From Gammaproteobacteria bacterium (lineage in GTDB: Bacteria; Pseudomonadota; Gammaproteobacteria; Thiohalomonadales; Thiohalomonadaceae): DNA of 39,078 bases. The DNA is taken from the NCBI GenBank assembly GCA_026196275.1, contig JAPHTQ010000016.1:1-39078 (forward strand), written 5' to 3'. The position numbers and the translations under genes were made by a program. This document shows positions 1 through 39,078 of the stretch, one piece after another. The notes under the pieces are model-generated. The model saw only the letters and a list, made by a program, of their open reading frames with translations. It was not told where the DNA came from and did not search any database. Each line of letters begins with the position of its first letter. The first letter of the stretch is position 1.

Positions 1-46
1 CACGCCTCACGCCTCACGCCTCACGCCTCACGCCTCACGCCTCACG
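1..46. repeat. Heptamer tandem repeat (CACGCCT)n, cut by window edge
   Basis: Six perfect copies of the 7-nt unit CACGCCT followed by a partial CACG run from the first base to position 46, six bases before the stop of the sigma-54 activator gene. The array is probably longer to the left. A 7-nt unit with no spacers rules out CRISPR. It sits at the 3' end of the minus-strand gene and may be a slippage-prone microsatellite. Confidence 0.9.
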
Positions 47-51
47 TTCGA

Positions 52-1017
52 TCACCCCAACGTGTATTTCTTGATCCGGTAGAGCAGGGTATCCCGGGTC
101 AGCCCCAGTAGCCTGGCTGCACGGCTACGGTTGCCGTGGGTGCGATCCAGGGCCTGGCGGATCATTTCCCGTTCCAGCTCATCCAGGCTGATACCCTCTT
201 CGGGGAGGGCGAACGGTGCGGACTCTTCCGGTGTTTCACCCCGGGGATCGAGGATATCCATAGGCAGATCGTTGACGTCTACCTGCTGGTCATGGTGCAG
301 GATCACCATCCGTTCGCAGAAATTGCGCAGCTCACGGATGTTGCCGGGCCAGCGATGGCTCTCCAGACGGGTCTGGGCCTTGCTGGTAAAGCGGGGGGGC
401 TGTAGTCCGTGCTGGGTGGCCAGTTCAGTGGTCAGGATCTTGAGCAGCAGGCTGATGTCGCCACGGCGCTGGCGTAACGGCGGCAGCTCCAGTGGTACCA
501 CGTTGAGCCGATAGTAAAGATCTTCACGGAAACGTCCCTCACGCACCAGGGTATAAAGGTCACGATTGGTGGCGGTGATGATCCGGACATCGATCTTGTG
601 CGGCGACTGTTCGCCGACCGCCTGGCACTCTCCTGACTCCAGGAAGCGCAGCAACTTGGCCTGGATGGCCAGTGGCAGCTCACCGATTTCATCCAGAAAG
701 AGGGTGCCGCCCTCTGCCGCGCGGATACGCCCCTGATGGTGGTCATGGGCGCCGGTGAAGGCCCCCTTGCGGTGGCCGAACAGCTCTGACTCGACCAGGT
801 TCTCCGGCAGCGCAGCACAGTTGATGGCGACGAAGGGGCCTTCCCGACGCGCGCTCGCTCGGTGCAGAGCCTTGGCCAGCAGCTCCTTGCCGGTACCGCT
901 CTCGCCAAGTATGAGCACAGTGACATCGGTCGCGGCGACAATCTGCGCTGAGCGGATAACGCTTTTGAATTCCGGGGCATTACCCAGCAAGGTGTCGTCG
1001 AAGACGCTGTTACTCAT
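52..1017 (-). CDS. Sigma-54-dependent transcriptional activator (AAA+ and Fis-type HTH, no receiver domain)
   Basis: Bacterial enhancer-binding protein of 321 aa that would remodel sigma-54 RNA polymerase. The AAA+ core starts almost at the N-terminus: Walker A GESGTGKE at residues 38-45, the sigma-54 contact loop GAFTGA at 85-90, and Walker [12 protein letters not shown] at 103-113, followed by conserved [11 protein letters not shown] and WPGNIREL segments. The last 40 residues form a Fis-type helix-turn-helix ([22 protein letters not shown]). The usual N-terminal receiver, GAF or PAS domain is missing, so activity may be controlled by expression or by a partner protein, as with PspF. It is transcribed away from tRNA-Leu and its targets are not visible here. 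The start at 1017 has only a weak ribosome binding site. Confidence 0.9.
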
Positions 1018-1151
1018 ACTTGCTCATAAGGACGTTTCATGGAGGTTTCCCTAGGATACTCTGAACTTTCGCTATGGGCAAAAGCCTTGCGAGAGAGATG
1101 GTGTGTTGGCGATTTTTGTCTTCGGGCTGTCGTCCTGGCGTCCGCATAAGG

Positions 1152-1157
1152 TATAAT
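1152..1157 (+). promoter_or_regulatory. Possible -10 box upstream of tRNA-Leu
   Basis: A perfect TATAAT lies about 100 nt before tRNA-Leu, in the spacer after the divergent regulator gene. No good -35 sits at 16-18 nt (the nearest is CTGTCG at 19 nt), so the assignment rests on the -10 and the position. The rest of 1018-1257 holds no recognisable gene. Confidence 0.35.
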
Positions 1158-1257
1158 TGTGCTCTTGATATGGTAATGGCCTGTTTGGCGTGTGGTTATT
1201 GCTCTGTCGCGGTAAGCGATAGAGGATACGCTCCTGCCTTGAATGATTACCGAACTT

Positions 1258-1342
<85 letters not shown>

Positions 1343-1359
1343 ATTTTCCGGCATGATTT

Positions 1360-1402
1360 CCCCGGGCAGCGTGACCCCATGCAGGAATGTCACGCTGCGG
1401 GG
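1360..1402 (+). repeat. Strong hairpin between tRNA-Leu and tig
   Basis: CCCC then GGCAGCGTGAC (1360-1375) pairs with GTCACGCTGC then GGGG (1389-1402), leaving two bulged G and a 13-nt loop. No T-tract follows, so it is not a clean intrinsic terminator. It may mark the processing boundary between tRNA and mRNA or protect the tig 5' end. Confidence 0.7.
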
Positions 1403-1449
1403 AACGGTGCCAATCATTAATTTTGCTGATTGATTTTTGAGGAGTGAAC

Positions 1450-2748
1450 ATGCAGGTTTCAGTTGAGACGACCGGTGGTCTGGAGCGTCGTATGACCGTC
1501 GAGGTCCCGGAAGATCGTATTGATGGCGAGGTGCAGAGCCGCCTGCAGCGTCTGGCCCGCACGGCCAAGATCAAGGGCTTCCGTCCCGGCAAGGTACCGA
1601 TGAAGGTCGTTGCCAAGCAGTATGGCAGGCAGGTTCGCGACGAGGTGGTCGGTGAGGTGATTCAGGCGACCTACTTCGAGGCGATCAACCAGGAGAAGCT
1701 GCAGCCTGCCGGCATGCCGACTATCGAGCCCAAGGTCAATGAGCCGGGCAAGAGCCTGCAGTACACCGCGATTATCGAGGTGATGCCCGAGGTGGAACTG
1801 GCCGATCTCAGTGGCGCCAAGCTGGAGAAGGTGGTTGCCGAGGTCAGCGACGAAGACCTGGAGAAGATGATTGATAACCTGCGCCAGCAGCGCGCGGAGT
1901 GGAAGTCGGTCGAGAGCAAGGCGAAGGAAGGCGACCGCTTGAATATCGATTTCAAAGGCACCATTGATGGAGAAGAGTTCTCCGGAGGCAGCAGCGAGAA
2001 TGTCCCGGTAACCCTCGGTTCGGGCCGCATGATTGAAGGCTTCGAGGATGGCCTGGTAGGGGCCAAGGCGGGTGATGAACTTACCCTGGACCTTAAATTC
2101 CCCGAGGATTACGGACACAAGGAGGTGGCTGGCAAACCGGTGCAGTTCGCGGTCAAGGTGAACAGTGTCGAGGAGCCGCTATTGCCAGAGGTCGATGAGG
2201 AGTTCGCCAAGGGCTTCGGTATCGGCGATGGCAGCCTTGAGGCGCTGCGCAACGAAGTGCGCCAGAACATGGAGCGCGAATTGCAGCAGGCCGTTACCGC
2301 CAAGAACAAACAGGCGGTGATGGATGCCTTGTTGGAGATGAACAAAATCGAGGTGCCCACTGCTCTGGTCGACAACGAGGCCGAGACCCTCAAGCAGCAG
2401 ATGATGCAGCAGATGCAGGTACCGCAGGGCAAGTCCATGCCGGATCTGGATGCCTCCCTCTTCAAGAGCGAGGCCGAGCGTCGCGTCACCCTGGGTATGC
2501 TGGTCGCGGAGATTATTCAGGCCAATGAGCTCAAGGTAGACGAGGAGAAGATCAAGGCCAAAGTGGCTGAGATCGCCTCTACCTACGAACAGCCCCAGGA
2601 TGTGATTAACTGGTACATGGCCGACAGAAGCCGTCTGGCCCAGGTAGAAAACCTGCTGCTGGAAGATGAGGTCGTTGACTGGGTTCTGGACAAGGCGGAT
2701 GTTTCCGAGAGCAAGAGCAGCTTCGACGAAGTAATGGGTCGAGGCTGA
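1450..2748 (+). CDS. tig: Trigger factor, ribosome-associated chaperone and peptidyl-prolyl isomerase
   Basis: Trigger factor binds ribosomal protein L23 at the tunnel exit and shelters nascent chains. This 432-aa protein matches the family length. The N-terminal ribosome-binding domain carries the signature GFRPGKVP near residue 45. An FKBP-type isomerase domain follows (about 150-245, with GEEFSGG and GFEDGLVGAKAGDE), then the helical C-terminal chaperone domain. The ATG at 1450 is preferred over an in-frame GTG at 1444 because AGGAG at 1440-1444 is correctly spaced for it and the product then begins MQVSVET as in homologues. It heads tig-clpP-clpX and probably shares transcripts with clpP, 33 nt downstream. 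Confidence 0.98.
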   Translation: MQVSVETTGGLERRMTVEVPEDRIDGEVQSRLQRLARTAKIKGFRPGKVPMKVVAKQYGRQVRDEVVGEVIQATYFEAINQEKLQPAGMPTIEPKVNEPGKSLQYTAIIEVMPEVELADLSGAKLEKVVAEVSDEDLEKMIDNLRQQRAEWKSVESKAKEGDRLNIDFKGTIDGEEFSGGSSENVPVTLGSGRMIEGFEDGLVGAKAGDELTLDLKFPEDYGHKEVAGKPVQFAVKVNSVEEPLLPEVDEEFAKGFGIGDGSLEALRNEVRQNMERELQQAVTAKNKQAVMDALLEMNKIEVPTALVDNEAETLKQQMMQQMQVPQGKSMPDLDASLFKSEAERRVTLGMLVAEIIQANELKVDEEKIKAKVAEIASTYEQPQDVINWYMADRSRLAQVENLLLEDEVVDWVLDKADVSESKSSFDEVMGRG

Positions 2749-2781
2749 TACCGCAAGGCAACACTAAAGGAATTCGATACG

Positions 2782-3408
2782 ATGACCGACAACAGAATCA
2801 GTAGCGGCGCACAGCATGTGCAGAACCTGGGGTTGATCCCTATGGTGGTCGAACAGACCTCACGCGGTGAACGCTCTTACGACATCTACTCACGCCTGCT
2901 GAAGGAGCGTGTGATCTTCGTTGTCGGCCCTATTGAAGACCACATGGCCAATCTCATCGTGGCGCAGTTGCTGTTCCTGGAGTCCGAGAACCCGGATAAG
3001 GATATTCACCTCTATATCAACTCCCCTGGCGGCTCGGTCAGCGCCGGGCTGGCCATCTACGATACCATGCAGTTCATCAAGCCCGAAGTCAGCACCATGT
3101 GTATTGGCATGGCGGCGAGCATGGGGGCGGTGCTGCTGGCCGGTGGTGCCGAGGGCAAGCGATTCAGCCTGCCGCACGGCCGGGTGATGATCCACCAGCC
3201 GCTGGGCGGCTATCAGGGGCAGGCCACTGACATCGAGATCCACGCCCGCGAGATCCTCAAGGTACGCGAGCAGCTTAACCGCATCCTCTCCAACCACTCC
3301 GGTCAGCCGATTGAGCGGATCCAGGAGGACACCGAGCGGGATAACTTCATGAGTGGTCAACAGGCCGTCGATTACGGCCTGATCGACAAGGTTCTCGAAC
3401 GCCGCTGA
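2782..3408 (+). CDS. clpP: ATP-dependent Clp protease proteolytic subunit
   Basis: Serine peptidase that forms the double-heptamer chamber of ClpXP and ClpAP in the cytoplasm. At 208 aa it has the standard length. The catalytic triad is visible as Ser113 in GMAASMGA, His138 in MIHQPLGG and Asp187 in ERDNFMS. The residues before about 15 are likely the autocleaved propeptide, as in E. coli. An AAAGGA ribosome binding site precedes the ATG. It lies between tig and its unfoldase partner clpX, with a 111-nt gap to clpX. Confidence 0.98.
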
Positions 3409-3457
3409 GACCCTGGCGGGTAATTTTCGCCCCAGGCACCACTGTGTGACCGTCGGG

Positions 3458-3486
3458 GTTGAAAATTTTCGCCGGACTCTGCATGT
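3458..3486 (+). promoter_or_regulatory. Weak sigma-32-like promoter candidate before clpX
   Basis: GTTGAA (3458-3463) and CTGCATGT (3479-3486) are separated by 15 nt, a partial match to the heat-shock pattern CTTGAA-N14-CCCCATNT. The clpP-clpX spacer is long enough for an internal promoter. A 10-nt sequence, AATTTTCGCC, also occurs twice in this spacer (near 3422 and 3464). The call is tentative. Confidence 0.3.
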
Positions 3487-3519
3487 TGTAACTATGTATA
3501 AGCCAGACGGGAAAGGGTC

Positions 3520-4800
3520 ATGAGCGATAACACGACCAACAAGGGCGACGATAACGGTAAATTGCTGTATTGCTCCTTCTGCGGCAAGAGCCAGCACGAA
3601 GTGCGCAAACTGATTGCCGGCCCCTCTGTATTCATCTGCGACGAGTGTGTCGAGCTGTGCAACGACATCATCCGCGAGGAGATCCAGGAGGAGACCGTCG
3701 GCAGCGGCAAGACCCAGTTGCCCACACCGCACGAGATCAATGCGAGTCTTGATGAGTATGTCATCGGCCAGAAAAACGCCAAGAAGGTGCTCTCTGTAGC
3801 GGTGTACAACCACTACAAGCGTCTGGAGTGCGGCCAGAAGAAGGACGATGTTGAACTGACCAAGAGTAACATTCTCCTCGTCGGTCCCACCGGCAGCGGC
3901 AAGACCCTGCTGGCCGAGACCCTGGCACGTCTGTTGAACGTCCCGTTCACTATCGCCGATGCCACCACCCTGACCGAAGCCGGTTACGTGGGTGAGGATG
4001 TGGAGAATATTATCCAGAAGCTGTTGCAGAAGTGTGACTACGATGTGGATAAGGCGCAGACTGGTATCGTCTACATCGATGAGATCGACAAGATCTCGCG
4101 CAAGTCGGACAACCCCTCCATCACCCGCGATGTCTCCGGGGAAGGGGTGCAGCAGGCGCTGCTCAAGCTGATTGAGGGCACCGTGGCCTCGATTCCACCG
4201 CAGGGCGGACGCAAACACCCGCAGCAGGAGTTCCTCCAGGTCAACACCGGCGATATCCTGTTTATCTGTGGCGGCGCCTTCGCCGGGCTGGAGCGGGTGA
4301 TCCGCAACCGCTCGGAGAAGGGCGGGATCGGTTTCTCCGCGGAGGTCAAGAGCAAGCAGGAAGACAAGAGTGTCAGCGAGGTGCTGCTGAGCGTTGAGCC
4401 GGAAGACCTGGTGCAGTACGGTCTGATCCCGGAGTTCGTCGGCCGCCTGCCGGTCCATGCCACTTTGGAGGAGCTGGACGAGGATGCGCTGATCAGTATC
4501 CTGACTGAGCCGAAAAACGCGCTGGTCAAGCAGTATGGCAAGCTGTTCGAGATGGAAGATGTGGAGCTGGAGTTCCGCGAGGAGGCCCTGCGCGCCATTG
4601 CCCGCAAGGCGATGAAACGCAAAACCGGCGCCCGTGGTCTGCGTTCTATCCTCGAGAATACCCTGCTCGATATCATGTATGATCTGCCCTCGATGGAGAG
4701 CGTCAGCAAGGTCGTGATCGATGAGGGGGTTATTGACGGTGAGTCAGAGCCCCTGCTGATCTACAAAAGTTCCGAGCAGTCGGCTGCCGCAGCTGATTGA
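3520..4800 (+). CDS. clpX: ATP-dependent Clp protease ATP-binding subunit ClpX
   Basis: Hexameric AAA+ unfoldase that feeds substrates to ClpP. The 426-aa protein begins with a treble-clef zinc domain (Cys18, Cys21, Cys40, Cys43). Walker A GPTGSGKT lies at 122-129, Walker [10 protein letters not shown] near residue 188, and the pore loop YVGEDVE just before it. The ClpP-docking tripeptide IGF is present in the sequence GGIGFSAEV. The C-terminal sensor region ([11 protein letters not shown]) is intact. It is followed by a terminator and then lon, the usual order. Confidence 0.98.
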
Positions 4801-4809
4801 ACCATCCGG

Positions 4810-4849
4810 AAAAAGGGCGCAGGGTTATCGCACTGCGCCTTTGTTTTTC
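4810..4849 (+). terminator. Rho-independent terminator after clpX
   Basis: GGCGCAG and CTGCGCC form a GC-rich stem around a loop of about 10 nt. Upstream A residues can pair with TTTG, and the stem runs into TTTGTTTTT. It begins about 10 nt after the clpX stop and separates clpPX from lon. Confidence 0.85.
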
Positions 4850-4862
4850 CGCCTAGTAGCTG

Positions 4863-4891
4863 CTTGATTCCCCCTTCTGTTGCCCGCATAT
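4863..4891 (+). promoter_or_regulatory. Sigma-32 (heat-shock) promoter for lon
   Basis: CTTGAT (4863-4868) and CCCGCATAT (4883-4891) are separated by 14 nt. This is one mismatch from CTTGAA and one from CCCCATNT, at the spacing of E. coli heat-shock promoters. It follows the clpX terminator and precedes lon by about 150 nt. The lon leader contains small hairpins such as TCCCG-TTA-CGGGA. Confidence 0.7.
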
Positions 4892-5039
4892 CTAACCTCA
4901 ACAACCGGCAAAACCTCCGTGAGATTTACAGAGGATTTGGGTTAATAGACCCTTAGTGCTTTAATGAATAGTGAGTCTCCCGTTACGGGATGCCTCCTGG
5001 TGCCAGACGGCTCCAGGCAGACCTGAGAGGAATACACCA

Positions 5040-7478
5040 ATGGATTCACAGGACAAGACATCAGAAGTGACCGAACAGATGCGCCAGCTCCCGGTCCTGC
5101 CCCTGCGGGACGTGGTGGTCTATCCCCACATGGTGATTCCGCTTTTTGTGGGTCGAGAGAAATCGATCCAGGCCCTTGAGGCGGCCATGGAGAGTGACAA
5201 GGAGATCCTGCTGGTGGCGCAGAAGAGCGCCTCCGAGGATGACCCGGGTGAGGCGGATATCTACCGTATCGGCACCCTCTCCACCATTTTGCAGCTGTTG
5301 AAACTGCCCGATGGCACGGTAAAGGTATTGGTTGAGGGCGGAACCCGCGCCAAGATCATCAACTTCATTGACGGTGAGGAGTACTTCACCGCGCAGATCA
5401 ACGTTGTTGAGAGCGAGCAGATGGAGGAGCGTGAGGCGGAGGTCATGTCCCGCTCCGTGCTTAACCAGTTTGATCAGTACGTGAAGCTGAACAAAAAGGT
5501 CCCGCCTGAGGTGCTGACATCGCTCTCCGGTATTGAGGACCCCAATCGCCTGGTGGACACCATTGCCGCGCACATGTCGCTGAAAATAGAGGAGAAGCAG
5601 GAAGTTCTCGAGATCACCAATCTTCGAGATCGATTCGAGCACCTGATGGGCATCATGGAGTCGGAGCTGGACCTGCTGCAGGTGGAGAAGCGCATCCGCG
5701 GCAGGGTCAAGCGTCAGATGGAGAAGAGCCAGCGCGAGTACTATCTCAACGAACAGATGAAGGCGATCCAGAAGGAGCTGGGTGACCTGGAAGAGGCGCC
5801 CAACGAGCTGGAGGAGCTGGAGCAGAAGATCGAAAAGTCCGGCATGTCCAAGGAGGCGCAGAAGAAAGCCACCGCGGAGATGAACAAGCTGAAGATGATG
5901 TCGCCCATGTCGGCAGAGGCCACCGTGGTGCGCAACTACATCGACTGGCTGGTGAGTGTGCCGTGGAAGAAAAGGTCTAAGGTACGTCACGACCTGGCGC
6001 GCGCCGAGCAGGTGCTGGAGGAGGACCACTACGGTCTGGATAAGGTCAAGGAGCGTATTCTGGAGTACCTGGCGGTGCAGCAGCGGGTGAAGAAGCTCAA
6101 GGGGCCGATCCTCTGCCTGGTCGGACCACCCGGGGTGGGTAAGACCTCGCTGGGGCAGTCCATTGCCCGCGCCACCAACCGCAAGTTCATCCGCATGGCT
6201 CTGGGCGGGGTGCGCGACGAGGCCGAGATCCGCGGTCATCGCCGTACCTACATCGGCTCATTGCCGGGCAAGATCATCCAGAACCTGGCCAAGGTGGAGA
6301 CCCGCAACCCGCTGTTCCTGCTCGATGAGATCGATAAGATGGCGGCTGACTTCCGTGGTGATCCCGCCTCGGCCCTGCTCGAGGTGCTCGATCCGGAGCA
6401 GAACCACACCTTTAACGACCACTACCTGGAGGTCGAGTTCGACCTCTCCGACGTGATGTTCATCGCCACCTCCAACTCGATGAATATCCCCGGGCCGCTG
6501 CTGGACCGGATGGAGGTGATTCGCATTCCCGGTTACACCGAGGATGAGAAGCTGAACATCGCCAGGCGCTATCTGGTACCCAAGGAGCAGAAGGCCAACG
6601 GCATTGGTGAGGATGAGCTGGCGATCAGCGACGAGGCGCTCCTCGGTATCATCCGTCACTACACCCGCGAGGCCGGTGTGCGCAGCCTGCAGCGCGAGAT
6701 CGCCAAGGTTTGCCGCAAGGTGGTCAAGGAGTTGCTGCTCAAGGGCCACAGCAAGAAGGGCAGCGCCGAGAAGGTCGAGGTCAAACTGGCGGATCTGGAG
6801 GAGTATCTGGGTGTGCACCGCTTCCGTTACGGCCTGGTCGAGGAGAAGGATCAGGTCGGCCAGGTGACCGGTCTGGCCTGGACCGAGGTCGGTGGTGAAC
6901 TGCTCAGCATCGAAACCGCCGTGGTTCCCGGTAAGGGTAAGCACGTGATCACCGGACAGCTCGGTGATGTGATGAAGGAGTCGATCCAGGCAGCGATGAG
7001 TGTGGTGCGCAGCCGTGCCATCGCTTTGGGGATAAAACCCGATTTCTACGAGAACCGGGATATCCATATCCACGTTCCCGAAGGGGCGATCCCCAAGGAC
7101 GGCCCCAGTGCCGGTATCGGCATGTGTACCGCCCTGGTCTCGGCGTTGACCGGGATCCCGGTGCGTGCCGATGTGGCGATGACCGGCGAGATCACGCTGC
7201 GCGGCGAGGTGTTGCCCATCGGCGGTCTGAAGGAGAAGTTGCTGGCCGCAGCCCGTGGCGGCATCAAGACCGTACTCATTCCGGAGGAGAACAAGCGTCA
7301 CCTGGATGAGGTGCCGGACAATATCAAGAAGAACCTTGATATTCATCCGGTCAAGTGGATCGATGAGGTTCTTGAGATCGCTCTGACACGAAAACCGGAA
7401 CCGCTTTCAGCGGAAGAATTGGTCGAACCGGTCAAAGCGAAAGAGGGTGACAAGCCCAACAATATTCATACTCACTAA
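5040..7478 (+). CDS. lon: ATP-dependent protease Lon (LonA)
   Basis: Cytoplasmic AAA+ serine protease that degrades misfolded and regulatory proteins. It is 812 aa when started at the ATG at 5040, which follows GAGAGGAA. An upstream in-frame GTG at 4971 would add 23 residues unlike the family and has no ribosome binding site. Order: N-terminal substrate-binding domain ([20 protein letters not shown]), coiled coil to about residue 300, AAA+ module with Walker A GPPGVGKT at 362-369 and [10 protein letters not shown] as Walker B, then the protease domain with the Ser690-Lys733 dyad (KDGPSAG and GGLKEKLLA). Likely heat-induced through the upstream sigma-32-like promoter. Confidence 0.98.
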
Positions 7479-7487
7479 TATTGTTGG
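7456..7487. repeat. Perfect 11-bp inverted repeat across the lon stop codon
   Basis: CCAACAATATT (7456-7466) and AATATTGTTGG (7477-7487) are exact reverse complements around a 10-nt loop that contains the start of the lon stop codon (7476-7478). No T-tract follows, and the true terminator is 12 nt further on. The stem would form in the last codons of lon mRNA. Confidence 0.85.
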
Positions 7488-7498
7488 CGCAATAAAGG

Positions 7499-7539
7499 AA
7501 TGCTGCTGAGGCGAAGTTTCCCCCCGGCAGCATTTTTTT
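7499..7539 (+). terminator. Rho-independent terminator after lon
   Basis: ATGCTGC (7500-7506) pairs with GCAGCAT (7527-7533), extended by an A-T pair, with a 20-nt loop and a run of seven T. It separates lon from hupB. Confidence 0.9.
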
Positions 7540-7615
7540 ACATTAATTTATGTTGCTAAGTCCTTAATCCTCGGCGCAAAGCCGCATCATTGCTGGGTTT
7601 TTGTGATTTTGTTGC

Positions 7616-7645
7616 TTGACAGTCGAGAGAAGCAATTGGTATAAA
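7616..7645 (+). promoter_or_regulatory. Sigma-70 promoter of hupB
   Basis: A perfect -35 TTGACA (7616-7621) and a -10 TATAAA (7640-7645) lie 18 nt apart. This is the best housekeeping promoter in the window and predicts a start near 7652 and a 5' leader of about 110 nt. Confidence 0.85.
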
Positions 7646-7664
7646 ATCGAACGAGTTTCATACG

Positions 7665-7694
7665 CCGCCATAATAAAAGGGATGGCGGTTTTTT
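7665..7694 (+). terminator. Terminator-like hairpin in the hupB leader (possible attenuator)
   Basis: CCGCCAT (7665-7671) pairs with ATGGCGG (7682-7688) and is followed directly by six T. It lies only about 13 nt after the predicted hupB transcription start and 70 nt before the hupB start codon, so it could end transcripts prematurely before HU is made. Confidence 0.65.
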
Positions 7695-7764
7695 GTCAGG
7701 AAGCGCCTTTGGTTACTTTCATAATTTGGAAGCAAAGGCAACATAATTACGAGGGGAGATGTCC

Positions 7765-8037
7765 ATGAATAAATCCGAACTGATTGATGCTATTGCCGCA
7801 GGTGCAGATATTTCAAAGGCCGCTGCAGGCCGTGCGCTGGATTCCATGATCGATTCCGTTAGTGGTGCGCTGAAGCAGGGCGACACCGTTAACCTGATTG
7901 GCTTTGGTACCTTCATGGTACGTGAGCGTGCGGCACGTACCGGTCGCAACCCGCGCACCGGCGAGTCCATCAAAATTGCTGCTTCCAAGAACCCCAGTTT
8001 CAAGGCTGGTAAAGCGCTTAAGGATGCAGTAAACTAG
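7765..8037 (+). CDS. hupB: DNA-binding protein HU-beta
   Basis: Small nucleoid protein that bends DNA as a dimer. From the ATG at 7765 it is exactly 90 aa, the standard HU length, and begins [12 protein letters not shown] second in-frame ATG at 7759 is less likely because GGGGAG (7753-7758) is well spaced for 7765. The signature [18 protein letters not shown] and the beta-arm (RNPRTGE) are present, with a C-terminal [17 protein letters not shown]. It follows lon, as in E. coli, and has its own promoter with an unusual leader hairpin. The next tRNA begins 17 nt after the stop, so tRNA-Val and tRNA-Asp may share its transcript. Confidence 0.98.
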
Positions 8038-8054
8038 CGCGCCTTTACTGACCC

Positions 8055-8130
8055 GGGTGCTTAGCTCAGCTGGGAGAGCATCGCCCTTACAAGGCGAGGG
8101 TCGCAGGTTCGATCCCTGCAGCACCCACCA
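8055..8130 (+). tRNA. tRNA-Val (UAC anticodon)
   Basis: 76 nt. The acceptor GGGTGCT (8055-8061) pairs with AGCACCC (8120-8126), followed by A and an encoded CCA. The anticodon loop CTTACAA gives UAC, which reads GUN codons. The T-arm contains GGTTCGATCC. Confidence 0.97.
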
Positions 8131-8148
8131 AATTATAAAAGCAGTTCT

Positions 8149-8225
8149 GGAGCGGTAGTTCAGTTGGTTAGAATACCGGCCTGTCACGCCGGGGGTCGCG
8201 GGTTCGAGTCCCGTCCGCTCCGCCA
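8149..8225 (+). tRNA. tRNA-Asp (GUC anticodon)
   Basis: 77 nt. The acceptor GGAGCGG (8149-8155) pairs with CCGCTCC (8215-8221), with discriminator G and an encoded CCA. The anticodon loop CTGTCAC gives GUC. The G discriminator is expected for tRNA-Asp. It lies 18 nt after tRNA-Val in the same transcript. Confidence 0.97.
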
Positions 8226-8232
8226 TATTCAT

Positions 8233-8263
8233 AAAGGGCGCATCTTGTATGCGCCCTTTTTTT
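8233..8263 (+). terminator. Strong rho-independent terminator after the tRNA pair
   Basis: AAAGGGCGCAT (8233-8243) and ATGCGCCCTTT (8249-8259) form a perfect 11-bp stem with a 5-nt loop, ending in a run of seven T. It closes the hupB/tRNA unit before ppiD. Confidence 0.95.
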
Positions 8264-8309
8264 CTTGCATCCACAAATCCAGTTACTGGTAACAGGAACG
8301 TGAGCCGAT

Positions 8310-10208
8310 ATGCTTGAATTTATCCGTAAACGCGCACAAGGTTTTTTCGCCTGGCTTATTGTTGGCGGGATTATCGTCACCTTCGCCCTGTTTGGTGTGA
8401 ATGAGTATTTCAGCGGTGGCGGCGATAGCAGCGTCGCCAAGGTCAATGGTCAGGGGATCTCCCAGGGCAGACTTGACCAGGCCTACTTCCAGCAGCGGCA
8501 GCGTCTGGAGGAGATGTTTGGCGGCAATCTGCCGGAAATGTTCACCGAGAAGATGCTCAAGCAGCAGGTTCTGTCGCAGCTGATTGCGCAGGAGGTGATG
8601 GTGCAGGCGGCGATGGATAATGGGATACGCGTCAGTGATGCCCAGCTTGCAACCATTATCCGCTCGGTCGAGGCCTTTCAGGTCGATGGCAAGTTCTCCC
8701 GCGAGAGGTATGAGCAGCTGCTACGTAACCAGGGGCAGACGCCGGCCAGCTTTGAGGCTATGGTGCGTCGGGATATCCTCACCGCGCAGTTTGAAAGCGG
8801 TTATCGCGACACCGGTTTTGTGACCCGCGCCGAAGAGGATCAACTGCTGAGGCTGAGTACACAGCAACGTGATTTCGGTTATCTGCAGGTGGCATTGGCG
8901 CCTTTTGAGCAGACGGCGAGCGTTACCGATGAGGAGGTTGAGCAGTTCTACCGCGATAACGCCGATCGTTTTGTGCAGCCTGAGCGGGTCAGGATCGATT
9001 ACCTGGAGCTCAAGGCGGACGAACTTGGCAGTGCCGTGGAGGTGGATGAGGAGACCCTGCGCAGCCGTTACGAGGCGCAGAAGATCAACTACACCAACCC
9101 TGAAGAGCGCAAGGCCAGCCATATCCTGATCCAGGCCGCCGAGGACGCACCCGGCGAACAGGTCGAGGCCGCACAACAGAAGGCCGAAGCGCTGCTTCAG
9201 CGTATCCGCCAGGGCGAGGACTTTGCCACGCTGGCGAAAGAGGAGTCGGATGATACCGGTTCCGCCCAGCAGGGTGGAGACCTTGGCTTTTTCGGTCGTG
9301 GCGCCATGGTGCCCGAATTTGAAGAGGCGGCTTTTGCTTTGGGGAAGGGAGAGGTCAGTGAGCTGGTCCGCAGTCCCTTCGGATTCCACATTATTCAACT
9401 GGTCGACGTTCGCGGCGGCGAGGTTCAGCCCTTCTCTGAGGTACGTGAGGATATCCGAAAAGAGTTTCAGGCCGAGCAGGCGGCGCAGCGTTTCTACGAC
9501 ATGGCCGAGCAGCTGGCTAACCTGACCTATGAACATCCCGATTCACTGCAACTGGCCAGCGAGGAGCTGGGGCTGCCAGTGCAGACCAGTGACTTCTTTA
9601 CCCGTCAGGGCGGTACCGGCGTTGCCCGTGACTCCAAGGTGATCGCGGCAGCCTTTACTGAAGACGTACTCTCCCGCGGCAACAACAGTGAGCTTATCGA
9701 GCTTGGCCGTAATCACTCGCTGGTGCTGCGCATCAATGAGCACCAGCCGGAGCAGCAGCGCCCTCTGGAAGAGGTCCGGGCAGGTATCGTCACCACGCTC
9801 AAGCGCAACAAGGCGCGCGCTGAGGCCGAAAAACTGGCCGCCTCTCTGCAGCAGAAGGTTATCGATGGCGAGTCTCCGGAGAAGCTGGCCGAGACTGACT
9901 GGGTCAGTTGGCACGAGGTGAAGAGTCATAGCCGTAATGAGCAGGAGGTGGATGAGACAGTCCTTGAGCGTGCCTTCAGTCTGCCGACACCGACCGAGGA
10001 AGCGATCAGCAGTGCCAACGTGGCATTGCGCTCCGGTGACCAGGCCGTGATACTGCTCTACGGGGTTACCGATGGTGATCCGGACAGCGCCAGTGAGGAT
10101 GAGCGTCGCCAGGTCCATGAGCAGTTGTTGCGTGCCGAGTCCGATGCAGTGGCTCAGGCTGTGATGGACGGTATCCGCAGCCGTATGGAAATCACCATCA
10201 AAAACTAA
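8310..10208 (+). CDS. ppiD: Periplasmic chaperone and peptidyl-prolyl isomerase PpiD
   Basis: Inner-membrane-anchored SurA/PpiC-type folding factor that works near the Sec translocon. The protein is 632 aa (E. coli 623). One N-terminal membrane segment (about 12-34, [19 protein letters not shown]) is followed by a SurA_N-type region ([16 protein letters not shown]). A single parvulin domain lies at about 266-365, with [30 protein letters not shown] and [10 protein letters not shown]. The long C-terminal region is also typical. A short imperfect palindrome (8279-8296) precedes the start. The position after hupB is conserved in E. coli and Pseudomonas. The symporter gene starts 15 nt downstream. 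Confidence 0.95.
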
Positions 10209-10223
10209 GCGAAGGAGCGTGCA

Positions 10224-11513
10224 ATGGGGATCACCCGCTTGAAGTTACACTGGCAGATCCTGATCGCGCTCTTTCTTGCCGTCCTTGCCGGAGTTGCCGC
10301 CGGGGAGGAGGGCGCACTCTTCGGTCTTACCTTCTACTCCGTCTTCGACTTTCTCGGCACGCTGTTTCTCAATGCGTTGAAGATGCTCATTGTGCCGCTG
10401 ATCGTCTCCTCGATCATCGTCGGTATCGCCGGCATCGGCTCCTCCAGCGCGCTGGGACGGCTCGGCGGCAAAACCCTGCTCTACTACCTCACCACCAGCC
10501 TGCTTGCGATCCTGGTCGGCCTGGCGGTGGTTAATATCATCACACCCGGCATCGACGAGCAGGGGCCGGTGAAGGAGCGCGTCGGTTTCAGTGGTGATAC
10601 CGGTGATTTTGCCGACAAGGTGGCGGGCAAGGGGACCGGGGATGTGGTGGATGTCTTTCTGCGCATGGTGCCTACCAACATTGTTGCTGCCGCCGCCGAC
10701 GGTCAGATGCTGGGGTTGATCTTCTTCAGTCTGCTGTTCGGCTTTTTTATGACAAAGATTCAGGAGGATTACGCCGAGAGCCAGTACAACTTCTGGCAGG
10801 GGGTGTACGAGACCATGATGCGCATCACCGACTGGGTGATGTTGTTTGCCCCCATCGGCGTGTTTGCCCTGGTAGCCAAGGTTGTGGCCAGTACCGGCTT
10901 CGATGCCTTCGCCCCGCTGGCATGGTTCTTTATCAGCGTGGTGCTGGCGCTGGTGATCCACGTCTTCGTCACCCTGCCACTGTTGCTGCGTTTTATCGGC
11001 AGGGTCAACCCACTGAGGCACTATCCGGCGATGGCCCCGGCACTGCTCACCGCATTCTCTACCGCCTCCTCATCGGCTACCCTGCCGATCACCATGGAGT
11101 GTGTGGAGAAAAATGCCGGTGTCTCCAACCGCACCAGCAGCTTCGTACTGCCATTGGGAGCGACCGTCAATATGGACGGTACCGCGCTGTACGAATGCGT
11201 CGCCGCCATGTTTATCGCCCAGGCCTACGGACTGGAGTTGAACTTCGCCACCCAGTTCACCATTGTGACGGTAGCGCTGCTGACCTCCATTGGTGTGGCC
11301 GGTATCCCGGCGGCAAGTCTGGTGGCGATCGCCATTATTCTTGCTGCCATCGGACTGCCGCTGGAGGGGATCGGGCTGATCCTTGCCGTGGATCGGATCC
11401 TCGATATGCTGCGCACCTCCACCAACGTCTTCTCCGACTCCTGCGGGGCCGTGATCATCGGCAGGCTGCAGGGGGAGCAGGGGATCCTGCAGGGAAAGGT
11501 CGCCAAGGGTTGA
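10224..11513 (+). CDS. Dicarboxylate/amino acid:cation symporter (DAACS family, GltP/DctA-like)
   Basis: Secondary transporter of 429 aa for acidic amino acids or C4-dicarboxylates. Hydrophobic segments run throughout. The two family signatures are present: the serine-rich re-entrant loop TASSSATLPIT (about 275-285) and the substrate/cation site LPLGATVNMDGTALYE (about 310-325). The C-terminal AVDRILDMLRTSTNVFSDS is also characteristic. Substrate (glutamate, aspartate, succinate) cannot be set from sequence alone. The start, preceded by GAAGGAG, is 15 nt after ppiD, suggesting cotranscription although no functional link is obvious. Its stop is 4 nt from the stop of the convergent SH3-domain gene. 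Confidence 0.93.
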   Translation: MGITRLKLHWQILIALFLAVLAGVAAGEEGALFGLTFYSVFDFLGTLFLNALKMLIVPLIVSSIIVGIAGIGSSSALGRLGGKTLLYYLTTSLLAILVGLAVVNIITPGIDEQGPVKERVGFSGDTGDFADKVAGKGTGDVVDVFLRMVPTNIVAAAADGQMLGLIFFSLLFGFFMTKIQEDYAESQYNFWQGVYETMMRITDWVMLFAPIGVFALVAKVVASTGFDAFAPLAWFFISVVLALVIHVFVTLPLLLRFIGRVNPLRHYPAMAPALLTAFSTASSSATLPITMECVEKNAGVSNRTSSFVLPLGATVNMDGTALYECVAAMFIAQAYGLELNFATQFTIVTVALLTSIGVAGIPAASLVAIAIILAAIGLPLEGIGLILAVDRILDMLRTSTNVFSDSCGAVIIGRLQGEQGILQGKVAKG

Positions 11514-11517
11514 ATGT

Positions 11518-12174
11518 CTAGTCGAACATGCCGCTTTTCTTTCTGCGCCGCAGTAGTGGCAGGATGAGTCCGAGAATGATTCCCCCGCCCAATACCGCGG
11601 CACCGGTGATAAACCATTCGCGCTGACTGCGATCAGCAAGACGTTGATTGTCGCTCTCAAGTTCCCCTTTTTGCTGTTGCAGTGTGGTGAGTTGTTCCCG
11701 GAGTTGACGGTTTTGCTGGGCCAGTTCGACGGGTTTGGCGGCAACCCTTTTCAACTCCTCCAGCTCTTCGCGTAGCTGCTGAGCCTCGTTTGTTGTACCG
11801 CTGAGCTCCCTGGAGAGCTCAGCGCGTTCCTTACTGATCGCATTGAGCTGTTGCTGCAGCTGCTCTTTTTCGGCCTGCAGGCGCTCCAATTGCTGGTTGG
11901 CGCGGACCAGTCGGTCACGGGCGATCGGGGTGGCGGTCAGGTACTGGTTCAGCGCCCAGCCTTCGATGCCGTTATCGGTGCGCACACGGCTGTAATCACC
12001 GGACTCTTCAAGTAATTCCAGGCGGGTGCCACTGGGCAGGGTTTTAACGATTTGGTAGCTGTTGCCCTTGCCGGTGCGCAGGGTGATCACCAGCTTGTCA
12101 TCCACGTAGCGTGTCTCGGCCGCGGCGGCAGAGGCAAACAGCAGCATTAGCACGATCAGTATTATTCTCATCAC
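11518..12174 (-). CDS. SH3-domain membrane protein with coiled coil (YgiM-like)
   Basis: A 218-aa protein with an N-terminal signal sequence (IILIVLMLLFASAAAA, cleaved near 18). A bacterial SH3 domain follows at about 20-85 (YVDDKLVITLRTGKGNSYQIVKTLPSGTRLELLEE). A long Gln/Glu/Leu-rich coiled coil covers about 93-180. A single C-terminal membrane helix (VLGGGIILGLILPLL) ends in the basic tail RRRKKSGMFD. This layout matches the TIGR04211/YgiM family, whose role is unclear. The SH3 part would be periplasmic and could contact peptidoglycan or an envelope protein, which is inferred from topology. It lies downstream of a decayed oxygenase fragment on the same strand. Confidence 0.9.
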   Translation of the reverse strand: MMRIILIVLMLLFASAAAAETRYVDDKLVITLRTGKGNSYQIVKTLPSGTRLELLEESGDYSRVRTDNGIEGWALNQYLTATPIARDRLVRANQQLERLQAEKEQLQQQLNAISKERAELSRELSGTTNEAQQLREELEELKRVAAKPVELAQQNRQLREQLTTLQQQKGELESDNQRLADRSQREWFITGAAVLGGGIILGLILPLLRRRKKSGMFD

Positions 12175-12299
12175 GCAGCTCCTCGGCGAGTTCAGCAGGA
12201 GATTGTCCCGCTATAGCACGCTGCTGACAGTGCCAGATGTCACATTCCTGGAAATTGTCCGCGGCACCGGTGAAGTACCCCAGCCGCGCGCTGTTATGC

Positions 12300-12544
12300 C
12301 TAGTTTATGCGATCGAAGAAGCGGGCGCGATAGAGTAGCGCTCGGGCCAATCCTCCCGGATTTCAAATCCTGAACGGTTATGCAGGACATTATTGCTGAC
12401 CAGACCCATGCCCGATTCGAGCTGGCCACGGTAGATAAATTAAATTTCACCCCTCTGCTCATAGGGGCGGGTTGTAGTGGCCCTGATGGAGCATGGCTGG
12501 AAAGTGTGTGGAAAGCCTTGCCGCCTGTGCACCAGCTTGAGTAA
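12300..12544 (-). pseudogene. Remnant of a 2-oxoglutarate/Fe(II) oxygenase gene (TauD/TfdA-like C-terminus)
   Basis: On the minus strand one frame reads YRGQLESGMGLVSNNVLHNR and then SGFEIREDWP. A one-base frame change lets it continue as RALLYRARFFDRIN and a stop at 12300-12302. NNVLH-x-R-x-x-F followed by LLYRARFFDRI is the C-terminal pattern of TauD/TfdA-type oxygenases: the last metal-binding His and the 2-oxoglutarate-binding Arg region. The upstream part of the frame (RPYEQRGEI) is broken by TAA at 12440-12442. Only about 80 codons remain and the N-terminal HxD part is absent. No intact gene fits this 370-nt spacer between fabI and the SH3 gene. The family call comes from motif memory, not a search. 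Confidence 0.65.
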
Positions 12545-13336
12545 TTAGAGTTCTTCCTCGGGCACGGGCATCGCCTGGATATGGTAACCGGCGTCTACAT
12601 AGAGTACCTCTCCGGTAATGCCGGAGGCGAGATCGGAGCAGAGGAAGGCTGCGGTGTTGCCGACTTCCTCGATGGTCACATTGCGCCGCAGGGGGGCATT
12701 GCGTGCACCGTGGTCAAGTAGCCGGTGAAAATCACCGATCCCCTTTGCCGAGAGGGTCTTGATCGGTCCGGGGGAGATGGCATTGACGCGGATCTGCTCC
12801 GGTCCCAGGGCGGCCGCCATGTAGCGCACGTTGGCCTCCAGACTGGCCTTGGCCAGACCCATGACATTGTAGTGGGGGGCCACGCGTACTGCGCCGAGGT
12901 AGCTCATCGCCAGCAGTGCGCTGCCGGGTTTAAGCATGCTGCGACCGGCCTTGGCTAGTGCGGCGAAACTGTAGGAGCTCACATCGTGGGCAATATTGAA
13001 GGCGTCGCGCTCCACATTATCGAGAAAATCGCCATCGAGCTGACCGTGCGGGGCGAAGGCGACCGAGTGGATGATGATGTCGACGTGGTCCCAGAAGTTG
13101 TCCAGGTGCTCGAATACTGTCTCGATCTCCTCATCCCGGCTGACATCGCAGGGGATGATGATCTCGGAGTCGACCTCGGCGGCCAGGTCTTCCACCCGTG
13201 GCATAAGCTTCTCGTTCTGGGCGGTGAAGGCCAGTTCTGCCCCCTCCCGGCGAAAGGCCCTGGCGACACCCCAGGCAATGGAGCGGTGGTTGGCGAGACC
13301 GACGATCAACGCCTTTTTACCTTGCAGGAAACCCAT
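12545..13336 (-). CDS. fabI: Enoyl-[acyl-carrier-protein] reductase (NADH), FabI
   Basis: Short-chain dehydrogenase-type enzyme for the last reduction of each fatty acid elongation cycle; target of triclosan-type inhibitors. It is 263 aa, the usual size. The N-terminal cofactor site [13 protein letters not shown] is at about 13-25. The catalytic pair Tyr156-x6-Lys163 lies in HYNVMGLAK, with the second conserved Tyr146 in [20 protein letters not shown] and the C-terminal [14 protein letters not shown] are also present. An AGGAG ribosome binding site precedes the ATG. It is divergent from yejA across a 121-nt spacer. fabI next to this transporter is also found in Pseudomonas. Confidence 0.98.
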
Positions 13337-13403
13337 GGTGTACTCCTGTTGTCCTACCTGTGTAATCTACGTACTATGCCTCAAATAACGGCATTGCGTA
13401 CGA

Positions 13404-13432
13404 TTGCATCTGTACAATAGTAAAAATAATAC
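13404..13432 (+). promoter_or_regulatory. Probable sigma-70 promoter of yejA
   Basis: TTGCAT (13404-13409) and TAATAC (13427-13432) are 17 nt apart in the fabI/yejA divergent spacer. Transcription would start near 13439. This supports the yejA start at GTG 13458 and argues against the in-frame TTG at 13404, which would lie in the -35 box. Confidence 0.45.
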
Positions 13433-13457
13433 CGTTGTTGCGGAAAATAGGCCAACG

Positions 13458-15272
13458 GTGACAAGGGTTTTGTATTTGTTTGATTTTATAAGAATTTTCT
13501 CGTCCGTGGCCGTGCTGTTGCTTACCTTGGGGACAGGGCAGGCAACCGCTGCCGCCGCCCAGGCGATGGGCTATGAGCCCAAATATCCGGATGGTTTTGC
13601 CCACTTCGACTATGTCAATCCCGAGGCGCCGCGCAGCGGCAAGCTGGATCTGGGTGTCTTCGGCAGCTTCGACAGTCTTAACCCCTACACCCTCAAGGGG
13701 CAAGCCGCCGCCGGCCTCGGCCAGCTGATGTTCGAAACCCTGATGGTCAGCAGTCTGGATGAGCCGTTCAGCCAGTACGGGCTGCTGGCCGACGAGGTCG
13801 AACTGGCCGAGGACAAGCTCTCGGTCACCTATCATCTCAATCCTGAGGCGCGTTTCAACGATGGCAGCCCGGTGCTGGCCGAGGATGTGGTTTTCTCCTT
13901 CGAGACGCTGCGCGATGAGGGGCATCCGCAGTACCGCATCTACTGGAGCGACATTACCGGTGCCTCCGCAGTGGATGCGCGCACGGTGCGCTTCGACTTT
14001 GCCCGGGTCAATCCTGAGCTGCACCTTATCGCGGGGCAGATCCCCGTCTTCTCGCGTAACTGGGTGGGTGACAATGCGTTCGGTAGAATGGCGCTGGAGC
14101 AGCCCGTCACCAGCGGCCCCTATCTCATCGAGAAGTATGAACTGGGTAAGTACATCACCTATCGGCGTAATCCCGACTACTGGGGCAAAGAGCTCAACGT
14201 GCGCCGTGGCATGTTCAACTTCGAGCGGATCACCTACAAGTTCTACCGCGATTTCACCGTAATGCTGGAGGGGTTCAAGGCGGGGGAGTTCGATTTCATC
14301 CATGAGTACAACTCGAAGAAGTGGGCCCGCGACTATATCGGTCCGAAGTTCCGCTCCGGCGAGATTATCAAGCAGGAGTTGCCACACAGCAATAACGCCG
14401 GCATGCAGGGCTTCATCTTCAACCTGCGCCGGCCGCTGTTTCAGGATATCCGTGTCCGCCAGGCGCTGACCCTGGCGCTCGATTTCGAATGGTCCAACCG
14501 CAACCTCTTTTACAACCAGTACGAGCGCAACGACAGCTACTTCAGCAACAGCGAACTGGCCGCCCGTGGCAAGCCGGACGAGGCGGAGCGTAAGCTGCTG
14601 GAGCCGTTCCGTGACAGGTTGCCGCCGGAGCTGTTCGAGGGGCCGTGGCAACCGCCGAGTACGGCACTCCCGGGCAGTCTGCGTGAGAACCTGCGTCAGG
14701 CCAGGGCACTGCTGCAGGAGGCCGGCTGGGGGTACCGTGATGGCGCCCTGCGCAACGACAGGGGCGAGCCGTTACAGATCAGCATTATCCTGCGGCAGAA
14801 GGGATTCGAGCGTATCGTTGCCCCCTTTGCCCGCAATCTTGCCAAGCTGGGTGTGATCGTCGAATACCGTACCGTCGACAGTGCGCTCTATCAGCGGCGT
14901 ATGGATACCTTCGACTTTGATATGGTCGTGGCCGGTTTCGGCCAGTCGCAGTCGCCGGGTAATGAGTTGATGAGCATGTTCCACTCCAGTTCCGCTGATA
15001 AAGAGGGTTCGTTCAATCTGATGGGGATCAGCGATCCGGTGGTCGATGCGCTGGTGGAAGAGGTGATCTATGCCGAAGATCGCGAGGCGCTGGTCACCGC
15101 AGTGCATGCGCTCGACCGGGTGCTGCTCTACGGTAACTACCTCATCCCGCACTGGTACATCGGCAACCACCGTGTCGCCTGGTGGGACCGCTTCGGCCGG
15201 CCGCAGACCCTGCCGCTCTACTACGACCCGGTCAACTGGATGCTCGCCACCTGGTGGGTTGAAAAGAATTAA
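13458..15272 (+). CDS. yejA: Peptide ABC transporter substrate-binding protein, YejA-type (family 5)
   Basis: Periplasmic binding protein of an oligopeptide importer. YejABEF in E. coli takes up microcin C, and the related Pseudomonas Npp system takes up peptidyl-nucleoside antibiotics. Started at GTG 13458 it has 604 aa with a signal peptide (VLYLFDFIRIFSSVAVLLL, then cleavage near ATAAA). The mature part shows SBP_bac_5 features: SLNPYTLKG, ARFNDGSPVLAEDVVFSFE, VTSGPYLIEKYE and DIRVRQALTLALDFEW. The SNRNLFYNQYERNDSYFSNSE region is typical of the YejA subgroup. The ribosome binding site is weak, so the exact start is uncertain. A CGCAAAG-type inverted repeat begins at its stop codon. Confidence 0.92.
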   Translation: MTRVLYLFDFIRIFSSVAVLLLTLGTGQATAAAAQAMGYEPKYPDGFAHFDYVNPEAPRSGKLDLGVFGSFDSLNPYTLKGQAAAGLGQLMFETLMVSSLDEPFSQYGLLADEVELAEDKLSVTYHLNPEARFNDGSPVLAEDVVFSFETLRDEGHPQYRIYWSDITGASAVDARTVRFDFARVNPELHLIAGQIPVFSRNWVGDNAFGRMALEQPVTSGPYLIEKYELGKYITYRRNPDYWGKELNVRRGMFNFERITYKFYRDFTVMLEGFKAGEFDFIHEYNSKKWARDYIGPKFRSGEIIKQELPHSNNAGMQGFIFNLRRPLFQDIRVRQALTLALDFEWSNRNLFYNQYERNDSYFSNSELAARGKPDEAERKLLEPFRDRLPPELFEGPWQPPSTALPGSLRENLRQARALLQEAGWGYRDGALRNDRGEPLQISIILRQKGFERIVAPFARNLAKLGVIVEYRTVDSALYQRRMDTFDFDMVVAGFGQSQSPGNELMSMFHSSSADKEGSFNLMGISDPVVDALVEEVIYAEDREALVTAVHALDRVLLYGNYLIPHWYIGNHRVAWWDRFGRPQTLPLYYDPVNWMLATWWVEKN

Positions 15273-15419
15273 ACGCAAAGGGCGCAAAGACGCAAAGGTT
15301 TATAAATAATGATCTGTTTATGCTGTCCCAAAACCAAAAAAATTGCTCGTGTCGAGGTGCCAGTAACAATAACCCATAACACCTCTTTGCGTTCTTTGCG
15401 TCTCTGCGCCCTTTGCGTT
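15271..15419. repeat. CGCAAAG inverted-repeat element A (yejA/yejB spacer)
   Basis: The left arm (15271-15296) has CGCAAAG units at about 9-nt steps and pairs with the right arm (15394-15419) at 25 of 26 positions. A further CTTTGCG unit extends the right arm inward to 15382. The centre is about 85 nt, AT-rich, with no clear substructure. The element starts in the yejA stop codon and ends 16 nt before the yejB ATG. Confidence 0.9.
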
Positions 15420-15435
15420 AAAAGGTTTTGATTTA

Positions 15436-16485
15436 ATGGCCGCCTACATACTCAAACGCCTGCTATTGATGATCCCGACGCTGCTCGGGGTGCTGCTGAT
15501 TACCTTCGTGGTGATTCAGTTTGTGCCGGGCGGCCCGGTGGAGCAGTTGGTGGCACAACTCAAGGGGCAGGCCGCTCAAGGTGAGGTCAGTGCCGGCGTG
15601 GAGGGGCTCTATCGCGGCGCACGAGGGCTGGACGAGGAGCGGATCGAGGAGCTGAAGGCCTTCTACGGTTTTGACAAGCCGGCCTGGCAGCGCTTTGTCG
15701 AGATGCTCGGCAACTACCTTACCTTCAACCTCGGCGAGAGTTACTTCCACCACCAGTCGGTGCTTGAGCTGGTGGTCTCCAAACTGCCGGTCTCCATCAG
15801 CCTCGGCGTGTGGACCTTCTTCATCACCTATCTCACCTGCATCCCCCTCGGCGTAGCCAAGGCGGTACGCGACGGAACCCCGTTCGATGTGGTGACCAGC
15901 ACGATTATCCTTATCGGTTACGCCATCCCCGGATTCGTGCTTGGTATCACCCTGCTGGTGCTGTTCGGCGGCGGCAGTTTCTGGGATATCTTCCCGTTGC
16001 GCGGCCTGGTCTCCGACAACTGGGAAGAGCTCTCCTTGCTAGGTAAGGTCCTCGACTATCTGTGGCACATGGTGCTGCCGATCACCGCCTCGGTAGTGGG
16101 CAGTTTCGCGGTGATGACCATGCTGACCAAGAACAGTTTCCTCGACGAGATCCGCAAGCAGTATGTGCTCACTGCCCGCGCCAAGGGATTAAGTGAAAAT
16201 GCCGTGCTCTACAAGCATGTCTTCCGCAATGCCATCATCCCGCTCATTACCGGTTTCCCCGGCGCCTTCATCGGTGCCTTTTTCACCGGCTCGCTGCTGA
16301 TCGAGACCATCTTCTCCCTCGATGGGCTGGGCCTGCTCTCCTATAATTCGGTGATGAACCGTGACTATCCGGTGGTGCTGGGTACGCTCTATCTCTTTAC
16401 CCTGCTGGGGCTAATCGGCAAGTTGCTGACCGATATCTGCTACGTCATCGTCGACCCACGCATCCAGTTCGAGTCGATCAAGTAA
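15436..16485 (+). CDS. yejB: Peptide ABC transporter permease, YejB-type
   Basis: Inner-membrane permease of 349 aa, first of the pair forming the channel with YejE. It starts MAAYILKRLLLMIPTLLGVLLITF, the usual first helix of DppB/OppB-like permeases. A large periplasmic loop (about 35-110) is followed by five more membrane helices. The ABC-contact loop (EAA motif) is DEIRKQYVLTARAKGLSENAVLYKHVFRNAIIPL, shown here in part as TARAKGLSE at about 247-255. The stop overlaps the yejE ATG by one base (TAATG), implying coupled translation. An AAAGG ribosome binding site lies just outside the right arm of repeat element A. Confidence 0.95.
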   Translation: MAAYILKRLLLMIPTLLGVLLITFVVIQFVPGGPVEQLVAQLKGQAAQGEVSAGVEGLYRGARGLDEERIEELKAFYGFDKPAWQRFVEMLGNYLTFNLGESYFHHQSVLELVVSKLPVSISLGVWTFFITYLTCIPLGVAKAVRDGTPFDVVTSTIILIGYAIPGFVLGITLLVLFGGGSFWDIFPLRGLVSDNWEELSLLGKVLDYLWHMVLPITASVVGSFAVMTMLTKNSFLDEIRKQYVLTARAKGLSENAVLYKHVFRNAIIPLITGFPGAFIGAFFTGSLLIETIFSLDGLGLLSYNSVMNRDYPVVLGTLYLFTLLGLIGKLLTDICYVIVDPRIQFESIK

Positions 16486-17558
16486 TGGCAAGATTGCGAC
16501 CGGAAGTGGAACTCGGGGTGGAAGAACAGGTGCGACCGAAGCGCGACAGCACCATGCTGCGTGCCTGGCGTCGCTTCAAGTCCAACCGACGCGGTTACGT
16601 CAGCCTGTGGCTGTTCGCCTTCCTCTTTATCCTCAGCCTGTTTGCCGAGGTGCTCTCCAATGACAAGCCGCTCATCGTTCACTACAACGACAGCTACTAC
16701 TTTCCGCTTTTTGCCACCTATCCGGAGACCGAGTTCGGTGGTGACTTCGTTACCGAAACCGACTACCTCGATCCGTTTATCCGTGAGCAGCTGAAAAAGA
16801 GTGATAACTGGGCTATCTATCCGCTCAACCCCTACAGCTACGACACCATTAACTATTTCGCTGAATATCCCAATCCGGCGGCACCCTCGGCACAGAATCT
16901 GCTCGGTACTGATGACCGCGGTCGCGATGTGCTGGCACGGCTGATCTACGGTTTCCGCATCTCGGTGCTGTTCGGTCTGGTGCTGACAGTGATCGCCACC
17001 TTCGCCGGCATTATCGCCGGAGCGGTGCAGGGCTATTTCGGCGGGCGCACCGATCTCTTCTTTCAGCGTTTTATCGAGGTGTGGGGTTCGATGCCCGAAC
17101 TCTATCTACTGATCATCTTCGCCTCCATCTTCCAACCGAGCATTTTGTTGCTGGTGGCGCTGCTCAGTCTGTTCGGCTGGATGGGTCTTGCCGACTACGT
17201 GCGTGCCGAGTTCCTGCGCGGCAGGAACATGGACTATGTCACCGCGGCCCGCGCACTGGGCGTCTCCGATCGGGCCATCATGTGGCGCCACCTGCTGCCC
17301 AATGCCATGACGCCAGTGGTGACCTTCATGCCGTTTCGCATCAGCGGCGCAGTGCTGGCACTGACCAGCCTCGATTTTCTCGGTCTTGGCGTGCCGCCGA
17401 CCACCCCAAGCCTCGGTGAGCTGCTCTCACAGGGCAAGGAGAACATCGACGCCTGGTGGCTCTCCATTACCACCTTCGGCGTACTGGTCGGAACCCTGAT
17501 GCTTTTGATTTTTATCGGCGAGGCTCTGCGGGAAGCCTTCGATACGAGGAAAGGCTAA
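16485..17558 (+). CDS. yejE: Peptide ABC transporter permease, YejE-type
   Basis: Second permease, 357 aa. An OppC-type N-terminal segment (RAWRRFKSNRRGYVSLWLF) leads into the first helix at about 40-58. A YejE-specific periplasmic insert with many aromatic residues (HYNDSYYFPLFATYPETEFG) comes before the core. The motif LLGTDDRGRDVLARLIYGFRIS at about 137-158 and the EAA loop with TAARALGVSD near 253 are canonical. It overlaps yejB by one base and is separated from yejF by repeat element B. Confidence 0.95.
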   Translation: MARLRPEVELGVEEQVRPKRDSTMLRAWRRFKSNRRGYVSLWLFAFLFILSLFAEVLSNDKPLIVHYNDSYYFPLFATYPETEFGGDFVTETDYLDPFIREQLKKSDNWAIYPLNPYSYDTINYFAEYPNPAAPSAQNLLGTDDRGRDVLARLIYGFRISVLFGLVLTVIATFAGIIAGAVQGYFGGRTDLFFQRFIEVWGSMPELYLLIIFASIFQPSILLLVALLSLFGWMGLADYVRAEFLRGRNMDYVTAARALGVSDRAIMWRHLLPNAMTPVVTFMPFRISGAVLALTSLDFLGLGVPPTTPSLGELLSQGKENIDAWWLSITTFGVLVGTLMLLIFIGEALREAFDTRKG

Positions 17559-17567
17559 AAGCGTTTA

Positions 17568-17728
17568 ACCGCAAAGGCGCAAAGGGCGCAAAGGAACGGT
17601 ATTCTTGGTCTATGAAAGACATGTCAGGGTATAGGGTTGGAATGAGTAAAACGTTTTTTACAGGGGAGCAGAACAGCACATTCATCATAATGACGGTTTT
17701 TCCTTTGCGTACTTTGCGCCTTTGCAGT
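17568..17728. repeat. CGCAAAG inverted-repeat element B (yejE/yejF spacer)
   Basis: The left arm (17568-17595) matches the reverse complement of the right arm (17701-17728) at 25 of 28 positions. The centre is about 105 nt. The element begins 9 nt after the yejE stop and ends 12 nt before the yejF ATG. Positions 17697-17725 are identical over 29 nt to 35229-35257 in element F, and a further 14-mer (GTTTTTTACAGGGG, 17653-17666) recurs at 35266-35279. Confidence 0.92.
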
Positions 17729-17740
17729 GAATGACTTTTT

Positions 17741-19354
17741 ATGACTGAACTACTGAAAATCGATAATCTGTCCGTGGCCTTCTGCCACCCCGGTGCCCGC
17801 GAGACGGTGGTGGACGGGGTGAGCTTTGCCATGGCGCCGGGTGAGAAGCTGGCGCTGGTGGGGGAGTCGGGGTCCGGCAAGTCGGTCACCGCGCTCTCCA
17901 TTCTGCAGTTGCATGATCGCACCCAGAGTGAGAGCCGCGGTCGCGTCCTTTTCAACGGTGAGGAGCTGCTGCGGAGGTCCGAGGCGCAGATGCGCCAGGT
18001 GCGCGGACGGGAGATTGCGATGATCTTCCAGGAGCCGATGACCGCCCTCAATCCGGTCTATCCCATTGGCCGGCAGTTGATCGAACCGTTGATGCTGCAC
18101 GAAGGGCTCGATCTGATACAGGCACGCAAACGCATGATCGAGCTGTTGGGACGGGTCGGTATCCCCGATCCGGAGAAGCGTTTCGATGCCTTTCCGCACA
18201 TGCTCTCCGGCGGTCAGCGTCAGCGGGTGATGATCGCCATGGCACTCGCCTGCCGGCCGAAGTTGCTGATCGCCGATGAGCCGACTACGGCGCTGGATGT
18301 GACCATCCAGAAGCAGATCCTGGAACTGCTGGATCAGCTGCAAGCGGAGTTCGGTATGGCCGTTTTGCTTATTACCCACGATCTCAACATGGTGCAGCAC
18401 TTTGCCGACAATGTGGCGGTGATGGAGAAGGGGCTATTGGTGGAACAGGGTGAGGTACAACGGGTCTTCAGCGCGCCGCAGCACGCCTATACCAGGAAGT
18501 TGCTCGCTAGCGAACCGGAGCCATTGGTGACGGAGGATGATATTGAAAGATTGTCACGGCAGCCGGCGGTGATGCAGGGTGAGAATATCCGCTGCTATTT
18601 CCCGATCCGTTCGGGCTTCTTCCGCCGCAAGGTGGGCGAGGTGCGGGCGGTGGACAAGGTAGACATTATACTCCATCCGGGTGAGACCGTCGGCATCGTC
18701 GGCGAATCAGGCTCTGGCAAGACCACCCTGGGTATGTGCCTGCTGCGCCTGCAGCAGAGTGAGGGGGCTATCCACTTTGACGGCGGCCGCATCGATGCGC
18801 TGCGGCCGCGCCAGTTGCGTCCGCTTCGGCGTAATTTCCAGGTGGTCTTTCAGGATCCCTTCTCCTCGCTCTCGCCGCGTATGAGCATCGAGCAGATCAT
18901 CGGCGAGGGGTTGAGTCTGCACTATCCGCAACTTGACGCTGGACAGCGCCGTGAGCGGATCGAGGCGGTGATGGAGGAGGTGGGGCTCACTCCGGAGATG
19001 CTATCGCGCTATCCCCACGAGTTTTCCGGCGGGCAGCGCCAGCGTATCGCCATCGCCCGCGCCGTCGTGCTTGAGCCGAAGCTTATCCTGCTGGATGAAC
19101 CGACCAGTGCGCTGGATATTTCGGTGCAGAAGCAGGTGCTGACTCTGCTGCGCGACCTGCAAAAACGCCATGGCATGAGTTATCTCTTCATCTCCCACGA
19201 CCTGAAGGTGGTGCGTGCGGTGGCCCACCGCGTGCTGGTGATGAAGGACGGCGAGGTGGTGGAGAGCGGTGAGACCAATGCGCTGTTCGATACACCAAAA
19301 CATGAATATACCCGCCGCCTGCTGGAGGCGGCGCTGTTCCGGGAGGCAGGATGA
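17741..19354 (+). CDS. yejF: Peptide ABC transporter, fused dual ATPase, YejF-type
   Basis: Cytoplasmic energising subunit of 537 aa with two nucleotide-binding domains in one chain, as in YejF. Domain 1 has Walker A GESGSGKS at 41-48, LSGGQRQRV near 157 and [12 protein letters not shown] as Walker B. Domain 2 has GESGSGKT at 321-328, [14 protein letters not shown] near 428 and [12 protein letters not shown]. Both halves look catalytically complete. The stop overlaps the thioredoxin start (ATGA at 19351), so the two are probably translated together. It is the last transporter gene of the yejABEF unit. Confidence 0.95.
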
Positions 19355-19740
19355 GTGACTATCTGATCTATCTACCTTTTGTTCTCATTGGCGCCATTAC
19401 CCTGATGCAGCTGTTTATCTTCTTCTCCGCCCGGCGCATGCGCGGACGCACACTCACGGAGATGGACGGGCTGCTTGATCGCAAGTGGCTGGAGAGGGAT
19501 CGGGCGTTGCTCTACTTCTCCAGCGCCTACTGCGGTCCCTGCAAGACGATGGCGCCGCTGATTGAGAAACTGACCAATGAATATGACAACCTGGTGAAGT
19601 TCGACGCGATCGAATATGCCGGACTGGCGAGAGCGCTCGGTGTGCGCGCCGCGCCCACCTTTGTGCAACTGGAGAAGGGCAAGGTGGTAAAGGTGCATCT
19701 CGGTACCCTGAGTGAGGGCAAACTGCGCCAACTGCTGTAA
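19351..19740 (+). CDS. Membrane-anchored thioredoxin-like protein (CGPC)
   Basis: 129 aa. An N-terminal membrane helix (about 5-25, LIYLPFVLIGAITLMQLFIFF) is followed by a basic stretch (ARRMRGR) and a thioredoxin fold with the active site Cys61-Gly-Pro-Cys64 and cis-proline in RAAPTFVQL. The positive residues after the helix suggest the thioredoxin domain faces the cytoplasm, though topology is inferred. It overlaps yejF by 4 nt. The classical CGPC motif predicts a reductant. A link to the peptide importer, for example reduction of imported disulfides, is only suggested by the overlap. Confidence 0.88.
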   Translation: MSDYLIYLPFVLIGAITLMQLFIFFSARRMRGRTLTEMDGLLDRKWLERDRALLYFSSAYCGPCKTMAPLIEKLTNEYDNLVKFDAIEYAGLARALGVRAAPTFVQLEKGKVVKVHLGTLSEGKLRQLL

Positions 19741-19769
19741 TACCTTCGAGATCAACAAAAGGAATAGTA

Positions 19770-20618
19770 ATGAGCAAACCCCTGGTTATCTACCACGCCA
19801 ACTGCCTCGACGGTTTCGCTGCGGCGCTGGCAGCACATCTGCACTTTTCTGCCCAAGGCGTTGAGGCAGATTACTTTGCGGCCAAGCATGGCAACGAACC
19901 GCCAGTGTGCGTCGGGCGCGAGGTCTATATCGTCGATTTCTCCTACAAGCGTGCCGTGCTCAAGCAGATCTGTGCTGTGGCGGCCTCGGTGACGATTCTG
20001 GATCACCATATTAGCGCCCAGGAGGATCTCGATGGCCTGACCAGTGAGCATGACAATCTTGCCGTCACTTTCGATATGGAGAGATCCGGCGCAGTGCTCT
20101 CCTGGGAATACTTTCACGACACGCCGCCGCCGGCACTGCTGCTGCATGTGCAGGACCGCGACCTGTGGCGTTTTGAACTCGATGGCAGCGACGCCATCAA
20201 CACGGCGCTGATGAGTTACCCCTTCAGCTTCGCCTTCTGGAAAGAGCTTGTCGATACGCCTGCACGGCTGGCAGAGCTGCGCAAGGAGGGGGAGACGATC
20301 AACCGTTTTCGCCGCCAACTCATCGAACAGTATAAAAGTCGTGCTGTGTTGAGCAGTGTTGCCGGCCACCGGGTGCCGGTAGTCAATGCACCGCACGCCA
20401 TTATCAGCGAGTTGCTGGGGGAGCTGGCGCAGGACTACCCCTTTGCTGTGGGCTATCAGGATCACGGCAACAAGCGCAGCTGGTCACTGCGCTCGCGCAG
20501 AGAGGGCGGTGAGGATGTGGCGAAGATCGCCGAACAGTTCGGCGGTGGCGGTCACTGCAATGCGGCCGGTTTCGGTACCGAATTGCCGCCAGGGCTACTG
20601 ACCCTTGAGTCGAGCTGA
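19770..20618 (+). CDS. DHH-family phosphoesterase (NrnA/NrnB-like)
   Basis: 282 aa. DHH phosphoesterases hydrolyse short RNAs or cyclic dinucleotides with Mn2+. The motifs are in order: HANCLDGFAAAL (about 9-20, with catalytic Asp14), VDFSYK near residue 52, ILDHH near 72 and the C-terminal DHHA1 signature FGGGGHCNAAGF near 257-268. The first motif reads NCLDG, which groups it with NrnB-type or oligoribonuclease-like proteins more than with RecJ, whose size is also much larger. AAAGGAA precedes the ATG. The downstream Mut7-C gene starts inside its last 14 nt. Confidence 0.88.
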   Translation: MSKPLVIYHANCLDGFAAALAAHLHFSAQGVEADYFAAKHGNEPPVCVGREVYIVDFSYKRAVLKQICAVAASVTILDHHISAQEDLDGLTSEHDNLAVTFDMERSGAVLSWEYFHDTPPPALLLHVQDRDLWRFELDGSDAINTALMSYPFSFAFWKELVDTPARLAELRKEGETINRFRRQLIEQYKSRAVLSSVAGHRVPVVNAPHAIISELLGELAQDYPFAVGYQDHGNKRSWSLRSRREGGEDVAKIAEQFGGGGHCNAAGFGTELPPGLLTLESS

Positions 20619-21090
20619 TCGATTTCTTTGTGACGAGATGCTGCAACGCGCCGGCCGCTGGTTGCGTGCCGCCGGTTATGACGTGGTGATCGCCGCGGCG
20701 GGTGAATCGGATGCGGTGCTGCTGCAACAGGCCCGTTATCAGCAACGCCTGCTCATCACCCGCGACAGGGGTATGGCAGTGCATCCGGGGGCCGCTGACA
20801 CCGTGGTGCTGTTGCAGGGCAATACACTGCACGGGTTATTGCGGGAGATCACCGAACGACTCGCGATCAACTGGCACTACAGCCCCTTCAGCCGTTGCAT
20901 GGAGTGCAATACGCCGCTGATAGAGGCCCCTGCCGGGGTTATCCACCGGGTCCCTTCCGAATCGCTCCGTCCGGGAGAGACGCTGCGCTACTGTCCGCGC
21001 TGCGATAAAGTTTACTGGGAGGGTAGCCACGTGAAACGCATGCGCCGCCAACTGGCACGTTTTGCCCGTGGAGAGTGGGACGATGAGTAA
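20605..21090 (+). CDS. Mut7-C RNase-domain protein with zinc ribbon
   Basis: 161 aa. The N-terminal half is a Mut7-C/DUF82-type PIN-like fold: [21 protein letters not shown] with conserved Asp10, then LLITRDRGM with Asp54. The C-terminal half is a zinc ribbon with Cys98/Cys101 (CMEC) and Cys130/Cys133 (CPRC). The start is TTG at 20605: it is the only start after the in-frame TGA at 20599, and beginning at the later ATG (20638) would delete Asp10. It overlaps the DHH gene by 14 nt and rnhB by 8 nt. RNase activity is predicted for the family and not widely tested. Confidence 0.82.
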
Positions 21091-21730
21091 GCGTATTACT
21101 GCTATGCAATCCAGTTTTGATTTCTCTTTCGCCGGCCGCCTTGTCGCCGGAGTGGATGAGGTGGGGCGGGGTCCACTGGCGGGGCCTGTGGTCACCGCGG
21201 CGGTGATCCTGGATTCGACCCGGCCCATCGAGGGACTGGCCGACTCCAAGGCGATGAGCGAGAAAAAGCGCGAACGGCTGTTTGATGAGATTCGGGAGAA
21301 GGCACTGGCCTGGGCTATCGGCCGCTGTGAGGTGGAGGAGATCGACCGGCTCAATATCCTGCAGGCGACCATGGTGGCGATGCAGCGGGCGGTGGCAGGT
21401 CTCTCGCCCGCGCCGGATCACGCACTGATCGATGGTAATCGCTGCCCTGTGCTAGCGTGCACGGCCGAGGCGGTGATCAAGGGCGACAGCCGCGTGGCGG
21501 CGATCAGCGCCGCCTCGATTCTTGCCAAGGTAACCCGTGATCGGGAGATGGTCGAGCTGGATCAACACTATCCTGGCTACGGCCTCGCTGGTCACAAGGG
21601 CTACCCGACCAGGGCGCATGTCGAGGCGTTGCAAACATTGGGGATTACGCCGATTCACCGTACCTCTTTTGCTCCCGTGCGCCGTATTCTCGAAGCGCGG
21701 GATGTTGCCGCCCCCCGCGATATCAGCTAG
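21083..21730 (+). CDS. rnhB: Ribonuclease HII
   Basis: Removes ribonucleotides from RNA/DNA hybrids during replication and repair. It is 215 aa from the ATG at 21083, which follows GGAGAG; an in-frame GTG at 21062 is less likely. Catalytic acids are visible in [15 protein letters not shown] (first Asp-Glu), in ALIDGNR and in KVTRDREM, and the motif [13 protein letters not shown] is complete. [13 protein letters not shown] is the family C-terminal signature. It usually lies upstream of dnaE; here an AAA+ gene is inserted between them. Confidence 0.97.
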
Positions 21731-21767
21731 CTTGATATCACGTAATCGTTAATTCAGTGGAGCCGGC

Positions 21768-23171
21768 ATGGACAATCTTTTCGGTCAACGATTGAAACAA
21801 CAGCATGGCCTCAGTGATGAGCAACTCAAGCTGGCGCTGGAACGTCAACGCCTGCAGGGTGGTCGTTTGGGAACGAATCTGGCCGCACTGGGATTCATCA
21901 CTGAAGAAGAGCTCGATAATATCCTCAGCTACGAACCGCCGATCCCGACCACCGTCGAGCAGAGCGGTCTCACTACCAATTTCGTCGTCGATCTTGCGTT
22001 AAAGCACGCGCTTTTCATGGAGGAGTTCAGCGCGCAGGAGCTTTCCGATCGAGTCAAGCTTGCCCCCTCCATCATCGAGGAGGCCATTGTGGTTATGCGC
22101 CGTGAGCACTACATCGATGCCAAGGGGGCCGGCGGCCTGAGCAAACTGTCGGTGCGCTATGCGATCAGCGATATGGGCAAACGTCGCGCGCAGGCATTGC
22201 TGGAGATTTCGCGTTATACCGGCCCGGCCCCGGTAGTACTGGATGACTATCGGCACATGGCGGAGATGCAGACGGTGAAGAACATCATGGTCGGGGTGGA
22301 TGATATCAAACGCGCCTTCTCCCACCTGGTGGTCAGTGATCAGATGCTCAAGCGCGTGGGGCCGGCGGTCAGCTCCGGCCGGGCGATCTTCCTCTATGGT
22401 CCTCCCGGCAACGGCAAGACCACCATCGCCGAGACGATCGCCAAGGTCTTGCCGGATACGATCTTCGTTCCCTATGCGCTAATGGTCGGGGATGATCTGA
22501 TCACCCTGTATGATCCGGTCAACCACGAGGCGGTACCCTCGGATAATGACACGGGTGTCGATCCGCGCTGGTTACGCATCAAGCGTCCGGTGATCATGAC
22601 CGGCGGGGAGTTGTCGCTGAAAATGCTGGATCTGGAGTTCAATCCCATCTCCAAGTTTTATGAGGCACCGTTGCAGATGAAGGCCAACAATGGCATGTTC
22701 ATCGTCGATGACTTCGGCCGCCAGCAGGTGGATCCGCAGCACCTGCTCAATCGCTGGATCGTGCCGCTGGAGCGCCGCACCGACTTTCTCAGCCTGCAGA
22801 ACGGCATGAAATTCGAGATCCCGTTCGATCAGCTCGTTATCTTCTCCACGAATATCGAACCGAGGAAACTGGTGGATGAGGCGTTCCTGCGGCGTATCCG
22901 CTACAAGATCCTCATCGACCACCCGAGCGAGCGCGAATACGAGGAGGTGTTCCGACGGGTGTGTGCCTCCAACGATATCGAGTTTGACCAGGAGGTCCTC
23001 GACTATCTGATGGAAAATTTCTACCGCCGCCTGGGGGTCAAGCTCAATGCCTGCCATCCACGCGACCTGATCGACCACATCATCGACGGGGCGCGCTACT
23101 TCGGCCACAAGCCCAAGCTGAGCAAGGAGGCCATTACCAACGCCTGGGAGAACTACTTCGTCGATATCTGA
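21768..23171 (+). CDS. AAA+ ATPase with secretion-ATPase-like N-terminal domain, function unknown
   Basis: 467 aa. Residues 1-50 (LKQQHGLSDEQLKLALERQR, then LGTNLAALGFITEEEL) resemble the MshEN/GspE N-terminal domain, which in some ATPases binds c-di-GMP. Residues about 70-145 look like a small helical, winged-helix-type region (SIIEEAIVVMRREHYIDAKG). The AAA+ module follows: Walker A GPPGNGKT at 211-218, Walker B MFIVDDFGR at 310-318, sensor 1 VIFSTNIEP and an Arg-rich FLRRIRYKI. A C-terminal helical lid ends at CHPRDLIDHIIDGARYFG. I recognise the type as a conserved orphan 'ATPase with chaperone-like AAA+' but not a gene name. No pilus or secretion genes are nearby. Function is unknown. Confidence 0.8.
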   Translation: MDNLFGQRLKQQHGLSDEQLKLALERQRLQGGRLGTNLAALGFITEEELDNILSYEPPIPTTVEQSGLTTNFVVDLALKHALFMEEFSAQELSDRVKLAPSIIEEAIVVMRREHYIDAKGAGGLSKLSVRYAISDMGKRRAQALLEISRYTGPAPVVLDDYRHMAEMQTVKNIMVGVDDIKRAFSHLVVSDQMLKRVGPAVSSGRAIFLYGPPGNGKTTIAETIAKVLPDTIFVPYALMVGDDLITLYDPVNHEAVPSDNDTGVDPRWLRIKRPVIMTGGELSLKMLDLEFNPISKFYEAPLQMKANNGMFIVDDFGRQQVDPQHLLNRWIVPLERRTDFLSLQNGMKFEIPFDQLVIFSTNIEPRKLVDEAFLRRIRYKILIDHPSEREYEEVFRRVCASNDIEFDQEVLDYLMENFYRRLGVKLNACHPRDLIDHIIDGARYFGHKPKLSKEAITNAWENYFVDI

Positions 23172-23217
23172 ACCAACGGCGCTGTCAGCGCGGAGCGTGG
23201 ATACTTCAGGATCGCAG

Positions 23218-23243
23218 CGCAAAGAGGCTGAGGAGGCAAAGAG
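23218..23243. repeat. Solitary degenerate CGCAAAG arm before dnaE
   Basis: CGCAAAG is followed 11 nt later by GGCAAAG, like the left arm of the six inverted-repeat elements, 46 nt after the AAA+ gene stop. No CTTTGCG arm follows before dnaE. It may be a decayed or half element. Confidence 0.45.
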
Positions 23244-23277
23244 AATAGGAAGGTGCAGACTGTCAAGTCTTGTCCTG

Positions 23278-23291
23278 CCCGCCATGGCGGG
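23278..23291. repeat. Perfect 14-bp palindrome just upstream of dnaE
   Basis: CCCGCCATGGCGGG is self-complementary and lies 15 nt before the dnaE start. It could be a protein-binding site or a short mRNA hairpin beside the start. The ATG inside it is out of frame with dnaE. Confidence 0.7.
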
Positions 23292-23306
23292 GTAACTTCC
23301 CTCCCC

Positions 23307-26300
23307 ATGCCCACACAATTCGTTCACCTCCGTCTGCATACCGAATACTCCCTGGCCGATGGCCTGGTGCGGGTCAAGCCGTTGATGGGAGCGGTGCGCG
23401 ACGGCGGCATGCCGGCGGTGGCACTGACCGATCAGTCCAACCTGTTCGCCATGGTCAAGTTCTATTTGGCGGCGCAGGGGGCGGGGATCAAGCCCATTGT
23501 CGGTGTCGACCTGTGGGTCGAAGACCCTGAAGATACCACCCGGCCCAGTCGTCTGGTGCTACTGTGCAAGGACGAGGCGGGCTACAAAAACCTCACCCGA
23601 CTGGTCTCGCGCAGCTACATCGAGAACCAGCACCGTGGCATCCCCATCGTCAAGCGCGAATGGTTTACTGGCCAGACCCGGGGGCTGATCGCGCTGTCCG
23701 GCGGCCGCGAGGGGGATGTAGGGCAGGCGCTGCTGGCGGGTAAGCGTGATGTGGCGGCAGAGTTGCTCACCGAGTGGCTGCGGCTGTTCGCGGATAACTA
23801 CTATCTGGAGTTGCAGCGCACCGGAAGGGAGGGGGAGGAGGAGTACCTGCATACAGCGGTGGAGCTGGCTGGGACCATGGGCATCCCGGTGGTGGCGACC
23901 AACGATGTGCGTTTTCTCAAACGGGAGGATTTCGACGCGCATGAGGTGCGGGTCTGTATCCACGACAGTCGCACTCTGGACGACCCGCGCCGCAGTCATC
24001 GCTACAGCGAGCAGCAGTACCTGCGTACCCCCGAGGAGATGGCGGAGCTGTTTGCCGATATCCCCGAGGCACTGCAGAACACGGTGGAGATCGCCCGGCG
24101 CTGCAGCCTCGACCTCAAGCTGGGCACCTACTACCTGCCCAACAGCCCGATCCCCCAGGGGATCACCGAGGAGGAGTACTTCCGCCAGGCATCAAAAGAG
24201 GGGCTGGAGTATCGCCTCTCGACCCTGTTCGATGTCAACGCCCCCGACTTTGCCGAGAAGCGCAAACCCTACGATGAGCGGCTGGAGATCGAGCTGGAGG
24301 TGATCCTGCAGATGGGCTTCCCCGGCTACTTCCTGATCGTCGCCGATTTCATCAAGTGGGCCAAGAACAACGGCGTGCCGGTGGGGCCGGGGCGCGGTTC
24401 CGGTGCCGGTTCGCTGGTGGCCTATGCGCTGCTCATTACCGACCTCGACCCGCTGGAGTATGACCTGCTGTTCGAGCGATTCCTCAACCCGGAACGGGTC
24501 TCCATGCCTGATTTCGATGTCGACTTCTGCATGGAGGGGCGCGACCGGGTGATCGACTATGTGGCCGAAACCTACGGCCGCAACCAGGTCTCGCAGATCA
24601 TCACCTACGGTACCATGGCGGCCAAGGCGGTGGTGCGCGATGTGGGCCGGGTGCTGGGGCATCCTTATGGTTTTGTCGACACCATCGCCAAACTGATCCC
24701 GTTCGAGATCGGTATGACCCTGGAGAAGGCGCTGGAGCAGGAGCCGGACCTCAAGGACCGTTACGACAACGACGAGGAGGTGACCGCGCTGCTCGACATG
24801 GCGATGAAGCTTGAGGGGATCACCCGCAACGCCGGCAAGCATGCCGGTGGCGTGGTCATCGCACCGAGCGACCTGACCGACTTCTCGCCGCTCTACTGTG
24901 AGGAGGGTGGCCAGAGCATCGTTACCCAGTTCGACAAGAACGATGTGGAGTCGGTGGGGCTGGTCAAATTCGACTTTCTCGGTCTGCGGACCCTGACCAT
25001 TATCGACTGGTCGCTGGACAATATCCGCCACACCATGGCGATGCGCGGTGAGGACCCTGAGAACTGCCCGAAGATCGAATTCATCCCGCTGGAGGATAAG
25101 GTCTGCTTCGACAATCTCAAGGCGGCGAAGACTACCGCGGTGTTCCAGCTCGAATCCCGCGGCATGAAGGAACTCATCGGTCGCCTGCAGCCCGACTGCT
25201 TCGAGGATATCATCGCCCTGGTGGCACTGTTCCGCCCCGGACCGCTGCAGTCGGGGATGGTGGACAACTTTATTAACCGCAAGCATGGGCGGGAGAGGGT
25301 CTCCTACCCGGATGCCCAGTACCAGCACGAGTCGCTCAAACCTATCCTGGAACCCACCTACGGGATCATCCTCTATCAGGAGCAGGTGATGCAGATCGCC
25401 CAGGTGCTGGCCGGCTACTCCCTCGGCGGCGCCGACCTGCTGCGCCGTGCCATGGGCAAGAAGAAGCCCGAGGAGATGGCCAAACAGCGCACGGTATTCG
25501 CCGAGGGGGCGAAGAACAACGGTATCGACGCCGCGCTGGCGATGAAGATCTTCGACCTGGTGGAGAAATTCGCCGGCTACGGCTTCAACAAGTCCCACTC
25601 CGCCGCCTATGCCCTGGTCTCCTATCAGACCCTGTGGCTGAAGACCCACTACCCGGCTGAATTCATGGCCGCAGTGCTCTCTGCCGATATGGACAACACC
25701 GACAAGGTGGTGACCCTGATCGAGGAGTGCAAGGAGATGGGGCTCAAGGTGGTCTCGCCCTCGGTCAATACCAGTTGCTACAAGTTCACCGTTGATAAAC
25801 AAGGCTCCGTGGTCTACGGTCTGGGCGCGATCAAGGGGGTCGGCGAGGGGGCTATCGAGGGGATCGTCACCGAGCAGCAGCAGAACGGGCCCTTTACGGA
25901 CCTGTTCGATTTCTGTCGTCGCATCGATACCAAAAAGGCCAACCGACGGGTGCAGGAGTCGCTGATCCGGGCCGGTGCGATGGACCAGCTGGGGCCAAAC
26001 CGCGCCACCCTGATGGCGGCGCTGCCGCAGGCGCTGCAGATGGCCGAGCAGGAGAGTCGTGCCCGTGCCGCCGGCACCGGCGACATGTTTGGTTTTGACA
26101 GTGGCGTGCTGGAGGAGAGTCCGGCCAGTTACGAGGAGGTGCCGGAGTGGGAAGAGGATATCCGCCTTGCCGGAGAAAAAGAGACACTGGGGCTCTATCT
26201 CACCGGCCACCCGATCAATAAATATGAGGCTGAGCTGGTAAACTTTACCTCCTGTCGCCTGGCAAACGTTAACGCTGACAAGCCACGCAGCATGACCCTG

Positions 26301-26795
26301 GCAGGGCTGGTCATCGCCATGCGTACCCGACCCACCAAGCGCGGCGACAAGATGGCCTTCCTGACCATTGATGACCGCACCGGGCGTATCGAGGTCACCC
26401 TGTTCAGCGATGTCTTTACCCGCTATCAGGATATGTTGGTCAAGGATCAGGTGGTGGTGGTCAGTGGTGAGGTGCGCTATGACGACTATGCGGGTGGACC
26501 GGTAATGCGGGTCCAGGAGGTCTACAATATGGAGCATGCCCGCGAGCACTATGCCCGCAACCTGCTGCTGGATGTGCCGCGGGAGCAGGCGCTGAACGGT
26601 TTTGTCACCCAGCTGGAGCGGGTACTCTCTCCGTTTCGCGAAGGGGGTTGCCCCATCGCCATCCACTACCAAGGTCCCGAGGGGGTTGCCCGGGTGAGAT
26701 TGGGTGAAAGCTGGCGGGTGCGGCCCGGTGATGAGTTGCTCAATCGACTGCGCCAGCTGCTGGGCGAGGAGTCGGTGCGGGTCGAATACCGCTGA
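23307..26795 (+). CDS. dnaE: DNA polymerase III subunit alpha
   Basis: Replicative polymerase subunit, 1162 aa from the ATG at 23307 (E. coli 1160). The product starts [19 protein letters not shown] as in homologues; an upstream in-frame start at 23253 would add 18 unrelated residues. The PHP domain covers about 5-280. The polymerase core has [16 protein letters not shown] and the catalytic Asp402 and Asp404 in MPDFDVDFC. The third catalytic region lies in the fingers-palm part near [10 protein letters not shown]. The beta-clamp and OB-fold region (EVTLFSDVF) lies near 1030-1045. No good ribosome binding site is seen before the start. Repeat element C begins 5 nt after the stop. Confidence 0.98.
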
Positions 26796-26800
26796 GGACT

Positions 26801-27042
26801 ATTCACCGCAAAGCGCGCAAAGGGTTGCGGAGGGAACGACTTTAAGCCACAGAGAGCACTGAGGTCACAGGGAGGTGATGAGACAATAGAAAACTCCGCT
26901 CCGGCGCTTTTTCTCTGTGTGCTCTGTGCCCTCTGTGGCAATAACTTCCAGCGGCGGGCATGCCCCGCTCTATGGAGCAGCGATAGGGCGCCCTGTGGGC
27001 GCCACTATCTCTTGGCGCACTTTGCGCCTTTGCGGGGTGAAT
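26801..27042. repeat. Composite nested inverted-repeat element C (dnaE/accA spacer)
   Basis: The outer arms are the CGCAAAG type: 26801-26822 (ATTCACCGCAAAG...) against 27020-27042 (...GCGGGGTGAAT). A second inverted repeat of different sequence is nested inside. GCCACAGAG-rich 26846-26874 pairs imperfectly with 26911-26939, which ends CTCTGTGGC. Between the nested arm and the outer right arm are a GCGGGCATGCCCCGC-like palindrome near 26953 and a perfect stem GGCGCCC-TGT-GGGCGCC (26988-27004). It fills most of the 376-nt spacer. The remaining 129 nt before accA hold no gene. Confidence 0.88.
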
Positions 27043-27171
27043 CTTTCCGGGAGTTGTGAACCCGGTGGGCAAGTTCCTGTCGCAGGCAGGACAAATGACT
27101 ACAATCTCACGTATAATCTCGGGAAATCATTCGCCATAACAAGCAAACTGACGCGAACCGAAACGAATACT

Positions 27172-28131
27172 ATGAACCTGAATTTTCTCGAATTTGAGCA
27201 ACCCATCGCCGAACTGGAGGCGAAGATCGAGGAGCTGCGTTACGTGGGCGACGATGCGGAGATCAATATCAGCGAGGAGATCGCGCGCCTGCAGGCCAAG
27301 AGCAAGAGTCTGACCAAGTCGCTCTTCTCCAATCTCAACGCCTGGCAGATCTCCCAGCTGGCACGCCATCCACAGCGCCCCTATACCCAGGACTATATCG
27401 ATGCCCTGTTCAGCGACTTCGAGGAGCTGCACGGCGATCGCGCCTTTGCCGACGACAGTGCCATTATCGGCGGTGTGGCACGGCTTGAGGGCAAACCGGT
27501 GATGGTGATCGGCCACCAGAAGGGACGCGATACCAAGGAGAAGGTAGAGCGCAATTTTGGTATGCCCCGTCCTGAGGGCTACCGCAAGGCGCTGCGACTG
27601 ATGCAGATGGCCGAGCGCTTCAAACTGCCGATCATGACCTTCATCGACACCCCCGGCGCCTATCCCGGCGTGGGTGCCGAGGAGCGCGGCCAGTCCGAGG
27701 CGATCGCCCGCAACCTGCTGGAGATGTCCAAGCTTAGAACGCCGATCATCTGTACCGTGATCGGCGAGGGCGGCTCTGGCGGTGCGCTGGCCATCGGTGT
27801 TGGCGATCGGGTGATGATGCTGCAGTACAGCACCTACTCGGTGATCTCCCCCGAGGGCTGCGCCTCCATTCTGTGGAAGAGCGCGGAGAAGGCCTCCGAC
27901 GCGGCCGAGGCACTGGGGATCACCTCGGAGCGGCTCAAGGAGCTGGGCCTCATCGACCACATCATCCCCGAACCGCTGGGTGGTGCCCACCGCGATGTTG
28001 AGGCGATGACCTCCAATGTCAAACAGGCGCTGCTGGACAAGCTTGACGAGCTGAGTCGCCTCGATACCGAACAGCTGCTGGCAAAACGCTACGAACGGCT
28101 GATGTCCTTCGGCAATTTCGAGAAAAAATAA
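27172..28131 (+). CDS. accA: Acetyl-CoA carboxylase carboxyltransferase subunit alpha
   Basis: With AccD, transfers the carboxyl group from biotin to acetyl-CoA to make malonyl-CoA, the first step in fatty acid synthesis. It is 319 aa (E. coli 319), beginning [19 protein letters not shown]. The crotonase-fold core shows [25 protein letters not shown] (about 156-180) and [15 protein letters not shown] (about 199-213), which form the acyl-CoA and oxyanion sites. The start at 27172 has a weak ribosome binding site; the open frame extends upstream into the repeat region but that part is not family-like. dnaE-accA order is conserved in gammaproteobacteria. Confidence 0.97.
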
Positions 28132-28136
28132 AACCC

Positions 28137-28399
28137 TTAACGCAAAGGACGCAGAGGCGCAGAGATCGCAAAGGCTATTATTGCTGGCGGTTTAGTTGTA
28201 GGCCACGTTGCGCAGCTACGTGGCAACATCGCGGTTTGGAGGGATGCCAGGTAGCCAGTGGGGCGTTACGGGTATTGCGGTTTTTTTATCGTCGGTGTGC
28301 CATCGGTCTTCCGGGTGTTGGTGTGGCGGCAACCTGGCCTACGCGCTTGCAGCTACCATTTCCTTCACGTCTTTTGTGTCTTTGCGCCCTTTGCGTTTA
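28137..28399. repeat. Composite nested inverted-repeat element D (accA/tilS spacer)
   Basis: The outer arms are 28137-28174 (TTAACGCAAAGGACGCAGAGG...) and 28360-28399 (...TTTGCGCCCTTTGCGTTTA). A second inverted repeat is nested: GTAGGCCACGTTGC (28198-28211) matches the reverse complement of GCAACCTGGCCTAC (28329-28342) at 13 of 14 positions. A third stem GCCACGT/ACGTGGC (28202-28208 with 28218-28224) overlaps the nested left arm. The element begins 5 nt after the accA stop and ends 20 nt before tilS, so it is nearly the whole 288-nt spacer. No gene is seen in it. Confidence 0.88.
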
Positions 28400-28419
28400 C
28401 AGTTTTTTAAGGTTTAACC

Positions 28420-29785
28420 ATGCCGCAGTCGCTTCGGCAGCACCTCCTCGACACCCTGGCGGGGCTGCCTGCTCCCACGCGCTACTGGGTCGCCTTCAGC
28501 GGTGGCCTCGATTCCACGGTTTTGCTTCACCTGATGGCGGGATTGCGCCGTGAGCTTGGTGCTGAGCTGTACGCGCTGCATGTCGATCATGGTCTGTCGG
28601 GTAACGCCGAACAGTGGTCGGCACAGTGCCGTGTTTTTGCTGAGTCTCTCGGGGTGCCGTTGCGGGTCGAGTCGGTGAAGGTCAGCGACAGGAAGGAGAA
28701 GGGGCTGGAGGCGGCGGCCCGCAAGGCGCGCTACAGGGTGTTCAGGCAGGTGCTCGGTGACGGGGAGGTCCTGCTCTGTGCCCATCACCGTGATGACCAG
28801 GTGGAGACACTGTTACTGCAGCTGCTGCGCGGAGGCGGGGTGCGCGGCCTGGCGGCGATGCCGCCGCAGCGCCCATTGGGCCGGGGTGTGCTGGTGCGAC
28901 CGCTGCTGGAGATGAATCGGCAGAGTCTCAGGCACTACGCCCTGGAGCATGAGCTGGGGTGGATCGATGATCCGAGCAATTTCGATACCTCGCTGGAGCG
29001 CAACTACCTACGCCACACCCTGTTGCCGCAACTGACGGAGCGCCGGGCCGGAGTGCGCGAGGTGCTGGCCCGCAGCGCCGGCCACTTTGCCGAGAGCGCC
29101 CGTTTGCTCGATGAGTTGGCGATGATGGACCGCAAACAGGCCGATGCCGGTGGGAATCGGCTCCGCGCGGCGACACTGAAGGGGCTTTCCCCCGCACGCT
29201 GTCGTAACCTGCTGCGTTTTCATGTCCGTCAGCTGGGCTTGTCGGTGCCCGCACACAAACATTTGCAACGTATTCTCGATGAGGTGCTGCCGGCGGCGGC
29301 GGATGCGGAGCCGCTGGTAGGCTGGCCCGGGGCGGAGGTCCGGCGTTACCGTGATTGGCTCTATTTCATGTTGCCCCTTGCCCCCCTGACTGACAAATCG
29401 CTCAGGCTGCCCTGGGATGGTGTATCGGCACTGGTATTGCCGCAGGGTCTGGGGCGTTTGACGCCGTTGCGGTGCCGGGGAGAGGGGGTGGATAACGCCC
29501 TGCTGGTGGGGAGAGAGTGCGAAGTGCGCCTGCGCCAGGGTGGGGAGCGGCTCAGATTGCCCGGAAGGGACGGCCACCACGCCCTGAAGAAGCTCTATCA
29601 AGAGGCCGGGGTGCCGCCATGGGAGCGGGAGCGGCGACCGCTGCTCTATGTTGATGGAGCACTGGCTCAGGTCGCGGGACTTTGGACCGCGGCAGAATAC
29701 AGTGTGGCAGCCGGTAAAGAGGGTCTCCGGCTCCAGTGGCAGCCATTAGCCATTGAAAAAGAAGAGCAAAACGACGACAATCACA

Positions 29786-29793
<8 letters not shown>
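28420..29793 (+). CDS. tilS: tRNA(Ile)-lysidine synthetase
   Basis: Converts cytidine 34 of tRNA-Ile(CAU) to lysidine so that it reads AUA. It is 457 aa (E. coli 432). The PP-loop SGGLDST at 27-33 is intact, followed by ALHVDHGL (about 51-58) and CAHHRDDQVETLLLQLLRGGG (about 121-141), the classic TilS signatures. The C-terminal TilS domain with GRDGHHALKKLYQEAGVPPWERERRPLLY is complete. Repeat element D lies directly upstream, and AAGG close to the start serves as ribosome binding site. An overlapping 40-codon frame links its stop to pyrG. Confidence 0.96.
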
Positions 29794-31535
<1,742 letters not shown>

Positions 31536-31536
<1 letters not shown>

Positions 31537-32375
31537 TGAAACTCTGTGGTTTTGAGGCCGGTCTCCGCCAGCCGCTGTTTCTGATCGCCGGTCCCTGTGT
31601 CATTGAGAGTGAACAGCTGGTGCTCGATACCGCCGGCGAGTTGCAATCGATCTGTAACGAACTGGGGATAAACTTCATCTTCAAGTCCTCCTTCGACAAG
31701 GCCAACCGTACCTCCACCAGCAGCTTCCGAGGTCCGGGACTGGAACAGGGGCTGGCCATTCTGGAGAAGGTGAAACAGCAACTCGGCCTGCCGGTGCTGA
31801 CCGACGTGCATGAGGATACCCCGCTGGGCGAGGTGGCCTCGGTGGTGGATGTGTTGCAGACCCCCGCCTTCCTCTGCCGCCAGACCAATTTCATCCAGCA
31901 GGTGGCGCGCCAGGGCAAGCCGGTGAACATTAAAAAGGGGCAGTTTCTCGCTCCGTGGGATATGGCCAATGTGGTGGAGAAGGCGCGTGCGGTGGGTAAC
32001 GAGCAGATCATGGTCTGCGAGCGCGGCGTCTCCTTCGGCTATAATGCGTTGATCAGCGACATGCGCGGCCTGGCGGTAATGCGTGAGACCGGCTGCCCGG
32101 TAGTCTTCGATGCCACCCACTCGGTACAGCAGCCAGGAGGTCTCGGCGGCCGCTCCGGCGGGCAGCGCGAGTTCGTCCCGGTGCTGGCGCGTGCGGCGGT
32201 GGCCAGCGGCATCGCCGGTCTGTTCATGGAGACCCACCCGGACCCGGACAAGGGACTCTCGGACGGCCCCAATATGTGGCCGCTGGCTAAGATGAAACCC
32301 CTGCTCACCACTCTCAAAGCCGTGGATGAGGTGGTTAAGGCGCAGGGGTTTATCGAGCAGGAGCTGAGTTTATAG
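31536..32375 (+). CDS. kdsA: 3-deoxy-8-phosphooctulonate synthase (KDO8P synthase)
   Basis: Condenses arabinose 5-phosphate with phosphoenolpyruvate to give KDO 8-phosphate, a precursor of lipopolysaccharide core. It is 279 aa. Family motifs are [11 protein letters not shown] (about 16-26), [12 protein letters not shown] (about 50-61), PAFLCRQT and the C-terminal [21 protein letters not shown]. It is translationally coupled to pyrG (TAATG) and precedes eno by 89 nt. Its presence shows a Gram-negative outer membrane with KDO-containing LPS. Confidence 0.98.
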
Positions 32376-32404
32376 GTAGCGAATAGCGCTGGTTAGGTAG
32401 CTGA

Positions 32405-33772
<1,368 letters not shown>

Positions 33773-33789
33773 GCGGTACAACCGCCCGC

Positions 33790-33826
33790 AACAGGCCCGG
33801 TCAGCCGCAGGTTGCCCGGGCCTGTT
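33790..33826 (+). terminator. Hairpin between eno and ftsB (weak terminator or attenuator)
   Basis: AACAGGCCCGG (33790-33800) pairs perfectly with CCGGGCCTGTT (33816-33826). Only three T in a row follow, so termination may be partial. It ends 9 nt before the ftsB start and could reduce read-through from eno. Confidence 0.55.
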
Positions 33827-33835
33827 TGGTTCTGA

Positions 33836-34111
33836 ATGATGAGATGGCTTACCACACTACTGTTTGCCCTGTTACTGGTACTGCAATACCAACTGTGGTT
33901 CGGTAACGGTGGGCTGTTGCGCGTCTGGCAGATGGATGCGCGGGTGAAGCAACAAAAGCAAGAGAACAGCCAGCTGGATGAACGGAACAAGGCCCTTGAG
34001 GCCGAAGTGCGCGATCTTAAACAGGGTCTGGAGGCGCTCGAAGAGCGCGCTCGCTCCGATCTTGGCATGATCAAAAAGGACGAGACATTCTTCCAGGTCG
34101 TGGAAGAATGA
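33836..34111 (+). CDS. ftsB: Cell division protein FtsB
   Basis: Small bitopic inner-membrane protein that joins FtsL and FtsQ in the divisome. It is 91 aa (E. coli 103). One N-terminal membrane helix (about 3-20, WLTTLLFALLLVLQYQLWF) is followed by a periplasmic coiled coil (KQQKQENSQLDERNKALEAE). The conserved EERARSDLGMIKKDETFF matches the family C-terminus. A second ATG directly follows the first, so the start could be one codon later. It sits upstream of ispD as in E. coli, with repeat element E filling the spacer. Confidence 0.94.
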   Translation: MMRWLTTLLFALLLVLQYQLWFGNGGLLRVWQMDARVKQQKQENSQLDERNKALEAEVRDLKQGLEALEERARSDLGMIKKDETFFQVVEE

Positions 34112-34112
34112 T

Positions 34113-34298
34113 CTCACCGCAAAGGCGCAAAGAAGGCAAAGGGTTTAATTGAACAAGGCATACTTACAGTGTCAGTTTCTCGCCCCAACTGGCCCGGTCC
34201 AACCCAGGCAGGGAAACATTAAACCGATGACTGGCATCTTTGTATACCTATGAAGATGTTTCCTTGCGGCCTCTGCGTCTTTGCGCCTTTGCGTTGAA
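34113..34298. repeat. CGCAAAG inverted-repeat element E (ftsB/ispD spacer)
   Basis: The left arm 34113-34143 (CTCACCGCAAAGGCGCAAAG...) pairs with the right arm 34262-34298 (...CTTTGCGCCTTTGCGTTGAA). The centre is about 118 nt and includes CATCTT/AAGATG pairing near 34233-34256. The element begins 1 nt after the ftsB stop and ends 17 nt before the ispD ATG. Confidence 0.9.
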
Positions 34299-34315
34299 GG
34301 GGGTTTAGCAAACAA

Positions 34316-35014
34316 ATGACTGGCAATCTGAAATTCTGGGCGGTCATTCCGGCGGCCGGGGTCGGCAAACGGATGCAGGCGGATCGGCCGAAGCAGTACC
34401 TCGAACTGCACGGCAGGACGGTGCTGGAGCATACCCTGATGCGCTTTCTCGACCATCCGCAGATTACCGGAGTGGTGGTGGCGCTCACCGACGGTGATCC
34501 CTACTGGCAGAGATTGGCGCTGTCCCATCCAAAGCTGATGAGTGCTCCCGGTGGCGAAGAGCGCTGTCACTCGGTACTCAACGCCTTGCAAGTGCTGCAA
34601 CAGCGTGCCACAGAGAGCGACTGGGTGTTGGTCCACGATGCGGCGCGCCCCTGCCTGCGGAGAGAGGATGTTGATCGGTTGATCGCCGCACTGACCGACC
34701 ATCCGGTGGGCGGACTGCTCGGCCTGCCGGTGGCCGACACCATGAAACGCACCGACGCGGAGGATACCGTGCTCGAAACCGTACCCAGGGACAACCTGTG
34801 GCGCGCCCTGACGCCGCAGATGTTCCGCCTTGGCGAGCTGGCACAGGCGCTGGAGAGTGCGCTGAAAAAGGGCCAGCTGGTGACCGACGAGGCCTCGGCG
34901 ATGGAACTGGCCGGCAAGGCGCCGAAGATGGTCGAAGGCCACGGCGACAACATCAAGATCACCCGCCCGCAGGACCTGCGCCTGGCGGAGCTCTACCTGG
35001 CTGAGCAGGATTGA
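34316..35014 (+). CDS. ispD: 2-C-methyl-D-erythritol 4-phosphate cytidylyltransferase
   Basis: Third enzyme of the non-mevalonate (MEP) isoprenoid pathway; joins methylerythritol phosphate with CTP. It is 232 aa. The nucleotide-binding signature [20 protein letters not shown] (about 8-27) is complete. [11 protein letters not shown] (about 104-114) and the C-terminal [16 protein letters not shown] are conserved. Repeat elements E and F flank it on both sides, so each junction of the ftsB-ispD-ispF unit carries one. Confidence 0.97.
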
Positions 35015-35022
35015 AAACCTGA

Positions 35023-35263
35023 TTCACCGCAAAGGCGCGAAGAACGCAAAGGAAAACCCACTTTATGGCCACGGAATACACGGAATGCGCGGAAGAAGGA
35101 TGTTTGCATTATTTCGTGACTTTCCCGTATCAGCCTATACCTGAAGAATTGTGAATATGGATTCCTGTCATTCACTGGAATGACGATGACAACATTACTT
35201 ACGTCCGTGTGTTCCGTGGCCATTGATTTTTTTCCTTTGCGTACTTTGCGCCTTTGCGGTGAA
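35023..35263. repeat. Composite nested inverted-repeat element F (ispD/ispF spacer)
   Basis: The outer arms 35023-35052 and 35234-35263 match at 28 of 30 positions (TTCACCGCAAAGGCGC...). Nested inside, TGGCCACGGAATACACGGA (from 35066) pairs with a right arm at 35201-35222 (...GTGTGTTCCGTGGCCAT). At the centre is a third perfect stem, GTCATTC-ACTG-GAATGAC (35167-35184). The element begins 8 nt after the ispD stop and ends 23 nt before ispF. No gene lies in this 272-nt spacer. Confidence 0.93.
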
Positions 35264-35286
35264 ATGTTTTTTACAGGGGTAATTAG

Positions 35287-35757
35287 ATGAGAATCGGACA
35301 CGGCTACGACGTACACGCTTTTACTGCGGGTGACCATATCGTCCTCGGCGGGGTGCGCATTGCGCATAGCCACGCCTTTGCCGCGCACTCGGACGGCGAC
35401 GTGCTGATCCACGCCCTGTGCGATGCGCTGCTCGGTGCGGCGGCGCTGGGCGATATCGGCCGCCACTTTCCCGACAGCAGCGCCGAGTTCGAGAACATCG
35501 ACAGCCGCATCCTGCTGCGCCGGGTGGTGGAACTGCTGCATCACCACGGCTACCGCCTCGGCAACGCCGACATGACGATCATCGCCCAGGCGCCGAAGCT
35601 TGCGCCGCATATCGAGGCGATGCGGGTCAACCTGGCCGCCGACCTGCAGGCCGTACTGGATCAGGTCAACGTCAAGGCAACCACCACCGAGAAGCTGGGT
35701 TTTGCCGGGCGCGAGGAGGGGATCGCCGCACACGCCGTGGTCCTGCTGAGACGATGA
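35287..35757 (+). CDS. ispF: 2-C-methyl-D-erythritol 2,4-cyclodiphosphate synthase
   Basis: MEP pathway enzyme that forms the cyclic diphosphate and releases CMP. It is 156 aa and trimeric in the family. Metal ligands Asp8 and His10 lie in GHGYDVHAF, with the third His in [30 protein letters not shown] and the C-terminal [20 protein letters not shown] are present. AGGGG precedes the ATG just outside repeat element F. The stop overlaps the truD start by 4 nt (ATGA). Confidence 0.97.
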
Positions 35758-36824
35758 GCGATCCCGGTTTTCCCCTGCCCGAGGGCCTGCAGCTCGACTG
35801 GGCCTACGCCCTCGGCGAGCCGCGTTGCCGCGGCGTGATCCGCACCGTGCCCGAGGATTTCATCGTCGAGGAGGAGATCGGTTTTTCACCCGACGGCGAT
35901 GGCCATCACGCCTGGCTGCACATCCGCAAACGTAATACCAACACCGAGTGGCTGGCGCGCGAGCTGGCCGCGCTGGCCGATGTACCGCTCGGCGAGGTCG
36001 GCTATGCCGGGCTCAAGGACCGCCATGCGGTGACCAGTCAGGTCTTTACCGTCAACCTCTCCGGCAAGGCCGAGCCCGACTGGCAGCAGCTCACATCTGA
36101 CGAAATCGCCTTTCTCGATATCGAACGCCACGGGCGCAAACTCAAGCGCGGCGCGCTGCGCGAGAACCGCTTCATCCTGACGCTGCGCGAGCTGCAGGGG
36201 GAGTGCGGCGATATCGAACAGCGGCTGCAGCGCATCGCTGCCGACGGCGTTCCCAACTATTTCGGCGAACAGCGTTTCGGCCACGACTTCGCCAACCTGG
36301 CGATGGCCGCGGCGATGTTCCGCGGCGAATGGCGTGAGAGCGTCCGTCACAAGCGCAGCCTCTACCTCTCGGCCGCACGCTCCTACCTGTTCAACAAGGT
36401 GCTCTCGGCCAGGGTGGCTGCCGGGAGCTGGCACCGGGCTCTGCCCGGTGAGTCGCTGATGCAGGAGGGTAGCACCAGTTGCTTCAGCGTGCGCCTCATC
36501 GGCAGCGATATCGAAAAACGGATTGAGGCCGGACAGCTTCACCCGACCGGCCCCCTATGGGGCAGGGGCAGGCCCACCAGCCTGGCCGATGCACTGGCGT
36601 TCGAGCTTCAGGTACTGGAGGGTGAGACGATGTGGAAGGCCGGCCTGGAGAGGGTGGGGATGGAGCAAGAGCGCCGCAGCCTGCGCCTGCCAGCCAGGAA
36701 ACTGCAGTGGCAGTGGCTCGATGCCGCGACCCTGCAACTGCAGTTCGCCCTGCCGCCCGGCGCCTACGCTACCAGCCTCCTGCGCGAGCTCGTCATCACC
36801 GCAAACGCCGCGTCCCACGGATAG
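35754..36824 (+). CDS. truD: tRNA pseudouridine(13) synthase TruD
   Basis: Makes pseudouridine 13 in tRNA-Glu. It is 356 aa from the ATG at 35754, which overlaps ispF by 4 nt; the frame stays open far upstream inside ispF but that part is not family-like. VPEDFIVEE (about 32-40) opens the conserved part. The catalytic Asp89 lies in [25 protein letters not shown] and [13 protein letters not shown] are further family signatures. The ispF-truD-surE-pcm order is conserved, here interrupted by the minus-strand smrA-like gene. Confidence 0.95.
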
Positions 36825-36827
36825 AAT

Positions 36828-36852
36828 TCACCGCTGCGGTGAGATTTTCTTT
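36828..36852. terminator. Short palindrome between convergent truD and smrA
   Basis: TCACCGC-T-GCGGTGA (36828-36842) followed by GATTTTCTTT. The pairing and T-rich tail suit a small terminator for truD. The sequence also equals the outermost tips of the CGCAAAG elements (TTCACCGC...GCGGTGAA) joined with the middle missing. Confidence 0.5.
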
Positions 36853-36854
36853 GC

Positions 36855-37412
36855 TTAACGCCGAGCACGCCGCAGCAGGACGTAGACGGCGCCGGTGCCG
36901 CCGTCGACGGGGCGGGCGGAGCAAAAGGCCAGCACCTCGATGCGTTGACGCAGCCAGTTGTTGACCTTGCCCTTGAGTACCGGTTGTTTGTTGAGTGAGC
37001 CGTTGCCCTTGCCGTGGATGATGCGAACGGTCTTGATCTGTTGTGCCAGGGTCGTCTGCAGGAACGCGGAGAGGGCCTGGCGGGCCTCAGCGACACGCAT
37101 GCCGTGCAGATCCAGCTCGGCTCCTATGGCGTAGTGGCCGCGGCGCAGCTTGCGCAGCACACTGTGCTGCAGCCCTGCGCGGCAGTAGAAGAGTTCCTCG
37201 CCGGTCTCCAGTTCCGCAGGGTCGATATAGTCAGAGAGCATATCCTCCAGCACCCGCGCCTCGTCCTCTTCGGATAGCCTGGGATGGGGCGGCGGTGGAG
37301 GAGGCCGGGGCAGGATACGTTTTTGCGGCAATGGCTGGGCATCGGCCACCGCTGACCGGAACAGGGCCTTCTCCTCGTCACTGGGTTCGTGCTGTTTATG
37401 CTGTTTGCTCAT
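36855..37412 (-). CDS. smrA: Smr-domain protein, SmrA-like nuclease candidate
   Basis: 185 aa. The charged N-terminal part includes a proline run ([11 protein letters not shown], about 35-45). The conserved segment [20 protein letters not shown] (about 75-94) matches SmrA-type proteins. The Smr domain has the LDLHGM motif (about 100-105), HGKGNGSL near 139-146, and the C-terminal [19 protein letters not shown]. Smr domains cleave RNA or branched DNA; E. coli SmrB cuts mRNA at collided ribosomes, and SmrA's role is less clear. It is transcribed opposite to its neighbours, convergent with truD and divergent from surE. Confidence 0.88.
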
Positions 37413-37468
37413 CGCCTTGTTCGTCGTTATCCCGTATCCTCGGGAGAGTTTAACATATCATTTTGGGC

Positions 37469-37498
37469 TTCATACCGACGTGTCCCCGCTGGTATAGT
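37469..37498 (+). promoter_or_regulatory. Probable surE promoter
   Basis: TTCATA (37469-37474) and TATAGT (37493-37498) are 18 nt apart, with an extended -10 TGG before the -10 box. It lies in the smrA/surE divergent spacer, about 55 nt before the surE start. A GCCGGC-AGT-GCCGGC stem (37525-37539) lies in the leader. Confidence 0.45.
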
Positions 37499-37553
37499 TG
37501 ACCGAGATGTCCACCAGGCAGCTGGCCGGCAGTGCCGGCTGCGAAAGATGATA

Positions 37554-38312
37554 ATGAAAATACTGATAAGTAATGATGATGGTTATTTGGCCCCTGGAAT
37601 CAATTGCCTGGCCGAACAGCTGAAACAAATTGCCGAGATTACCGTGGTTGCCCCGGAGCGGGATCGCAGCGGGGCCAGCAACTCCCTGACCCTGGATATC
37701 CCCCTGCGAGCACACCGGACACCCAATGGTTTCTACCGTGTCGACGGCACCCCGACCGACTGTGTCCATCTGGCCATTACCGGTATGCTCGATTATGAGC
37801 CCGATATGGTGGTTTCCGGCATCAATGCCGGGGCCAATCTCGGCGATGATGTGCTCTATTCGGGTACCGTTGCGGCGGCAATGGAGGGGCGTTTCCTTGG
37901 TCTGCCGGCAATCGCGGTATCACTCTGTGCCCGCTCCGGCCACCGCTTCAGCCACTATGAGACGGCTGCCGGGGTAGCGATCCAGCTGCTGCAACGGTTA
38001 CAGGAACACCCGCTGCCGACCGATACCATCCTTAATGTCAACGTGCCTGACCTGCCCCGGGAGCAGCTGCAGGGCTTTGAGGTGACCCGTCTGGGCCACC
38101 GCCACAAGGCCGAGGCGGTGATCAAGGATAACGACCCGCGCGGCCGGCCCATCTACTGGATCGGTCCTGCCGGTCTGGAGCAGGATGCAGGGCCGGGCAC
38201 CGATTTCAATGCCATCCGTGAACAGCGGGTCTCAGTTACCCCGTTGCAGGTGGACCTGACACGGCACAACCTGCTCGATAATCTTACCGAGTGGCTCAAC
38301 GGGATAGCTTGA
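37554..38312 (+). CDS. surE: 5'/3'-nucleotidase SurE
   Basis: Metal-dependent nucleoside monophosphate phosphatase linked to stationary-phase survival. It is 252 aa from the ATG at 37554 ([16 protein letters not shown]); an ATG at 37548 would add two residues. The metal site Asp8-Asp9 is in [19 protein letters not shown] (about 36-49) and the third motif [27 protein letters not shown] (about 86-112, with its Asn ligand) are complete. pcm starts 4 nt downstream, the classical surE-pcm stress pair. Confidence 0.97.
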
Positions 38313-38316
38313 AACG

Positions 38317-38982
38317 ATGATGCAGTCAGAGCAGTTTCTCGGTATTGGCATGACCTCTCAACGTACCCGGGAGCGGCTGGTGCAACGTTTGCTGGAGCGG
38401 GGAATCAGTGATCGTCGGGTGCTGGAGAGCATGCGCAGTGTGCCACGCCACCTGTTTGTCGACGAGGCGCTCTCCTCACGGGCCTATGAGGATACCGCAC
38501 TGCCTATCGGCAGCGGGCAGACGATTTCCCAGCCCTATGTGGTGGCACGGATGACCGAAGCGGTCCTGCAGTGCCGCCCGCGCAAGGTGTTGGAGGTGGG
38601 GACCGGCTGCGGCTATCAGACGGCAGTGCTGGCCAGTCTGGGGCTTGAGGTGTTCAGCATTGAGCGCATCGGCGCGTTGTATGAGAAGGCGCGCCGCAAC
38701 CTGAGCCGGGTCAAGCTCAGTCATGTGCGACTGCGCCATGGCGATGGTTATCAGGGGTGGAAGGCCCAGGCACCGTTTGATGCCATCCTTGTTGCAGCGG
38801 CGCCGGAAGAACTTCCCGAGGCCCTGCTGCAGCAGCTGGCTGAGGGAGGCTGCCTGATTATCCCGGTGGGAGGGGGAGGGGGGCAACAGCTGCTGAAGGT
38901 GACCCGTCAGGGCGAGCAGTTCAATCAGGAGGTGCTGGAGATGGTCAGCTTTGTACCCATGCTCTCCGGCGCACCACGTTAG
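38317..38982 (+). CDS. pcm: Protein-L-isoaspartate O-methyltransferase
   Basis: SAM-dependent repair enzyme that methylates isoaspartyl residues in aged proteins. It is 221 aa. [23 protein letters not shown] and [13 protein letters not shown] (about 68-80) are the family substrate-site motifs. The SAM-binding motif I is [16 protein letters not shown] (about 91-106), followed by GDGYQGW and [14 protein letters not shown]. Two consecutive ATG codons leave the start ambiguous by one residue. It follows surE by 4 nt. In many gammaproteobacteria nlpD and rpoS come next, which lies beyond this window. Confidence 0.97.
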
Positions 38983-38999
38983 TGTAGTGTTTCATACTG

Positions 39000-39078
39000 A
39001 TTGGCGTTTTCAGAGGCCCGCAAATGCCCCAAGACAAGGCGCAGCCCGCAGGGAATGGCCCGCCCTTTTCAAGGGCTG
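39000..39078. other. Window-end intergenic sequence, possible repeat fragment
   Basis: No gene is visible after pcm. The stretch around 39031-39057 (AGACAAGGCGCAG...GCAGGGAATGG) looks like a dispersed intergenic repeat type. CAGCCC and GGGCTG at the very end could pair. The window cuts it, so this is only a hint. Confidence 0.25.

Follow-up and report, generated by a model that had tools for sequence, protein, structure and literature searches.

The ispD-ispF spacer

The window analysed here, i.e. the whole 39,078-nt stretch of DNA, carries ispD and ispF in succession, separated by a 272-nt spacer that is largely occupied by a set of nested inverted arms (hereafter element F). Its outer left arm begins 8 nt past the ispD stop codon, and the features of the spacer are arranged as follows:

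35012-35014, + strand: ispD stop codon (ORF 34316-35014; Pfam IspD PF01128, E=1.2e-75)
35023-35056, + strand: outer left arm, class 1, steps 8,9, TTCAC-CGCAAAG-G-CGCGAAG-AA-CGCAAAG-GAAAA
35065-35094, + strand: inner left arm, class 2, steps 9,9, GGC-CACGGAA-TA-CACGGAA-TG-CGCGGAA (paired portion 35065-35084)
35167-35184, strandless: 7-bp stem GTCATTC-ACTG-GAATGAC, off-centre and near chance level (P=0.046, 2000 dinucleotide shuffles)
35204-35223, - strand: inner right arm, class 2 inverted copy, two units remaining and the third degenerate
35230-35263, - strand: outer right arm, class 1 inverted copy, TTCAC-CGCAAAG-G-CGCAAAG-TA-CGCAAAG-GAAAA
35275-35289, + strand: CAGGGG resembling a ribosome-binding site, and start codon of ispF (35287), 23 nt past the outer arm
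35287-35757: ispF (Pfam YgbB PF02542, E=8.6e-68)

The original prediction described element F as three concentric inverted repeats, unlikely to have arisen by chance. Both arm pairs are real: the outer CGCAAAG arms (35023-35056/35230-35263) match at 32/34 positions over 34 nt (94% complementary), and the inner CCACGGAA arms, placed here at 35065-35084/35204-35223, match at 19/20 over 20 nt (95%), the two pairs sharing a centre at 35143-35144. The third layer, the GTCATTC/GAATGAC stem, is present but not concentric, its centre (35175.5) lying 32 nt from that of the arms, and 4.6% of shuffled 119-nt interiors contained a comparable 7-bp stem, so that the three proposed layers reduce to two. Chance symmetry was thus rejected for the two outer layers and retained for the stem. 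The suggested comparison of folding energies with shuffled sequence placed the whole element far beyond chance, both as RNA (-116.3 kcal/mol, the shuffles averaging -59.7; z -12.9) and as DNA (z -13.3).

A design of short units repeated at fixed steps is, as predicted, common to the layers, but the CACAGAG layer that had also been assigned to element F belongs to a neighbouring nested element (26802-27039) and is absent here. Since the inner layer of element F bears the class 2 prefix and step, element F is a class 1 element enclosing a class 2 element, and its CGCAAAG, CCACGGAA and GTCATTC layers are not one device. Rfam recognised only two tRNAs in the window, and no plasmid matched element F when its full length was used as query.

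Arm families dispersed through the genome

Both classes are dispersed through the 2.54-Mb genome that contains the window (G000). The doublet CGCARAG-N-CGCARAG, with one mismatch allowed, has 322 matches in this genome against 9 for the reversed-pattern control, and the gcCACAGAG class (steps 9,9) has 134 against 0. We estimate that the genome holds at least 100 arm pairs, of which 66 were gathered by script from pattern-matched places and retrieved stretches. The consensus of 69 class 1 arms reads AAAAA-n4-WTTCAC-CGCAAAG-G-CGCAAAG-TA-CGCAAAG-GAAA, where the outer A-rich signal probably reflects in part the adjacent gene's stop codon. Steps are mainly 8,9, the variants being 8,8, 9,8,9, 8,8,9 and 9,9. 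Paired arms have the same unit class and usually the same step pattern. Whole elements span 54-439 nt and consist of inverted arms around mutually unrelated interiors, a common interior being found in only 4 of the 66. Besides element F, the window contains:

15269-15422: class 1 family element, steps 9,8,9
17565-17731: class 1 element, steps 8,9
26802-27039: second nested case, class 1 outer arms around an inner gcCACAGAG (9,9) element at ~26846-26939
28136-28400: class 1 family element with an interior common to three other copies (contigs C8, C15 and C17)
34114-34297: class 1 element in the ftsB-ispD spacer, where the related genome G007 has ~14 nt

The four copies with a common interior (28141-28395 in the window, and loci L031, L108 and L109) share ~150-190 nt (GCGTAGGCGAGGTTGCCGC...) at 86-91% identity; this only common-interior group is possibly a recently mobile sub-family. 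Unit number can increase in one arm alone, as at L113 (1230-1276; G000 C27:16229-16275), where one arm is made of six tandem CGCAAAG units at step 8 and its partner of two. The interiors of L003 (1200-1530) and L040 (1366-1642) contain GTAGGCCGGACA.../...CGGGCCTAC segments resembling GTAG-tagged REP repeats, which look like a separate family lodged inside arm pairs.

Position relative to genes

Elements lie close behind genes. The outer arm edge is within 10 nt of a stop codon (from a 4-nt overlap to a 10-nt gap) in 47 of 57 cases, with a median of about 5 nt, these distances being taken from automatic ORF-based gene calls that miss short genes such as ftsB, so that single values may err. Elements typically end ~18 nt ahead of a start codon. 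The flanking genes are codirectional for 39 elements, convergent for 9 and divergent for 4; in the convergent arrangement, both arms mostly adjoin stops. Elements of the gcC class are often near stops too, less tightly than those of class 1.

Pairing between arms

Among elements with steps 8,9 in both arms, the two arms of one element are more alike at variable unit positions (0.854) than arms from different elements (0.666), an excess that arises from class: within the CGC class alone, likeness is 0.854 in the same element and 0.860 between elements (p=0.73), and at linker 2 it is 0.27 against 0.39. Likewise, the 14 elements examined in the related genome G010 are all class-matched and show no significant covariation beyond class. 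With no excess likeness within a class, hairpin pairing is not the conserved property, and selection for a hairpin was rejected on the CGC class and G010 results. The pairing is rather a by-product of both arms fitting one consensus, which points to a protein that reads the arms or to a copying process.

Nested and adjacent classes

Further loci combine class 1 and class 2 by nesting (L040 and L113), and CGCAAAG forms the outer class in 4 of 4 nested cases of G000; at L394 the two classes are adjacent, not nested. The four cases with CGCAAAG outside and the side-by-side arrangement at L394 are compatible with an inner layer that is either the newer or the older one. Reverse nesting, with CACAGAG outside CGCAAAG, occurs on two contigs of another genome (L171 and L169; G083 contigs C5 and C53), together with interleaved two-class arms. 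Of ~22 gcC elements (from the first 30 loci of gcCACAGAG matches), 2-4 lie in a spacer that also contains a class 1 element, so the co-occurrence of the two classes is perhaps somewhat enriched. Nesting most likely records two landings at one spacer.

Gain and re-use of sites in related genomes

In related genomes, ispD and ispF overlap by 4 nt or are similarly tight (G005, G011, G012, G018 and G019), or are separated by 6-9 nt (G007 and G008); the entire element F was therefore gained in this lineage. The original prediction had proposed this comparison as a way to order the gains of the layers, but with relatives that overlap or keep 6-9 nt, and none with partly built symmetric sequence between the two genes, no order can be read from it. 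Copy number is patchy, from 0 to about 220 arms per related genome, these counts being lower bounds for the whole family as the search pattern is class-specific, and many genomes of the class have no match.

The genomes G009 and G010, two species of one sister genus that are about 80-84% identical in DNA, provide a comparison of orthologous sites. At first G009 seemed nearly empty (2 matches), because the class filter missed its own dialect. All 8 sites of G010 elements alignable to G009 are occupied there, one as a solo right arm, and the arm class differs between the two genomes at 8/8 sites; this set leaves out C217:12669, which is ambiguous, and C90:9134, where gene order differs. G010 arms are mostly TTCAC followed by CGCRAAG (steps 8,9), and those of G009 are CAA or GC followed by CACAGAG/CGCAGAG (steps 9,9). 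The 17 kb examined of G009 contig C109 contain no elements besides those at the three orthologous sites. Part of the interior beside the right arm can still be aligned at site C47:10703 (CTGAATTCTTTTACTC); therefore at least that element is ancestral, and the occupation of the same 8 sites implies that the majority of positions are old and not freshly mobile. The solo right arm (L284; G009 contig C13, record ~2194-2306) faces a complete pair in the sister species, which suggests either loss of one arm with the interior or insertion of a single arm. The eno-ftsB spacer (L063, L065, L068 and L069) contains an element in G009, G010, G018 and G019, i.e. in two genera, with decayed arms in G018.

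Hundreds of paired arrays per genome may stay at fixed intergenic sites over long evolution while their spelling (unit and step) changes in the two arms together and concertedly from site to site, sister species forming different 'dialects' at shared places through concerted evolution with a putative recognising protein, a scenario that we regard as possible if somewhat unlikely.

Possible origin and function

The explanation that we prefer, and hold tentatively, is that element F is a non-coding, MITE-like class 1 insertion containing a second-class insertion, the arms being read by a putative protein and elements landing repeatedly in tolerant spacers. Each element would be defined solely by its two inverted arms, the interior being passenger DNA. 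An arm, with its roughly three 7-nt units in steps of 8-9 nt, would offer adjacent sites to one DNA-binding protein, a putative transposase or targeting protein, which may bind the arms and move the elements in trans; class-matched arms are what is expected of ends with a cognate protein. Elements would land in the short non-coding interval that separates a stop codon from the gene after it, and later classes would re-use the same tolerant spacers. Survival of both would leave nested arms, presumably after landings in a given order, and loss of the older arms would appear as a class change at a conserved site. Several observations speak against this reading, namely the unrelated interiors, the old positions, the lack of target-site duplication (no signal at any fixed offset among 66 elements, whose copies may be old) and the lack of an evident autonomous copy with its own transposase among the large arm pairs examined. 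As candidates for the latter, the large pairs were rejected, as they proved to hold a TnpB insertion sequence (L121) or to be distinct elements next to unrelated genes (L169 and L170). At L121 (G000 contig C6:14000-17500), an IS605-type TnpB gene with OrfB_IS605 and Cas12f1-like_TNB domains lies inside the arm pair, at 888-2540; no other gene turned up between paired arms.

Alternatively, the arms could be paired arrays of sites for a nucleoid protein or a global regulator, with selection holding both arms around a free loop while their spelling drifts genome-wide with the specificity of the protein. The elements of G009 and G010, kept at the same 8 testable spacers with a different spelling at each, would suit such arrays, as would the absent covariation within classes, and the passages on paired sites of Geobacter metallireducens in Aklujkar et al. 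(2009, PMC2700814) propose IHF/HU-like global regulators. However, two or more classes coexist per genome with arms class-matched by element, the family is missing from many relatives, and elements are placed in housekeeping operons such as ftsB-ispD-ispF, where no promoter match was found at the element. This account is better than the MITE-like one for site conservation and worse for class coexistence, and we consider it rather unlikely.

The elements could also act as RNA, a long hairpin after the stop codon protecting or destabilising the upstream mRNA or stalling terminating ribosomes. The very stable fold (z about -13) and the stop-proximal placement agree with such a role, and PMC12306157, with work cited there, relates E. 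coli REPs located within 15 nt of stop codons to altered translation. Selection on pairing should not, however, leave arms without covariation within a class and with poorly paired linkers. In addition, the outer stem fails the canonical terminator pattern, the search for an intrinsic terminator (a short GC-rich stem followed by a T run) giving only a weak 5-bp match in the inner right arm at about shuffle level. We therefore find an RNA function improbable.

The least credible of these explanations, and a very improbable one, is an element of the REPIN/REP type mobilised by a Y1 (RAYT-like) transposase: inverted doublets, a less conserved spacer, high copy number, extragenic and stop-proximal location and Y1 genes in the scanned element-rich genomes fit it, but the arms are not palindromes and bear no GTAG or CGTC tag, Y1 genes are equally common in genomes without elements, and the RAYT link was rejected as arms flank none of the 30 Y1 loci examined, and neither of the two in G000.

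Comparison with known systems

MITEs such as Correia elements and RUP are small, non-coding, intergenic elements with inverted terminal repeats of 20-35 bp, whose copies have a common interior and a target duplication. The elements described here, which the MITE-like reading would relate to them, are also small, non-coding and intergenic with terminal inverted repeats, but their interiors are unrelated, with one shared in 4 of 66, and no duplication was detected. REPINs and their RAYT transposases (Bertels and Rainey 2011, PMC3116915; Di Nocera 2013, PMC3733652) likewise form inverted doublets around a less conserved spacer, in hundreds of extragenic copies with a patchy distribution. In contrast to the arms, which are direct 7-mer arrays, REPs are short palindromic sequences tagged with GTAG or CGTC, and those of the GTAG type flank a dedicated RAYT gene of which no counterpart was found here.

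The closest likeness is with the 'predicted global regulator binding sites' of Geobacter metallireducens. The passages on these sites in Aklujkar et al. (2009, PMC2700814) describe related classes of 7-8 nt tandem repeats, three per site, several classes to a genome, paired on opposite strands at variable distance; 21 pairs are given, with insertion sequences lying a constant distance away from sites of class 1. The elements described here likewise have three to four tandem 7-8 nt repeats in opposite-strand pairs at variable distance. The class 2 unit given there, TCTCCGTS[Y], is the reverse complement of CACGGAG with a step of 8-9; it occurs in elements C25:4746/4828 and C61:22547/22605, is nearly reproduced by the CACGGAA of the inner layer of element F, and differs from the CGCAAAG of its outer layer. 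Judged on their repeat architecture, the element F family and the Geobacter sites appear to be the same kind of element, although our estimate here is at least 100 pairs and the main unit is CGCAAAG.

Direct literature searches with the repeat strings returned no match, and apart from a mention in the genome paper of 2009 this kind of element has been given neither a mobiliser nor a function by name. A CACAGAG-spelled query retrieved very similar arms in records of Bacteroides finegoldii, Nostoc, Calothrix, Anabaena and Gemmatirosa, i.e. Bacteroidota, Cyanobacteriota and Gemmatimonadota, so that one kind of element recurs across phyla. To what those Geobacter passages describe, our observations add nesting, with classes sharing landing sites, stop proximity, absent covariation and the re-use of sites with class change, for which G009 and G010 offer a direct means of studying how the two arms of a site switch class.
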